Below, piece after piece: positions 1-64,000 of a stretch of 64,000 nucleotides of DNA (its first letter is position 1; each line of letters starts with the position of its first letter). Origin of the DNA: Pullulanibacillus sp. KACC 23026 (lineage in GTDB: Bacteria; Bacillota; Bacilli; Bacillales; Sporolactobacillaceae). The translations under genes were made by a program, and so were the position numbers. The stretch spans positions 2,790,001 to 2,854,000 of the forward strand of contig NZ_CP119107.1 in assembly GCF_029094525.1 (NCBI RefSeq), read 5' to 3'. Under the pieces are notes generated by a model that worked only from the letters and a program-made list of their open reading frames with translations, had not been told where the DNA came from and ran no database searches.

Positions 1-216
1 TTTAAAATTATTAAGCTATATTTAGTTCATAAGGTTTTTTTCTAATTAACCCATTTTTAAATTCGAATATTCAGTCAACTATTTCGATATAACAAGGCTA
101 TCAAATAAAGAAAGGGGCGTCGTTCGAGTATAGTTTGAGCAATATTATCCAATTATGTTGGTTTCTTTTAAAAGGAATAAAGACTGGTCTTCCACCAATC
201 CTATCTCTGTTGCCAT

Positions 217-3342
<3,126 letters not shown>

Positions 3343-3577
3343 CTACTTTATATAGTTAATTTGATCCTGATCCTTAGCATCGAGAAAAAATAAATACCTC
3401 CATTAATAAAAAAGTATTATATTTATGGATGTGATTCTATATTGTTTAAATATAATGTATCTTCCTTATAACGCGGACACAATAAATCCTTTTTAACAAC
3501 CTTATTGACTGTTCTTTGTGGAATTCATTAATTGGTACCTCTTTAATCTTATTTAAAGAATCAAGTACCTGAAAAAG

Positions 3578-4000
3578 TTAAATAACCCCTTTTTTTAGCA
3601 AAATGTTTCCATACAGAGCGGTTTCTCCAGTTTGAATAACAGCGTATGTTGCTTTTGTTCTTTCATAGAAGGCAAATCGTTCAATATATTCGATTTTAAA
3701 TGGCTCACCACTTTTCTTTAAAATGTTTTGATACTCATTCCAAATGTCTGGCTTTGCATGATCGCCCGGTACTACTTGCATGAGTCCCACTTGCGTTTTA
3801 GAATAACAATCTAACGGGAATAATTTCATAATGGATTCAAGAAGTCCCGGAATTCTTAGACCATCAGCGCGAATAACTCTAGAATTTAAAGAAGATCCGG
3901 GAAAATTAGCATCTGCTAAAACGACTTCATCACCATGGCCCATCTCCATAAGGACTTTTATCATCTCTGGAGATAAATTTTTAGGGATACTTTTAAGCAA
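3578..4000 (-). CDS. fucU: L-fucose/L-galactose mutarotase (FucU/RbsD family)
   Basis: FucU-type proteins interconvert the anomers of L-fucose, and related enzymes those of D-ribose. The sequence carries MGHGDEVVLADANFP, VIRADGL, RFAFYERT and the ending YGNILLKKG, which match E. coli FucU as I recall it better than RbsD. The longest frame begins at 4018. A TTG at 4000 lies seven bases after GGGGG and gives a product starting MLKSIPKNLSPEM with 140 residues, the usual FucU length, so I chose it. It lies between LacZ and the divergent LacI gene, next to a LacI-type palindrome. L-fucose is 6-deoxy-L-galactose, so a role in the neighbouring L-galactose route is reasonable. Confidence 0.88.
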   Translation of the reverse strand: MLKSIPKNLSPEMIKVLMEMGHGDEVVLADANFPGSSLNSRVIRADGLRIPGLLESIMKLFPLDCYSKTQVGLMQVVPGDHAKPDIWNEYQNILKKSGEPFKIEYIERFAFYERTKATYAVIQTGETALYGNILLKKGVI

Positions 4001-4041
4001 TTCCATTCCCCCTTTCACCCTAAGACGTTAAGTTATTTTTA

Positions 4042-4057
4042 TGATATCGATAACATT
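4042..4057. promoter_or_regulatory. LacI-type operator, fucU/lacZ side
   Basis: TGATATCGATAACATT is one of three near-identical palindromes (consensus GTTATCGATAACA) that flank the genes of this locus. It sits 42 bases upstream of the chosen fucU start. Confidence 0.7.
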
Positions 4058-4155
4058 AATGTATCTGAAAACACACCCCTCGTCAATCGTTGAAGACAGA
4101 AAATTATGTATGTTAGTCATTTTATTAGTAGCTACTTAACAACTTTGATTGTTTT

Positions 4156-4171
4156 TGTTACCGATAACATT
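4156..4171. promoter_or_regulatory. LacI-type operator, regulator side
   Basis: TGTTACCGATAACATT is the second copy of the palindrome, 76 bases upstream of the LacI start. It implies autoregulation of the divergent promoter region. Confidence 0.7.
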
Positions 4172-4246
4172 AAATTCTTGCCAAAGTAATATCGTTAAAC
4201 TAGAATAATAGTGGTAAAACTTAAGGGTGTCATAAGGAGTTGGACG

Positions 4247-5260
4247 ATGGTTACAATTTATGATATAGCCAAAAAGGCAAACGTGTCTGCCATGACCGTT
4301 TCAAGGGTCATTAATAAATCTGGAAAAATTAGTAAAGAAACTAGAAAAAAAGTTGAATCAGTCATTAAAGAACTAAATTATATCCCTAATAACTCAGCTA
4401 GAAACTTAATCACTAAGAAAACAAAAATCCTATCCCTAATGATTACAGATATCTCTAACCCTTTTTTCACAAGTGTTGCAAGGGGGGCAGAAGATAAAGC
4501 CATGCAAATGGGTTACCAGTTACTATTGTGCAATAGTGACGAGAACTTTGAGAAAGAATCTAAATATATGGATATGTTAATATCTACTGGTACAGATGGG
4601 GTCTTGATTGCTCCAGCAAACGAATCTTCAAAGAAAAATATACAAAAATTGACTAAACATGCGATTCCATTTGTATTACTGGACCGAAACATCCAAGGTT
4701 TGGAATGTGATCAGGTTCTAAGTGATAATTCAGCAACAACTAGGACTTTAATTGAGCATTTAATTGATCAAGGACATAAAAGGATCGCCATCGTTAACGG
4801 ACCTTTAGATGTCTCAACTGCACGTGAAAGACATCAAGCTTATATAGATACATTAAGGATTCACGGCTTAACCATTGACGAGAATCTCATTAAAGAAAGC
4901 CAATTCCGTGAAAGTAATGTGTCAGATACCATTCAACAGCTGCTTAATTTATCACCGGATCGGCGGCCTACTGCCATATTTGCAACGAATAACTTTATTG
5001 GTTTTAATACACTTAAATTTCTTTTCAAATTAGGTGTTAAAGTTCCAGAGGAGGTTGCAGTTGTCTCTTATGATGTCATTCCCAATTATTCCGAAAATGA
5101 ATCGATCTTAACAGTTGCCGAACAGCCTGCCTATAACTTTGGATATATGGGGACACAATTATTAATCGAACGAATAGAGGGAACAGCACCCGAAAAGCCA
5201 CGAAAAATTATACTGCCAGCTGAAATACATTTCAGAGCTTCTTCGCTTTTTACCAAATAA
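4247..5260 (+). CDS. LacI-family transcriptional regulator
   Basis: It has an N-terminal helix-turn-helix (VTIYDIAKKANVSAMTVSRV) with the LacI hinge (NNSARNLITKKT), followed by a periplasmic-binding-protein-like ligand domain containing LMITDISNPFF and QPAYNFGYMG. The longest frame begins at 4211, but AAGGAG precedes the ATG at 4247 with seven bases between and gives the canonical MVTIYDIA start and 337 residues. It is divergent from fucU-lacZ and convergent with the L-galactose operon. Three matching palindromes at 4042, 4156 and 8434 indicate that it controls both sides. The inducer is not visible in the sequence; L-galactose or a pathway intermediate is my inference. Confidence 0.93.
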   Translation: MVTIYDIAKKANVSAMTVSRVINKSGKISKETRKKVESVIKELNYIPNNSARNLITKKTKILSLMITDISNPFFTSVARGAEDKAMQMGYQLLLCNSDENFEKESKYMDMLISTGTDGVLIAPANESSKKNIQKLTKHAIPFVLLDRNIQGLECDQVLSDNSATTRTLIEHLIDQGHKRIAIVNGPLDVSTARERHQAYIDTLRIHGLTIDENLIKESQFRESNVSDTIQQLLNLSPDRRPTAIFATNNFIGFNTLKFLFKLGVKVPEEVAVVSYDVIPNYSENESILTVAEQPAYNFGYMGTQLLIERIEGTAPEKPRKIILPAEIHFRASSLFTK

Positions 5261-5305
5261 AAAGCCTTAAAACACTGCTTTAATAAAACACCTTTCTCAA
5301 TTAAA

Positions 5306-5343
5306 ATCTGATTACCTTCAGATTGAATGGAAGGTTTTTTTTA
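5306..5343 (+). terminator. Intrinsic terminator after the LacI gene
   Basis: The stem ACCTT/AAGGT, overlapped by AATCTG/CAGATT, is followed by a run of eight T. It lies between the convergent LacI and aldo/keto reductase genes. Confidence 0.6.
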
Positions 5344-5372
5344 TGAATTTATCTAAACTTTAAAGGTCAGTT

Positions 5373-6320
5373 TTAATTACTTCTATATATATCTGAATAT
5401 TCAAGTTTACCACTTGGCCAGGTTTTGTTATGAATTGGTTTTAAAATATCGAGAACCATTTCTAATAGTTCCTCATCAATGGTTTCATCTGCCCATTTTA
5501 CATTTTTTGTGATATTTTCAACGCTTGCCGAACTTACCAAGGTGGTTGGTATATTTGTATTTTGCACAGAATATTGAATTGCCAGCTTCGATAAATCGGC
5601 CCCTATTTCCTCACAAAACGCCGCTGCTTTTTTACATTGATCTCGAATCTCTTGATCGGCAGGATGCCATTCGGCAATTGGTCTTGAGCTTAAAAGCCCC
5701 ATTGATAACGGAGAAGCGTTAATGATTCCTATATTTTGGCTTTCAAGTAAAGGAAGGCGTGATAAAAGAGAATTATCGTTTAGAGAATAATGACAATAAG
5801 ACAGGATGACATCCAATTCGGCTTTTTCCAAGATTTTATCAAAGATCATCAATGGAAGACCTGAGACGCCAATGAAACGTGTTTTTCCTTGTTTTTTAAG
5901 TTCTTGTAAAGCAGGAATTCCGTCCTCCATTATTTGATCAAATGATCCAAATTCAATGTCATGAAGAAGAAGGATATCGACATAATCCGTCTGTAAACGT
6001 GAAAGACTCTCTTCTATGCTAGACAAAATTCGTTTTTTTGAGAAGTCGAATTCCTTCTCACCGTAACGGCCAGCTTTTGTAGATAAATAGAAGGTGTCTC
6101 TTGGAATGTCTTTGATCGCTTTTCCTAGAACTGTTTCAGCTTTGGTTAATCCATAGTAAGGCGATACATCAATAAGGTTAATCCCTTGATCTATTGCTGT
6201 GTGAACGGTTTTAATACCTTCACTCTCATCGATCTCCCGAAAAACAGATCCAAGTGAAGAAGCGCCAAAACTAAGAGACGATACATTTAATCCCGTTTTT
6301 CCCAGCTTTCGATAATCCAT
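5373..6320 (-). CDS. L-galactose 1-dehydrogenase (aldo/keto reductase family)
   Basis: The 315-residue aldo/keto reductase has the catalytic tetrad Asp51, Tyr55 or 56, Lys82 and His120. Its motifs (SFGASSLGSVF, CHYSLNDNSLL, DIEFGSFDQI, EWHPA) match those of plant L-galactose dehydrogenase as I recall them, much more closely than generic aldo/keto reductases. That enzyme oxidises L-galactose to L-galactonolactone with NAD+; bacterial relatives also oxidise L-fucose. It is the last gene of a three-gene operon after a lactonase and a zinc dehydrogenase, which supports L-galactose. An alternative name is D-threo-aldose/L-fucose dehydrogenase. Confidence 0.85.
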   Translation of the reverse strand: MDYRKLGKTGLNVSSLSFGASSLGSVFREIDESEGIKTVHTAIDQGINLIDVSPYYGLTKAETVLGKAIKDIPRDTFYLSTKAGRYGEKEFDFSKKRILSSIEESLSRLQTDYVDILLLHDIEFGSFDQIMEDGIPALQELKKQGKTRFIGVSGLPLMIFDKILEKAELDVILSYCHYSLNDNSLLSRLPLLESQNIGIINASPLSMGLLSSRPIAEWHPADQEIRDQCKKAAAFCEEIGADLSKLAIQYSVQNTNIPTTLVSSASVENITKNVKWADETIDEELLEMVLDILKPIHNKTWPSGKLEYSDIYRSN

Positions 6321-6354
6321 TTAAAAGGCCTCCCTTTAATTAAACGTTCTTTTT

Positions 6355-7191
6355 TTATAACTTATCTAGTTGATAAAACTCTATTGCGTTAGCTCCAAAA
6401 ATTCGTTCTATCTCAACAGAAGTTATATTTCTTGGAAGTGTATCCTTCAGCAATTGATAAACTTGGTTATAACTGGCAGACAGTAAACAAACCGGCCAAT
6501 CACTTCCATACATGACACGATTTGTTCCAAATTCCTCTATGATGTGATGAACATAAGGGATAAACTCTTCTATTCGCCAGTTATTGTGATTAGCTTCTGT
6601 CACCATCCCTGATAATTTACAGTAGATATTTGGATGTTTTGCAATTTCGGAAATCTGTCGTTTCCATGGTTCAAGCTCACCTTTTGCAATGTTTGGTTTT
6701 GCTATATGATCAATGACTCCTCGGATAGACACTTGATTTAGTAATTTTAAAAGAACAGGAAGTTGACTGGCTTTTACTAGCAAATCGATAGGAAGATCTA
6801 ATTCCTCTAAATAGGCAAACGCTTCCAAATAATGCGGTTCTAAAATTCTACTTTCATCTGGCATATCTTGTATCATAATACGGATCCCGATGAATTTCGG
6901 ATGTTCTCTAAACTTATTAAGCTGTTCCTTATAGGTTGGATCCTCTAAATCAACCCATCCTACGACGCCAGCGATTGAAGTAGAATGTGTACTCAAATCC
7001 AAAATGAATTCAGTTTCTTCAATTGTTGGAGCTGCTTGAACAACAATGGTTTTATCTATATTATTTTCTTCCAGGTGCTTCTTTAAATCGTTTACCATAA
7101 AATCTCGATATAGGACAGGGATATCTGGGGTAATCCAGCCATAATCAGCTCTGTTAATCTTCCAATAATGCTGGTGAGCATCAATTCGCAT
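6355..7191 (-). CDS. Sugar lactonase, amidohydrolase superfamily (COG3618 type)
   Basis: The 278-residue metal-type amidohydrolase has the N-terminal motif MRIDAHQHYW, a mid-protein RGVIDHIAKP and YGSDWPVC near residue 230. Members of this group open L-fucono-, L-galactono- or L-rhamnonolactones. Its gene lies 34 bases before the aldo/keto reductase, so it would hydrolyse the lactone that enzyme makes, giving L-galactonate (or L-fuconate). Start and length fit the family. It is cytoplasmic, with no signal peptide. The substrate is inferred from context; the enzyme class is clear. Confidence 0.85.
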   Translation of the reverse strand: MRIDAHQHYWKINRADYGWITPDIPVLYRDFMVNDLKKHLEENNIDKTIVVQAAPTIEETEFILDLSTHSTSIAGVVGWVDLEDPTYKEQLNKFREHPKFIGIRIMIQDMPDESRILEPHYLEAFAYLEELDLPIDLLVKASQLPVLLKLLNQVSIRGVIDHIAKPNIAKGELEPWKRQISEIAKHPNIYCKLSGMVTEANHNNWRIEEFIPYVHHIIEEFGTNRVMYGSDWPVCLLSASYNQVYQLLKDTLPRNITSVEIERIFGANAIEFYQLDKL

Positions 7192-7241
7192 TGGAAAACT
7201 CCTTTCCTCTATTTCGATAATTCTAGCAGATAAGGCTCATA

Positions 7242-8255
7242 TCACATTTGAACGATGGCCTTCACCACACCTGTCTCGGGCTTCATCCACTCATCAAAAT
7301 GTTCAATCATTTCCTCAAAACTTGAACGATGGGTGATGTATGAACCCACATCAACTTTGCCTCTCTTAATCGAATTGATGACATGAACAAAGTCTTCTTT
7401 AGTCGCATTCCGGCTTCCCATTAAGGTAAGTTCTTTGGCATGAAAATCGGGATCAAAAAACATAATATTAGATCGGACTAATCCAACATAAATTAACTTT
7501 CCTCCATTTGCCGGATACTGAAAAGCTCCTTCCATGCTTTTTCGATTTCCTGTCGCGTCAAACACAATGGTTGGCAGATCCCCTCCCGTTATTTCTTGGA
7601 TCGAATCAATAGGCGACTCTAAAGCATTTACGATAAAATCTACATTTGCCCAACGTTGACAAAAACCTAATCGCTCTTGATTTATATCCATTGCAATAAC
7701 CTTTGCCCCCTCTTGTTGGGCAAAAGCCATCACACCCAATCCAATAGGGCCTGCACCTATAACAAGGGCATATTCACCTTTTTGAATGCCTGCTCTTCTC
7801 ACGGCATGAGCGCCGATACTTAAGGGTTCGACTACGGTTGATTCATCGAGCGACAACCCATCAGTTTTGATGAGGTTCTCATGAGGGACAGAAATCTTTT
7901 CGGTCATTCCTCCATCAATATGTACACCTAATACCTTCATTTGCGCACAGCAATTGGTTTTGCCTCGCCGACATGCCACGCATTCACCGCATGCTAAATA
8001 AGGAATTACCGTAACCTGATCTCCTTCTTTTAATCCTGCGTCGTTTTCACCTACCCATTCAATTACACCGGCCAATTCATGCCCTAAAACTCTTGGATAG
8101 ACAAAAAAAGGCTGATTGCCTTTATAAGCGTGATAATCAGTACCGCAAATACCAATTTGTTTTATGGCAACGATCGCTTCTCCTTGTTTTTGGGTTGGAT
8201 GCTCCGCTATGACCGGTTTAAACTCGTTTGGTTGTTCACAAACGATGGTTTTCAA
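7242..8255 (-). CDS. Zinc alcohol dehydrogenase, probable L-galactonate 5-dehydrogenase
   Basis: This 337-residue medium-chain dehydrogenase has the catalytic zinc motif GICGTDYH and GHELAG, a structural-zinc cluster CGECVACRRGKTNCC, and an NAD-binding GAGPIGLG. It resembles E. coli LgoD/YjjN, which oxidises L-galactonate to D-tagaturonate, and other polyol dehydrogenases. It is the first gene of the operon with the lactonase and L-galactose dehydrogenase, with a LacI-type palindrome about 180 bases upstream. Threonine or sorbitol dehydrogenase activity cannot be excluded from sequence, but the neighbours favour L-galactonate. D-tagaturonate would then need UxaB-type reduction, which is not in this window. 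Confidence 0.8.
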   Translation of the reverse strand: MKTIVCEQPNEFKPVIAEHPTQKQGEAIVAIKQIGICGTDYHAYKGNQPFFVYPRVLGHELAGVIEWVGENDAGLKEGDQVTVIPYLACGECVACRRGKTNCCAQMKVLGVHIDGGMTEKISVPHENLIKTDGLSLDESTVVEPLSIGAHAVRRAGIQKGEYALVIGAGPIGLGVMAFAQQEGAKVIAMDINQERLGFCQRWANVDFIVNALESPIDSIQEITGGDLPTIVFDATGNRKSMEGAFQYPANGGKLIYVGLVRSNIMFFDPDFHAKELTLMGSRNATKEDFVHVINSIKRGKVDVGSYITHRSSFEEMIEHFDEWMKPETGVVKAIVQM

Positions 8256-8746
8256 TAATAATCTCCCCTTCTATATAAAGACTTATTTTCATTAGAGGTT
8301 CTGTTCAAGACCGTTGTTGATAATAGGAGGAAACAGGCCCGCTTTCCGTGAGAGTAGAGCCTCTTTCGTCTAATTCTAAAGCAATTAGAAAATCAACATT
8401 CAATATTAACAGAGTCTAATTAAAATAGGGTTAAGTTATCGATAACACTAATTTAACATCGCGTGTGACAACCGTCAACAAATTATTAATCATCCTCTCT
8501 CCTAGGGACCTTAAAAATTTTACGTTAAACAAAATCACAATTAAAAATCGTTTTTATACTTACTATTCATAATTGGTTAACAAACTAGATGGATTTTATA
8601 AAATTTAACAATAGCTATATTAATTGATCTTTCTCTATTTAAGTTCGGATTCAAAATTTTTGTTTGTTTATTAAATTGATAAACGCCCTCACTTGAAAAG
8701 GGACGGTTCTCCAGTGAAAGGAAAACCATCCCTTTGTTTTGAGGTT
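8256..8746. other. Intergenic region upstream of the L-galactose operon
   Basis: This gap holds the operator at 8434 and the first part of a hairpin repeat from 8697. The part nearest the operon is likely promoter and leader; I could not fix the -10 and -35 boxes. The rest is AT-rich and carries no gene I can support. Confidence 0.5.
8434..8449. promoter_or_regulatory. LacI-type operator of the L-galactose operon
   Basis: AGTTATCGATAACACT is the best palindrome of the three. It lies 180 bases upstream of the zinc dehydrogenase start and links that operon to the LacI gene 4 kb away. Confidence 0.72.
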
Positions 8747-8790
8747 TCATTCGGTTTTCGAATGAGACGCGAGAACCGTCCCCCTGTTTC
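8697..8790. repeat. REP-like repeat pair (GGGACGGTT / GAACCGTCCCC)
   Basis: A first hairpin, GGGACGGTT to AACCATCCC (8699-8732), is followed by an inverted copy, GAGACGCGAGAACCGTCCCC (8764-8783). The same GAACCGTCCCC core with GTTTC-like flanks recurs at 11313, 33243 and 44031. The second copy forms the 3' end of the TetR reading frame. Confidence 0.75.
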
Positions 8791-9373
8791 CTGAAAAGAT
8801 CGGCAGTAGGACTTCATCCACTAACTGGATAAGGTAGTCTTTTGTTACAGTGCCACCGCTTATGATGTTCACAGAACGTAATAGATCAAAGGGTAAACTC
8901 ATTTGCATCGAAGTGAATTCATGATTGATTTCTCCACGTTCTTTGGCAAACCCTTCTATCTTCTTCATTATTTCAATATTACTTTCACGTGCCCTAATTG
9001 ACCACTGTTTAAATTTTTCATTTTTCTTGCTTAACTCCAACAACATGGCACTTAGAACTTCTGGACTAGCGGCGTCAAAAAATTGTTGGTAAACTTCTAC
9101 AACACCTAGTAAGTCCAAACGCAGGCTGCCCTTTTCTTGCACTAAATCAATCATATTACCACCAAGAGCTTGTGTGAATTTATAACGAACCAATGCGTGC
9201 AATAGATCAACAGGTGTTTCATAGCGTCGATAGATGACTGTCCGACTGGTTTCAGCTAGTTTGGCTACATTTTGGAAGGTCATGCTCTCATAACCTGATT
9301 CATGAATAATTTTATCTGCCGCCTCTAATATCGCTACTTCTAATTCCTCACCGCGTTTTCGTTCATTTCCCAT
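8747..9373 (-). CDS. TetR-family repressor of the adjacent efflux gene
   Basis: This 208-residue protein has an N-terminal TetR helix-turn-helix (YESMTFQNVAKLAETSRTVIYRRY) and a C-terminal helical ligand domain. It is divergent from a multidrug transporter, and two matching palindromes lie between them, the classic arrangement for local control. The last residues (GNRGTVLASHSKTE) are encoded by a GAACCGTCCCC repeat read in reverse, so the natural C-terminus has probably been replaced. The helix-turn-helix and most of the ligand domain are intact, so it may still work. Confidence 0.9.
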   Translation of the reverse strand: MGNERKRGEELEVAILEAADKIIHESGYESMTFQNVAKLAETSRTVIYRRYETPVDLLHALVRYKFTQALGGNMIDLVQEKGSLRLDLLGVVEVYQQFFDAASPEVLSAMLLELSKKNEKFKQWSIRARESNIEIMKKIEGFAKERGEINHEFTSMQMSLPFDLLRSVNIISGGTVTKDYLIQLVDEVLLPIFSGNRGTVLASHSKTE

Positions 9374-9419
9374 GGTATACCTCCCGCTTAGTTACTACTC
9401 ATTATTTTACCATTAATTT

Positions 9420-9438
9420 AAGATACGCATTGTACTTT
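9420..9438. promoter_or_regulatory. TetR operator copy 1
   Basis: AAGATACGCATTGTACTTT is an imperfect copy of the 9469 palindrome with the same 8-3-8 layout. It is nearest the TetR start. Confidence 0.65.
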
Positions 9439-9468
9439 ATATAATTCAGGTGTATACTTCTTAATATC

Positions 9469-9487
9469 AAGATACAGATTGTATCTT
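9469..9487. promoter_or_regulatory. TetR operator copy 2
   Basis: AAGATACAGATTGTATCTT is a perfect inverted repeat with 8-base arms and a 3-base centre. It lies 21 bases before the transporter start, where binding would block its transcription. Confidence 0.75.
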
Positions 9488-9508
9488 AGAAGAAGAGGAG
9501 TGTAAGTT

Positions 9509-10924
9509 ATGACTAAGAATAAGAATGAGAAATTACCGAAAGAACTGATCAACATAGCGCTTGTGCTTGTACTTGGGGCAATTGCTCCCATGCTAGATAC
9601 AACGATGGTGAATATAGCGGTTAATAAATTTGGTACTGACTTTCATACGTCACTTGATGTCATTCAGTGGGTCATTACGGGTTATGTTTTAGCAACCGGA
9701 ATTGCCGTCCCGTTTTCTGGATGGCTCATCAATCGATTTGATGGAAAACACATTTATTTAGCGGCAGAATTCCTATTTTTAGTAAGTTCTATTCTTTCAG
9801 GGATTTCTTGGAACATCGATTCTCTTATTATTTTCCGTATTATACAAGGTTTTAGCGCAGGTCTTATCATTCCATTACTGACCACATTGTTAGTTCAAAC
9901 GGCCGGACAAGAAAATATGGGGAAATTGATGTCGATCGTTGGATTGCCGATTATTCTTGGTCCCATACTTGGACCTGTAATTGGTGGAGGAATTGTCGAA
10001 TACACTTCATGGCGCTGGATCTTTTTTATCAATATTCCAATCGGACTAATTGCCTTATTTTTTATATACAAAAAACTACCAAATTTTGCTGCATCTAATA
10101 AAGGTGCCAAGCTTGATTGGCTAGGTGTCATTTTGTTAGGGGGGCTATCCGCCAGTTATATATACGGGATTACCCAAGCCGCATCAGGTTCTGGATTCAC
10201 TAATTCTAAAACAATCGGATTCATTCTATTGGGTCTTCTTCTAACGATTGTTTATGTGATTTACGCTTTATTAAAATCCAAGAAAGTCATTCTTCCTTTG
10301 AGTTTGTTTAAGTATAAGAGTTTTACAGCTTCCATTGTCGCCTTATTCTTAGCGGGAATTGGGACGAATGGACCTATGCTGCTTTTGCCTCTATTCTTTC
10401 AAAATATTAGACACGATTCCGTCATTCTTGCAGGTCTCTCGCTCATCCCACAAGGTCTTGGTATGCTGGTTGCTCGACCAATGATTGGTAAACTAACAGA
10501 CAAAATAGGAGCAAAGCTCGTGGTGGTCGTCGCGATCGTTATTACTCTCATCGGGACTGTTCCTTTTCTATGGTTTTCACAGAGTGCTGACTATTGGCTA
10601 ATCGGAGCGGTCTTATTTATTCGCGGAATTGGCGTAGGAGGCATTACGATTCCAGTTATGACGGATTCATACACAGGTCTTTCTAGGAGTCAAATACCGC
10701 AAGCTAGTATTGCGACGCGCATTATACAAAATATAGGCGGTGCTTTTGGTTCAGCGCTATTGGCCACGGTTGTTGCCAATCAAATGATGAATGTGGCTCC
10801 AAACCTAACCCATTTAACATCCGCCTATCAAACTGCCTTTTTGGTTGCCAATATTTTAACAGTCGTTATGTTCATTCCCGCCCTATTCTTAACAAATAAA
10901 GCAAAAAGGAAGGCAAAGGGTTGA
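9509..10924 (+). CDS. MFS multidrug efflux transporter, DHA2 (EmrB/QacA) type
   Basis: This 471-residue hydrophobic membrane protein has about 14 predicted helices by eye. Helix 1 carries the DHA2 signature LDTTMVNIAV, followed by WVITGYVLA, RIIQGFSAG and the antiporter motif GLPIILGPILGPVIGG, which indicates proton-coupled drug export. GAGGAG precedes the ATG. It is divergent from a TetR gene with two operators between. The substrate cannot be read from sequence. The gene appears complete and is followed by a short GC-rich hairpin. Confidence 0.92.
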   Translation: MTKNKNEKLPKELINIALVLVLGAIAPMLDTTMVNIAVNKFGTDFHTSLDVIQWVITGYVLATGIAVPFSGWLINRFDGKHIYLAAEFLFLVSSILSGISWNIDSLIIFRIIQGFSAGLIIPLLTTLLVQTAGQENMGKLMSIVGLPIILGPILGPVIGGGIVEYTSWRWIFFINIPIGLIALFFIYKKLPNFAASNKGAKLDWLGVILLGGLSASYIYGITQAASGSGFTNSKTIGFILLGLLLTIVYVIYALLKSKKVILPLSLFKYKSFTASIVALFLAGIGTNGPMLLLPLFFQNIRHDSVILAGLSLIPQGLGMLVARPMIGKLTDKIGAKLVVVVAIVITLIGTVPFLWFSQSADYWLIGAVLFIRGIGVGGITIPVMTDSYTGLSRSQIPQASIATRIIQNIGGAFGSALLATVVANQMMNVAPNLTHLTSAYQTAFLVANILTVVMFIPALFLTNKAKRKAKG

Positions 10925-11439
10925 TGTAAGAACTATTATCTAATGGAATGAAACGGTTCAATGCGAGTCGTCTTATTTAGTATAAAAATTGATAATGGGG
11001 CGGATCTGATAGATTATGGACCGCCCTATAAAATTAAACACTCTGCTTGAGGCATGTGATGTATCGGCTAGCGTTTTGCTTTGCCCAGCTTGAAAACTCA
11101 CCAAACCAAAATAAGAGCCTTCAATATTGTTAGTTTGTTTCTGACAGTTTACTATCTATCAATTCAAGTTTCTCTTCACCATCTCCTCAATCACTTTCCT
11201 GCTTTGCCTATTTTTATTGTTCTGTACTCTGTAACTATGGTCCTTGGTCAATCTCGGCCTTATTCCCAGCAACATCAATCGTTATGCAAATAAAAAGAAA
11301 GTTATCCTATTTCTGAAACAGAAGAACCGTCCCCGCGTTTTGCGTAGGTTCATCGAATTATTTATAATGGCTAGACATATATTTTAGTTTAAAAAGAGCA
11401 ATCGTTTTACACTTTATCTGTAAGGAGGGATTGACAAGT
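10925..11439. other. Intergenic region with terminator-like hairpin and REP-like repeat
   Basis: GGGCGG (10998) pairs with CCGCCC (11021), which probably ends the efflux transcript. A 70-codon open frame at 11081-11293 has no recognisable content. A GAACCGTCCCC repeat lies at 11313-11343. The AAGGAGG site of the next gene is at 11423. Confidence 0.55.
11313..11343. repeat. REP-like repeat copy
   Basis: CTGAAACAGAAGAACCGTCC continuing into CCGCGTTTTG shares the GAACCGTCCCC core and GAAAC/GTTT flanks with the copies at 8764, 33243 and 44031. Confidence 0.7.
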
Positions 11440-13218
11440 ATGGGTGTTGGGTATTTAACCGTACAATCCCGAACGGCTAATGGGGCGTTACCACTAGAAG
11501 GAGTTCGAGTGAGAATCAGCAATCAACAAGGTCAACTACTCTATGAACTAACCACAGATCGGAATGGAGAAACCAAACCAGTTCCTTTAGAAGCAGTAGA
11601 CAGAAAATTTTCGCTGGATCCGACTTATTCAGGAGATCCATATTCTATTTATATTCTAGATGCAGAAAAAGAGGGCTATAATTCCTTACACATTGCAGAT
11701 GTTCAAATTTTTGACGGCGAGAAAGCCATTCAACCTTTAGTATTGATCCCCATGCGTGCAGGGCAAAAAGTTCCTATCCAACAGACGCTCATTATTGGAA
11801 AACCTGCCATTCAAATGACAACCCCCAGAAACCCAGCTGGGCCAATCGTTGAACCTCGTATACTTCGACAAGTCATTATTCCAAATCCAATTACTGTTCA
11901 TCTAGGTGCACCTAGTGAAGATGCTTCGAATGTGCAAGTGACCTTTATCGATTATGTTAAAAATGTTGGGAGCAGTGAAATTTATTCAACATGGCCAAAG
12001 GCTTCGCTTGAGGCTAATATTTATGCCATCATTACATTTGCTTTAAATAGGGTTTTTACTCAATGGTATAGAAGCCGCGGCTTTAATTTTGATATCACAA
12101 ACAGTACCGCCTACGATCAATATTTTGTGTATGGGCGAACCATCTATGAATCTATAAGCCAGATTGTTGATCAAAACTTTAACCAATACGTTCGAAGAGA
12201 AGGCCAAATCGCCCCATTTTTCACCGCGTTTTGTAATGGCACGACTGTTACTTGCGATGGGTTATCCCAATGGGGGACCGTAACTTTAGCCGATCAAGGT
12301 ATGTCAACAATGGAGATCTTGCGCTATTATTTTCCAGATGATATTGAATTATCACAAACCAATATCATCACAGGGATCGTTGAAGGATTTCCAGGTAATA
12401 ATCTTCAGTTAGGCAGTACTGGACTCGATGTGCAAGTGGTTCAGTATAGTCTGAAACGGATTAAGCAAACCTATCCTGATCTTCCGGCTATTACTGATGA
12501 AGAGGGTAAATTTGGAGATAGTACAAAGGCAGCGGTCATGGAATTCCAGAGTGTGTTTGATTTAACTTCCGATGGTATTGTTGGAAAAGCAACATGGTAT
12601 AAAATCTCTTATATATACGTTGCGGTAGCCAAGCTCGCCAGTTTAGAAAGTGAAGGGACTAACTTGGGCATTGGAACCATCCCACCGAACTCAGTCCTTC
12701 AAAAAGGATCCATTGGGATAGATGTGATCACCCTTCAATATATTCTAAGTGTTATAAGCGCGTTTTATCCTACTGTTCCAGATCTGACACCAGACGGCAT
12801 TTTTGGTAGTGAGACAACTAACTCTGTTATGGCCTTTCAGAAAACAGTGGGCTTAACTGCGAACGGGATCGTCAATGCCTCAACCTGGAACGCGTTATAT
12901 AATTCCTACTGGGGCATTAAGAATAATATCCCAATTAATTATACGGTTCAATCTGGAGACACACTATGGTTACTCGCTCGGAGGTTTAACACCACTGTTG
13001 AGGCCATAAAAGACTTAAATAACCTGACAAGTGATGTGCTCAATATTGGGCAGACGTTGAAAATTCCTGGTAGATTCATTACCTATACCGTCCAGTCAGG
13101 AGATACGCTTTGGTTACTGGCACAGAAGTTTAATACCACCGTTAATGCCATCAAAACGACGAATAACCTAAGTAGCGATCGAATACTAGTTGGGCAGACA
13201 CTGTTTATCCAGCAGTGA
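11440..13218 (+). CDS. SpoIID-like, peptidoglycan-binding, double LysM protein
   Basis: The product has about 592 residues. Domains in order are an N-terminal carboxypeptidase-regulatory-like beta-sandwich (residues 1-110), a SpoIID/LytB-like region (about 160-310), two PG_binding_1 domains (about 325-395 and 420-490), and two LysM repeats each opening with YTVQSGDTLWLLA. Such proteins bind cell wall or spore cortex; similar architectures occur in spore-coat and cortex proteins of Bacilli and Clostridia. No signal peptide is visible, which fits assembly from the mother cell. AAGGAGGG lies 11 bases before the ATG at 11440; the upstream in-frame TTG at 11431 is too close to it. Catalytic activity is uncertain. 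Confidence 0.82.
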   Translation: MGVGYLTVQSRTANGALPLEGVRVRISNQQGQLLYELTTDRNGETKPVPLEAVDRKFSLDPTYSGDPYSIYILDAEKEGYNSLHIADVQIFDGEKAIQPLVLIPMRAGQKVPIQQTLIIGKPAIQMTTPRNPAGPIVEPRILRQVIIPNPITVHLGAPSEDASNVQVTFIDYVKNVGSSEIYSTWPKASLEANIYAIITFALNRVFTQWYRSRGFNFDITNSTAYDQYFVYGRTIYESISQIVDQNFNQYVRREGQIAPFFTAFCNGTTVTCDGLSQWGTVTLADQGMSTMEILRYYFPDDIELSQTNIITGIVEGFPGNNLQLGSTGLDVQVVQYSLKRIKQTYPDLPAITDEEGKFGDSTKAAVMEFQSVFDLTSDGIVGKATWYKISYIYVAVAKLASLESEGTNLGIGTIPPNSVLQKGSIGIDVITLQYILSVISAFYPTVPDLTPDGIFGSETTNSVMAFQKTVGLTANGIVNASTWNALYNSYWGIKNNIPINYTVQSGDTLWLLARRFNTTVEAIKDLNNLTSDVLNIGQTLKIPGRFITYTVQSGDTLWLLAQKFNTTVNAIKTTNNLSSDRILVGQTLFIQQ

Positions 13219-13385
13219 TTTCTATTATTTATTTCTCTATTAAAATGACACATCATCCAGTAGGACTTGACAATCACCAAAATATCCCAGCCTCCCATTT
13301 ATCAATAACTTCTGACAAATGGCTCGCCTTTCCTACAAAATACGGCTTTTTCGCATTACTCTAACGGTTACCAACCAAAGAAGGC

Positions 13386-13416
13386 GGTGTCCCAAAAGGC
13401 TAAATTTTGAGACACC
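13386..13416. terminator. Hairpin between convergent genes
   Basis: GGTGTCCCAAAA pairs with TTTTGAGACACC with one mismatch. It lies between the LysM protein and the convergent GH51 remnant. T-rich sequence is weak on both sides, so it may be a bidirectional terminator. Confidence 0.5.
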
Positions 13417-13468
13417 TCTTCATTTGCCTGACCTGAGCTATGACCAACTATCTGAGCTTTTCATCTTT

Positions 13469-14059
13469 TCAAGTGTATTTGATGCTTCTTGCTTTTGCGT
13501 TTTTTAAATAGGAACTATCCATTCTCTTTTTAAAGACCCACATCACTATTTCCCTGCGCCAATTTGACATTGGTGATTCGCTTTCAAATGTCATGTATTC
13601 GACCCACTCAGACATCTCTTGAACAGTCCCGCTTCCAACGTTGCCGCAAATATACGGTTCCGCGCCTAATAACTCGCACAGAAGCATAAATTCATGCGTT
13701 CCGAAGTGATTGTTCTCAACGACACCGCCCCAGTGCGTATTAACCATCTTTTTTCGCGTCTCTCTTGGTCCAATGCCATCCTTCCAGTGATATTCATCCG
13801 CAAAGCACCCACCTGGCCAACGGAGGACAGGCGCCTTAATATTCTTCAAAACAGTGAGAACGTCCTTTCGAATTCCATACGTGTTAGGAATCGGAGAATC
13901 TTCCCCTACCCAAATTCCTTCATAGATACACCTCCCGAGGTGCTCTGAGAAATGACCATATATGTTTTTATTAACAACAATAGACTGACTCAATCCCCCC
14001 CAAACCCAATCAATTTTTATTAAAAACTTGCTTATAAGGATAAGCGCTTTCCCAGACAT
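13469..14059 (-). pseudogene. GH51 alpha-L-arabinofuranosidase, 5' remnant
   Basis: The first 165 residues or so match the start of GH51 arabinofuranosidases ([58 protein letters not shown]). The similarity stops at that point and an unrelated tail of about 27 residues follows, so the acid/base and nucleophile glutamates are absent. Intact family members are near 500 residues. It starts five bases after the GH43 stop and was once the second gene of that operon. A complete GH51 gene at 21919 probably covers the lost function. Confidence 0.85.
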
Positions 14060-14064
14060 TTCTA

Positions 14065-15018
14065 CTATTTTATAAATTCCCTGTTCTGAACCAAGTTTCC
14101 AAAATGGGGGATCCCGTCCTCATCCCAATCAAATGGTTGAGCGCAAGTATGTCGATTCGGATCATATAAAGGGTTACCAGTTATTTCTTTATAGTTCCTG
14201 GCATGATAAATGAGGACATCTTTTAATCCATCTTCTGAAACGGTAAAACTATTATGTCCAGGACCAAATTTATTTACCTTTTCATCCGTTTGAAAAACAG
14301 GTTGCGGGCTTTTTGTCCAAGATGCGGGATCAAGAAGTGGACTTGACTCATCCGCCGATAACATCCCCATACAATAATGGTGATCGGTTGCGCTTGCCGA
14401 ATAGGTGATGAATAGCTTTCCCTTTCTTTTTAATACCGCGGCTCCTTCATTCACAAGAAAACCACTCTTTTCCCAGTCATACTCAGGCTTAGAAAGCATC
14501 ACTTGCGGGCTTTTGATCGTCCATGGGTTTTCCATCTCGGCAATGTAGAGATTAGAGTTTCCTTCGATAGTCGGATCTTTTTGAGCCCATACATAATACC
14601 GCTTAGACTGATGTTCAAAAGTTGTGGCATCTAAAGAGAAGGACTCCCAATCTGTTTTCACTTGCCCTCTCTCAGTCCATTGCCCCTCTAATGGATTGGA
14701 TGAATGATTCTCAAGCACATACATACGATGATCAAACTCTGCCTCTACTCTTGCTGCCGCAAAATAGACGTACCAGCTCTTATTAATAAAATGAATTTCA
14801 GGCGCCCAAATATGTGAACTCATTGGGCCTTCTAAACGCTTGGTCCATACCGTTCTCTTCTTGGCCTCATTAAGACCTTGTATGGTTTTTGAACGCCTTA
14901 ATTCAATCCGATCAAATTCAGGGACTGATGCGGTGAAATAATAGTAACCATCTGTGTGTTTATACACCCAAGGATCAGCTCGTTGTTCAACAATTGGGTT
15001 TTTAAGTTCATAGTCCAT
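14065..15018 (-). CDS. GH43 intracellular exo-alpha-L-arabinofuranosidase
   Basis: This 317-residue five-bladed propeller enzyme has the GH43 catalytic set: base in RADPW (Asp 15), pKa-modulating Asp in SLDATTF and acid Glu in LVNEGAAV. The single-domain build without signal peptide and the [11 protein letters not shown] motif resemble the subfamily that trims linear alpha-1,5-arabino-oligosaccharides. It is divergent from an ArsR-type regulator, with an inverted repeat of TGATTAA in the promoter region, and upstream of a broken GH51 gene. It probably acts inside the cell on imported arabino-oligosaccharides. Confidence 0.88.
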
Positions 15019-15041
15019 AAAAGCACCCCTAGAAGTTTATT

Positions 15042-15068
15042 TGATTAATTAATTAGTTAATCATTAAT
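15042..15068. promoter_or_regulatory. Candidate ArsR-regulator operator (TGATTAA inverted repeat)
   Basis: TGATTAA (15042-15048) and TTAATCA (15057-15063) form an inverted repeat with an 8-base spacer between the GH43 gene and the divergent regulator. The 13-base GTTAATCATTAAT at 15056 recurs with one change at 26651. Confidence 0.55.
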
Positions 15069-15248
15069 CTTTTTGTTTATAATTATTCTATTTCCAATAG
15101 ATCAAACTGTCAAATAAAACGGTTTCAATAACCTGCTATTTTTATAGCGTAATTATTCAGAGACGAGAGGACCAAGTCCCCTCTTTATATTTGTTTAATT
15201 TATTTCTGAACAGTATTATTAACATAAGAAACTAAAAAGGAGATCGAC

Positions 15249-16151
15249 ATGAAATTAGATATTTCAGACCACTCACTGCCTGTTTATGAAGCGTTAGCCA
15301 GTAGTGTTCGGATCACTATTATCCAACTTCTATCAAAGAATTCCATGAATATAAAAGAACTTGCTGAAGCGTTAAATCTTAGCAGTGCCATCATGACTAA
15401 GCATGTTAAAAAATTAGAAAATGCAGGGCTTGTCCGTTCAGAAATGATCCCCGGTAAAGGCGGACTTCAAAAGAAATGTCTTCTAAACGAGGACTACATT
15501 GAAATTATTTTTCCGACAAAAAAGGCAGAAGAAAGAGAATTTATGGATCAAGAAGTATCCGTCGGGCATTTCACTGATTTTCAAATTAATCCAACATGCG
15601 GACTCGCCACTCAAGAAAAAATTATTGGCGAGTTTGATGAACCGCGCTATTTTTTAGATCCAGAGAGGGTTAATGCCAAGATCCTCTGGTTTGGACATGG
15701 GTATGTCGAGTACAAAATCGCTAATTTTCTACATTCAAAACACAAGGCTGAAGAATTGGATATATCGATGGAAATTTCTTCAGAGGCGCCTTTTACGAAT
15801 GACAACTGGCCATCAGATATCACGTTTTACTTAAATAATGTGGAACTTGGGAAATGGACCAGTCCTGGGGATTTTGGGGATCAGCGCGGGAAATATACAC
15901 CTTCATGGTGGCCAAGCGTCATCAACCAATACGGATTGCTTAAACACTTAAGAGTCAATGAAAAAGGAACATTTATGGATGGAAATTGGTTATCCGATGT
16001 CACCATCAAAGATATTCACATTGAAAATAAGCAATGGACGTTTCGAATATCAGTCGAACAAGATTCCGTACATGTAGGCGGTGTCACGCTTTTTGGGAAA
16101 GGCTTTGGAAACTATAACCAAGACCTCCTTTTCCGCCTCTATTATAGTTAA
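15249..16151 (+). CDS. ArsR-type regulator with large C-terminal sensor domain, paralog A
   Basis: The 300 residues comprise an N-terminal winged helix of ArsR type (SSVRITIIQLLSKNSMNIKELAEAL, then a recognition helix in SSAIMTKHVKKLENAG) and a region of about 200 residues from residue 100. The C-terminal part is rich in aromatics and beta-strands (CGLATQEKIIGEFDEPRYF, SWWPSVINQYGLL, GGVTLFGKGFGNY) and looks like a beta-sandwich ligand domain. It is divergent from GH43. Paralog B ends the arabinan importer operon. The C-terminal parts of A and B are roughly four-fifths identical by eye while the DNA-binding parts differ more. No metal-binding cysteine motif is visible. I infer a sugar sensor. 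Confidence 0.82.
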   Translation: MKLDISDHSLPVYEALASSVRITIIQLLSKNSMNIKELAEALNLSSAIMTKHVKKLENAGLVRSEMIPGKGGLQKKCLLNEDYIEIIFPTKKAEEREFMDQEVSVGHFTDFQINPTCGLATQEKIIGEFDEPRYFLDPERVNAKILWFGHGYVEYKIANFLHSKHKAEELDISMEISSEAPFTNDNWPSDITFYLNNVELGKWTSPGDFGDQRGKYTPSWWPSVINQYGLLKHLRVNEKGTFMDGNWLSDVTIKDIHIENKQWTFRISVEQDSVHVGGVTLFGKGFGNYNQDLLFRLYYS

Positions 16152-16559
16152 CTGCCGCTCAAAAGATTCTTTTGTGTAGTTTCGGTAATTTGTGCCGCCT
16201 GACCACCCAATCTTTAGTTCATTCGTCTTTCAAAGAACCCCCTTATTAGAAATCACACTCATTTTCGCGGCAAACGACGCTTAAGCGGATGCAGCCTTCT
16301 TCTGAAAGGCAGACTTTGTCCACTTTTTTCTGCGATCGCCCTGCGTTGTAGCATTCCTTAGCGTTACCACCTCAAGAGACCAGAATGGATCCATGTGTGA
16401 GGGCCCCTTAAGTTCAACCAACTGCCTCATAAAAAATAGAGATTCTTAACGTAAAAAAACATGAGGAAGAAAAGACGTCACCATGCCTTTTCTCCCTCAC
16501 TTTACTCATTACGAACGGTCTCAAAATGCGAAAACGAATGCATGAAACACTTTAAGTTA
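16152..16559. other. Gap between convergent regulator genes
   Basis: No supported gene. CAAAAG/CTTTTG just after paralog A may be a weak terminator, and a strong terminator for the opposite strand lies at 16452-16500. The middle is more GC-rich than its surroundings, but I recognise nothing in it. Confidence 0.5.
16452..16500 (-). terminator. Terminator of the arabinan importer operon
   Basis: On the minus strand, GAGGGAGAAAAG pairs with CTTTTCTTCCTC (mismatches inside), followed by ATG and seven T. It lies 60 bases after the paralog B stop. Confidence 0.7.
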
Positions 16560-17504
16560 TTAATCAGCAACAGGCTCTGCTTCTCTTCCACTCGTGACTT
16601 CCGTCTTATAATAAAGACGGAACAAAATATCCTGGTCGTAGTTCCCAAATCCTTTCCCGAACAGCGTAACCCCCCCAACGTGTACTTCTTCATCATGAAC
16701 CGCTATACGAAATGTCCATTGTTTTTCACGTATTTTGATATCCTCGATGGTCACATCAGACAACCAGTTCCCATCCATATAGGTCCCTTCGTTAGTCACT
16801 CTTAAACGCTTTAAGAGTCCATACTGGTTTACAATTCCCGGCCACCAAGAAGGGGTATATTTGCCTCTATTGTCCCCAAAATCTCCCGGACTCGTCCATT
16901 TCCCCAATTCAATATCATTTAAGTAGAACGTGATATCGGATGGCCAATTATCATTTGTGAACGGTGCTTCCGAAGAAATCTCCATTGAAATTTCTAATTC
17001 TTCCGGAATGTATTTGGAATGCAAGAAATTAGGTACCTTGTATTCGATATACCCTTTACCAAACCAAAGAATTTTCGCGTTAACCCTCTCTTGATCTAAG
17101 AAATAACGAGGTTCATCGAATTCACCGATAATTTTTTCAGGTGTAGCAAGACCACATGTAGGCTCGACCGAAAAGTCCGTGTAATGCCCGACTGACAAGC
17201 TAGTTTCTTGATAGTCTCTGGATGCCAGATATTTTTGTGGAAAAAGCACTTCGATTTTGTCAACACCTAATTCGCAAATTTTTTGTACTCCGGCTTTTCC
17301 AGGAACCATTTTAGTTCGAATAATCCCCCCTCTTTCAAGTTTCTTGATATGCATCGTCATAATAGCCGTACTTAAACCAACCGACTCTGCTAGTGCGGTG
17401 ATATTCATAGATTGTTTAGCTAAGATTTGAATGATCTGAATCCTCACTTTACTTGACAGCGCTTCAAATATTGGAAGTGATTCATTAGTCACATCTACTT
17501 TCAT
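16560..17504 (-). CDS. ArsR-type regulator with large C-terminal sensor domain, paralog B
   Basis: The 314 residues have the same build as paralog A: a winged helix (SSKVRIQIIQILAKQSMNITALAESVGLS) followed by the conserved sensor region (CGLATPEKIIGEFDEPRYF, SWWPGIVNQYGLL, GGVTLFGKGFGNY). A short acidic tail (TSGREAEPVAD) is unique to this copy. It is the last gene of the operon SBP, two permeases, YesL, regulator, in line with feedback control of arabino-oligosaccharide uptake. The near-identical sensor parts suggest the same ligand; the diverged recognition helices (SSAIMTKHVKKL versus STAIMTMHIKKL) suggest partly different targets. Confidence 0.82.
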   Translation of the reverse strand: MKVDVTNESLPIFEALSSKVRIQIIQILAKQSMNITALAESVGLSTAIMTMHIKKLERGGIIRTKMVPGKAGVQKICELGVDKIEVLFPQKYLASRDYQETSLSVGHYTDFSVEPTCGLATPEKIIGEFDEPRYFLDQERVNAKILWFGKGYIEYKVPNFLHSKYIPEELEISMEISSEAPFTNDNWPSDITFYLNDIELGKWTSPGDFGDNRGKYTPSWWPGIVNQYGLLKRLRVTNEGTYMDGNWLSDVTIEDIKIREKQWTFRIAVHDEEVHVGGVTLFGKGFGNYDQDILFRLYYKTEVTSGREAEPVAD

Positions 17505-17658
17505 CCTCTGTTGCCCCCCTCCATCCTAAACTTAACAGTTACCTCTCCATTTTGCATGATAAGTGCTTTTCACAAAGAATCTTTTTAGTCTAGGCTGTTT
17601 TTACAAATTTTAATGGTTCTGACTATCCGAATGAGATGGCTCTCCAAACAGTCCCTCA

Positions 17659-18318
17659 TTATTTAACATACGTCGCTTCAATTTGCCTGATCAACTTGCG
17701 TAAGACAAAGAACGTAATCATTGAAAACAAAGGCAATCCCCAAAATATCGCGATGTTAACAAAATGTTTATAAAATAAGAAAATAGCGATGACTAACAAG
17801 ATAATCAGGATCGATTTTACCGGACGGTTGAATAATAAATAGAAAGAAAATCGGTGTATGTCCTTTACCTTCATGACAAATTTGCTATTTAAAATAAGCG
17901 CATAGACAAAACTGACGACCACCAAGACAAACACAAGGTATAAAAGAGGAAGTAAAAAGGTGTCTTTATGTGAGACGTTTAGGAAATAGAGATCGCAACA
18001 CAAGATCAGCAGGACAATAAAGTAAGGCAACCATAACTTAATAGAAGATCTAAATCCCTTACGATAATGATGAAAATAAGTCCTCATCACTTTACATTCC
18101 AAGTCATTCAAACTATCAAAAACCGTTTGGAACATAGCCCCCATTGTAGGTCCTATTAAAAGGAAACCGATTAGATACAAGACACCTGTTAGAGCATTTA
18201 ACGGAACACTTAAGAATAGACATACAAGAAGAAGACTTGTGATCAACGTGCAAATCCCTATCAAAAATAGATTCCAAACGATTTGAGTTAGACTAATAAA
18301 TGGATTTTTAGTATACAT
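17659..18318 (-). CDS. YesL family (DUF624) membrane protein
   Basis: This 219-residue protein has about five to six hydrophobic segments and the typical opening (NPFISLTQIVWNLFLIGICTL) with GPTMGAMFQTVF. YesL-type proteins are of unknown function but nearly always sit beside carbohydrate ABC importers in Bacilli. It lies 24 bases after the permease gene and before the ArsR-type regulator, so it is probably co-transcribed. A second, distant family member lies at 33293 beside the other importer. Confidence 0.85.
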   Translation of the reverse strand: MYTKNPFISLTQIVWNLFLIGICTLITSLLLVCLFLSVPLNALTGVLYLIGFLLIGPTMGAMFQTVFDSLNDLECKVMRTYFHHYRKGFRSSIKLWLPYFIVLLILCCDLYFLNVSHKDTFLLPLLYLVFVLVVVSFVYALILNSKFVMKVKDIHRFSFYLLFNRPVKSILIILLVIAIFLFYKHFVNIAIFWGLPLFSMITFFVLRKLIRQIEATYVK

Positions 18319-18342
18319 GTTCTAGACACCTCTTTACTCGTT

Positions 18343-19188
18343 TTAACCTTTTACCCCGCCAATAGTCATACCTGAAATAAACGATTTCTGATTCAATAGG
18401 AAAATGATTAGAATTGGAATAATCGACATCACAGAACCAGCAAATACGATATCATAATTGTTCCCATACGGTGTCATCGCTGTTAATAATCCAGCTGGAA
18501 TAACGAGATTCTGATCCGATTTCATGACAATTAATGGCCAAAGGAAATTATTCCAAGCATTCATGGACGTGAGAATGGTCATCGCTCCAAAAGCAGGCTT
18601 CATCATCGGGGTATAGATTTGCAAGAAGATACGAAATTCCCCGGCTCCATCAAGCCTTGCCGCCTCAGCAAAATCGTTAGGAATACCAATCGCATACTGT
18701 CTGAAGAAAAATACAGTTGCAGGTGGAACAATACCTGGCAAAATAACACCCGCATAAGTATCCATTAATCCGAGACTGGTCATTTCCTTATACAATGGAA
18801 TCAATAAGATGTCACCAGGCACCATTAACATAATCAGGACGAGTGCAAAAATAAAGTTTCTTCCTTTAAATTTATATTGGGCTAATCCATATCCTACCAT
18901 TGAGGACAAGGCTAAGACGATAACAGTCTGAAGAATGGTAATTAAGGCACTGTTTTTAAACCATACCCAGAATATTCCATTTTCATTAGTGAATAATTTC
19001 CCGTAGTTGTTAAAAGTCATTTTTGCAAGATCAATATGAATGTTTAATCCATTAGAGAAAATATCCTTGGCTGATTTAAATGAAGAGATCAATAAAAACC
19101 AAAAAGGAATTAAAATGATAATACCAACGATAAGAAGTACCACGAATGTAATAATTGAGATCAGTCTTTTTCTAGATCTGGTTTTCAT
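18343..19188 (-). CDS. Sugar ABC transporter permease (AraQ/MalG type)
   Basis: The 281-residue inner-membrane permease has six hydrophobic segments and the EAA loop (EAARLDGAGEFRIFLQIYTPMMKPA) that docks the ATPase. Its opening, KRLISIITFVVLLIVGIIILIPF without its last residues, and ending, SFISGMTIGGVKG, are typical of carbohydrate uptake CUT1 MalG-type subunits. Its gene starts two bases after the stop of the partner permease. The system resembles the AraNPQ arabino-oligosaccharide importer. No ATPase gene is present; a shared MsmX-type ATPase elsewhere is expected. Confidence 0.9.
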   Translation of the reverse strand: MKTRSRKRLISIITFVVLLIVGIIILIPFWFLLISSFKSAKDIFSNGLNIHIDLAKMTFNNYGKLFTNENGIFWVWFKNSALITILQTVIVLALSSMVGYGLAQYKFKGRNFIFALVLIMLMVPGDILLIPLYKEMTSLGLMDTYAGVILPGIVPPATVFFFRQYAIGIPNDFAEAARLDGAGEFRIFLQIYTPMMKPAFGAMTILTSMNAWNNFLWPLIVMKSDQNLVIPAGLLTAMTPYGNNYDIVFAGSVMSIIPILIIFLLNQKSFISGMTIGGVKG

Positions 19189-19190
19189 GA

Positions 19191-20147
19191 TTAACCCTCC
19201 TTAAACAAGCCTCTAATAGAAACCTGTATTAAATTGATGACGACAACAATCACAAACATGGCAACACCTAATGTAGCAGCATAGCCAAAGTCCCCATCAC
19301 TAAAGGCACTTTTATAAATATAAGTCAAGAACGTTGTCCCAATATCACCAGGAGATGTCGCTCCCCAGTACACATAACTTTCATTAAAAAGAGAAAATCC
19401 GCCTAAAATCGAGATCGTAATGACATAAGTCGTGATCGGCTTAACCATTGGCAGGGTTATATTTTTGAACTTATCCCAAGAATTTGCCCCATCAATGTCC
19501 GCACACTCATAAAGATCTTTTGGGATACCTTGTAAACCCGATAAAAAATAAATCATATTAACCCCTAACCAACGCCAAACACAAATGACCACAAGGGCCA
19601 ACATTCCCGTACCGGCATTATCAAGCCAATCAATGGGACCAATATGGATGTAATGTAACCAGGAGTTGAATACTCCAGATTTCTCTTTAGCAAAAGCATA
19701 CTTAAAAATCAATCCAACAATAACCGTTGAAGTTAAAACAGGCAGAAAGAAAACAGATCGAAAAAGGGATTTAAACTTTGTCGTATCCTTATTCATTAAA
19801 ATCGCAAGAAGTAAGGGTAATGGAACTAAGATTAAGATGGTCCAAAATGTATATTGGACGACATTCCATAAAGCTTTATAAAAGACCGGGTCTGTGATTA
19901 GGCGATGATAATTGGCCAAACCGATGAATTTGCTTTGACCGAAGTTGATGCTTTCCATACTCATCAAAATCGAATTAATGAACGGATACAATGAAAAAAC
20001 AAGGAAGACAATGATAAATGGCGAGACAAAAAGATAAGGGACAAAAGTTTGTTTCGTTATTTTTTTTCTAGTCTTTGGCTTTTTATTTTTGGCTCTTTTC
20101 TTTAGCTCATCCTGTTGGTATTCGAATTTTTCAGCACTTGAGGACAT
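19191..20147 (-). CDS. Sugar ABC transporter permease (AraP/MalF type)
   Basis: This CUT1 permease has about 318 residues, with a lysine-rich cytoplasmic N-terminus, six membrane segments and the EAA-type loop CADIDGANSWDKFKNITLPM. AAGGAGGG lies seven bases before the ATG at 20147, so I prefer this to the longer frame beginning at 20186. It follows the substrate-binding protein after two stem-loops and precedes the MalG-type partner. It would form the channel heterodimer for arabino-oligosaccharides. Confidence 0.9.
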   Translation of the reverse strand: MSSSAEKFEYQQDELKKRAKNKKPKTRKKITKQTFVPYLFVSPFIIVFLVFSLYPFINSILMSMESINFGQSKFIGLANYHRLITDPVFYKALWNVVQYTFWTILILVPLPLLLAILMNKDTTKFKSLFRSVFFLPVLTSTVIVGLIFKYAFAKEKSGVFNSWLHYIHIGPIDWLDNAGTGMLALVVICVWRWLGVNMIYFLSGLQGIPKDLYECADIDGANSWDKFKNITLPMVKPITTYVITISILGGFSLFNESYVYWGATSPGDIGTTFLTYIYKSAFSDGDFGYAATLGVAMFVIVVVINLIQVSIRGLFKEG

Positions 20148-20179
20148 TTTTCTTCCCTCCTTGAATATATAGGACAAGT

Positions 20180-20224
20180 CCCACATTGTGGGTATAGGCG
20201 GATGTGGAATATCCCGATCCGCCT
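20180..20224 (-). terminator. Intercistronic stem-loops after the binding-protein gene
   Basis: AGGCGGAT/ATCCGCCT (20196-20224) and CCCACA/TGTGGG (20180-20192) are two perfect hairpins between the binding protein and permease genes. Neither has a U-tract. Such structures usually protect the upstream message, giving excess binding protein. Confidence 0.6.
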
Positions 20225-20239
20225 ATTTTCCTTATAAGT

Positions 20240-21589
20240 TTACTTTCCAGAAACTAGCCTCTTATCTGCATTTTCATCCACTGATTTTAAAGTTGAATCA
20301 ACAGGGGCATCCTTTTGCATGATCTTAGGCATGCCGTTTGTCAAAAACTCATCCGTAACGGTTGGATAAGCATTATTCGTATAACTTAACGTACCCACTT
20401 GACCGTTTTGGATTAGGCTGCGAAGCGTATCAACAACATCTGGTCCAAAATATTGGATATATTTATTGTTTGGATCTTTCATTTGAGGCATATCCCATAC
20501 TTGCTTATTAATTGGATCGAAGCCTAATAACGTCCATGTTTTGAGCGACCCTTCTTTGCTGGCCTTAGACTGAACAACAAACTTCGTGGCTAGATCTTGA
20601 TCATGCGCCTGGTTAGTGACGACAGTAGCTGTACCACCGATACCAGCTGATGTTTGATCGCCACTATTGAAGACAGGCATTGGCGTCATTTCGATCTTTC
20701 CTTTTAGTTTTGGCATATAATCAACCATACGGCTCATATACCAAGCAGGCATTATAACGGAAGCGTATTCACCTTTATTAAAAGCTGCATAGTATTGCTC
20801 GTTATCCTGGTTACCGCCTTCTGTTTGTTTGGCAATATGATACTTATACTCGAGATCTTGCAAATATTGTAAGGTTTTTTCATTGACTTGTGAGGAAAAG
20901 TTCGACTTTCCATCCTTTATCACATCAGAATGTTGTTGTGAAACCATTGACGTGAAGACGGAATCTGCGTTAGTCTCAACAGATGTCATATATTTACCTG
21001 TTTTCTCTTTGACTGTTTGACCGGCCTTCACATAGTCATCCCATGTCTTAATAGTCTTTGGATCAATACCGGCCTGTTTCATAATGCCCATATTATAATA
21101 GACAACGTTTGCTCCAACATGATAATCTAAGCCGTAAATTTTACCGCCAACTGTGTAGTTATCGACACGTGCTTTTACTAGATTAGGTAAGTAAGGTTTG
21201 AGTTCTTTCGTCATATCCACGAAAGGCACATTATCTGGGTTCTTTGTATAATTGGCAAACTGACCAATTTCAACGTCCGCGATATCAGGTGCACCACTTC
21301 CAGAGTTAAGGGCAACTTGAAGCTTTTGGAACATTTGAGCAAAAGGTAACACGCTGACTTTCAAATCAATCTGTTGCTTAGGGTGGCTTTTATTCCATGT
21401 CTTCGCTGCGTCTTTCCAATAGTCCGCATGCTCCTTAACAAAAGTCCACATAACAAGCGTTGTTTTCCCATCTTTTGTAGTACTGGAGCCTTCTGTATTT
21501 TGGCTTCCGCAACCCGTTAAGAATAGGGCTGATACGACTAACAGTATGAGTAAGCTTGCTATAAACTTACGCGGCTTTTTATGCTTCAT
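20240..21589 (-). CDS. Sugar ABC transporter substrate-binding lipoprotein (AraN-like)
   Basis: The 449-residue protein has a lipoprotein signal peptide (basic start, hydrophobic core, lipobox LTGC at about residues 24-27), so it is anchored outside the membrane. The family 1 extracellular solute-binding fold shows in TLVMWTFVKEHADYWKDAAK and FNKGEYASVIMPAWY. It is the first gene of the importer operon and lies downstream of GH51 on the same strand. Arabino-oligosaccharides are the likely ligand, judged from the neighbours rather than from binding residues. Confidence 0.92.
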   Translation of the reverse strand: MKHKKPRKFIASLLILLVVSALFLTGCGSQNTEGSSTTKDGKTTLVMWTFVKEHADYWKDAAKTWNKSHPKQQIDLKVSVLPFAQMFQKLQVALNSGSGAPDIADVEIGQFANYTKNPDNVPFVDMTKELKPYLPNLVKARVDNYTVGGKIYGLDYHVGANVVYYNMGIMKQAGIDPKTIKTWDDYVKAGQTVKEKTGKYMTSVETNADSVFTSMVSQQHSDVIKDGKSNFSSQVNEKTLQYLQDLEYKYHIAKQTEGGNQDNEQYYAAFNKGEYASVIMPAWYMSRMVDYMPKLKGKIEMTPMPVFNSGDQTSAGIGGTATVVTNQAHDQDLATKFVVQSKASKEGSLKTWTLLGFDPINKQVWDMPQMKDPNNKYIQYFGPDVVDTLRSLIQNGQVGTLSYTNNAYPTVTDEFLTNGMPKIMQKDAPVDSTLKSVDENADKRLVSGK

Positions 21590-21918
21590 TTCAATTCCCT
21601 CCTAATTTGATCCGTTATTTGGTAGCCTTTTCAAAAAAAGTGTCCTCATAAGTAGAGGCGTCGGATTAAATGAGGCAAGTCGCTTTTGGACCCTAGGCAG
21701 CCCTCGCTGTTACCTTAGCATGCCAGTTCCTTTACTTGAACCTATCTTGTATTCTTGCGTCTAGACCTCTTAAACCTATAGACCGACTTCCTCGTAATAA
21801 GCCAGAACTTAAGCTGCCTAAAGTGCCTCATGGCAATCCGTCAAGTCGTGATCTACTTTCAATGTTCTTCAAAAGGAATTAGGACCAAAAGCAACCAAAC
21901 CTCTAAAAAGCTAGCGTC
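21590..21918. other. Leader region between GH51 and the importer operon
   Basis: No gene. This 329-base gap is unusually GC-rich for an intergenic stretch and has several short complementary segments (for example CCTC/GAGG repeats and two GACTTG copies). On the minus strand it ends in a weak stem with seven T about 30-45 bases before the binding-protein gene. A structured leader or attenuator is possible; I recognise no known riboswitch. Confidence 0.35.
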
Positions 21919-23492
<1,574 letters not shown>

Positions 23493-23831
23493 TAACATTT
23501 TCAAATAGATAGTAACATAGGCGAAATTATCAGTCAATAACAAAAATAACATTTTTGAAAATAATTAATATAAATATTAATCAAAAGGCCTATATTACCA
23601 CTAAGAAAAGGAAACGTCGATCAAATTACCTATTGCTGCACTTGTTCGATGTCTTTTGATCCTTGCCCAGAAACAGTTTTAATCTTGATTTAATCTGACA
23701 TTCACCGTCGTTTATTGCATTTTCATTTTAAGTTTTGGTTCCTATAACCCTCCTACCCATCCTCATGAAGAATGAAATGATTCATTAATAAACATAAACA
23801 TTAACGATCTTTGGATTAGTATAATAATTTA

Positions 23832-23845
23832 TGAAAACGCTGTCA
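23832..23845. promoter_or_regulatory. cre site (CcpA)
   Basis: TGAAAACGCTGTCA matches TGNAANCGNTNNCA at every fixed position. It lies between the arabinanase terminator and the GH51 gene, so carbon catabolite repression of GH51 and the importer is likely. Confidence 0.75.
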
Positions 23846-23890
23846 ATGTATTTTCTTAATATTTAACCTTTTTATTAAAAATAAGGCTTG

Positions 23891-23924
23891 AATATAAAAA
23901 GACCGCGCAAGATAAGGCGCGGTC
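23891..23924 (-). terminator. Terminator of the endo-arabinanase gene
   Basis: On the minus strand, GACCGCGC pairs perfectly with GCGCGGTC over an 8-base loop, followed by TTTTT. It begins 17 bases after the stop codon. Confidence 0.9.
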
Positions 23925-23940
23925 TCCTTACTTGTTGCAA

Positions 23941-26541
23941 TTAAGATCGAGATAAACGGCTAATTTGCGCTGGGGTTAGTGCACCAGAATAGATGCGCAG
24001 ATCGTCCATCATTCCTTTAAAAGGCGGATCCCAGTAATTGACCCCTAGACCGAAACTGGCATTTGTATCGGTAAATATATTCGGGAAATCCACTCCAGAA
24101 AACGCCTTCTCCCCGTTAACAAAGACATTCACCGTCCCATTATCAACAGTAAAAATGAGATTTGTCCAACTGCCAATAGGGACTTGTGAGCCGACATTGG
24201 CATCATACCAACTGGCACTTCCCGACCAAAGTTCGGTAGGATTGCCTCCTAATGGCCCATCAGGAACTAAGCTGATCCAGTGATTCGTATCTTCAGCCCC
24301 AAAGAAGGTTGTCGTATACTCTGTGAGTTGCTCTGGTTTAATCCAAAGAGAGACAGAATAAGTGTTACCCGAGATTAACCCATTTGGTAATCGAATCCCA
24401 GATTTCCCATCGAAAACAGCAGCTTGACCGTTTTCACCTTGGGCATAGGTGATGGAACCACCTGTGTTATCAAGTTTGTCACCCGTCACAGTTCCGGCCA
24501 AGAATTTTCCATTCGTTTCATTCAAATTACCTTCAAAATCATACTCGGCCAACATACCGGCAGGCTCATAAGGCAGAACTGTCATACTAAATTCTTTTGT
24601 CTTTGTCACACTCCCTTTAGTGATAGTCGCAGTAAGTGTTGCTGATACGGGGTTAGAGCCTGCATCAGGACGATGAATCACCCCTGAATCGGACACCACA
24701 TTTGGGTCTGACGATTGCCATTTTATTTGAGAATCATGTGTTCCTTCTGTTGGCAAAGTTAAATTAGCGATCACCTGACTTGTATCTCCAAGGCTTAAGT
24801 CGTCATAAACTGCTTTCACAACTGTCTCATCGGACATATCCGTCTCTCTAGAACCCCAAATCGTGATTCCCGCTTTCGAAACAGCTGTAAACGTCATGAC
24901 ATAATCCTCTGAAACGGGATCCCAATCGCGCACAAAGACACCATTGTAGGTCCCTCCATCAATGTTAATTTCGGCTTGATTTTGTCCAACCTTCTTCCAA
25001 GTACCTGTGACAGAACCGGTAATTTTATTATTTTTATTTAGATGAATTGTCACAGGGGTTTCAATATCTTTGGTCGTCGCTTTTCCATGATTAATAAATT
25101 TATAGTCCCCAACAATGGACTGTCTATTGACTTTTTCTAACGATTCACCTGCGTAACGATAAGGTGAGACGACAGGCCAGCCCTCTTTATTCATAAAAAT
25201 TTGCTGGACTCGAACTTCGTGATATTCCCCTTGCTCTGGAAATCTTGAATGGAACACGATAAACTTTTTACCTGTCTTCTTGTCATATAAGACAGAGTTA
25301 CCTCCAGGAGACACATACCCAACACCAAGACCAGACCCCGGATCTCCTACTTGTCTATCAAATAAAAAGTTCCCCATTAATTTTTCACCATAATCGGCGT
25401 TGTTTGCTTGAGCATTCGGTAAGACGGCGTTCTTTCCATCAGGATCAAGATACGGTCCATCGGGTTGTTTTGACCGATAAACTCTCATGTTGTAGCCCCC
25501 ATCAGAAGCTAACCCCCCAAGAGATTCGTATAAATAATAATAGTTTGTATCCTTGTCATAAATGATATAAGGTCCTTCTCCAGACTCTCCATAACCTCCA
25601 GAAATTTTCGTCCCAAAATAGCGATCTATATGATTGCCGCCAGTTGTTGTCCCGTCCTTCCCGGGGTATATAGGTTTACCCGTTTTTGAATTAATTGGAA
25701 GCACATATAATCCTCCCGACCAAGAGCCATAGACCATCCATAGCTTCCCCTTTTTATCTGGAAAAACAGTGGGGTCGATGGCGTTTGGCGCGTTGCTTGT
25801 ATTATAGCTGCCGTCCGTATTGAACCAATTATCACTTGGTCCACTAATTTTCCCGCTTTTTATTAATTGTTGAATATTAGTGTTAGTATACCGAGTGTTA
25901 ATTTTACTGTAACTCGTTGGCTGATTATTGAGAGTTATACCGCCACCGCTCGCTTGACCATCGTAATTACTCATCTTGGTAAAGCCAGAGTACATAATCG
26001 TATCGACATAAGTATAGGGGCCTTCAACATTCTGCGATACAGCATAACCGATAGCCGATCGCTTATAAGTGGACGACGTACAGTAATACATGATGTAGGC
26101 GCCTTTTTTACCATTACTGTTGACATAGGCCTTATCGTAGAAGACATCGGGTGCCCAGACTGAATAGCCGCTTGGGTTATCACCATCATGGTCCCCCGCC
26201 CAAGCAAATGAACCGGCTAAGTTCTTAGCAAGATCTCCAAACAGTTGATTATTAGGCGTCGTGTATCCATTCGAAAAATCGGTCCAGCTCATTAAATCCT
26301 TCGATTTCGCTGCCGTAATATGAGTACCGAACACATAATAGTCCCCATTATTTGCTTGCATGACAGAAGGATCATGTACGGATACATTTTGAAAAACAGG
26401 CGGTTTTTCTTTCTTGACAATTTTGGCGGGATCAGGTTTTGTCGAAAAATGACTAGGTCCCTTTCCAAAAACGAGACTTGGGATCATGACAGCTCCAATA
26501 ATTAGAACCATGACAACAAGGACTGGAAGCTTCTTATTCAT
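23941..26541 (-). CDS. Secreted GH43 endo-alpha-1,5-L-arabinanase with LamG domain
   Basis: The 866 residues start with a signal peptide (KKLPVLVVMVLIIGAVM), so the enzyme is exported. The GH43 propeller spans about 50-480, with Asp57 (VHDPSV), Asp256 (NAIDPTVF) and Glu322 (GESGEGPYI). After it come a small beta-barrel as in Bacillus Abn2/YxiA, an atrophied Ig-like domain (about 570-660, WQSSDPNVV) and a C-terminal LamG/concanavalin-like domain (about 665-860) that probably binds polysaccharide. It cuts the arabinan backbone outside the cell to feed the importer. A cre site lies 30 bases upstream and a GTTAATCATTAAC element 110 bases upstream. No sortase or S-layer anchor is visible. Confidence 0.92.
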   Translation of the reverse strand: MNKKLPVLVVMVLIIGAVMIPSLVFGKGPSHFSTKPDPAKIVKKEKPPVFQNVSVHDPSVMQANNGDYYVFGTHITAAKSKDLMSWTDFSNGYTTPNNQLFGDLAKNLAGSFAWAGDHDGDNPSGYSVWAPDVFYDKAYVNSNGKKGAYIMYYCTSSTYKRSAIGYAVSQNVEGPYTYVDTIMYSGFTKMSNYDGQASGGGITLNNQPTSYSKINTRYTNTNIQQLIKSGKISGPSDNWFNTDGSYNTSNAPNAIDPTVFPDKKGKLWMVYGSWSGGLYVLPINSKTGKPIYPGKDGTTTGGNHIDRYFGTKISGGYGESGEGPYIIYDKDTNYYYLYESLGGLASDGGYNMRVYRSKQPDGPYLDPDGKNAVLPNAQANNADYGEKLMGNFLFDRQVGDPGSGLGVGYVSPGGNSVLYDKKTGKKFIVFHSRFPEQGEYHEVRVQQIFMNKEGWPVVSPYRYAGESLEKVNRQSIVGDYKFINHGKATTKDIETPVTIHLNKNNKITGSVTGTWKKVGQNQAEINIDGGTYNGVFVRDWDPVSEDYVMTFTAVSKAGITIWGSRETDMSDETVVKAVYDDLSLGDTSQVIANLTLPTEGTHDSQIKWQSSDPNVVSDSGVIHRPDAGSNPVSATLTATITKGSVTKTKEFSMTVLPYEPAGMLAEYDFEGNLNETNGKFLAGTVTGDKLDNTGGSITYAQGENGQAAVFDGKSGIRLPNGLISGNTYSVSLWIKPEQLTEYTTTFFGAEDTNHWISLVPDGPLGGNPTELWSGSASWYDANVGSQVPIGSWTNLIFTVDNGTVNVFVNGEKAFSGVDFPNIFTDTNASFGLGVNYWDPPFKGMMDDLRIYSGALTPAQISRLSRS

Positions 26542-26570
26542 TGAAATAACAGTCTCCCTTCACATTCGGT

Positions 26571-26584
26571 TGAAAGCGCAAACA
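26571..26584. promoter_or_regulatory. cre site (CcpA) of the arabinanase gene
   Basis: TGAAAGCGCAAACA fits the consensus WTGNAANCGNWNNCA. It lies 30 bases upstream of the start, where CcpA would block transcription. Confidence 0.72.
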
Positions 26585-26650
26585 TTTTATAACAGATCAT
26601 ACAAAAGAATTTTAAATGACCTCCTCTCCATTTGGGGTGTGGATGTTTTG

Positions 26651-26663
26651 GTTAATCATTAAC
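26651..26663. promoter_or_regulatory. Candidate ArsR-regulator operator of the arabinanase gene
   Basis: GTTAATCATTAAC has perfect outer arms and differs by one base from the element at 15056 between GH43 and regulator A. Confidence 0.55.
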
Positions 26664-26895
26664 TATTATGTTAATAATAATGAATCTTTTGTCAATTAGC
26701 AAGTTACTTTTTAGCGACTTATCTCCTATTTTTTTAGGTACATTGGACCTAAATAGGAGTCAAAGAAGTCCCATCAACAGTTGGCTCCTTAAGCGCTCTC
26801 TCTTGTTGCTCAGATAAACACTGTAAAAAATCCCAGATATGAGGATATGAAAAATTTCCGTTCGCAAATTGCCAAGAACCAACGTGTGTAGAGTT

Positions 26896-27394
26896 CTTTT
26901 TGTGTGATGCGGGCTCCAATACACAAAATCTTGGCGCAGCGGAGCCCCATTGTGTGCGATGGGGGCTCCAATACACAAAATCACGGCGTGGCGGAGCCCC
27001 ATTGTGTGTGATGGGAGCTCCAATACACACAATCTTAGCTTGGCGGGACCTCTTTTTGTATGATGCGGGCTCCAATACACACAATCTTAGCTTGGCGGGG
27101 CCCCATTGTGTGTGATGGGAGCTCCAATACACAAAATCTTAGCTTGGCGGGAGCCCATTGTGTGCGATGGGAGCTCCAATACACAAAATCTTAGCTTGGC
27201 GGGAGCCCATTGTGTGTGATGTGGGCTCCATTACACAAAATCTTGGCGGGGCGGGACCTCTTTTTGTGTGATGGGAGCTCTAATACACAAAATCTTGGCG
27301 CAGCGGAGCCCCATTGTGTGCGATGGGGGCTCCAATACACAAAATCTTGGCGCGGCGGGGCCTCTTTTTGTGTGATGCGGGCTCCAATACACGT
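26896..27394. repeat. 52-bp tandem repeat array, nine full units
   Basis: Aligned on GGGCTC/GAGCTC, units begin at 26911, 26963, 27015, 27067, 27119, 27171, 27223, 27275 and 27327, each exactly 52 bases apart, with a partial tenth from 27379. Each unit contains TTGTGTGATGGGAGCTCC followed by AATACACAA, an inverted repeat (TTGTGT/ACACAA) around GGAGCTCC. The second half alternates between a GCCCCATTGTG form and an ACCTCTTTTTG form. There is no spacer, so it is not a CRISPR. ACGTGTG occurs just outside both ends (26882, 27391). Since 52 is not divisible by three, open frames through it are artefacts. Confidence 0.95.
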
Positions 27395-27415
27395 GTGACA
27401 TTTATAATTTCCACA

Positions 27416-27456
27416 ACAAAAAAAAGACAGATCCCCTTAAAATGGGAATTCTGTCC
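27416..27456 (-). terminator. Terminator of the GH115 operon
   Basis: On the minus strand, GGACAGAATTCCC pairs with GGGGATCTGTC (one bulge), followed by eight T. It lies about 110 bases after the GH115 stop and just before the tandem array. Confidence 0.75.
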
Positions 27457-27564
27457 TTTTGCTAGTTTGGGATTTAGAGACGCCTTAAGTTATTTGCGGT
27501 AGACTCTCCTTCAATAATCGATTGGGTTTGTCCGTTCCTAAAATCAAATTTGGACGTTCCCATC

Positions 27565-30471
27565 TCATCTCCCTACAAAATAAGTTTCGGTTGGACCGAG
27601 GTAGCTAGTTGCCGGTTGCTTGCCTTCCGGATAAATGACAAGCTTTTCTAATACAAAGCCTGGACTCGCGGCATAGATCCTAAGTGTATTTAATCCTTCC
27701 TGACAAGTTATAAGGCTTGTGCTCCTGTGGATCTGATCAAGGACACCGGCTGCCCAGTTAGGATCATCAACGCGATAGCCTTCTGGAAGTGTATTTACTA
27801 GGTTAATGTCGGCGTCATTTAGTTGTATGCCACATAATAGCGCCTGATCTTTCACGACAGGGTTCGTTGGCTGCCTATATAATTCCAATTCATAAACGCC
27901 AGCTTCCTGAACGACGAACTGATAGTCCAAGTACGGTGCGTCTTTTCCTGGAGTAAAATACTGAGTTGTTGGAAAAGCCTTCATTGCCGATAAGGTCTTG
28001 CCGTATCCATGAATCACTTGGAAGCGATGTACGTCCCCCTGTTGGTTGGTTGTTTCCTTATTCAGTACATAATGTTCAGCTTCTATCGAAATATAGCCAT
28101 TGGTTTCGATAAAGGTTCGATTAGGAAATTCACTAAAGTCCTGTTTCGCTGCGTTTACTATGATTGTACAGACCCCACACGGCATTTCCACGACAAGGTG
28201 GCCTTCTGTCTCATCATTCATGTTGCGGCGATCAATCGTGACAGTAATGACTTCAGTCGTTTTTTCTCTGCCATCTAAGCTGCCACTCGTCTTCGAACAG
28301 ATCAGCCATGGATTGTGACTAGTAATCTTAAAATCGGCATGGCTATCACTCAAACTAGCCATCGTAAAGGAAGCTTCCTCCACATCCGGCTGCAAAAAAT
28401 CATTTAAATAGAGTTTATTGTTATGCCAGGCACTCCCCTCTGAGTGCTGGTCCGTCCCATCAACCGAAACAATCAGTCTTGGCTTATTCGCCGGCCATAC
28501 CTCCATTAGAATCGGATTCTGGCATTCCTCTTCATTCCAACGCGTAAAACCGATATGCTCAGAAAGACCCATCCCATACCACTTACCATTATCAATCGTA
28601 TGATACTGCTCGACTAGCTCTTTATCTCGTATCAGACATTTTTTAATCTCTTCAGTCAGTTTATTTGCTTCCATTTTGCCCAATTTCGCATCATAATGAT
28701 TCTTCCCAGTAAGGAGCCACATTTTTTGCAAATTTAGGTTTCCGACAGCAGGATAATAGACGAGAGAGAAATAAGTGGATAAGTTCATAAGATCCACATG
28801 CTTATATAATTCATCCGCCAGTTCTAGAAGAGAATCGATTTGCTGTAGGGTATGGTCCGTTTCTTTATAATTCACTGGATGATAGACTTCTGAATTCATG
28901 TGTTCGGGTCTGCGTTTATGAGCTAGTTTGGTATAGCCAGTTAACAGCTCGACTACCTTATTCTTTTGCTCCTCACTGAACACACCATTAAACTGCTTTT
29001 CCGTCCATTCTCTTGTATAGTAATCGGTTTTATTAATGGCATTTGTTCCCCATTTTTCAAAATCATACGCCAAATCCATAAAGTAAGCTAACGGGAATTC
29101 CTGTGTCGCAATATCACCGACATTCACGATCCATAGATCCCGAACGCCAAAGTCGTAAGCCATACTCATCTGCTCCCAAATCTTAGGAAGATAAGAGCTG
29201 TTAATCCATTCATATGAAATCGGTCCGCCATGGTAATCAAAATGATAATACATCCCATAGCCGCCTTTATGGCTACGCATTTCTTCGGTTGGTAGTGTCC
29301 TTAAATTGCCATGATTATCATCACAAAGCATCAAAATGACATCCTCAAGCTCCTCCGAATTCATTAACCCTGGTGTTTCCTCATCCCCATAGAAGAAAGG
29401 TTCGACTTCTTTATATAAAGCAAGCATTCTTGGAACCTCTGAAAGGTCAGGATTAACATGTTCCTTTATTAACTGGTTTTGTGTCTTGATGACCTCTCGT
29501 AGCAACTCAATATTATCTGCCAATGTCGCTTCTTTTCCCATAATGGAGGTGTCTTGTTCGCCGCGCATACCCACTGTAATGACATTTTCAAATTGGCCGC
29601 TGCGCTTTAGCCCGTCTTCCCAGAATTTTATAATGCCTTCTCGATTCGTGATAAAATTCCAGGCATCACCATATTTAGAATTCGCACCACGTAAATACTT
29701 GTATTCTTCTCCATAACGCAGACAAGGCTCATGATGAGAAGCCCCCATGACGACACCATATTCATCGGCAAGTTCAGCATTTGCCAAGCCCGGCCCATCG
29801 TCACTGAAACGAGCTGACCACATGGCAGGCCATAGGTAATTCCCTTTCAATCGAAGCAACAGTTCAAAAACATGATCATACATCTCGGCATTAAATCCGC
29901 CAAAATTCTTCATTGTCCAGTTACCAAAGGCGGGCCATTCATCATTGATAAAGAAACCGCGGTAACGAACAGAAGGCTCTTTTGATAGGTATTTTAAGTC
30001 GTTTTTTAAGGAAAAGGACTCTTTCCTCACCGGCAACACGCCAGACCAATCGACCAACGGAGAAACACCGAGCAGTTCTGACAAGTGAAAAAGCCCGTAG
30101 ATCGTGCCTCGTTTATCACTTCCCGCGATAACGAGTGCTCGTTCAACCCCTTCAAACGGATGATCAATCACTTGAAATAAATAGACTTCTCTTTTACCTT
30201 TGATTTCGGATAGATCGATCATCTGTTTCTCTTGGAGCTCATGAAGCAGTGGGCTCTGCCCTGCCGTTCCATATAAAACAGCCTGCTTTCCCAGTTTTTT
30301 TCTGTCTGTGGTTGATTGTGGCGCATAGCCGAACACCAACTCTATATCATGCATGACCTTCTTGGCTATTCGTTTCACACCGCTAAAGGCTGCTTCTTCT
30401 TGATAAAATAAGGCATGACCCACTGAAATCGATTCATTTTTCAACATGTCTTGACTAATAATAAATTCCAT
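27565..30471 (-). CDS. GH115 alpha-glucuronidase, intracellular
   Basis: The product has about 968 residues. The family core is clear: RYRGFFINDEWPAFGNW, LKGNYLWPAMWSARF, MGASHHEPCLR, VGMRGEQDT, FDYHGGPISYEWINSS and LWIVNVGDIATQEFPL. GH115 enzymes release glucuronic or 4-O-methylglucuronic acid from xylose, including internal residues of xylan. The ATG at 30471 follows AAAGGA by seven bases; the longer frame would overlap the upstream gene. There is no signal peptide, so it acts on imported oligosaccharides. It is paired with an SGNH hydrolase. A C-terminal carbohydrate-binding-like part follows (about residues 780-960). Confidence 0.93.
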   Translation of the reverse strand: MEFIISQDMLKNESISVGHALFYQEEAAFSGVKRIAKKVMHDIELVFGYAPQSTTDRKKLGKQAVLYGTAGQSPLLHELQEKQMIDLSEIKGKREVYLFQVIDHPFEGVERALVIAGSDKRGTIYGLFHLSELLGVSPLVDWSGVLPVRKESFSLKNDLKYLSKEPSVRYRGFFINDEWPAFGNWTMKNFGGFNAEMYDHVFELLLRLKGNYLWPAMWSARFSDDGPGLANAELADEYGVVMGASHHEPCLRYGEEYKYLRGANSKYGDAWNFITNREGIIKFWEDGLKRSGQFENVITVGMRGEQDTSIMGKEATLADNIELLREVIKTQNQLIKEHVNPDLSEVPRMLALYKEVEPFFYGDEETPGLMNSEELEDVILMLCDDNHGNLRTLPTEEMRSHKGGYGMYYHFDYHGGPISYEWINSSYLPKIWEQMSMAYDFGVRDLWIVNVGDIATQEFPLAYFMDLAYDFEKWGTNAINKTDYYTREWTEKQFNGVFSEEQKNKVVELLTGYTKLAHKRRPEHMNSEVYHPVNYKETDHTLQQIDSLLELADELYKHVDLMNLSTYFSLVYYPAVGNLNLQKMWLLTGKNHYDAKLGKMEANKLTEEIKKCLIRDKELVEQYHTIDNGKWYGMGLSEHIGFTRWNEEECQNPILMEVWPANKPRLIVSVDGTDQHSEGSAWHNNKLYLNDFLQPDVEEASFTMASLSDSHADFKITSHNPWLICSKTSGSLDGREKTTEVITVTIDRRNMNDETEGHLVVEMPCGVCTIIVNAAKQDFSEFPNRTFIETNGYISIEAEHYVLNKETTNQQGDVHRFQVIHGYGKTLSAMKAFPTTQYFTPGKDAPYLDYQFVVQEAGVYELELYRQPTNPVVKDQALLCGIQLNDADINLVNTLPEGYRVDDPNWAAGVLDQIHRSTSLITCQEGLNTLRIYAASPGFVLEKLVIYPEGKQPATSYLGPTETYFVGR

Positions 30472-30557
30472 AAATAAGTCCTTTCCCATAAATCTTTTTT
30501 TTTCCTTCTGAACGATTACTAGATGTTTTGTTTCAGTTGTCAGACCAATCTGACGCG

Positions 30558-32300
30558 TTACAGGGTATAGCCGAATCCTAAAATAGTAAAGCATTTGTCT
30601 TCATTTTGAGGCGCCATTTTGATTTCAACCTGATGTTCCCGGCACACATCTTCTTGATACAAGATAACTGCGTTGCAATGCGTCCAGTTCACTTCATGAG
30701 GGTCGGCGTTTTTTAAATGCTTGCCATCTACCCAAATCTCCGCACTTCCAAAATGACGGCTTCCGGAATCTTTAAAAACAAGCAGGAGGTTTCTGCTGTA
30801 GATCGACATTTTGAAGCTTTCATTTCCTGATGAAGCGGAATGCATCCAGTTATTTGGAAATTGAGGTGTTGCAAAAGGATTCACATCCATTTCTACCTTC
30901 TGTAAATCGTCATCCGTTTCCGAAAAACTGCCCATACGGATTGCTGCCCCTATTCGGTTCTCTTTCCTATCAAGTAACTGCACATCCTTAAAATCATGAC
31001 CGATTACTGGCGGCTGATCGAGTTTTATATCCTCTCGATCTCGAATCGATTTCTTAGTTTCAGAGAATAGATACTGAAGACAATCCGCCATTATTCTATG
31101 ACCGTCGTTGGTTGGATGATAGATATCATAGAAAAATTGCCGTTTGGTAATGACGTTTCCCTCTTCTTTTGTCAACCTAAACTGCTCGACCACTGCATCC
31201 TTGATACTTACCATCGGGAGATCATAATGCTTTCCAATAGGAGAAAGCCTATTCTGCAGATTCCAGTCGTTTTCAAACACACTGAATAATAAAATGACAG
31301 CTGGTTTGTTTTCCGAAGCGAGTATTTTTAAACAAAGGCTCTCATAACAGATTCCTTGTGTTTCGTCCCCTGCATCATTTACCGCAAATTCAACAATCAC
31401 GATATCCGGCTTTACTTGTCCATTCCTTAAAATATCCCGATCGTAGCGAATCATGCCGAGTTCAGATGGTGTCCCTCCTACTCCTGCCTTCACAAAATGG
31501 ACATTCTCCCCATCCTTTTTTTCAAACAGGTCTCTGAATTTTAAATAAGATTGATAGGCATAACAATGAGTATGAATCGGCTTGGCTCCCGCTCCCTGAG
31601 TAATAGAGCCCCCTATATAAGCAATCGTTACATCATCACCTCTTTCGGCTTTTTCAATAGCCGCTTTTAATCGATGATTGTTTCCTTTGCTTAGAAGAGA
31701 TTTCCTGATCATTTCCTTGTAAATTCTTGAGTCGAAGGCAACCGGCGGCTCCATCGCCATTTCCGGAACCTTGTAGGAATCATGCACATAGAATTTGATA
31801 ATAGCGGTGGCTAGTTCACCGGGTTGTTCAAATTCAAAGGCAAACTTACCCGGTACCTCATCGTCTACGGACCATTGGTGATCCCCGAGTTCTAAAAGGG
31901 TCTCGGTTCCATCTGTTGGACAAGGCACTCTCAGCAAGGTTCCCGTTTCATATTTGTTCTCTTTTCCATAGTGATGTAAGACAAAATGGACATCTCCTAC
32001 GTATTCACCTGTTGTTTTTATACTTACACCGATACTGTGAACGAGCTTGTGAAATCCCTTACAATTATCAAGAAGCGTCAAGATCGCTTCATCTGTCACG
32101 CCGCCCACAAGCTTTGCGATACTTTTCAATCGTCCTTCATCTAAATAAATTTCCTGTGATGGCTTGCCCTCATGACGAGGAGTTGCTTCAATCACTTTCT
32201 CAAACATAACGAAAAAGCTATCCCGTTTTGCCACTGGATCTTTTGGTGCTCTGAAATCTTCCATTTTATCATTTATTTGTGATCTGCTCGTTTCGGTCAT
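30558..32300 (-). CDS. SGNH/GDSL hydrolase, probable carbohydrate esterase
   Basis: The 580-residue protein has three parts: an N-terminal beta-rich domain (about 60-190), an SGNH hydrolase (about 220-415) and a C-terminal beta-rich domain (about 450-580). Block I GGSITQG gives Ser232, KAGVGGTPSELG supplies the block II Gly, FAVND gives Asn308, and DIYHPTNDGH gives Asp392 and His395. Such enzymes often deacetylate xylan or other plant oligosaccharides. It lies directly upstream of GH115, with an 86-base gap after start correction. There is no signal peptide. Two TGATTA-type inverted repeats upstream suggest control by an ArsR-type paralog. The exact ester substrate is unknown. Confidence 0.87.
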   Translation of the reverse strand: MTETSRSQINDKMEDFRAPKDPVAKRDSFFVMFEKVIEATPRHEGKPSQEIYLDEGRLKSIAKLVGGVTDEAILTLLDNCKGFHKLVHSIGVSIKTTGEYVGDVHFVLHHYGKENKYETGTLLRVPCPTDGTETLLELGDHQWSVDDEVPGKFAFEFEQPGELATAIIKFYVHDSYKVPEMAMEPPVAFDSRIYKEMIRKSLLSKGNNHRLKAAIEKAERGDDVTIAYIGGSITQGAGAKPIHTHCYAYQSYLKFRDLFEKKDGENVHFVKAGVGGTPSELGMIRYDRDILRNGQVKPDIVIVEFAVNDAGDETQGICYESLCLKILASENKPAVILLFSVFENDWNLQNRLSPIGKHYDLPMVSIKDAVVEQFRLTKEEGNVITKRQFFYDIYHPTNDGHRIMADCLQYLFSETKKSIRDREDIKLDQPPVIGHDFKDVQLLDRKENRIGAAIRMGSFSETDDDLQKVEMDVNPFATPQFPNNWMHSASSGNESFKMSIYSRNLLLVFKDSGSRHFGSAEIWVDGKHLKNADPHEVNWTHCNAVILYQEDVCREHQVEIKMAPQNEDKCFTILGFGYTL

Positions 32301-32321
32301 TTACCTATCTCTCCTATTAAG

Positions 32322-32336
32322 TAATCAGTTTGATTA
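32322..32336. promoter_or_regulatory. Inverted repeat TAATCA/TGATTA upstream of the SGNH gene
   Basis: TAATCAGTTTGATTA has perfect 6-base arms and a 3-base centre, 22 bases upstream of the SGNH start. It shares the TGATTA core with the elements at 15042 and 32468. Confidence 0.5.
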
Positions 32337-32467
32337 GTGACACGTAATTGAATAAATGGGCAACATACTATAGATCTATCGATGCGTTAGTCTCGTTAAT
32401 TGGGAACAGCCGAGGGCTAATTGAAGCGCTTAACTCCTTTTTCAAATGATGACTTAACCTACAATGT

Positions 32468-32479
32468 TTGATTAATCAA
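32468..32479. promoter_or_regulatory. Palindrome TTGATTAATCAA upstream of the SGNH-GH115 operon
   Basis: This perfect 12-base palindrome combines TGATTAA and TTAATCA, the core seen at 15042-15063 and 26651. It is a candidate operator. Confidence 0.5.
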
Positions 32480-32581
32480 CAAACAAACTCTGTCTCCTTT
32501 CATTTTATTATTATTTTCAGAGAGGTCAACGTATTTTTGAAATTGCTTTATAAACGACTTAAAGTTTGGTCGTCTCCGTAT

Positions 32582-33004
32582 TCATTGAAATGTATTTAAG
32601 TTTAAGCAAATAAAGAGCACTATTTGGCGGTCTATTTCCGTTTCTAATTCTGCCAAAAGACGTCAAGCTCTCCTTGGTTTTTAATGAAAAATTGATGCCA
32701 GCGCTGATCTTTTGTATCACCAGGTACAGGTTGAAATGTTTCAAGATAATGGCTATACAATCTTTTCTTAAGTGGCTTTCCCTTCCCAATATAAAGAATT
32801 TCTTTTTTAGCGTTCTTATAGACAGACATATAGCCCATTATGATCTGCAACATTCTTCTCTATATAGGTCTTAACATTATTCATTTCTGTCTCATCTTTT
32901 GGTACAACATGTCTAATCCTGAAGTGTTTCCATTTACCGTCTTGAGAATCAATGGGCAAAATTTCACTTTCTTTCAGGATTTTTTCGTAATCCATAATAT
33001 ACAC
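32582..33004 (-). pseudogene. GIY-YIG domain protein, broken by two frameshifts
   Basis: Three frames join into one protein. The first (from 33004) reads to NVADHNGLYV. The second carries VYKNAKKEILYIGKGKPLKK and RLYSHYLE to VFWQ. The third carries LETEIDRQIV and ends at 32582. GLYV with KEILYIGKGKPLKKRLYSHY is the GIY-YIG nuclease signature, with the catalytic Tyr, Arg and, near the end, a Glu in ETEID. One extra base near 32835 and one missing base near 32648 explain the shifts. The neighbours are carbohydrate genes, so it is unrelated to them. Sequencing error is possible. Confidence 0.75.
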
Positions 33005-33242
33005 CTCTAATCTCCATTAATTATAAGATCCTCATTCTCCCGCAAGATTACCTAAAAAGTAGATTATCATTCAAATTTTCCCATAAATTTCAACAAAAGT
33101 TTTTAGCTGTTTAGTAAGGTATGCCAAAAAATAATTTGAATAAAAACATGCATTCACCTAATTGAGCGCATGTTTTCTAATTATTGGTATTATAACCTTA
33201 CAATCCCGTTCTTTATTTGTTCCCATCGGCAAAACTTAACGG

Positions 33243-33280
33243 ATGAAACACAAGAACCGTCCCCGCGTTTCCGCGTTTCA
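33243..33280. repeat. REP-like repeat copy with internal duplication
   Basis: TGAAACACAAGAACCGTCCC is followed by GCGTTTCCGCGTTTCA. The GAACCGTCCCC core matches the other copies, and the GCGTTTC arm is doubled. It abuts the YesL stop at 33293. Confidence 0.72.
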
Positions 33281-33292
33281 GAATCGGCCCCA

Positions 33293-33901
33293 CTAATTCG
33301 TTCCATTTTCAACTGCCATTTGTGTAAATTTTCGTTCACTGTGCCAATAAGTAATGAAAATGGAAATACTCGAGAAAAAGAAGAAAAAGATGATTGGAAC
33401 TCGTAAGGAAATAAAAAAGAGCGCATATAGACAAATCATATTGATTAAGGTCAGATGAAATTTATACAAGCCAAATTTCAAGGCATTTATAAGTAACTGT
33501 TTACCGGTATAATAACCATTTACCATTAATGGAAACACATGTAAGACAACTGCAAAATAGCAAACCATCATCAAACAGAAAAAAATGTAGAGAGCAAATT
33601 TTATGTTCGAGTCAATTTTTGTGGTGAAATAAAAATCTCCATAAAGCAACAAACCAATTATTACGATGAAAATACCGACAATCATGCTTTGTTTGAAATT
33701 TTCTTTCAATAATTGAATGTATGTGGTGATAATCTGCGGTTCTTTCTTTTTTATCCATTGTCTTGACACTCCAAAAGCAGCTGCCATAGCGGGAAATATT
33801 GTAATAATCGGTATACAGCTTAATAAGAATAGAAGGTTTAATAGTGCAAAGTGATAAATCCAAGTCCCTATCCGATATAACTTGCCATCTACCTTAAACA
33901 T
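33293..33901 (-). CDS. YesL family (DUF624) membrane protein
   Basis: The 202 residues have about five hydrophobic segments, with the family opening (YRIGTWIYHFALLNLLFLLSC) and IFPAMAAAFGVSRQW. The function is unknown. The gene lies 600 bases after the Lpl-type binding-protein gene on the same strand, but a terminator separates them, so it may have its own promoter. The C-terminal part is very phenylalanine-rich (IIFFFFFSS). It is only distantly similar to the YesL protein at 17659. Confidence 0.82.
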   Translation of the reverse strand: MFKVDGKLYRIGTWIYHFALLNLLFLLSCIPIITIFPAMAAAFGVSRQWIKKKEPQIITTYIQLLKENFKQSMIVGIFIVIIGLLLYGDFYFTTKIDSNIKFALYIFFCLMMVCYFAVVLHVFPLMVNGYYTGKQLLINALKFGLYKFHLTLINMICLYALFFISLRVPIIFFFFFSSISIFITYWHSERKFTQMAVENGTN

Positions 33902-34457
33902 AAAAACACCCTTCCATCCTATTTACTATTGTAGTTACTTTGTATTTTAGTATGTATGCCGTTACATAGCAATAATAGTATATGTAATTTATAGAATTTT
34001 TACATAAATAAAACAAGTTTTTTTGAGCTATACCAGGTGACTTCTTATCGAGACTGTCTACTTTAAATTTTTTAGCATTAAAAGCAAACGTGTTGAGCAC
34101 TATCTCTATCCAAATGGGAATTTACATACACGAATATCCACAACAAATAACTCAAATTCGGATAGGTTTGTTTCGACTGAAATCGAATTGGCAATAGCCA
34201 GATTGTGATAGGACGTTTGAAAATAAAAGAGCAATTTGATAATAGGAAAAATATATAAATAGGAAACTACCTAAAATGATTGATATTAAATTGATAGAAT
34301 AGTCGCAGATAGTTTAATTTTCGAGCATTTTGTTAAAAAGATTCATAAAGCTTGTGTTATGATTAATGGATAAGGCGAATCAAGACGAATTTCCCCGAGA
34401 TATGTAGAACATTTTACTAAAAGAGAATCTTGTTTAAATCTGCATTTGGCTTTAGTG
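33902..34457. other. AT-rich gap upstream of YesL
   Basis: A 68-codon frame at 33894-34100 is low-complexity and overlaps the YesL start region, so I do not call it. I see no repeat or RNA gene. Confidence 0.45.
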
Positions 34458-34492
34458 AAAAAAAGAAACCACCTTTTAATGAGATGGTTTCC
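34458..34492 (-). terminator. Terminator of the Lpl-type importer operon
   Basis: On the minus strand, GAAACCA pairs with TGGTTTC over a 13-base loop, followed by seven T. It starts about 20 bases after the binding-protein stop. Confidence 0.85.
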
Positions 34493-34510
34493 AAATTGGC
34501 AATCCATTTA

Positions 34511-36100
34511 TTATTTATTTTGAGCCTTATAATTCTTTACATACTCATCATAAATGGCCTGACCACCTTGAGCCATGTACTGTTTAACCAATGATTTGTA
34601 AAGACTGTCTACATCAGATGACTTAGCCGTAATTAATTTCGCAAGCATCTGAGAAGATAAACTCGTTAGCTGTGTATTATATTTTGCCACTGCCGAATTT
34701 GGTGTTGAATAATAGTAAGGCTCATACAAATCCACAGATCCAACCTTATAGGCATTCTGAACTTGTTTTTGGTAACCCGGATAGCCTGCGGAAATAGCGG
34801 CGACATTCTTTTTCGGATCCCCAAGTTCAATACCATTTGAAAGAATATCATAGTCAAGGTTGTTTGCAACAGTCATCATCTTATCGCCCTTAGTTGTTGT
34901 TCCTGTCGGTTGTGGAACACCATTTACCATTTTGTAATCAACGCCTTCCTTACCATTCTGGAGGAAGAGGGTTACCTTCGAGTTGGCCATCCAGTTAAGA
35001 TATTTTACTGCAAGGTCAGCATTTTTACTTGCTTTTGGTACAAGTATATACATACCGTTTGGAGCATACCCAGCCTTAGGATGCTGTCCTGCATCATTCC
35101 CCCAAGGATCAACAGGCACAAGTTCAGCACCAGGGACGTTCTTTGTTAGATTGGTAAGGTCACCAGGTGATGTTCTATACGGACCATCCCAGTTCGTCAT
35201 GTAGGCACCTACTTTTCCATTGGAAATATCTGCATCCAACTGTTTTCCATCTTTGTCAGTAGCGAAACCTGGGCTAATCAAGCCTGCATTGTACATCTTG
35301 TTCATATATTGAACGGATTGTTCAAATCCAGGTAAATTCCAGTTTACATCGTAGCCTGGGTTTGTCTCCAGAGTCGCAAACTGTTCTTGTGTAAGATTAG
35401 ATGGTTTAAAGGCTTCTGGTATGTAACCTAAGCCTGGATAAGCTGGTTGAAGTGAATAGCCGAACGGGATAACACCGCTTACATTGCCAGGGTTTTTCTC
35501 TTTGAATAAAACCATATCGTTATAGAACTCTTGTGGTGTAGTAGGAAGAGGGAGACCAAGTTTATCAAGCCAGTCTTTACGGATAAATGTATTCTCGCCC
35601 AGTAAGACAGTTCTCTTACCTGGTATCGCATATTGTTTACCATTAAATTGACCATACTTTAATAAATCATTACCAAGATAACTTGTGAGGGTAGATCCAT
35701 ACTTCTTAAGGAGTGAACTAAGGTCTGTCAACCCACCCTGCTGTACATAATTATATACAGTACCCTGGTCGTAGGTGAAGACAATATCAGGTGCCTGATT
35801 GGCTGCCATCATGACATTTAGTTTATCCACTTCCTGGCTTCTAGGAACGGTAACAAAATGAACGGTTACATTATTCTCCTTTCCGAAGGTACTGTTGATA
35901 TACTTTGTCCAGTAGTTATTATTCAAATCTGGCTGACCGGGTTGGCCCCTATCAAAAACTTCAACATTCAATGTTCGGTGGCCTGTCTTGCTGCTTTGGT
36001 TGCCGCTTGATTGTGCTGTACTCGAACAACCAGCCAAAGCCAAAACAAGTACAAGCGTAATGAAAGTAGCAAACAAAGATCTCAGTGATTTCACCTTCAT
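34511..36100 (-). CDS. LplA-type substrate-binding lipoprotein
   Basis: The 529-residue protein has a lipoprotein signal peptide (lipobox LAGC at about 22-25). It belongs to the long extracellular solute-binding proteins typified by B. subtilis LplA and YtcQ. These pair with LplB/LplC permeases and import uronate-containing or branched oligosaccharides such as aldotetraouronate or rhamnogalacturonan fragments. It is the third gene of the operon LplB, LplC, binding protein. The GH115, SGNH and UxuA genes nearby point to aldouronates as ligand; that is inference. Confidence 0.92.
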   Translation of the reverse strand: MKVKSLRSLFATFITLVLVLALAGCSSTAQSSGNQSSKTGHRTLNVEVFDRGQPGQPDLNNNYWTKYINSTFGKENNVTVHFVTVPRSQEVDKLNVMMAANQAPDIVFTYDQGTVYNYVQQGGLTDLSSLLKKYGSTLTSYLGNDLLKYGQFNGKQYAIPGKRTVLLGENTFIRKDWLDKLGLPLPTTPQEFYNDMVLFKEKNPGNVSGVIPFGYSLQPAYPGLGYIPEAFKPSNLTQEQFATLETNPGYDVNWNLPGFEQSVQYMNKMYNAGLISPGFATDKDGKQLDADISNGKVGAYMTNWDGPYRTSPGDLTNLTKNVPGAELVPVDPWGNDAGQHPKAGYAPNGMYILVPKASKNADLAVKYLNWMANSKVTLFLQNGKEGVDYKMVNGVPQPTGTTTKGDKMMTVANNLDYDILSNGIELGDPKKNVAAISAGYPGYQKQVQNAYKVGSVDLYEPYYYSTPNSAVAKYNTQLTSLSSQMLAKLITAKSSDVDSLYKSLVKQYMAQGGQAIYDEYVKNYKAQNK

Positions 36101-36185
36101 AAAACCCTCTCCTTTTATAAATAAATTTCAATTTTTATATAAATTTGCGAACCAGGCGAAACTAATCCTATTTCACAAACCCATA

Positions 36186-37046
36186 TTAGCCTTTAATTGA
36201 ACCAATTGTAATACCGCTTACAAAGTATTTCTGGAGCCATGGGTATACTATAAGAATCGGAATTGTACCAAAAATAATACTTGCTGCTTTAAGTGCCTCT
36301 GAAGGAAGATTTATGACGACATTTTCTCCCGACATTTGTTGTGAAATATTGATCACATTGTACAGCTTAAGCTGAATGGTATACAGCTTTTCGTTTGTGA
36401 TATAGAAAAGAGCATCTTGGAAATAATTCCATCTGAATACGGCGTATAGCAAAGCGATGGTGGCAAGTGCTGGCTTGGAAAGAGGCAAAATGATCTTGAG
36501 AAGAATTTGCAAGTCCGAGCACCCATCCAGGTATGCCGCTTCCTCAAGGCTTTCTGGCAAGTTCTGAAAAAATGATTTCAATATAATCATATTAAATACG
36601 CTCATCATACTTGGAAGAATCAATGCGAATGGTGTGTTTAATAGATGCAGGTTCTTTACAAGCATATAGTCCGGTACCAAACCGCCGCTAAAATACATGG
36701 TAAACACCATAAGTAACAATATAATATTTCTGCCCTTGAGCCTTTTTCTACTTAGCGTGTACGCTGCCAATACGGTAACCGTCAATGCTAGGAGCACATA
36801 TACAAGGACAAGAATCACAGTGTAAAACATCGAGTACAACATACCGGCGTCAGTAAAAACAACTTTGTAGGCTTCTATATTAAAGCCTATAGGAAATATG
36901 GTAACCAAATGAGAGATAATTGCCCTATTGGAACTAAGTGATTCTGAAAGAATATAAAGAAAAGGAATCAGGCATATAAAAACGGCTATTAAAACAATAA
37001 ATACGGCTGAATAGTCAAAAATCCTATTTTTTAATTTTTGAGACAT
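36186..37046 (-). CDS. LplC-type ABC transporter permease
   Basis: The 286 residues have six membrane segments and an EAA loop (EEAAYLDGCSDLQILLKIILPL). The ending YFVSGITIGSIKG is characteristic of YtcP/LplC. AAGGAGG precedes the ATG by eight bases. It is 13 bases from the partner permease gene and 85 bases before the binding-protein gene. It forms the transmembrane pore with the LplB-type partner and needs a shared ATPase not encoded here. Confidence 0.92.
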   Translation of the reverse strand: MSQKLKNRIFDYSAVFIVLIAVFICLIPFLYILSESLSSNRAIISHLVTIFPIGFNIEAYKVVFTDAGMLYSMFYTVILVLVYVLLALTVTVLAAYTLSRKRLKGRNIILLLMVFTMYFSGGLVPDYMLVKNLHLLNTPFALILPSMMSVFNMIILKSFFQNLPESLEEAAYLDGCSDLQILLKIILPLSKPALATIALLYAVFRWNYFQDALFYITNEKLYTIQLKLYNVINISQQMSGENVVINLPSEALKAASIIFGTIPILIVYPWLQKYFVSGITIGSIKG

Positions 37047-37059
37047 TTCATATACCTCC

Positions 37060-38028
37060 TTACCATATTCCTTGCTCGCCTAATTTCTTAGTTATATAAT
37101 TTGAAGTTAACAGAAAGACTAAGCAAATAATGGATTGGAATAGCCCTACTGCCGCACCAATTGAAAAATTGGCAGATTGAATACCTATACGGTAAACAAA
37201 GGTACTTATAACATCACCAAAGTCCATAACAAGATTGTTTTGCAAGTTGAATGGACGGTCAAAACCAATTGCCATAATATTACCAAGTTGCAAGATCAGA
37301 AGGATCGCAATGGTAGGTCTTATACCTGGCAGTGTAACATGCCATATTTTTCTTAGCCTTCCTGCGCCATCCACTTCAGCCGCTTCATATAACTCTTTGT
37401 TAATTCCCGTCATAGCAGCAAGATACAAAATGGTTCCCCAACCTGCACTCTGCCAGGCTCCAACTAAAGTATAAGTACCAACCCACGCAAATTTTTTCGT
37501 TAGAAACGGTAGTGCATGCCCTCCCATATTGGTAATTAATGAGTTGATCATGCCTGTTGGTGAAAGCAGCTGAGCAACAATTCCGCCGATAATAACCCAG
37601 GAAAGGAAATGCGGTAAATACAATATGGTTTGACTAATTCTCTTAAACTTTTTAAATACCAACTCGTTTATTAAGATAGCTAAAATGATTGGTGCCGGAA
37701 ATCCCACTATTAAATCCAAGCCATTAAGTACCAACGTGTTTCTAACAACCTGATAGAATTGCGGTGTCGCAAATATTTGCTTGAATGTTGCGAAATTATT
37801 CCATGGACTTCTATTCATCCCCTGAAATATGTTGTAATCCTTAAAGGCTATTTCTATACCATACATGGAGCCATATTTAAATAACAATATATAGGCCACA
37901 GGGATAACTAGCATGAGATAGAGTATAATATCACGCTTTATATAAAATAATAATCCTTTACTCTTTTTCAGTGACCTATCAATGCTATTCTTTTTATTCA
38001 CAGTAGTACTACCATCCATTCCTTTCAT
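37060..38028 (-). CDS. LplB-type ABC transporter permease
   Basis: This 322-residue CUT1 permease has the Lpl-type opening (LVIPVAYILLFKYGSMYGIEIAFKDYN, shown here as YGSMYGIEIAFKDYN) and an EAA loop (YEAAEVDGAGRLRKIWHVTLP). AAAGGAGG precedes the ATG. It is the first gene of the three-gene importer operon, with a near-cre sequence just upstream. It forms the pore together with the LplC-type partner. Confidence 0.92.
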   Translation of the reverse strand: MKGMDGSTTVNKKNSIDRSLKKSKGLLFYIKRDIILYLMLVIPVAYILLFKYGSMYGIEIAFKDYNIFQGMNRSPWNNFATFKQIFATPQFYQVVRNTLVLNGLDLIVGFPAPIILAILINELVFKKFKRISQTILYLPHFLSWVIIGGIVAQLLSPTGMINSLITNMGGHALPFLTKKFAWVGTYTLVGAWQSAGWGTILYLAAMTGINKELYEAAEVDGAGRLRKIWHVTLPGIRPTIAILLILQLGNIMAIGFDRPFNLQNNLVMDFGDVISTFVYRIGIQSANFSIGAAVGLFQSIICLVFLLTSNYITKKLGEQGIW

Positions 38029-38437
38029 AAACTACGACCTCCTTTTTAATAATTGAATCGTTTCCTTTTATTTGCCCGATCCCAAGCCACTTATAAGAAC
38101 GAAACGAGTTGACTGACAGAAGAAATCCCCAGGAATTCACGATGGTTTGATTTAGATCTCCACGAAGGAAGAAAGCATGGATTCATAAGTATGAGTCTAA
38201 GAGTTGATTTTGTTTTTGTAACCCTTTTCATTTTTGTTTTGCCTTGTAAGAAGTTTATGAGGCTATTAGTCTATTTCCATTACTAAGCGCTTTGTTTTTA
38301 CTTTTTTATAACTACTGTTGTATAAGATTATGTAGTTTATTATCTGGCTGGTTTCTAAGTCTTCAAAAGGATTCTCTGAGATTCATGAGTGGCACATCAA
38401 AAAGAAACAGCCTGTTCATTAAGAGACGCACCACCGA
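38029..38437. other. Gap between UxuA and the importer operon
   Basis: No gene. It holds a cre-like sequence at 38053 and a second GCGCTT core near 38287. It probably contains the importer promoter; no -10/-35 pair stands out. Confidence 0.45.
38053..38066. promoter_or_regulatory. cre-like site upstream of the LplB-type gene
   Basis: TTGAATCGTTTCCT matches the cre consensus at all but two fixed positions. It lies 25 bases upstream of the LplB start, so it is plausible but not certain. Confidence 0.4.
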
Positions 38438-39547
38438 TTAGAAAATTTGTTGTTGCTCCTCTTGAACAGACGCCTTTTCTTTCAACTTATCCAAGCTATC
38501 CCAAATCCCTAAAATATACATACATCCGAGTCCCCTATCGTATAAACCATAGCCTGGGCGCGCGACTTCCTCCCATATCATTCGTCCATGGTCCGGTCGA
38601 ATATAACCGTTAAAATGAGTATCATGCAAGGCTTTAAGAATTTCATAAAGATCCAATGAACCGTCACAACTGCGATGTGAGGCTTCGACAAAATCACCAT
38701 TTTCATAGACTTTTACGTTTCGAATATGGGCAAAAGCTATTCTGTTAATACTTGAAAAGTACCTCATCATCTCGGGAATATTATTATTGATATTTGCTCC
38801 TAATGCTCCCGAACATAATGTGAGACAATTGGAGGGGCTATTAACCAAATTGACAATACGCTCAAGATTTTGCCGATTCGTTACAATTCGTGGCAGCCCA
38901 AAAACCGTCCATGGCGGATCATCAGGATGAATGGCCATTTTAATATCTGTTTCCTCACAAACCGGAATAATTTGTTCTAAGAAGTACTTTAAGTGATCAA
39001 ACAGATCTTCTTCAGTTACATTCTCATATTTTTTGAATAGTTGTTTGAGTTCTTTTAACCGATCTTGTTCCCAGCCTGGCAATTCATATCCATTTGAATC
39101 CTCTTTCATCTTTTCAACTAATTTCATCGGGGCAATATTCTCAAATTTCGTCTTCTCATAAGCAAGAACAGTTGAACCATCGTTCATGCGCTTTGCAAGG
39201 TCTGAACGGGTCCAATCAAACACAGGCATAAAGTTATAACAAATAACTCTTACACCGACACTCGCCAAATTTCTAATGGTATCTTTATAGTTTTCAATGT
39301 ACCGGTCACGCGTACTTAATCCTAATTTTATGTCTTCATGAACATTGACGCTTTCTACAACCTCAAATTTTAAGCCATGTGCTTCAATCTCTTCTTTAAG
39401 AGCGACAATCTTTTCAAGCGGCCAAACCTCTCCAACCGGAACGTCATATAAAGCTCCGACAATCCCATCCATTCCAGGAATTTGTCTAATAAATTCTAGA
39501 GGAATAGTATCGTCCTTACTCCCGAACCATCTAAAACTCAGCTTCAC
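38438..39547 (-). CDS. uxuA: D-mannonate dehydratase
   Basis: The 369-residue UxuA TIM barrel dehydrates D-mannonate to 2-keto-3-deoxy-D-gluconate in D-glucuronate catabolism. Family hallmarks are the start MKLSFRWFGSKDD, MAIHPDDPP, LCSGALGAN and YIRPDHGRMIWEE, containing the metal-binding His, Cys, Asp and His residues. It follows a GntR regulator by 66 bases. In this window it is the only core enzyme of the hexuronate route, placed to use glucuronate released by GH115. UxaC, UxuB, KdgK and KdgA must be elsewhere. Confidence 0.95.
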   Translation of the reverse strand: MKLSFRWFGSKDDTIPLEFIRQIPGMDGIVGALYDVPVGEVWPLEKIVALKEEIEAHGLKFEVVESVNVHEDIKLGLSTRDRYIENYKDTIRNLASVGVRVICYNFMPVFDWTRSDLAKRMNDGSTVLAYEKTKFENIAPMKLVEKMKEDSNGYELPGWEQDRLKELKQLFKKYENVTEEDLFDHLKYFLEQIIPVCEETDIKMAIHPDDPPWTVFGLPRIVTNRQNLERIVNLVNSPSNCLTLCSGALGANINNNIPEMMRYFSSINRIAFAHIRNVKVYENGDFVEASHRSCDGSLDLYEILKALHDTHFNGYIRPDHGRMIWEEVARPGYGLYDRGLGCMYILGIWDSLDKLKEKASVQEEQQQIF

Positions 39548-39613
39548 GCCACATCCTCCTCTACTTACCCATTCAGCTTTTTTAACAGCACCTCGGAATT
39601 AAAGAAAAGCATA

Positions 39614-40291
39614 TTATTTAAAAAAATTGGGATGTCTTTCTTTTAAAACTTCCTTTTCAATTAAAGCTAATCTCAAGTGATCAGACATTGCTGCTTCTGC
39701 TTTCTCGGGCTGTTTTTCTTTAATAAATTTAAAAATTTCTTTATGCTTCGAAATGATATCCGTCCAATCTAGTGACGAATAGACTCTTAAAAGCCGCAAA
39801 CGGTTAAGATGATTGTTGGATTGATGGAGAAATTCCCATGTTCTCTGCTTCTGGCAACCTTCAAAAAGGAGTCTGTGAAACTGTTCATCTAAGTCAAACA
39901 GTCTTGAAAAGTCTTTTTTCTCAACGCAGAGATCTTGCATGATCAAATTTGATTCCATCGCTATTTCTTCTGAAAATGCTTCACAGGCCAGCCGAACGAC
40001 GGACCGTTCAATACTTTCACGAATAAATCGGTCTTCTTCAACATGATTCAGATCAATTAATGAAACAATCGTTCCGCTTTGTGGATAGATCTCCAAAAGT
40101 TCCTCTTGAGCTAGTTTTAGAAAAGACTCCCGTACAGGTGTTCGGCTTACTTCCAGAGCTGCTGCCACCTCTTTTTCCGAAATTTTAGTACCTGGCTTCA
40201 ACTCTAAGCTTAATATTTGCTGTTTAATTGTTTGATAGATAATCTCTCTCGTTGTGCCTCTTCCACGTATCGTTGGTGATGTTAACAACAT
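39614..40291 (-). CDS. GntR-family (FadR/FCD) regulator, UxuR-like
   Basis: The 225 residues comprise an N-terminal winged helix (IYQTIKQQILSLELKPGTKISEKEVA, shown as SLELKPGTKISEKEVA; SRTPVRES) and a helical FCD ligand domain (about 85-215, with the metal-site residues in DLDEQFHRLLFEG and HKEIFKFI). It lies directly upstream of uxuA on the same strand. Two ACTAGTAT-centred palindromes lie 41 and 147 bases before its start, consistent with autoregulation and control of uxuA. The likely effector is a hexuronate pathway acid, by analogy with UxuR and ExuR. Confidence 0.9.
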   Translation of the reverse strand: MLLTSPTIRGRGTTREIIYQTIKQQILSLELKPGTKISEKEVAAALEVSRTPVRESFLKLAQEELLEIYPQSGTIVSLIDLNHVEEDRFIRESIERSVVRLACEAFSEEIAMESNLIMQDLCVEKKDFSRLFDLDEQFHRLLFEGCQKQRTWEFLHQSNNHLNRLRLLRVYSSLDWTDIISKHKEIFKFIKEKQPEKAEAAMSDHLRLALIEKEVLKERHPNFFK

Positions 40292-40331
40292 AGCCCCCCC
40301 TTTTTTTGCCTTATTTTAGTACAATGACTAA

Positions 40332-40345
40332 TTATACTAGTATAA
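40332..40345. promoter_or_regulatory. GntR operator candidate 1
   Basis: TTATACTAGTATAA is a perfect 14-base palindrome 41 bases upstream of the GntR start. Confidence 0.65.
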
Positions 40346-40437
40346 CAACTTGTTAAAAAAATAATGACTGACCTATGGTTATCTTGATTCTTTTTAGCTT
40401 CTTCTCTTCATTCATTAAAGCTAATTCCACTTTCAAC

Positions 40438-40449
40438 CATACTAGTATG
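40438..40449. promoter_or_regulatory. GntR operator candidate 2
   Basis: CATACTAGTATG is a perfect 12-base palindrome with the same ATACTAGTAT core, 106 bases from candidate 1. Confidence 0.65.
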
Positions 40450-40471
40450 AAAGCTGTGTGTTAAGCTCATT

Positions 40472-40485
40472 ATAAAGCGCTTTCA
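40472..40485. promoter_or_regulatory. cre-like site upstream of the GntR-uxuA genes
   Basis: ATAAAGCGCTTTCA matches the cre consensus except for its first two bases. It lies about 180 bases upstream of the GntR start. Confidence 0.4.
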
Positions 40486-40553
40486 TTATACTTGCAATTG
40501 TTTTTTTTAGAAAATTTTTAAAAATATAAAAGGTGAGAAGTTATTCCCCCTCA

Positions 40554-40717
40554 TTACTTCATTAACTTGCTTTTTTTAGTTGGATCACAAATTCCAGAAA
40601 CGCGTTTTTTCCCATGGTAAGTACATTCATCGGAGGGACATTTATGACAGTTGTTGGCTTCAATAACGACAATCAGATCAATTCATAATCAAATAGCCCT
40701 TCGTCACAAAGCATCAT
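40554..40717 (-). pseudogene. Small cysteine-rich protein, single frameshift
   Basis: From ATG at 40717 the frame reads MMLCDEGLFDYELI and stops. Shifted by one base it continues VVIEANNCHKCPSDECTYHG then KKRVSGICDPTKKSKLMK and stops at 40554. The joined product has about 53 residues with CxxC, Cys, His and a further Cys, like a small zinc ribbon. The two parts meet without overlap of sense, which supports one gene with one lost base (or a sequencing error). I do not recognise a family. It lies in the gap upstream of GntR. Confidence 0.35.
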
Positions 40718-40734
40718 TCCGACCAAAATATAGA

Positions 40735-41038
40735 AGAGCTGGGACAAAACTAGACGAACTGACTTAAATTCCGAACAAATTATTATAAGTACAGAAACAA
40801 ATAGGAAACGCAGTCAAAATACGGAGACTCCTGCGGGAACAGCACGTGTCCGAAGACCCCGCAAGCAGGCGTTTTCCTTGCTGAGGAGGCTGTGGCCTTG
40901 CCCGCGGGAAGCGACGTATTTTGACGGAACACTTCATAAATGACTTAACTTATAAATGGAAAACCGAACCCATCACTTTAAAAAGTGAGAATAAGTTCGG
41001 TTTTTTCTATTCGTCAACTACTTCTGTCCCAGCCTCTT
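40735..41038 (+). repeat. 304-bp mobile-looking repeat with nested inverted repeats and a terminator
   Basis: The ends are inverted repeats (GAGCTGGGACA at 40737, TGTCCCAGCCTC at 41024). Inside, GTCAAAATAC (40813) pairs with GTATTTTGAC (40916) around a GC-rich core with GGAGACTCCTGCGGGAACAG and GCCCGCGGGAAGC. Near the right end, ACCGAAC and GTTCGGT flank TCACTTT/AAAGTGA and six T (about 40964-41008), a good intrinsic terminator. Similar GACTCCTGCGGGA elements recur in Bacillaceae genomes as I remember. It contains no open frame and may be a non-autonomous element or a transcribed RNA. Confidence 0.7.
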
Positions 41039-41235
41039 TAAAAAAATTACAATCGGTAATTTGGGTTTACGAGACGCTCGGATGAGGTACTTGCCTTAAC
41101 TTGTTTCAGGTCCCGGAAAATTGAAATCCCTCTACTTTAACTAAGGGAATACAAGTTAGCTTCATAAAACACCAAAAGCGTCATCGACAGACCCACATGA
41201 TATAACACCTTTGTTCAATTCAATTGTTCCTTTTT
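41039..41235. other. Short gap before the Gfo/Idh genes
   Basis: No gene, repeat or clear terminator was recognised here. Confidence 0.4.
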
Positions 41236-42336
41236 TCAATTGACTTTTGTAATTTCATCAGCCGATTCAATTTTGATCGCTTGATTTTCAGCCACAATGC
41301 AAAGCTCCGCTGCCTTAAAAGCATGCTCTTGTGTCATCGCATTTTCAGTCCCATTCAAGCAGTCTAAAATAAACTTGCCAAAGAATGGATAACCTGCTTT
41401 TCCAGTTACTTCAAAATGCTTTTCACCCTGTTGATTAACGAGATACAGTTGATTTCCTTCTTTATCACGGGCAATATCAATGTATTTCCTCACCTCTATA
41501 TAACCGTCTGTTCCCAGGATAAATACTCGCCCATCTCCCCACGTACCAAGACCATCCGGTGTAAACCAATCTACACGGAAATAAAAGGTTGCTCCATTAT
41601 CAGCGACGAGTGTGGCGTCCCCAAAATCCTCAAAATCAGGATATTGTTTATTGTTAAAATTGGCCACTTTACTATGTAGAACCTTCGCATCCTTTGCCCC
41701 TGCAAACGTAAGAAATTGCTCAATCTGATGGCTCCCAATGTCACATAGGATGCCTCCAAATTTCTCTTTTTCAAAAAACCATTTTGGACGCATATTCGCG
41801 CTCATACGATGTGGCCCCATGCCAATAACTTGAACGACGCGGCCAATCGCCCCTTCTTCAATTAATTGGCCCGCAAAAACGGAGCCTTCATTATGAAGAC
41901 GTTCCCCGTAATAAATGCCCCACTTTAACCCGGTCTCTTTTGTTTTCTCGCGTGCTTGCTCGAGTTGCTCCAATGTTGTAAAGGCGGGTTTATCTGCAAA
42001 ATAATGCTTGCCATGATTCATCGCCCGAAGTCCAATAGGACCGCGTTCTGATGGAATGGCGGCGCTTGCTATAAGGTGAATCGTTGGATCCTCTAATATT
42101 TCTTCTTCTGATGCTACAACCTTTGCTTCGGGATAAGCTTTACAAAAACCTTCCACTTTTTTTGGGTCCGGATCATAAACAGCGACAACTTCGCCACCGG
42201 CTTCAACTAAACCGTTACACATTCCATAGATATGACCATGATCTAAACCAATTGCTGCAAAACGAAACTCGCCTTTTTCAACGACAGGGCTCGCCTTTCC
42301 TTTTGGTGCATAGTTCATTCCATTACTTTTATCCAT
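41236..42336 (-). CDS. Gfo/Idh/MocA family oxidoreductase 1
   Basis: This dehydrogenase has about 366 residues. The N-terminal Rossmann fold is variant (FAAIGLDHGHIYGMC instead of the usual GxGxxG), followed by ADKPAFTT (replacing the common EKP) and a C-terminal alpha/beta domain with GGILCDIGSHQIEQFL, whose His is typical of the active site. The ATG at 42336 follows GAGGAAAGGA; the longer frame adds 50 residues that match nothing. It lies 22 bases after a second family member. The substrate, presumably a sugar or glycoside, is not evident. Confidence 0.85.
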   Translation of the reverse strand: MDKSNGMNYAPKGKASPVVEKGEFRFAAIGLDHGHIYGMCNGLVEAGGEVVAVYDPDPKKVEGFCKAYPEAKVVASEEEILEDPTIHLIASAAIPSERGPIGLRAMNHGKHYFADKPAFTTLEQLEQAREKTKETGLKWGIYYGERLHNEGSVFAGQLIEEGAIGRVVQVIGMGPHRMSANMRPKWFFEKEKFGGILCDIGSHQIEQFLTFAGAKDAKVLHSKVANFNNKQYPDFEDFGDATLVADNGATFYFRVDWFTPDGLGTWGDGRVFILGTDGYIEVRKYIDIARDKEGNQLYLVNQQGEKHFEVTGKAGYPFFGKFILDCLNGTENAMTQEHAFKAAELCIVAENQAIKIESADEITKVN

Positions 42337-42358
42337 ATAAAGAACATCCTTTCCTCTT

Positions 42359-43516
42359 TTAGGAATCCATTTTTCTGCCCAATGTAATCTCGCTATTAGA
42401 AAAATTCTCGATACTGGTCGTTTTTTCATAGAAATGAGTCGCATTTTGCAAGATGCCCTCTCGTGTATAGAATGGGCTTGACTCATCTAATGGAAGATTT
42501 ACCGTTTGCTTAAGGCTTGCTGATTGGAAGATCGCAGTAATGAGTTCAAGTGTTTCTCTGCCTTCCTTTCCATCAACTAAAATCTGTTTATCACCACGAA
42601 TCGCAGATAGGACATCTTGAATTTGTCCTGCATGTCCCTGAAATTCAAGATCTGGTTGACTCTCGTAAACTTTTTGAAGCTCTTCCTCTAGCTCCGGATT
42701 AGGTTTAGGGAATCCGTTTTCTTGTGAAGTTGAGGCCTTCACTTTCCATGGCACTGAGACACGCGCCTTCTTCCCTTGAAAAATAAGCTGTTGTTCTTCA
42801 CCATGGTGAACAACCGAACTGGTCACTTGAGCTAAGGCACCATTTTCATATCGGCCAATAGCAATAGAAATATCTTCAACCTCTGCATTATCATGACTCG
42901 TATTACTCATAACCGCAGTAATTTCCGATGGCATTCCATTCATCCAACGGAAAATGTCCAAATGATGGACAGCATGATTAAGGGTACATCCGCCGCCTTC
43001 CTTCTCCCAAGTTCCGCGCCACCAAAGATCATAATAACTGTGGCCTCTCCACCAATAAGAATCTACTTGGGTATGAACGATGTCACCCATCAGACCCGTT
43101 TCTAACACACTTTTCAGCTTCATCATCGGATTCGTAAAACGATTTTGAGCCACGACAGAGAGGATTTTCCCGCTTTTTTCTGCCGCTTCATTCATGGCAT
43201 CACATTCTTCAAGAGAGGATGCCATCGGTTTTTCAACTAGCACATGCTTCCCCGCATTTAATCCTGCAATTGCGATTTCAGCATGTGTGTAGGGAGGTGT
43301 ACAAACCGAAATAAGGTCAATATCGTTTCGTTCTAAAAGCTTATTGTAGTCACTATAAACCTCTGCATTAAGCTCATGCTGAAGAACTTGCTGCTTCGAT
43401 TTCTCTGGATAAATATCACTTAAAGCTACAATTTGGCAATCATTCGGAAATTGCTGATAAGCCCTTATATGTGCATTTGAAATGGAGCCAGATCCAATAA
43501 TTCCAACTTTTATCAT
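42359..43516 (-). CDS. Gfo/Idh/MocA family oxidoreductase 2
   Basis: The 385 residues contain an NAD(P)-binding motif GIIGSGSISNAHIRAYQ, the conserved EKPMASSLEEC with catalytic Lys, and GGGCTLNHAVHHLDIFRW, which places the active-site Asp and His. It would oxidise a sugar hydroxyl or polyol. It is the first of two tandem family genes on the minus strand. A TATATTAGTATA element 270 bases upstream resembles the GntR palindromes, suggesting shared control with uxuA. Confidence 0.88.
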   Translation of the reverse strand: MIKVGIIGSGSISNAHIRAYQQFPNDCQIVALSDIYPEKSKQQVLQHELNAEVYSDYNKLLERNDIDLISVCTPPYTHAEIAIAGLNAGKHVLVEKPMASSLEECDAMNEAAEKSGKILSVVAQNRFTNPMMKLKSVLETGLMGDIVHTQVDSYWWRGHSYYDLWWRGTWEKEGGGCTLNHAVHHLDIFRWMNGMPSEITAVMSNTSHDNAEVEDISIAIGRYENGALAQVTSSVVHHGEEQQLIFQGKKARVSVPWKVKASTSQENGFPKPNPELEEELQKVYESQPDLEFQGHAGQIQDVLSAIRGDKQILVDGKEGRETLELITAIFQSASLKQTVNLPLDESSPFYTREGILQNATHFYEKTTSIENFSNSEITLGRKMDS

Positions 43517-43949
43517 GATTAGTCCTCCTGCTCATTTTTTTTGTAACGATTCTGTTCACTTTTTGTATGCCCTTACATTTTTAAAAAAGGGATTTTAGGA
43601 TTTGATGAAAAAAAGAATGTAAGAGCTTCGATTTCACAAAGGGATTTACCTTCTTGAAAATCAACTTAAAAAGGAATGATTACAATAAATTTCTTATGGG
43701 ATCCAATAAAAGTTAGATAGCTATCCATAGCCCCTCCTTTCCTAGATTCCGATAATTGTATTTTAAATTTTCCCTCTTTTCTGCGGTGTATATTAGTATA
43801 GTAAAACAATTGTTGCTCAATGTCATTGGAATTATTGCTTTTTATATTGCAAATGTTGTTATTCTATCTAAACATAAAGTCCAAGATAAATTTCTAAAAG
43901 TTCATTGAAGACTCACCGCTAATTAAACAATTCGAGCGTTGGATAGGAT
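43517..43949. other. Gap upstream of the Gfo/Idh pair
   Basis: AT-rich. It holds the operator-like element at 43789 but no supported gene. Confidence 0.45.
43789..43800. promoter_or_regulatory. GntR operator-like element upstream of the Gfo/Idh pair
   Basis: TATATTAGTATA differs by one base from the core of the palindrome at 40332. The distance to the gene is long (273 bases), so the call is tentative. Confidence 0.35.
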
Positions 43950-44386
43950 TCATTTTGTCGAAGCCATTGATGGGAATCCGTTTACCCCAATCTCATAGAT
44001 GGTTTTCAGCAGACCATTATCCATCGTGAATGAAACGCGAGAACCGTCCCCTGAATCCCATGTGAGCCCTCCCGATCCAAGTCCGTTAATTGAACAAACT
44101 TCCCCGTATCTAAATCCATGCTGTACAGATTGGTACAATTATTCCGATCGGAACCAAATATTAATTTTGATCGGTCATACCACCCAGAATTAGTAAAATA
44201 CAAATGGAAATTATGGGCGTTCCCATTGGTCAGTTGTTTGATTGTGACACCTGAAATGGGATCTGTAAACGTTAAAAGTTCGCTCGCAAATTCTCTGCCT
44301 TTTGTCAATGAACTCGCTCCCTTTCTATCGGTCTCATTACCTTCTTCTTTTTCACCTATCGCTCTCTTAAGCGATATAATCCCCAA
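43950..44386 (-). pseudogene. Oligogalacturonate lyase (PL22-like) remnant with inserted repeat
   Basis: The frame from 44386 contains FTDPISGVTIKQLTNGNAHN, HLYFTNSGWY, SKLIFGSDRNNCTNLYSMDL and FVQLTDLD, which match the N-terminal blade of oligogalacturonate lyases. At about 44060 a GAACCGTCCCC repeat interrupts it. A further coding-like stretch (MDNGLLKTIYEIGVNGFPSM) follows in another frame and ends at 43950. Intact enzymes are near 380 residues, so most of the protein is lost. It implies past ability to use pectin fragments. Confidence 0.75.
44031..44060. repeat. REP-like repeat inside the lyase remnant
   Basis: TGAAACGCGAGAACCGTCCC continues into CTGAATCCCA. It shares TGAAAC(G/A)C and GAACCGTCCCC with the other copies. 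Confidence 0.72.
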
Positions 44387-44578
44387 GTGAATGTTGTTGG
44401 CAATGTCATTTTATTTAATTGTATATAATATATCGCACATTGTATATCTATCGATTCAAAAAATAGACCTTGACCATAAAAAAATGTTCAAGTTGTTCGC
44501 AAACAATTACTCAGGACGATTCAAGGGCTAGAACGACCACTATTCTTGCCCCGCCTATAAATAAGAAGCCCTTTTACA

Positions 44579-45379
44579 TTAAATTAAATCAACTTGAGTG
44601 CCGCCTTTAACCTCCACAATTTGACCATCAACGTTCAGCCAAACCGATTGAACGGAAGGATTATAGACAAAACGACTCGAAGCAGAAAAACGCAAATTTT
44701 GAAAGGCTTTGAGATAATCCACGATCTCGATATTCGTTGCATACCAAATATCGCCTCGATTCCCTATAAACTCACAAAACGTTTCGATGAGATCCCAATT
44801 TTGGTCCTGATCAAATTCATAACTATGCCCCCAGACGTACATCATGTATAAATATTGGGACTTATACAAACCAACAAATTCCTCTGCCAGTTTCATCAAA
44901 TCTTTATTGTGATGGCAGGTCGGGTTCCATTCCATCCAGTCATCTGGCATCGCAAAACTTTTTGTACTGTGAACCGTTCTTGCGTAGTCTATCCCTAAAA
45001 AAGGCAGCATTTCTTTGATTTGCCTATTAAATGAGCCGTTAGGATACGAAAGTCCGCGAACAGGATAGTGTACGATATCTTCCAACTGCTTGCGATCCTC
45101 AACAAATTCTTCAACCAATTGCTCTTTCGGTGACCTGGCAATGGTAGGATGCGTGAAGGTATGGGCCGATACTTCATGCCCTTGATAAAGACTACCTGTT
45201 TCGGATTGACTCAACCGCCCCGGTGTATCAAACAATCCCCCATTAAGATGGAAAGTTCCTTTTATGCCGTATTGATTGAAAATCCCCACCAATTGACGGT
45301 CTGCTTCCCTCCCATCGTCGTAACTCATTGTCAAAACCTTAAACTTCCCCTCTGGAAATGTCACAACAACTCTCGGCAT
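44579..45379 (-). CDS. Polysaccharide deacetylase (CE4-like)
   Basis: The product has about 266 residues. NodB-fold motifs are visible: motif 1 VLTMSYDDG with the catalytic and metal Asp, motif 2 HEVSAHTFTHPT with the two metal His, and motif 3 RGLSYPNGSFN. It removes acetyl groups from a polysaccharide or oligosaccharide. There is no signal peptide, unusual for peptidoglycan deacetylases, so an intracellular carbohydrate substrate is likely. GAGG precedes the ATG at 45379 by 11 bases; a GTG four codons earlier overlaps that site. It lies upstream of the lyase remnant, which suggests a former pectin-related unit. Confidence 0.85.
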   Translation of the reverse strand: MPRVVVTFPEGKFKVLTMSYDDGREADRQLVGIFNQYGIKGTFHLNGGLFDTPGRLSQSETGSLYQGHEVSAHTFTHPTIARSPKEQLVEEFVEDRKQLEDIVHYPVRGLSYPNGSFNRQIKEMLPFLGIDYARTVHSTKSFAMPDDWMEWNPTCHHNKDLMKLAEEFVGLYKSQYLYMMYVWGHSYEFDQDQNWDLIETFCEFIGNRGDIWYATNIEIVDYLKAFQNLRFSASSRFVYNPSVQSVWLNVDGQIVEVKGGTQVDLI

Positions 45380-45874
45380 TAATGGGTTCACCTCTAATAC
45401 AGATTTAGTTGACTATTCTTTTATCCTATCACAATCAAATTATTAAACTGAGTAGAATGACTTTTTCATTTGTTATGCTGATTATTGTTGTACGGGCTAA
45501 TTACTAGGTTTATTCGTAGACTAGCTGCTAAGTAGATTTTTTACTAAAGAAGGTAATGGGTAACCTTTTTGAGTAATCAAAAATAAACGGAGATTTTTCC
45601 GTTAAACAGAAGAATAGATCTTGGTTCAGGAATATAAGCGGAGTTTTTCCGGTTAAGCAGAGCAAAATGACTCCTACCTGTACTTTCTGGAGTCAATAAC
45701 CGGAATTTCTCCTTCTATTTAAGCTATTTTTAGTGCGATTTCCTAATTAAGAGAAATTTCTCCGCTTATTTATCAACTCCGCGGCAGCGTCAAAATAACC
45801 TTTTATAAGAGCCCCCCAAGTTTTCACGTTTTCGAAAACTTCTTAGTTATATGTACCTGTTCTTTTATGTGTAC
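45380..45874. other. Gap holding a four-palindrome cassette
   Basis: No gene. It carries the repeat described at 45583-45770. The part next to the deacetylase is AT-rich. Confidence 0.5.
45583..45770. repeat. Four-palindrome cassette, copy 1
   Basis: Units are ATAAACGGAGATTTTTCCGT, ATAAGCGGAGTTTTTCCGGT, ATAACCGGAATTTCTCC and a degenerate TTAAGAGAAATTTCTCCGCT. Their centres are spaced about 51, 62 and 50 bases. A second cassette at 51959 has the same order and spacing. Confidence 0.75.
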
Positions 45875-46894
45875 CTATATCCCTATTTCAATCTTGTTAC
45901 CCGTCTTGGCACTTTCAACGGCTCCTAATACCATGGCGATGCTTTTGATGTTATCGGTGCAGTCTGTCTCGGCCAAACGATCGTGTTCAAGGGCGTCAAA
46001 CATGTCGTCCAAACAGCCGGAATGGCCTTCACGTCCTTCCCAGGTGTCCGGAATCTCCATTCGATGATAACTTCGCATGAATCCATCTTGGTTGGATTCA
46101 TCAACGGTTTCTACAATAGGATGATGGATCCCGTCCCATTTGGCCGTGCCTTTACTGCCCGTGACACGCCATTCCGATTCCCAGGAAGTAGGCAGGCCCT
46201 CGGCACACCAAGACCCGTTATAACTAAATACAGAGCCATCAGACATTTCAAAGATACAAATGGCAGACGCATTCCCCTTATACCAGGATCCTGGAGGATT
46301 ATATTCATGACAATAAACGGACACTGGATCTGCTCTTGTTAAGAACCTCGCCTGATCAAATGTATGAATGGCCATATCTAAAATAAGGACATGATCCATG
46401 AGGTCCCGAAAACCGCCAAAATGAGGTCCAAGGAAAAAGTTTGCATGGATGGATCCGACTGTTCCAATGACATCCGTCTTTAAAGTTTGACGAAGCGCTC
46501 GGATCTTCTTTAAAAAACGGCGGTTTTGCATCACACTATAGCGCTTACCCGTCTGTTCGGTAAGTTTGATCATTTCCAAGGCATCCTCCAGCGATTCCGC
46601 CATGGGTTTCTCACCAAACACGTTGCATCCAGCCTGTAATGCGGTTGTTACAATTTGTTTGTGACTGGACGGAATGGTGACGTCGAAAACCAAATTGGCC
46701 CCTGTTTCCTCAATAGCTGCCGATAAATCAGTGAAGATCGGCACATTTAAGCCATGTTCCTTCGCCCTTTTCACTGCCTGCTTTTCATAAAGATCCACTA
46801 GCCCCACAATGTCAGCATTTTCGCGTTCTGCTGCGTACTTTAACCACTCATTGGACATTCCGCCACAGCCAGCTAAAATAATTTTATGTGTCAT
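45875..46894 (-). CDS. Gfo/Idh/MocA family oxidoreductase 3
   Basis: This NAD(P)-dependent dehydrogenase has about 339 residues, with the nucleotide motif IILAGCGGMSNEWL, the GEKPMAESLEDAL segment containing the catalytic Lys, and LMDHVLILDMAIHTFDQARF carrying the active-site Asp and His (LDMAIHTFDQA). The start at 46894 is preceded by GGGGGTGATGG; the longer frame adds 52 unconserved residues. It is separate from the other two family genes and on the opposite side of the palindrome cassette. The substrate is unknown; likely a sugar or inositol-like ring. Confidence 0.87.
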   Translation of the reverse strand: MTHKIILAGCGGMSNEWLKYAAERENADIVGLVDLYEKQAVKRAKEHGLNVPIFTDLSAAIEETGANLVFDVTIPSSHKQIVTTALQAGCNVFGEKPMAESLEDALEMIKLTEQTGKRYSVMQNRRFLKKIRALRQTLKTDVIGTVGSIHANFFLGPHFGGFRDLMDHVLILDMAIHTFDQARFLTRADPVSVYCHEYNPPGSWYKGNASAICIFEMSDGSVFSYNGSWCAEGLPTSWESEWRVTGSKGTAKWDGIHHPIVETVDESNQDGFMRSYHRMEIPDTWEGREGHSGCLDDMFDALEHDRLAETDCTDNIKSIAMVLGAVESAKTGNKIEIGI

Positions 46895-47258
46895 GATCCC
46901 ATCACCCCCATGTTCTTTCAATCTAATTAACCTGAGACGATCATTCAAACCGTGAACGAATCCTCTCTTGCATTGAATCCGCTTTCTATCTTTCATCCTA
47001 CCACAACCCAACCGTTTTGGCAGAAAATAACGTCTTTTAGGCGGTATCATTATTACTGCATTTGAAACGGTTTTTTAGAAATCACACGCTTTGAGAAACT
47101 CTCTCTATACGTGTTAATCTCCCTTTTAATTGAGTCTAACTTTCTACTTTGTGACAAGATACTGCAATGTTTGTCATCTGTTTTTAACTCATCCTTAAGT
47201 TTAAGAGGACCTTGAATACGTGTATATAATAATAAGCAATGAATTAAGAGGCTTTTTC
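46895..47258. other. Divergent promoter region
   Basis: This is the gap between the Gfo/Idh gene (minus) and the HPr-like gene (plus). A candidate sigma-A promoter for the plus strand is at 47201-47230. Nothing else was recognised. Confidence 0.45.
47201..47230 (+). promoter_or_regulatory. Candidate sigma-A promoter of the HPr-like gene
   Basis: TTAAGA and TATAAT are separated by 18 bases. The -10 box is perfect and the -35 box matches four of six positions. It ends 29 bases before the start codon. Confidence 0.45.
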
Positions 47259-47561
47259 ATGAAGGAAATTTTATCTGCTAACATAAAATTTAATCGAGAG
47301 CTTTCCCTGTTTGACCTGTTTACCTTCCATCAATTCGCACAGTCGTACGCAGGATCGCTCTTTATCTTGAGCGGTGACAACCTGATCCATCCCAAGCACT
47401 TTACACAACTGGTCTCTTTCTTTTTGCTCAACAAACGTGAACTGACGATTGTCATTGAGGGGCATCAAGTACATCAAACGCTTCAGCACATACAAGCCTG
47501 GTTCAGGCATCTTCACAACCGACTTTTGTCGAAAAGCTCTCTCAAGTATCTATCCATTTGA
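47259..47561 (+). CDS. HPr-like protein lacking both phosphorylation sites
   Basis: The product has about 100 residues. TAAGAGG precedes the ATG at 47259 by seven bases. From residue 15 it aligns by eye with HPr of the phosphotransferase system along the whole fold: FAQSYAGSLFIL matches the strand after the active-site helix, and HFTQLVSFFLLNKRELTIVIEG matches the regulatory helix and last strand. The residue at the His15 position is Ser and at the Ser46 position His, so it can serve neither as phosphocarrier nor as the CcpA-partner form. The gene is 67 bases before the UspA gene. A role as decoy or regulatory HPr is speculative. Confidence 0.55.
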   Translation: MKEILSANIKFNRELSLFDLFTFHQFAQSYAGSLFILSGDNLIHPKHFTQLVSFFLLNKRELTIVIEGHQVHQTLQHIQAWFRHLHNRLLSKSSLKYLSI

Positions 47562-47628
47562 TATCGCCTCTATTTCCTTCGTGATCTTGATTTAAGGCTA
47601 TAAACTATGAGAAGGAAGTGAACAACCT

Positions 47629-48114
47629 ATGAGTTCCCATTTCTCATCTATTGTATTAGCTTATGACGGATCGGAGAACAGCTATAAGGCTCTAATTGAG
47701 GCCGAAAAACTTGCCAAACTAAGTCAGGCGCGTTTAATGGTCCTTTATGTCAAAGATCCAACCCCCACTTATAACCAGCCCATGTTGTCCGGTATGATCG
47801 TTTTCAATCAACCATTAACAGTCGCAAGTCCTGTTCTTGCGTCCAATGATGACACTGATGATCAGACTAAAGATCCTTCCGAGACGATCCTGTCAGAGGC
47901 CAAACTTAAGCTATCATCGGCCTTGAAAAATTTGGATTTTGAAAAACGGACGGGAAAGCCCGCTGAAGAAATTTGTGACTACGCCAAACATAATCAAGCT
48001 GATTTGATTGTCATTGGAAGCCGTGGTTTAAGCGGCTTTCAGAAGCTGATCATGGGCAGTGTAAGCTCACAAGTGACTCATAATGCTGAGTGTCCCGTTT
48101 TAGTGGTTAAGTAA
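47629..48114 (+). CDS. Universal stress protein, UspA family
   Basis: The 161-residue alpha/beta protein has the ATP-binding signature GSRGLSGFQKLIMGSVSSQV (G-2x-G-9x-G-S) near residues 133-152 and the N-terminal IVLAYDGSENSYKAL. GAAGGAAG-type Shine-Dalgarno sequence lies before the ATG. Such proteins bind nucleotides and respond to stress or starvation; the partner is unknown. It follows the HPr-like gene on the same strand and is ended by a terminator. Confidence 0.92.
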   Translation: MSSHFSSIVLAYDGSENSYKALIEAEKLAKLSQARLMVLYVKDPTPTYNQPMLSGMIVFNQPLTVASPVLASNDDTDDQTKDPSETILSEAKLKLSSALKNLDFEKRTGKPAEEICDYAKHNQADLIVIGSRGLSGFQKLIMGSVSSQVTHNAECPVLVVK

Positions 48115-48129
48115 TCTAGAAAGCTAAAC

Positions 48130-48164
48130 AAGTCGAGTCCTGTTCACTAGGACCCGGCTTTTTA
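48130..48164 (+). terminator. Terminator after the UspA gene
   Basis: AAGTCGAGTCCT pairs with AGGACCCGGCTT (one mismatch) and runs into five T. Confidence 0.8.
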
Positions 48165-48222
48165 TCCGTTTGGAACGATCCAATACGTCGAATGCCCTCC
48201 CTTTACCAAGCTCCGATAAAAT

Positions 48223-48253
48223 TTTTGAAGGAAGTATTATTCTTCCTTCAAAA
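48223..48253. repeat. Perfect inverted repeat
   Basis: TTTTGAAGGAA and TTCCTTCAAAA are 11-base arms around a 9-base loop. It has no T-run, so it is not clearly a terminator. Confidence 0.5.
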
Positions 48254-48320
48254 GTCGTACAATGTAAAAAACTGCCTAAACCATAAGAAACGTAAATGCC
48301 ACCACTACATCGTATTATTT

Positions 48321-48334
48321 TGTAAGCGCTTCCT
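48321..48334. promoter_or_regulatory. cre-like site upstream of the isomerase-like gene
   Basis: TGTAAGCGCTTCCT matches the cre consensus except for its last base. It lies 120 bases upstream of the start at 48454. Confidence 0.55.
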
Positions 48335-48453
48335 AAAGATGTGCGGCGGCATTTGATGCAGGTCTATGAAGTTTGGCGGAGATTTTTTTATTAGGAAGCT
48401 TGTCCTGCTATTCTGCAACGATCAAACTGTTATTGAAGAAATGAGGCGATCAC

Positions 48454-49275
48454 ATGTTAAAAGGAATTAACCAATGGTGCTATCCTGATGGCACCCCGCT
48501 TGAAAAGGTTTTTGAATACAGCCAACGGGCGGGCTTTGACGCGGTGGAATTAAACATGAACCCGAATGGCGGCGTCGGTTTGACAATGGAAACCACCCTC
48601 AGTGAAGCTGAGTCCATTGCGGCAATGGCCAAGCGCTATGATCTTAAACTGCGAAGCCTTTCCACCGCCTTATTTTGGGAGTTCCCTCTCTCAGATCCTG
48701 ATAAAGCGGTTCGTAAAAAGGGCCAGGAAGTACTCAGGAAGCAGATCGAACTCGCAGAAGCGATGGGGATGGATACCGTGCTTGTTGTCCCTGGTATCGT
48801 GAATTCAAGAACCCCTTACGAAACCTGCTACGCAAACAGTCGCGTGTCGATCGAGACTATCCTCCCACAGGCAGAACAAGCTCATGTTAGAATTGGCCTC
48901 GAAAACGTCGGGAATAAGTTTTTATTATCCCCCATGGAATTTGTGAGCTATATCGATTCCTTTCAATCCCCCGCACTTGGCGCTTATTTCGACATTGGTA
49001 ATGCGCTGCACTATGGCTATCCGGAGCATTGGATTAAGAGTCTTGGCGAGCGAATTTTTAAAGTACATGCCAAGGATTTCAGTGAATCCAATCAATCAGT
49101 TCCGCTTCTTGCCGGAGATGTGAATTGGAAAGACGTGATGACAGCCCTTTATGAGATTGGCTATAACGATACGGTCACCGCTGAATTAACGCCTTATAAG
49201 ACCGGTCCCGAACTGTTAGCTTATGACACCGCACGTCACTTAGAAACTCTATTTAATTGGGCGAAACCGGTTTAG
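48454..49275 (+). CDS. Sugar isomerase/epimerase-like TIM barrel (AP endonuclease 2 family)
   Basis: The 273 residues have metal-ligand motifs in the usual order: IGLENVGNKF (Glu), AYFDIGNALHYG (Asp, His), KVHAKDF (His) and VTAELTPY (Glu). The family includes hydroxypyruvate isomerase, tagatose/psicose 3-epimerase, ribulose-phosphate epimerases and enzymes cleaving 3-keto-glycosides. GAAATGAGGCG precedes the ATG. It has its own cre-like site and stands alone on the plus strand between UspA and the sugar symporter. The substrate is not readable. Confidence 0.85.
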   Translation: MLKGINQWCYPDGTPLEKVFEYSQRAGFDAVELNMNPNGGVGLTMETTLSEAESIAAMAKRYDLKLRSLSTALFWEFPLSDPDKAVRKKGQEVLRKQIELAEAMGMDTVLVVPGIVNSRTPYETCYANSRVSIETILPQAEQAHVRIGLENVGNKFLLSPMEFVSYIDSFQSPALGAYFDIGNALHYGYPEHWIKSLGERIFKVHAKDFSESNQSVPLLAGDVNWKDVMTALYEIGYNDTVTAELTPYKTGPELLAYDTARHLETLFNWAKPV

Positions 49276-50196
49276 GAAATTCGCTTCATCAACTCATCCT
49301 TACCGCGAACCTCTCTTAACACGTTTTTGGCTATGAATTTATAGAGGAGTCGCTTGTGATTCACGGTCCCTATTTCGGACGTGAACGAGCCTCTTCCCCA
49401 CAAAACTAAATCGGTTAAGAGAGGTTTGATTCCCTTGATTTATAAGGTTTTTTGATAACCTTATAGGATCTCGGTTTAAGGGGATCCTCCTAGTTAGGCT
49501 ACCACTTTTTTTTAAAAAAAAATAGCCGTTCTTCCCAACGCCTTAGCTCCTACGCTATAAAATAGCCTTCCTTTTCCAGTTCTATTAATCGATCAACCCT
49601 AATAATCGTCTAAAGTTGAAAAAAAGATTGTTTCCGAAAATAAGTTGTGATATTATTTCTTTCGTAGGTTAGTTCGTCCGATAAACAAACAAAGATGAAT
49701 ACGCTTCAAATTTTTTTAGCATTGCGTGTAGACGTTTTCAAACCAACTTCATCCAAAACGTAAGGACACTCGGACGAATGACATTACCACACGCGATTTC
49801 CAAAAACCTATTTCTGCTGATACACCCTGTGATGTGCGACAGGATCAAAAATGAGAACCACTTTAACTACGATGAGTTCTTCATACCTGTTGTCACTCGG
49901 CTTTCAAGCTTTTGACCGATCCCATGAGCTTGCTGGATGACTTTTTAAATCCTTGCAGTCGGAGTTACAGAAACCGTTAGTGAGAATCTGGCCGTCTCCT
50001 CTTCGGTGACGGCACTACATGTGACCTTCAGGAAAGCGTCTACATAGGTATATACCTTTATAGACTCGAATCCGGCTATTAATCTAGCTAAGTCGATCCG
50101 ATACACGTCCTCATTTTTTGATGGTTTGGATCTTTTGCGGAGACTTACTAAACCGCTTTCGATATTATAAAAATTCAATAAAGGAGATTCATTCAC
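49276..50196. other. 921-base gap with a long inverted repeat
   Basis: AACCTCTCTTAAC (49308-49320) and GTTAAGAGAGGTT (49414-49426) are perfect 13-base inverted repeats 93 bases apart, and TATAAGGTT/AACCTTATA forms a hairpin at about 49440. A 92-codon minus-strand frame (49945-50223) has no recognisable content. The last 60 bases include AAAGGAG for the symporter. Confidence 0.5.
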
Positions 50197-51666
50197 ATGA
50201 GAGAAAACACTCAAAAAATTCAAAATGAAGAATATCGTAAACTCAATCTTTCTGAGCGTCTCGGTTACGGTCTCGGGGACTTTGCCCAGAACCTCGTATT
50301 CGGTACAGTCGGAGGATTCTTGGCGCTCTATCTGACAACCGTTAATGCGATTGGTACGGCGGTTGCAGGTTTTATCTTCTTGTTTGTCCGAATCATTAAT
50401 GTATTCTGGGATCCAATGGTTGGAACCTTCGTTGATAAACGTACCCTGAGGAGCGGTAAATATCGTCCATGGCTTCTGATCGCCGGTATCCCCCTTGTTA
50501 TCTTGGGAGCGTTACTCTTTGTTCCAATTCCAGCGATTCGTGGTTCAGTGCCAATAGCCTTTATCACTTATTTCTTGCTCGACTTGATTTATTCCGTCGT
50601 CAACATTCCATACGGTTCACTTAATGCGTCACTTACACGTGATTCTGAATCAGTTGCCAAAATCACAACGACTCGTATGATGCTAGCGAACATTGCGAAC
50701 CTCTTGGTGTATACCCTGTTCCCAATGTTTGTCCAAATGGCAGCACCAAAAGACCGCTCACTCAAAGACACTGGTTTCTTCGGTCTTAAGCTCAACATGG
50801 GGACGTATACGGATCCTTCTGCAGGTCACGCTTGGTTTGGCGTTTACATGATTTACATGATACTTGGTGCTATCGCTTTGTTCTTATGCTACCGTTTCAC
50901 AAAGGAACGCGTTGTCGCAACACCAGAACAATCTGCACAAGTAAAAGCGTACGACCTCTTCACTGAATTGAAGAATAATAAACCACTCATTATTCTTGGT
51001 CTTTTCTTCATGCTTGCTTTCACCTTCATGTTCTTCATGAACACCGTGAATGGCTTCTTTAACCAATATACGGTCAATCACTCAGACTGGATGGGTGCTG
51101 TCGGCCTCATCGCCTCCATTCCTGGTATCGCTTTCCCAGTCTTTTGGCCAAAATTGAGAAAAATCTTTGGAAAAAAAGGATTCTTCTATTTCTTCCTTGG
51201 TATGTTTGTTGTTGGTGAAATCTTGACTTGGATCTGGTCATTAAAAGGCATGCACGATCTCCTCTTCCTTGCTTATATTTCAACCTTCATTAAACAATGG
51301 GGACTCACCTCCGCAACTGGTTTCATGTGGGCACTCGTTCCAGAAGTCGTTTCTTATGGGGAAATGAAGTCTGGTAAACGTAATGCTGCGATCATCAATG
51401 CGATCATGGGTCTTTTCTATAAGATCGGCTTTACTCTTGGTGGTGCCATTCCGCTTTGGGTCCTTGCTGCCTATGGCTTCAACGGAAATGCCGTGAAGCA
51501 AAGTGCAGGCGCTCTTGCCGGTATCAATCTAACAGCGATCTGGATTCCATCCGCACTTGCGATCGTTTCAATGATTATTATGGCTCTATACCCTCTGACC
51601 GATAGAGATGTCGATAACATCAATAAACAACTTGACGATTCGCGTGCCAAAGCAAAAGCCAGCTAA
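50197..51666 (+). CDS. GPH-family glycoside/pentoside/hexuronide symporter
   Basis: The 489-residue transporter has twelve hydrophobic segments. Family marks are LSERLGYGLGDFAQNL at the start, IINVFWDPMVGTFVDKR and RSGKYRPWLL (loop 2-3), DLIYSVVNIPYGSL, and GEMKSGKRNAAIINAIM (loop 10-11). It would import a glycoside or uronide with a cation, like XynP/YnaJ xyloside or UidB glucuronide carriers. Its codons are strongly biased to TTC, ATC and GGT, unlike the AT-rich neighbours, suggesting high expression or recent acquisition. It is preceded by AAAGGAG and followed by a strong terminator. Confidence 0.92.
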   Translation: MRENTQKIQNEEYRKLNLSERLGYGLGDFAQNLVFGTVGGFLALYLTTVNAIGTAVAGFIFLFVRIINVFWDPMVGTFVDKRTLRSGKYRPWLLIAGIPLVILGALLFVPIPAIRGSVPIAFITYFLLDLIYSVVNIPYGSLNASLTRDSESVAKITTTRMMLANIANLLVYTLFPMFVQMAAPKDRSLKDTGFFGLKLNMGTYTDPSAGHAWFGVYMIYMILGAIALFLCYRFTKERVVATPEQSAQVKAYDLFTELKNNKPLIILGLFFMLAFTFMFFMNTVNGFFNQYTVNHSDWMGAVGLIASIPGIAFPVFWPKLRKIFGKKGFFYFFLGMFVVGEILTWIWSLKGMHDLLFLAYISTFIKQWGLTSATGFMWALVPEVVSYGEMKSGKRNAAIINAIMGLFYKIGFTLGGAIPLWVLAAYGFNGNAVKQSAGALAGINLTAIWIPSALAIVSMIIMALYPLTDRDVDNINKQLDDSRAKAKAS

Positions 51667-51746
51667 CTCTATTCATTTTTTAACACAACAATAGGAATTC
51701 TAACTCAGAATAAAGCAGAAATACCTAGCGAGATAATAAACTTTTT

Positions 51747-51788
51747 ATCCCTTGGCTTCTCCAATAGGAGTTGTCTAGGGATTTTTTA
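51747..51788 (+). terminator. Terminator after the GPH symporter
   Basis: ATCCCT pairs with AGGGAT, with an inner CTCC/GGAG stem, and six T follow. Confidence 0.85.
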
Positions 51789-51958
51789 ATAGGACTCTGG
51801 ACGATAGTAAAACCTTCTCTTGAAGGGGACGTATTCCGCCTCCATTTCGATCGTTCATCCATTCCAAAAAGAAAACGGCACCCATTAGATGCTCTTTTTC
51901 ATACATTTACACTTGGCCCTGTTCGTTCAGATATGTTTATTTCACTGTGTCAAAAAAA

Positions 51959-52147
51959 TTAAACGGAGGAATTCCGTTTAATTTGGGAAATAACCCTATT
52001 TCCTTAAAAATAAGGGGAGTTTTTCCGTTTATGTGTATCCAATGTCTAAGATTTTGTCTTAGTTCAAGTCATTAAGCGGAAATTCTCCGCTTATATCTGT
52101 TTCTGAAGCTTCCTTTTTAATCATTAGCCGGAAATTCTCCGCCTATT
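51959..52147. repeat. Four-palindrome cassette, copy 2
   Basis: Units are TAAACGGAGGAATTCCGTTT, ATAAGGGGAGTTTTTCCGTT, TTAAGCGGAAATTCTCCGCT and TTAGCCGGAAATTCTCCGCC. Their centres are spaced 51, 62 and 52 bases, matching copy 1 at 45583. Confidence 0.78.
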
Positions 52148-52633
52148 AACTCTCTCCCTACACGAAAACCATCAATGTGAGAAACGCCACCATTTTTAAA
52201 TAAACATTGGATAGAATAAGATAAAGGAACTTCCTCTTGAGATGTCCCTTTATCTTTGGGTTCCTATTTTTTCAGTGCTCTTTTAAGCTTCCGGTGTTTG
52301 TTCTACACCCCTTTTCCTTGTTCTAAAACGCCAGGTACCCAGGAAAGACATAGATCATGCCATGGTATCGTAAATGTTTTACAGCAACCACCGCTTCCAC
52401 CGGACTCTCGTTCTTTTTTGAGTTAAATTTTCATGACTCATTTCAGCACTCTTTCATTTGTAAACGCATTCATTTTTATGTTTTTTATTTAACTTCTGTC
52501 CAGTTCTACTAAGATTGAATATATATCGACACATTGATCCCATCATTTATTCAAACCATTTTGATATGATTTAGACTTTCATAAACCATATAACATTTTA
52601 CTTAAGTTATGAAATGCCTGCTCTCACAAACAA

Positions 52634-53965
52634 TCACACTGGAATGTTTTTTCTTAAAACTAATCCATACATAACAGCAGAGATTAAAGCAAGAATACCT
52701 GTTACGATTAAGGCAAGGGTAAAACCACCTTGAGAAGAAATTAAGAAGCCTGTTATGATTGGTGCAAAGGCACCTCCTAAAAATCCCCCAAAGTTTTGAA
52801 TACTTCCGATTGAAGCAATAAATTTAGGTGTTTCAACTACGTCCGTTGCAAGTGCCCAGATCGGGGCAGAGCAAAGGCTATACGTAAACATTCCAATTGT
52901 TAACAACGTAACAGCAAGTCCAGGACTGTGTGCAAATGCTGTAATAAGAAGAGCAATTGCCGTAAGAAAAGCACCTAGAGCGATTGTTAAACGACGTCCA
53001 TCAAGACGGCTTCTACCACCTTTAATAATCAAATCTGAAATTTTCCCGCCCAAAAGAACACCTAACGCACCGGCGATAAAAGGTAGAGACGCATAAATCC
53101 CTGTCTTTGAAATCGATAATCCTTGGGCTTTGACAAGATAAGTAGGCAGCCAAGTAATATAAAACCAGAACAAATATTGTAAGGCAAAGTTACCAATCAT
53201 CATTGCCCAAATTGGATAATGCCCAAATAATTTAAACCATTGTGCCCAAGTAACAGATGTTTTCTTTGCGGTTTCCTTCTCAGCTTTATCTTCATCGCTG
53301 TCTTTCTTAATGTAAGCTAATTCTACTTCGGAAACCCATTTATGTTTTTCAGGATCGTTATATAGAATAACCCAGCCAATTAAAGCAAGAAAACCAATTG
53401 AACCGATGATAAAGAACATTGGAACCCAACCGAAAGCTAGCATGAGAGCAGTACATAGAAGAGGAGAAATGGCTAAACCAATCTGCGTACCGCAAATAAA
53501 GATACTTGTTGCTGTTCCCTTTTCATTCTTTGGAAACCAAGCGTTTGTTGCTTTTATAGCAGCGGGGAACATTACGGACTCGCCCACACCTAAGACGACG
53601 CGAAAAAGAATAAAAGCGGTGATAGCCCTAGCAAAACCGGTAAGAACAGATACAATCGACCAAATAGCGACCGAAATAGTCATTAAAATTTTTGTCCCAA
53701 AGCGGTCAACTGCCCATCCCGATGGAAGATTCATAACTGCATATGGCCAAACAAAGGAAGAAAGAATAAACCCCATTTTAGCAGTACTAATATGCAAATC
53801 TTTCATGATAAGTGGTGCAGCAACAGATAAGTTGCCACGATCTAGATAGTTTACAATAGAAAGCAGTGTTAATACGGCAACAATCGTCCATCTTATGTTC
53901 TTCCCACGTGGCCTAATAATAGACTTCAAATTGTTCGTCTTTGCATTAGCTGATTGTGTATTCAT
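52634..53965 (-). CDS. MFS transporter, anion:cation symporter (ACS) family, GudP/ExuT-like
   Basis: The 443 residues have twelve membrane segments. The ACS signature is visible in helix 1 (IVNYLDRGNLSVAAPLI), loop 2-3 (GWAVDRFGTK) and RVVLGVGESVMFPAA. The family imports sugar acids such as glucarate, galactarate and hexuronates. GAGGTGAA precedes the ATG. It is the last gene of the Dha/DapA/ALDH operon, after a stem-loop, so its substrate should be the operon's starting compound, probably a sugar acid. Confidence 0.92.
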   Translation of the reverse strand: MNTQSANAKTNNLKSIIRPRGKNIRWTIVAVLTLLSIVNYLDRGNLSVAAPLIMKDLHISTAKMGFILSSFVWPYAVMNLPSGWAVDRFGTKILMTISVAIWSIVSVLTGFARAITAFILFRVVLGVGESVMFPAAIKATNAWFPKNEKGTATSIFICGTQIGLAISPLLCTALMLAFGWVPMFFIIGSIGFLALIGWVILYNDPEKHKWVSEVELAYIKKDSDEDKAEKETAKKTSVTWAQWFKLFGHYPIWAMMIGNFALQYLFWFYITWLPTYLVKAQGLSISKTGIYASLPFIAGALGVLLGGKISDLIIKGGRSRLDGRRLTIALGAFLTAIALLITAFAHSPGLAVTLLTIGMFTYSLCSAPIWALATDVVETPKFIASIGSIQNFGGFLGGAFAPIITGFLISSQGGFTLALIVTGILALISAVMYGLVLRKNIPV

Positions 53966-54010
53966 AAGATTTCACCTCATATAGTTTTTTCGAACCATAC
54001 AAAAAGGAAG

Positions 54011-54056
54011 AGCGCAACCAATTCTTCACCTGTCTTATGAAAAATTAAGTTGCGCT
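54011..54056 (-). terminator. Stem-loop between the ALDH and transporter genes
   Basis: On the minus strand, AGCGCAAC pairs with GTTGCGCT, followed by CTTCCTTTTTG. It could be a partial terminator that lowers expression of the transporter. Confidence 0.6.
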
Positions 54057-54072
54057 TGGAAATCATTCTTAA

Positions 54073-55506
54073 TTATTCAAAATTAACAGCGCACGTTTTT
54101 ACTTGTGTGTAAAATTGAAGTGCAGCAGTGCCCTGTTCTCGTGTATGGGAACTTGACATTTTGGAGCCACCGAAAGGAGCTTGATATTCCACTCCGGCAG
54201 TTTCTAGATTTACCCTTACCATTCCGGCATCGGCTTCATCTAAGAAGCGAAGACCCTTTTGTAAATTACTTGTAAATATAGATGCTGTAAGCCCATAGAT
54301 AGTGTTGTTACATACTTGTATAGCTTCCTCAAAAGACTTTACACGAATTAAAACTGCAATTGGACCAAATATTTCTTCTTGAATCAAAGGATGATCAATC
54401 TCAAACCCGTCTACCACAAGAGGCGTAATAAAGTTCCCCTGATTCAGATCTGAGATACAAATTCCTTCGGCGATGATATTCCCCCGTTTCGCAATATCCG
54501 CATATTTCGTTACGATTTCGTATTGGTCTCGAGAGGCAACAGGACCTAAATAAATAGCTGGATCAGTTGCTTCTCCTACTTTTAATTTAGACACAGCTCT
54601 ATTCAATTCTCGTTTGACATCTTCATAGATAGTTTCTTCTACTATAATTCTGCTAGTTGCGGTACATTTCTGTCCTGCCGAACTAAATGCTCCCGAAATA
54701 ATTGCCGGAATGGTATTAGATAGATTAGCATCTGCGAGAATGACAGCTGCATTTTTCCCTCCCATTTCCGTCTGAAATTTAATATTTCGTTTCGCACAGG
54801 CACTTGCAATCCATTGACCAGTTTCGGTTGATCCCGTGAAGCTAACTGCTTCCAATTTAACTTCTTCTAATAGGGTGTTGCCGATTACACTACCCTTTCC
54901 AATTACAAGATTCAGTACACCAGCTGGTAATCCTGCCTCAACAAATAATTCCGTTACACGAGTTGCAGTTAGCGAAGCCATTTCTGCTGGCTTCCAGATA
55001 ATTGTATTTCCACATATTAACGCTGGCGCAATCTTCCAAATAGGGATTGCAACTGGGAAATTCCACGGAGTAATCACCCCGACCACGCCTAGTGGTACTC
55101 GTTTGCTAAATTGAAGGACATTTTTTTGCGAGGCAGGGATCACATCACCACACTCTCTCATACCTTCTCCTGCATAAAACCTTAAAATGTTAATGGCTCG
55201 TGTTACCTCACCCAGCATTTCATTCATGGGTTTTCCCATCTCAGTGCTCGCGAGCAGCGCCAACTCCTCACGATGTTCTTCAAATTGTGAAGAAACTTTG
55301 TATAATAAGTCTGCCCGCTGAGCTCCTGTCCTCTTGCTCCAATCCTTAAAAGCTAACTGTGCAGCTTCTCCAGCATGCTTGACATGGGCAGAGTTGGAAT
55401 AGTGGAGAATACCCACTTTATCACCTATATTTGAAGGATTATAGACATCCTTTGTATCTTCTTCAGGAATGACCCATTCTCCATTAATCAAGTTTTTTGA
55501 ATCCAT
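54073..55506 (-). CDS. Aldehyde dehydrogenase, 2-oxoglutarate semialdehyde type
   Basis: The product has about 477 residues and resembles, as recalled, B. subtilis YcbD from the glucarate pathway: LINGEWV, GVVGVITPWNFPVAIPIWK, FTGSTETG, catalytic Glu in TEMGGKNAAV, catalytic Cys in SSAGQKCTATSR, and AGVEYQAPFGGSKMSSSHTREQG. It would oxidise 2-oxoglutarate semialdehyde to 2-oxoglutarate with NAD(P)+. GAGGAG lies eight bases before the ATG at 55506, so I drop the five-residue longer form. It sits between a DapA-like gene and an ACS transporter, the same order of functions as ycbCDE. Confidence 0.9.
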   Translation of the reverse strand: MDSKNLINGEWVIPEEDTKDVYNPSNIGDKVGILHYSNSAHVKHAGEAAQLAFKDWSKRTGAQRADLLYKVSSQFEEHREELALLASTEMGKPMNEMLGEVTRAINILRFYAGEGMRECGDVIPASQKNVLQFSKRVPLGVVGVITPWNFPVAIPIWKIAPALICGNTIIWKPAEMASLTATRVTELFVEAGLPAGVLNLVIGKGSVIGNTLLEEVKLEAVSFTGSTETGQWIASACAKRNIKFQTEMGGKNAAVILADANLSNTIPAIISGAFSSAGQKCTATSRIIVEETIYEDVKRELNRAVSKLKVGEATDPAIYLGPVASRDQYEIVTKYADIAKRGNIIAEGICISDLNQGNFITPLVVDGFEIDHPLIQEEIFGPIAVLIRVKSFEEAIQVCNNTIYGLTASIFTSNLQKGLRFLDEADAGMVRVNLETAGVEYQAPFGGSKMSSSHTREQGTAALQFYTQVKTCAVNFE

Positions 55507-55685
55507 CGAAACACTCCTCATAACGTTTACTAGATTTTAGAAAAAAACTCACATTTTGCCCTACTTAGTAGAGTACATGTATCGGCGAAGCGTAAAGAAG
55601 TTGATATAGCTCCGCCTTTTTTCTCTAAAATTAAACACGCATTATTGGTTTAAACATGATAAAATAAATTGAGGTTTTTCTATAG

Positions 55686-55725
55686 CGTTTTTGCCTAGAG
55701 TAGACTCTTGCAAAAACGTTTTTTT
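55686..55725 (+). terminator. Long hairpin between the DapA-like and ALDH genes
   Basis: CGTTTTTGC and GCAAAAACG enclose AGAGT/ACTCT. A T-run follows on the plus strand only, although all neighbouring genes are on the minus strand. On the minus strand it is a stable intercistronic stem-loop. Confidence 0.6.
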
Positions 55726-55732
55726 GTTTTTT

Positions 55733-56629
55733 TTAAACAGTTAAAATGATGCCGGCTTCCACTAGACGCTGCTGAATTTTAGCTTTTTTCTCTTCAGATG
55801 GTCCGAGAATCGGGCTTCTAGCTGGGCCTACCTTACGACCCATTAGTTCAATTGCTGTTTTTGCAAGAAACGGCATATTTGGGCCTTCAATTTCTCTCCA
55901 TAATGGAAGTAATCGATTATGAAGTTCTAATGCTCCTTTGTGATCACCGTTTTGAACCATGTTCCATAATTTAAGGCATAATTCAGGAACAACTGCCAAC
56001 ATACAAGTAATCGCACCTTCTACACCAAGAGCAAAAGCAGGATATAATAGATCATCTATTCCCGTTATGATCGTTACGTCTTTTTGAAGAACATAAAGCA
56101 TATCTGCAATCTTATGCATATCCCCTCCACTTTGTTTTACACCAGCCATCCAAGGAACATTATCAATGATTTGTTTCATTGCATGAACGTTGATATCTAC
56201 CCATGGAACAACATTGTAGATTAAGATTGGCAGTTTTGCTTTTTCTCCAATCGTACTGAAATGTTGTACCAAACCTTCTGTGCTTGGAGTCCATAAATAA
56301 TGAGGAGGTGTGACCTGTAATGAAGATACACCGGCTTCTTTTGCAGCTAACGATTTACGTACAGCCTCCGCTGTTGAGTCGGCAATGATTCCGCCAATTA
56401 CGGGAACACGGTCTTTTGCTTGGTCAACAACGGCTTTGTTAAGTGTATAAACTTCCTTCTCAGACAAGCCTGCACCTTCACCAGTGCTGCCCCCGACACA
56501 AATTCCATGAACCCCCGCTTGGATTAAATATTCTACTTCTTCATAAATTGCTTTTACATCTATTTCCTCTGTACCCGATTTAAATGGAGTAACCATTGGC
56601 GGGATAATTCCTCGAACATCTAGTTTCAT
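55733..56629 (-). CDS. DapA-like lyase/dehydratase 2
   Basis: This class I aldolase-type TIM barrel has about 298 residues: GGSTGEG phosphate/carboxylate loop, Tyr in LIYNVVPW and Schiff-base Lys in AGVKQSGGD. The family covers dihydrodipicolinate synthase, 2-keto-3-deoxy sugar-acid aldolases and dehydratases that yield 2-oxoglutarate semialdehyde. AAAGGTGG precedes the ATG at 56629, so the longer frame is rejected. It lies beside a paralog and upstream of the semialdehyde dehydrogenase. A true lysine-pathway DapA is unlikely in this setting. Confidence 0.87.
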   Translation of the reverse strand: MKLDVRGIIPPMVTPFKSGTEEIDVKAIYEEVEYLIQAGVHGICVGGSTGEGAGLSEKEVYTLNKAVVDQAKDRVPVIGGIIADSTAEAVRKSLAAKEAGVSSLQVTPPHYLWTPSTEGLVQHFSTIGEKAKLPILIYNVVPWVDINVHAMKQIIDNVPWMAGVKQSGGDMHKIADMLYVLQKDVTIITGIDDLLYPAFALGVEGAITCMLAVVPELCLKLWNMVQNGDHKGALELHNRLLPLWREIEGPNMPFLAKTAIELMGRKVGPARSPILGPSEEKKAKIQQRLVEAGIILTV

Positions 56630-56815
56630 TTTTGAAAACCACCTTTTTAGTAAGTTTAAATTTTTTTTGCTAGTTATAGATTGCTCATTCATTGTCTAAT
56701 TTCAGTTCTTCACCTCTTGTCAGTTTTTAAAAAAATGATGAAAAATGATCACCGAAAGAAGAATGATAATTTTATATTTTAAAAAAACTCATTATAAAAA
56801 TGTTCTAATTTCCCC

Positions 56816-57703
56816 TTAAAGGACATTAGCCTTTTTTAACATTTGAGCAATATATTCCTTTTCATCTGCAGTTGGTGCTTGGATTGGACTTCTAGTAATA
56901 CCAGCTGTTCTTCCTAGTTGACGAATCGCTTCTTTGATCTTCCCTTGGAAGTTTGGCCCTTGAATAGCTAAGTAAACTGGCAGCAATTGTTGATGGACGG
57001 CTTCGGCAGTAGCAAAGTCTCCCTTTTTAAATGCTTGCCATTGTTTTACTATGAGTTCAGGTACAATGGCCGATGGAGCAACAATGGAACCTCTTGCCCC
57101 AATGGCATAGGTTGGATACAATAAATCGTCGACAGCACTGCTTACCAAAATACGATCACCGCATTCACTAATCATTTGAGCAAGAGCATGAATATCTCCG
57201 CCGCTTTGTTTTATGGCAACGACCTGCGGGATCTCAACTAGTTGTTTCAGCAAACCTGGTGAAACTGAGTTGTGAGGGACTACGTTATAGATTACAATTG
57301 GCAAATCAAGTTTTTCTCCAATTCGTTGGTAGAATTCAAAATTACCCGCATCGGAGGGGCGATTAACAAAATAAATAACGGGTGTAACCATCAACGCATC
57401 GACACCGGCAGCTTTTGCAACTTCTGCCGTCCGAATGGCTTCCCTTGTCGAGTTCCGAATAACTCCAGCTACTACTGGGATTCTACCATCTACTTCCTTA
57501 ACAGCAAGTTGGCAAAGACATCCAAGTTCTTCATCTGTTAAAACAGAGCCTTCACCTGTGGAACCACCAACACTGATCCCATCGACGCCTGTACTTACAA
57601 GGTAGCGAACTTGCTCCACAAATGCTTGTTCATCAATGTTTTCGTTTGGATCGAATGGTGTTATTGTTGTTGCGATGATTCCTTCTAAATTAACAGTTTT
57701 CAA
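56816..57703 (-). CDS. DapA-like lyase/dehydratase 1
   Basis: The 295 residues have the same family marks as its neighbour: VGGSTGEGS, Tyr in IVIYNVVPHN and Lys in VAIKQSGGD. It starts with TTG after GGGGG. The two paralogs share the active-site loops (IYNVVP, KQSGGD, RSPI near the end) but differ elsewhere, suggesting successive or related reactions rather than simple redundancy. It lies 50 bases after dhaL. The substrate is unknown: a keto-deoxy sugar acid is likely. Confidence 0.87.
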   Translation of the reverse strand: MKTVNLEGIIATTITPFDPNENIDEQAFVEQVRYLVSTGVDGISVGGSTGEGSVLTDEELGCLCQLAVKEVDGRIPVVAGVIRNSTREAIRTAEVAKAAGVDALMVTPVIYFVNRPSDAGNFEFYQRIGEKLDLPIVIYNVVPHNSVSPGLLKQLVEIPQVVAIKQSGGDIHALAQMISECGDRILVSSAVDDLLYPTYAIGARGSIVAPSAIVPELIVKQWQAFKKGDFATAEAVHQQLLPVYLAIQGPNFQGKIKEAIRQLGRTAGITRSPIQAPTADEKEYIAQMLKKANVL

Positions 57704-57753
57704 TGGAATACCCCCTGATTAGCCTAGTAGGCTAGTTATGTTGAAACATATAA

Positions 57754-58371
57754 TCACTTTTGTGCCTGTAACACATCATTAATAACCTTATAAATTTTAT
57801 AGCAAAGCCAGGCGCCACCATCCACTGTTCCAACTACCCTTTCACCAACCCAGCTTGCTCTTCCTGTTTTCGGAACCATTTCTTGTGTTTTAATTGCTCC
57901 TTCCTCAGCAGCTACAACCGCTTTATGAAGCGCTTCCATCGAATGCGTGCCATCTGCTATTGCGTTGGAATAGGCTTGGAACGCCGGAATAAATGCATCC
58001 AAAATGGTACGATCCCCCAAATCTGCTTCTCCGCGCTTTTTGATCTCCTCAATCATAACTCGCTGTAACTCAATAAAAGTCTCGGAAGTCATTTCCTGAT
58101 CCTCTTTCATTGACCTAGCAGCTGCAGATAGTGCAAATGCTGTTAATACACCAATAGTCGATGGTGCCTGTTTCCTTACTGTTGTTCCTGAAAGAGACAA
58201 CCATTCCTTTAACGACTCGGCGTTTAAGGCAATTTCATAAATGGAGTTCCCCATCAACTCTACGGTAACACCTAGATCACCGTCCCCTTGCAACCCATCA
58301 ATATGATTAAACTCTTCTTTAGAGTTAACACAGAATTCTCTAAGCTTTTCCGTAATAAGTAAGAGCTCCAA
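57754..58371 (-). CDS. DhaL-type kinase subunit
   Basis: The 205-residue all-helical protein has the nucleotide-site motif GLQGDGDLGVTV (Asp ligands for magnesium) and ARSMKED to GDRTILDAF, as in DhaL and the second domain of ATP-dependent dihydroxyacetone kinases. The late RASWVGERVVGTVDGGA matches the conserved SYLGER-type segment. The TTG start follows AAAGGA by ten bases. It is downstream of dhaK. No DhaM is present in the window, so ATP-dependent action is possible. Confidence 0.87.
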   Translation of the reverse strand: MELLLITEKLREFCVNSKEEFNHIDGLQGDGDLGVTVELMGNSIYEIALNAESLKEWLSLSGTTVRKQAPSTIGVLTAFALSAAARSMKEDQEMTSETFIELQRVMIEEIKKRGEADLGDRTILDAFIPAFQAYSNAIADGTHSMEALHKAVVAAEEGAIKTQEMVPKTGRASWVGERVVGTVDGGAWLCYKIYKVINDVLQAQK

Positions 58372-58434
58372 TAATCGTCATTCCTTTCTAAACATGTGAA
58401 AAAGTTATCTGAAAAGGCAATCGTTTTATGACTT

Positions 58435-59433
58435 TCAGATTGAAATGAACGGTGAACGTGCAGGTTCATCTAAAAACGTCTTCAATTCATCATCTAATTT
58501 CAGGATAGATAGTGAAAAACCACCCATTTCCAGCGAGGTTCCATACTCCCCGATAAAAGGTCGATATATTTTAATTTGTTTTTCGTCAAGCCATCGGTAG
58601 ACTTCTCGGTATCCTATGTAGAGCTCTTCCAAAGACGAACTACCCAGGCCATTTACAAGAACTGCTACTTCATCCCTTGCTGACAGTCCCAAGTCTTTTG
58701 AAATTTTTCCCATCAGCTCATTGACATACTCTTTCGCTCCGGCCGCTTTTTGGCGAAAAATCCCCGGTTCTCCATGTATTCCGATTCCAATTTCAACTTC
58801 GTCTTCGTCTATTTCAAATGATGGGTTACCAGAAGCCGGAATCGTGGCTGGGGTAAACCCAATTCCCATGCTGCGAATATTCTCCACTGTCTTTTCAGCT
58901 ACACATTTGACTTCTTCAAGGGACGCCCCTGATTCAGCACACGCACCAGCTATTTTGTAGGCAAAGAAAATGCCAGCGACACCGCGGCGTTTTTGTTTTT
59001 GTTCGAAAGGTGCGGATGTAACGTCATCGGTCACCCGAACGGCTTCAACTTGTATCCCTTCCTCTTCAGCAAGCTCTTGTGCAAGCTCGAAGTTCATCTT
59101 ATCCCCAAAATAATTTCCATAAAGAAAAAGCACTCCAGATCCGCTGTTAATTTCCTTTGCAACAGCCAACATGCTATCGGCACTCGGTGAGGTAAATACA
59201 TTTCCTACACATACGCCATCTGCTAGTCCTTTACCAACATACCCAAGGAAAACGGGTAAATGCCCGTATCCCCCACCAGTCGCAATGGCTACCTTTCCTG
59301 CAACCGGAGCATCTGCTCTAACAACGGCTCTTGGATCATCCTGTAATCCCCGTAACTGATCTGGATGTGCCAATAAAATTCCCGCTAAAGATTCATCAAC
59401 GAATTTATTTGGGTCATTTAAAATTTTCTTCAA
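58435..59433 (-). CDS. DhaK-type kinase subunit
   Basis: The product has about 332 residues. Features are a start MKKILNDPNKFVDESLAG, ATGGGYGHLP, GNYFGDKMNF, and GIGIHGEPG with the His (near residue 220) that binds dihydroxyacetone covalently. The longest frame overlaps the GntR gene. A TTG at 59433 with GGAGG eight bases upstream gives the canonical N-terminus, so I choose it. With DhaL it would phosphorylate a short ketose or aldose (dihydroxyacetone, glyceraldehyde, erythrulose-like). It lies 19 bases after the GntR stop. Confidence 0.9.
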   Translation of the reverse strand: MKKILNDPNKFVDESLAGILLAHPDQLRGLQDDPRAVVRADAPVAGKVAIATGGGYGHLPVFLGYVGKGLADGVCVGNVFTSPSADSMLAVAKEINSGSGVLFLYGNYFGDKMNFELAQELAEEEGIQVEAVRVTDDVTSAPFEQKQKRRGVAGIFFAYKIAGACAESGASLEEVKCVAEKTVENIRSMGIGFTPATIPASGNPSFEIDEDEVEIGIGIHGEPGIFRQKAAGAKEYVNELMGKISKDLGLSARDEVAVLVNGLGSSSLEELYIGYREVYRWLDEKQIKIYRPFIGEYGTSLEMGGFSLSILKLDDELKTFLDEPARSPFISI

Positions 59434-59452
59434 AATAGTAATCCTCCAATCA

Positions 59453-60169
59453 TTAAGGAGTAGGTTTTGTTGAGTCTTCTTCCTCTTTTTGAACTGCACT
59501 TATAAGACCTGTTTTTGACATTAATAGATGCTGAACCATATACTCCTTTGCCGCATCGGCATCCCGATCACAGATACAACGCAAAATATCATCATGCTGA
59601 CTAACTGCTTTCATGGCTTCTTTAGGGATCAAAAAGACTTGCTTTCGATAAACAGTTAAAAACTTCTTTGTCATTTCATGAAGACTTTGCAATAAAGGAT
59701 TTTGCGAGGCCTCAAATATTAAGTCATGAAACGCCTCGTCTCCTAATGTGATTTTTAATGGATCACCGTTGATAATGTATTGCACGAAATCATTGTGGCA
59801 CTTCTCCAACTTTTTAAAGTGTTCCTCTGTCCCTCGTTGGGCAGCTAATGATGCTGCGACTGGTTCAAGCGCCAAGCGAACTTCGATCAGATGAAAAATT
59901 TCTGGCTGATAGAGATTAAACCAATGGAGGAATTCACTTGAATCGAAGTTCTTTCTTTCGACTACAAAGGAACCTTTCGTTGGCCGGATTTCTATGATTC
60001 CAACAGCCTCGAGAATTCGCAATGCTTCTCGGACTGAAGAACGTCCAACTTGCAAAATTTGCGACAATTCACGTTCATTGGGAAGCTTACCGTTTTCATT
60101 CGTACCTCCTTCTTTTATAAACTCTTTAATCCTGGCTACTGTGGACTCCACTACAGACTCTATTGCCAA
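59453..60169 (-). CDS. GntR-family (FadR/FCD) regulator of the Dha/DapA operon
   Basis: The 238 residues have a winged helix (LPNERELSQILQVGRSSVREAL) and an FCD domain (about 95-225, with LGDEAFHDLIFEASQN and SQHDDILRCI carrying metal-site residues). The TTG start follows AAGAGG. It is the first gene of the operon. Three identical TGGTCTGACCA-type palindromes stand upstream, two within 100 bases, and FadR-type regulators bind such TGGTNNNACCA sites. A perfect cre site lies between the far operator and the gene. Confidence 0.92.
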   Translation of the reverse strand: MAIESVVESTVARIKEFIKEGGTNENGKLPNERELSQILQVGRSSVREALRILEAVGIIEIRPTKGSFVVERKNFDSSEFLHWFNLYQPEIFHLIEVRLALEPVAASLAAQRGTEEHFKKLEKCHNDFVQYIINGDPLKITLGDEAFHDLIFEASQNPLLQSLHEMTKKFLTVYRKQVFLIPKEAMKAVSQHDDILRCICDRDADAAKEYMVQHLLMSKTGLISAVQKEEEDSTKPTP

Positions 60170-60224
60170 TTAAAAAACCTCTTTTCTATAAACCCTTTAT
60201 AGACTACAAAATTAAAACTTTTAG

Positions 60225-60235
60225 TGGTCTGACCA
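60225..60235. promoter_or_regulatory. GntR operator 1 of the Dha/DapA operon
   Basis: TGGTCTGACCA, 56 bases upstream of the GntR start, has the FadR-like TGGTNNNACCA form. Confidence 0.8.
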
Positions 60236-60254
60236 AAAACCCAAAAATCAACAA

Positions 60255-60265
60255 TGGTCTGACCA
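60255..60265. promoter_or_regulatory. GntR operator 2 of the Dha/DapA operon
   Basis: TGGTCTGACCA is identical to operator 1, exactly 30 bases away, which would place the two on nearly the same DNA face. Confidence 0.8.
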
Positions 60266-60433
60266 TCAACTTTGTATTTTCATCATAATTTCATAATTAC
60301 GGAATGTCAATCTAAAAATTTAAAAAATTTAAAAATATTTTTTCGGGTTATCTTAACAAGATTTATATTAATAAATTCTTTGTTTTATATTGCCAAACTT
60401 ATTTTTTTATCTGAAATTTCAATTGACTTTTTT

Positions 60434-60447
60434 TGAAAGCGATTACA
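60434..60447. promoter_or_regulatory. cre site (CcpA) of the Dha/DapA operon
   Basis: TGAAAGCGATTACA matches all fixed cre positions. It lies 13 bases from operator 3. Confidence 0.75.
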
Positions 60448-60459
60448 TAATAAGTTTGC

Positions 60460-60470
60460 TGGTCAGACCA
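60460..60470. promoter_or_regulatory. GntR operator 3 of the Dha/DapA operon
   Basis: TGGTCAGACCA has the same arms as operators 1 and 2, about 200 bases further out, suggesting looping or control of a second promoter. Confidence 0.75.
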
Positions 60471-61027
60471 AAAATGGTAAAGGTTAACAAATAGACGTGA
60501 TTTCAGAACTAAAAATCTAGCTGTTGATTTAATTCGCCTTAAATATCGAAATGTTAACATCCGAGATTCAGTTGGCAAATTCAATCTGATGAACGCGATG
60601 TTATACAATCTGCTTATCAAATACAAGTTTCAGAGGAAGATTGCCACTTCCAACAGATCCTTTGGGACACTGGCTAAATACGATCCAACCAATCGATTCA
60701 TGTAACTTATGAGGGGCAGGCCAGCTTCCCCGTACATAAATAAAAGAAGGTCCTGCAAAAAATGCAGGACCTTCTAATTTTGTAGAAACTTTATTCCATA
60801 AACGTGAACACATCTTCAAATAGACATGGTATCTTCCCCTTCTTAAAAAATCGCCCCTGTTAGAGCAAGACCGGGTAAACTAATTATTGAACGGCTTGTT
60901 TGACTAAGTTGTTCAATTTCCAACGTGGTGTCAGAACAAACCCTTCAGGCAAGATACCTATACACCTATTCGATACATTGAAAAATCCTCTCCCCCCTTG
61001 AAAGGATTCCCAACAATCTTTATAGAG
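60471..61027. other. Gap between the operators and the CBS gene
   Basis: It holds the hairpin at 60745. A plus-strand frame without a good start runs from about 60481 to 60707; it has no recognisable domain. Otherwise no gene is supported. Confidence 0.4.
60745..60775. terminator. Bidirectional-type hairpin
   Basis: AGAAGGTCCTGCA and TGCAGGACCTTCT are perfect 13-base arms with a 5-base loop, flanked by AAAA on the left and AATTTT on the right. Confidence 0.7.
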
Positions 61028-61504
61028 TTAGACAAGCTCCGTTTCTTTTTCAACAATGGTTTTCGATAAATTATGAATAATGTCACCTCGACTGATGACA
61101 CCAATCACTCTTCCAGCTCGATTGATCACTGGCAACTTCTTAAAATGATGTTTAGAAAGCAACCGCATTGCTTTTTCAAAATCATCATTTGGTGAAACCG
61201 ATCTAATGTTGTGTTTCACCATAATCTTCTCAATAGGTGTATTCATTTTACAACGTAACACATCTTCTATATTCTCAGCTTCTGCTACATAAGACATGTA
61301 GTAGTTCGCGATCACTTTTGATTCTTTTGGAGCTAAAAAACGCACGACATCGCCATCTGAAACCATCCCGACTAAGTTTCCTTTATCGTCCACAACCGGG
61401 ACTCCGCCAATGCGATTTGTCTCAAGTAAAGAAATTAACTCCTTAACCGTTGTAGAAGGATTGGCTGTATAAACATCATAGATCATGAAATCTCGTACTT
61501 CCAT
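61028..61504 (-). CDS. CBS-domain pair protein
   Basis: The 158 residues form two CBS motifs: residues 1-65 (DFMIYDVYTANPSTTVKELI, GGVPVVDDKGNLVGMVSDGD) and 90-150 (IMVKHNIRSVSPNDDFEKAM, KKLPVINRAGRVIGVISRGD). Such stand-alone pairs bind adenosine nucleotides and regulate partners that sequence does not reveal. AGGAGGGGG precedes the ATG. It is not obviously part of an operon. Confidence 0.92.
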   Translation of the reverse strand: MEVRDFMIYDVYTANPSTTVKELISLLETNRIGGVPVVDDKGNLVGMVSDGDVVRFLAPKESKVIANYYMSYVAEAENIEDVLRCKMNTPIEKIMVKHNIRSVSPNDDFEKAMRLLSKHHFKKLPVINRAGRVIGVISRGDIIHNLSKTIVEKETELV

Positions 61505-62350
61505 TTGTATCCCCCTCCTATAATTCCATTATACATGATAACGCTTACAAATTAAAGAGTTAATAAATGATTGGTTGGATCGCTTTTACACACAGATTCT
61601 ATACTAAGAGATGTCCCGTCACTCATTTGCTCATCTTATTAGTTTATGCTGGCGTGTTCACCGCCAATTATTAATCCGATTTATTAACCCTAAACCATGG
61701 CTACAAATCGATTGCTAGTACAATTAATAAAGAGGGTCATGTCTCTAAAAAAGGGGGATGCCTTTTCTTTTAATGTATATAAACCATTCTCACAAACCTG
61801 TGTATATGGGGAATGTACGTTACAACGCGCGAGTCCGAAATGTAGGACAAAACACAAGGACTATTAAAGAACAGATCTCATAAGTTAATAGAGTTCATTA
61901 TGGTGGATTTCCGTTAACAGGTTTGATGATGTGTACATTTTGAACATCAAGGATGGTCATTAGTCGTACGACAAACCACAGCAAAGATGGACTAAAGCGG
62001 ATTTAAGAGTATTTGCTTGTGGTGTCTCGGAAAAAAGAACAGCAGTTTCTTGATCAAATGCTTTTAGAGTGGATACGGCGGATGAATATGTTCTTAGTAA
62101 AGTGGCATAACATAAGGAAAATAGTCCTAACAGTCTGTACCTGCCCTTCATAAGTGGCAAGACGGGATTTTTCCTTTCTACTACCTTCTGAAGCTTTAAC
62201 CGCATCACAAGTAACAGGCGAACAAATGCTTTATGTATAGGTTAAAACCCATAACCAAAGGGTATGGGTTTGCATGGTGAAGGGTTCGTGGCTCCTCGTA
62301 CCGAATCCTCCAGGACATGATATACGTGTACTGGAGTACCCGAGGACCTA
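61505..62350. other. 846-base gap with a terminator-like hairpin
   Basis: AACCCATAACC/GGGTATGGGTT (62246-62270), read on the minus strand, is followed by TTTTAA and may end the M20 transcript. An 82-codon minus frame (61960-62208) is not recognised. I see no IS end or RNA gene. Confidence 0.45.
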
Positions 62351-63544
62351 CTAACCAATCGTAGGACAAAGTTGCTTTAATACTATGCCAACAAACGACA
62401 TTACCCCAATGGACAACGAGGTCTCATCCACCGTGAATTTAGGATGATGATGCGGAAAGGTTATCCCCTCTTGGAGATTGCCTGCACCTACATAAAAAAA
62501 CGTGCCTGGTACTTTAGCCTGGTAGGCTGAAAAATCCTCACCTCCCATATCTGGCACACCTTCCACCACTGTACCCTCGGGAAATATGTCCGTTAGAGAG
62601 TCCCATACTTTTTTCGTAACAGCTTCATCATTTATCACCGGTCGGTAACCCCCTTGGTACTCAAATTCATAAGTTGAACCATGGGCTCCCGTAATCCCTT
62701 TGATAATCCGTTCCATCAACTCCGGCACTTTCTGACGCAACTCTGTCTTGAAGGACCGAACAGTTCCACAGAGTTCAACTGTTTCCGGAATGATATTATG
62801 TGCTGTACCTGCATGAAACTGAGTCACAGACAAGACAAGTTGTTCTAACGGATCGACATTGCGTGAGACGATGTGCTGTAAATTAGTCACCACTTGCGAT
62901 GCAATTAGAATCGGGTCAATATTGACGTGCGGCTCTGCCGCATGACCACCTTGTCCGTGAATTCGAATATGAAACGTGTCAGGACCTGCCATCATAGGGC
63001 CCGACATCACAGATACCTTTCCAACTTCAAGCGGTGACCAAAGATGAATTCCAATGACGGAATCGGCACCATCTATCACACCAGCATGAACTAGCTCTTG
63101 GGCACCGCCAGGAAAAAGCTCTTCTGCATGTTGAAATATAAACCGCACTTCGCCATGGATTTCATGACGCAAGCCGCACAATATTTGAGCGACGCCTAGT
63201 AACATAGCTGTATGACCATCATGTCCACATGCGTGCATTTTGCCAGGAAATCGAGAGACAAAATCAAAGTCATTCTCTTCCGTTATTGGCAAGGCATCCA
63301 TATCGGCACGCAATGCTAGTACGGGACCCAGGTAAGCACCATTTAACCGCGCTAAAACACTCGTTTTCGTGGGTTTACTCACTTCTAAGCCACCGAATGA
63401 TTGGAGTGTATCATACACAAACTGCGATGTGTTTACCTCTTCAAAGGAGAGCTCTGGATTCTTGTGTAAATATCGTCGCCATGCAACAACTTCATCTTTA
63501 ACTTGATCAACTAAGGATTGAATCATTTCAATTCTTATAGACAT
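62351..63544 (-). CDS. M20 family amidohydrolase (N-acyl amino acid / hippurate hydrolase type)
   Basis: The product has about 397 residues. The M20D metal-binding pattern is clear: ALRADMDALPI, GKMHACGHDGHTAML with Cys and His ligands, QHAEELFPGG with Glu pair, GIHLWSP, and a C-terminal His in FPHHHPKF; the dimerisation domain includes GQGGHAAEPH. It cleaves N-acyl or peptide amide bonds in the cytoplasm. GGGTGG precedes the ATG at 63544, so the 13-residue longer form is rejected. It follows an amino-acid permease on the same strand, suggesting uptake followed by hydrolysis. Confidence 0.9.
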   Translation of the reverse strand: MSIRIEMIQSLVDQVKDEVVAWRRYLHKNPELSFEEVNTSQFVYDTLQSFGGLEVSKPTKTSVLARLNGAYLGPVLALRADMDALPITEENDFDFVSRFPGKMHACGHDGHTAMLLGVAQILCGLRHEIHGEVRFIFQHAEELFPGGAQELVHAGVIDGADSVIGIHLWSPLEVGKVSVMSGPMMAGPDTFHIRIHGQGGHAAEPHVNIDPILIASQVVTNLQHIVSRNVDPLEQLVLSVTQFHAGTAHNIIPETVELCGTVRSFKTELRQKVPELMERIIKGITGAHGSTYEFEYQGGYRPVINDEAVTKKVWDSLTDIFPEGTVVEGVPDMGGEDFSAYQAKVPGTFFYVGAGNLQEGITFPHHHPKFTVDETSLSIGVMSFVGIVLKQLCPTIG

Positions 63545-63646
63545 ATCAATCCACCCAACTATCTTAGTTTGACTATCGAGCACAACTTAAAGAGCAGTCC
63601 CTTTGCGGCGATTGGCTCTATCGGACAGCCTTGCAGCTTTTAAGAC

Positions 63647-64000
63647 TTAGGCACTTTCGGATACATCATCAGCAGCTGCAAAATCTAGCTCTGGAGGTTT
63701 CCTTCTAAACATTTTTGTTAAAAACAGGAGATAAATGAAACCTAGTATAGCCCATGCAGTACCGAGTCGAAGTGCGTTTTTGTCGAGATGAATAAAAAGC
63801 CAGATGGTAAATCCAGCACCAATAAGTGGCATTATCACATATAGGGCGATGTCTTTGAGGGTTCTCTGACGTCCGCGTATAAAGTACCGCACTATGACAG
63901 ACAAATTGACAAATGTGAATGCGGTAAAAGCTCCAAAATTAATAAACGAAGTAGATGTAGCAACATTCAACTTCAGGGCAGCAAGGCAAACAACACCAAC
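63647..64000 (-). CDS. APC-type amino-acid permease, C-terminal part (runs off the window)
   Basis: The frame is open to the window edge, so about 118 C-terminal residues are visible. They contain three hydrophobic segments with FINFGAFTAFTFVNLSV and a short charged link (RGRQRTLKDI), as in the last helices of APC-superfamily permeases, ending in a polar tail rich in acidic residues. The gene is upstream of the M20 amidohydrolase. The substrate is unknown. Confidence 0.75.
   Translation of the reverse strand, partial: VGVVCLAALKLNVATSTSFINFGAFTAFTFVNLSVIVRYFIRGRQRTLKDIALYVIMPLIGAGFTIWLFIHLDKNALRLGTAWAILGFIYLLFLTKMFRRKPPELDFAAADDVSESA

Follow-up and report, generated by a model that had tools for sequence, protein, structure and literature searches.

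A probable combined L-fucose and L-galactose island with an L-fucose-type LacI regulator in a Gram-positive-type bacterium

Introduction

L-Galactose is a minor component of plant cell walls, present in arabinoxylan side chains and rhamnogalacturonan II, and differs from L-fucose only at C6, by a single oxygen. To our knowledge, its breakdown has been demonstrated in few bacteria, all Gram-negative, and we know of no experimental demonstration in a Gram-positive organism of a free-sugar route of the build described here. Bacteroides (Phocaeicola) vulgatus has what we take to be an aldo/keto reductase (AKR), a lactonase and a zinc dehydrogenase in one cluster, BVU_0219–0222. By the published description, on which our comparison is based, an AKR, a COG3618 lactonase and a zinc-type L-galactonate dehydrogenase lead there to D-tagaturonate (PMC12632266), likewise as proposed here. 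The lgu cluster of Luteolibacter sp. LG18 encodes a dual L-glucose/L-galactose pathway, with an AKR of the same clade (LguA, which groups with plant L-galactose dehydrogenase (L-GalDH) and BVU_0219), a NAD dehydrogenase yielding a 5-keto acid and UxaB/UxaA-type steps (PMC12632266). In the Halomonas loci for L-fucose, L-fuconate and L-galactonate governed by FucR, L-fucose diketo-hydrolase genes are co-localised, and probably co-regulated, with lgoD/uxaA/uxaB, the acid entering by a TRAP transporter (PMC5507952). The Escherichia coli lgo locus carries a galactonate symporter, LgoT, and has no AKR/lactonase front end. Non-phosphorylating L-fucose route 3 uses a dehydratase, an SDR and a FAH-type hydrolase (PMC11199699).

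We analysed a 64,000-nucleotide stretch of DNA (the window) from a Gram-positive-type bacterium, whose five-gene set differs from each of these systems. The dehydrogenase is of the E. coli LgoD type, whereas its Bacteroidota relatives encoded beside similar AKRs (L022, L023 and L025) share 32–35% identity with it, and a FucU and an L-fucose-type LacI belong to the set. For lgu the annotated regulator is an HTH-type activator (Btr-like), and no L-fucose module is described beside it (PMC12632266); here the regulator is a LacI and an L-fucose module is adjacent. uxaB/uxaA-like genes lie inside lgu (PMC12632266) and are co-localised in Halomonas (PMC5507952), whereas here they are unlinked, 1.7 Mb away. 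The Halomonas acid is imported; here an AKR and a lactonase, the front end missing from lgo, would make it from the free sugar. With route 3 the island shares its dehydratase, SDR and FAH-type hydrolase, although the dehydratase is a 365-aa enolase-family protein and not, by best match, the ~441-residue L-fuconate type, and the AKR may share in carrying out the first step.

Results

All five genes named by a sequence-only reading of the window (those for FucU, LacI, AKR, lactonase and zinc dehydrogenase) were found in place. The first, fucU (3578–4006, minus strand), encodes a FucU-type L-fucose/L-galactose mutarotase that passes the NCBIfam L-fucose mutarotase cut-off (PRK15420/NF011949; 150.4 versus 141 bits) and has FucU homologues in the PDB. 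Its listed reading frame opens at GTG 4018; the ATG at 4006, following a ribosome-binding site (AAAGGGGG), is the likely real start and gives 142 aa. Divergently, lacI (4247–5260, plus strand; listed from GTG 4211, likely start ATG 4247) encodes a LacI-family regulator placed by family and orthologues. The remaining three genes form a minus-strand operon in the order zinc dehydrogenase (7242–8255), lactonase (6355–7191) and AKR (5373–6320). A GH2 β-galactosidase gene (217–3330, minus strand; NCBIfam NF052611, 1,490 bits) runs in the same direction as fucU and as the L-fucose module to the left of the window; it is possibly a member of the island, and its inclusion in the LacI regulon is only putative.

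The AKR is 48–54% identical to five L-galactose dehydrogenases in the PDB and 24–30% identical to other AKRs; in a PDB search, L-galactose dehydrogenase scored 330 bits and the next family 117 bits. A tree groups it with the L-GalDHs and separates it from other AKRs (clade support 100/100), the distant AKRs L027–L037 (24–34% identity) serving solely as outgroup. Alignment with the five PDB chains locates the tetrad Asp51, Tyr56, Lys82 and His120. The proposed plant L-GalDH motifs are borne out, 82 of 99 columns invariant among those chains being kept, including 36 of the 45 that are absent from general AKRs. Between L-galactose and L-fucose, its sequence does not separate a preference. The studied relative LguA prefers L-galactose and is without activity on L-fucose (PMC12632266).

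The lactonase, of the COG3618/Amidohydro_2 family and of L-fucono-/L-galactono-lactonase type, has a sole NCBIfam match, L-fucono-1,5-lactonase (NF052480), at 231 bits, under the curated cut-off of 400 bits; its orthologues reach 223–244 bits on the same model, and the match to PDB entry 4dlf is 153 bits. The zinc dehydrogenase is a putative L-galactonate 5-dehydrogenase, and the label LgoD-like holds: it aligns with E. coli LgoD over 335 residues with 43% identity and no gaps, sharing the GICGTD, GHE and structural-zinc cysteine motifs. LgoD is its closest characterised relative, ahead of RspB (34%) and other E. coli enzymes (26–28%; Tdh, IdnD and GatD among those compared). On NCBIfam PRK10083 it scores 211 bits, under the cut-off of 376, but that family is named merely 'Zn-dependent oxidoreductase', so that the shortfall concerns the model and not directly LgoD function.

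Control of the set by one LacI, as the earlier reading had it, is supported by the operators of GTTATCGATAACA type that they share: sites at 4042, 4156 and 8434 flank lacI, fucU and the operon of the zinc dehydrogenase. Three such sites in 4.4 kb have a Poisson p of ~1e-6 against the genome background. A promoter-like element (TTGACG-N17-TACATT, 4058–4086, minus strand) is followed directly by predicted operator 1 (TGATATCGATAACA, 4042–4055), which precedes the fucU start by 36 bp; operator 2 (TGTTACCGATAACA, 4156–4169) lies upstream of lacI. Operator 3 (AGTTATCGATAACA, minus strand TGTTATCGATAACT; 8434–8447) lies upstream of the zinc dehydrogenase–lactonase–AKR operon, 2 nt after a second promoter-like element (TTGACG-17-TAAATT, with TG before the second hexamer; 8450–8478, minus strand). 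The fucU and zinc-dehydrogenase promoters thus have the same promoter–operator layout. Scanning the whole genome for the operator, to look for other members of the regulon, gave 28 strand matches, as many as the reversed control (28); matches elsewhere fall mostly inside genes, the sole pathway-relevant one being the hexuronate operon's own variant, TGTTAACGTTAACA. No riboswitch or known RNA was found in the 180-nt zinc-dehydrogenase leader. The LacI belongs to the L-fucose-type (FucR-like) lineage: its orthologues (47–76% identity) have the same recognition helix and most stand beside L-fucose operons. In six loci an orthologue of 50–76% identity adjoins L-fucose genes, and L-fucose operons of other genomes of the order have the operator in their promoters. 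The orthologue, the operator or both occur at L-fucose operons in G361, G184, G209, G336, G385, G145 and G117, and a response of the LacI to L-fucose or a derivative would fit this lineage.

The island is larger than the window and is cut at its edge. Just outside lies an L-fucose diketo-hydrolase module (L071; G000:C1:2775509–2789706), comprising an AraC regulator, an ABC importer, GH95, a sugar-acid dehydratase, two SDRs, a FAH hydrolase and GH29. Its 258-aa SDR and its FAH hydrolase are 66–72% and 59–70% identical, respectively, to those of L-fucose operons elsewhere, and it is without a lactonase, a mutarotase and the SDR of ~270 aa of those operons. The best families for the dehydratase are talarate/galactarate and arabinonate dehydratases, both below cut-off, and known L-fuconate dehydratases match weakly, so the label L-fuconate dehydratase rests on context. 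Comparison of the SDRs with the PDB gave no decisive L-fucose dehydrogenase match. FucI is not found in this genome. All gene families of route 3 are present across the window and the module: FucU, the AKR (or an SDR of the module) and the lactonase in the window; the dehydratase, two SDRs and FAH hydrolase at L071. The earlier argument against L-fucose, that a fuconate dehydratase was missing, is thus an artefact of the window edge, and this wrong inference is put right here. That reading would have abandoned L-galactose for a dehydratase linked within the same regulon; linkage is found, a shared operator is not, since the 20 kb to the left of the window contain none within three mismatches. 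The module is therefore linked to the five-gene set, while its membership of the same regulon is unsupported.

D-Tagaturonate would leave through a separate hexuronate operon, uxaB–uxaA–kdgA–kdgK. Its uxaB/uxaA genes (G000:C1:1089757–1092725) are 1.7 Mb away, unlinked to the zinc dehydrogenase and under a different LacI with operator TGTTAACGTTAACA; the expectation that uxa genes share the operator of the set fails, and 'complete' is too strong a word for a route said to be under one regulator, the five-gene set also having no transporter. A D-tagaturonate exit is nevertheless present in all 17 genomes found to carry the AKR, nine having UxaB, the other eight the epimerase UxaE, and none the two together. 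Among 397 genomes sampled from the order, UxaB or UxaE occurs in 12/12 with the AKR and 88/385 without (Fisher p 4e-8); those 12 represent only six genera. Both enzymes also serve galacturonate use, so that a lifestyle on plant polysaccharides may account for part of the co-occurrence. The zinc dehydrogenase stands beside the AKR in 14 of the 17 genomes. Elsewhere, uxaB–uxaA cluster with the zinc dehydrogenase (G104, L174) or with the AKR (G511), and in G385 the zinc dehydrogenase accompanies a TRAP transporter and a UxaA-like gene. Because of the AKR clade, the likeness to LgoD, these linkages and the UxaB/UxaE exit, the assignment L-galactose to L-galactonate to D-tagaturonate is an inference with good support, and it is the reading that best accounts for the AKR and the zinc dehydrogenase.

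Pectin had been thought to fit the rest of the island. The window hydrolases examined (GH43, GH51 and GH115), with uxuA, suit arabinoxylan or arabinan at least equally, and a GH95 enzyme releases L-galactose from corn arabinoxylan (PMC4491172). We considered a Thr/His specificity switch in the island GH95, which has Thr, as does the L-galactosidase BACOVA_03438 (Thr370); this was dropped as evidence because the α-1,2-fucosidase 7kmq also has Thr, and the position is not decisive (PMC10063614). Further left, the region also encodes two sulfatases, separated from the LacI regulon by >20 kb.

Discussion

We favour a combined L-fucose/L-galactose island in which the LacI regulon probably provides the front end together with the L-galactonate branch. 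FucU would interconvert anomers, those of L-galactose and also of L-fucose, the AKR would oxidise C1 of L-galactose, with some probable activity on L-fucose, and the lactonase would open the lactone ring. The LgoD-like enzyme would then oxidise L-galactonate at C5 to D-tagaturonate, drained through the unlinked hexuronate operon, while for L-fucose the enolase-family dehydratase, two SDRs and FAH hydrolase of the neighbouring module would take over, the sugar being freed by GH29/GH95 and imported by the ABC transporter. Bound at TGTTATCGATAACA, LacI would repress fucU, its own gene and the zinc dehydrogenase–lactonase–AKR operon until relieved by an L-galacto-configured sugar or derivative. 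More tentatively, one L-fucose-type LacI repressor may govern a shared, promiscuous oxidative front end, the flow splitting at the aldonate (L-fuconate to dehydratase/SDR/FAH, L-galactonate by way of LgoD into the hexuronate pathway), with a UxaB or UxaE exit according to lineage.

The set could instead act on the L-galactose series only, its LacI sensing L-galactose and the L-fucose module functioning separately under its own AraC. The adjacent AraC and the empty operator search on the left allow separate control, one of the two SDRs could be the L-fucose dehydrogenase, LguA is inactive on L-fucose, and in G083 and G346 FucI/kinase/FucA adjoin the AKR–zinc dehydrogenase set, which is thus unneeded for L-fucose there. 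We nevertheless consider this rather unlikely, given a LacI and an operator of a kind seen at L-fucose operons, a FucU that is part of such operons elsewhere, and a module short of its own lactonase, mutarotase and ~270-aa SDR. Those same features of LacI and FucU, together with the best family of the lactonase, GH29 and the dehydratase/SDR/FAH module, would suit a purely L-fucose system. There the AKR would serve as L-fucose dehydrogenase and the lactonase would act on L-fuconolactone; the module would finish the route, leaving the zinc dehydrogenase with a side activity or with some other acid as its substrate. In G361 (L060), indeed, AKR and lactonase sit in a complete L-fucose operon with no orthologous zinc dehydrogenase adjacent. 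Such a system is improbable here, since the known L-fucose routes have no step requiring the LgoD-like zinc dehydrogenase that so regularly accompanies the AKR, uxaB–uxaA are linked to the zinc dehydrogenase in G104 and to the AKR in G511, and the FucI pathway is also kept in five AKR genomes, all of one family. Another substrate (L-glucose, L-gulose, D-arabinose or a methylated or sulfated L-galacto sugar) is more improbable still: LguA/LguD also use L-glucose/L-gluconate and there are the two sulfatases, but LguA has a ~40-fold higher kcat/Km for L-galactose (PMC12632266), the cluster shows no 4-epimerase and the sulfatases are distant from the regulon.

The comparison across genomes offers a rule for this group, an L-GalDH-clade AKR and an LgoD-like dehydrogenase joined by either UxaB or UxaE, and suggests how the use of L-fucose and of L-galactose may be wired together.

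Gene set and enzyme assignments

The sequence-only reading had named five genes in the window (2790001–2854000 of a 4.80 Mb, single-contig genome), all confirmed here at 3578–8449: a FucU-type mutarotase (minus strand), a LacI regulator (plus strand), and an aldo/keto reductase (AKR), a COG3618 lactonase and a zinc dehydrogenase (all minus strand). With their common direction and gaps of only 34 and 50 bp, the last three look like a single operon led by the zinc dehydrogenase. Intergenic GAACCGTCCCC repeats, which we take to resemble REP-type elements, occur at 8699–8783 (an inverted pair), 11324, 33254 and 44041 (5 observed versus 0.4 expected).

The AKR scores 303–330 bits against five solved chains named L-galactose dehydrogenase (L-GalDH), versus 117 for the next PDB family, and falls inside the L-GalDH clade (support 100/100 in a tree of 26 members plus seven AKRs from outside the clade). 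It retains 82 of the 99 residues invariant in the five PDB chains and 36 of the 45 that separate them from other AKRs. LguA, a biochemically studied relative, has a ~40-fold higher kcat/Km for L-galactose than for L-glucose and was inactive on L-fucose (PMC12632266), a preference that offers a lead to the substrate of the window AKR. The zinc dehydrogenase aligns ungapped with Escherichia coli K-12 LgoD (43% identity), ahead of RspB (34%) and YdjJ, GatD, Tdh and IdnD (26–28%). In contrast, Bacteroidota dehydrogenases adjoining similar AKRs are just 32–35% identical to it, which argues that the window protein is an E. coli-type, not a Bacteroides-type, enzyme.

Distribution and the exit from D-tagaturonate

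The AKR was not found in 25 other genomes of the source family; it is present in 12 of 397 genomes of the order and, via a phylum sample, in five more of the class. We compared the neighbourhoods of 16 orthologues with the window (17 loci). A zinc dehydrogenase adjoins the AKR in 14 of these, window included (the copy in genome G385 is truncated), a lactonase is present at roughly half and GH95 lies nearby at many. Gene order in G511 is uxaB, uxaA, then the AKR; in G104 it is the orthologous zinc dehydrogenase that lies in a uxaB–uxaA cluster (L174), and an intact zinc dehydrogenase in G385 neighbours a UxaA-like gene and a TRAP transporter. G361 departs from this pattern: its AKR and lactonase terminate an L-fucose operon.

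UxaB-type reductases (~490–540 residues) occur in nine of the 17 AKR genomes and the D-tagaturonate 3-epimerase UxaE in the other eight, with none holding both. Across the order sample (n = 397), the UxaB (83) and UxaE (17) lists have no genome in common. All 12 AKR genomes there possess one or the other (Fisher p 4e-8), a figure tempered by the additional role of both enzymes in galacturonate use and by the origin of the 12 genomes in six genera. An L-galactose route from the AKR to D-tagaturonate is likely, and that part of the sequence-only reading stands; its exclusivity, its completeness under one regulator and its pectin link are not supported.

The source genome's exit is a hexuronate operon (uxaC–transporter–LacI–uxaB–uxaA–kdgA–kdgK; 1085517–1094503). 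Its remote location and its own, different operator (TGTTAACGTTAACA) give no support for placing it in the regulon of the window LacI. Low-complexity ORFs upstream of this operon (locus L131, 1141–1723), 1.7 Mb off, resemble a tandem array in the window (26895–27392; 9.5 copies of a 52-bp unit).

Regulator and operators

Putative operators resembling TGTTATCGATAACA, with one mismatch apiece, lie at window positions 4042, 4156 and 8434 (three sites in 4.4 kb, p ~1e-6 against a background of the genome's 22 other strand matches). The fucU and zinc-dehydrogenase promoters, both on the minus strand, have a common layout—TTGACG, 17 nt, TAnATT, 2 nt, operator—and an operator behind each promoter is positioned for repressor action, suggesting repression.

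LacI orthologues (50–76% identity) adjoin UxaA-like/SDR/SDR/FAH/FucU operons in G209, G336, G385 and G361, and FucI/kinase/FucA/FucU in G145 and G117. In G083 an orthologue (53%) comes first in a run with FucA, kinase, FucI, zinc dehydrogenase, FucU, lactonase, AKR and GH29; the set in G346 is similar. All aligned orthologues share one recognition helix, S(A/P)MTVSRVIN, and operator matches (0–3 mismatches) lie within L-fucose operon promoters of G209, G336, G184 and G361. Neighbourhoods, helix and operator matches together suggest an L-fucose origin for LacI and FucU. The AKR and zinc dehydrogenase, by contrast, favour L-galactose. We infer the LacI effector, like all substrates here, from sequence and gene order.

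An adjoining putative L-fucose module

Absence of a fuconate dehydratase had been held against L-fucose. That argument fails because an L-fucose diketo-hydrolase module, hidden by the window edge, lies directly left of window position 1 (G000:C1:2775509–2789706, within L071, the 20 kb left of the window), and no L-fucose isomerase was found in the source genome. Sharing the minus strand with fucU and lacZ, the module comprises an AraC regulator with a Cache domain, two ABC-importer permeases, a 544-residue solute-binding protein (no Pfam match; named from position and resemblance to other such genes), a GH95, a 365-residue enolase-superfamily sugar-acid dehydratase, two SDRs, a FAH-type hydrolase near 2,4-didehydro-3-deoxy-L-rhamnonate hydrolase and a GH29 α-L-fucosidase. 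Its genes correspond to those of non-phosphorylating L-fucose route 3 (PMC11199699). The 258-residue SDR and the hydrolase are 66–72% and 59–70% identical, respectively, to counterparts in L-fucose operons elsewhere. The dehydratase scores highest, though below cut-off, against the talarate/galactarate and arabinonate dehydratase families, and known L-fuconate dehydratases match partially and more weakly; genomic context suggests L-fuconate as its substrate. By the sequence-only reading's own criterion, a linked fuconate dehydratase sharing the regulon would refute the L-galactose assignment. Linkage of the module is clear, but the 20 kb of L071 hold no window-LacI operator with up to three mismatches, and this refutation is not borne out either.

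Both G184 (L164, L165) and G209 (L166, L167) have a UxaA-type L-fucose operon and a separate orthologue (79–81%) of the enolase-family dehydratase, adjoining a lactonase or FAH hydrolase. Further left in the source genome are a GH78 rhamnosidase and two sulfatases (locus L132, G000:C1:2750001–2770000, at 4264–7176, 8447–9835 and 16526–17908). As a gene with a sulfatase-like start also adjoins the G184 orthologue, the sugar involved may be a sulfated L-galacto sugar.

Source polysaccharide and a proposed combined island

The proposed pectin link finds no support: the larger hydrolases among the window ORFs tested (part of the total) are GH2, GH43, GH51 and GH115, which together with uxuA fit glucuronoarabinoxylan or arabinan, and the tested ORFs include no pectinase. 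From corn arabinoxylan, L-galactose is released by a GH95 enzyme (PMC4491172). A 196-residue piece at 13469–14059 matches solely the N-terminal third of a GH51-type arabinofuranosidase and is probably a truncated gene; an intact GH43 adjoins it. The mannonate dehydratase gene uxuA occurs twice in the genome (window 38438–39547; G000:C1:3757496–3758554).

L-fucose in terminal positions of plant side chains can give way to L-galactose. Because LacI and FucU indicate the former sugar while the AKR and zinc dehydrogenase indicate the latter, a combined L-fucose/L-galactose island would be the simplest account that keeps both sets of signals, and a dual island of this kind has a precedent in Halomonas (PMC5507952).
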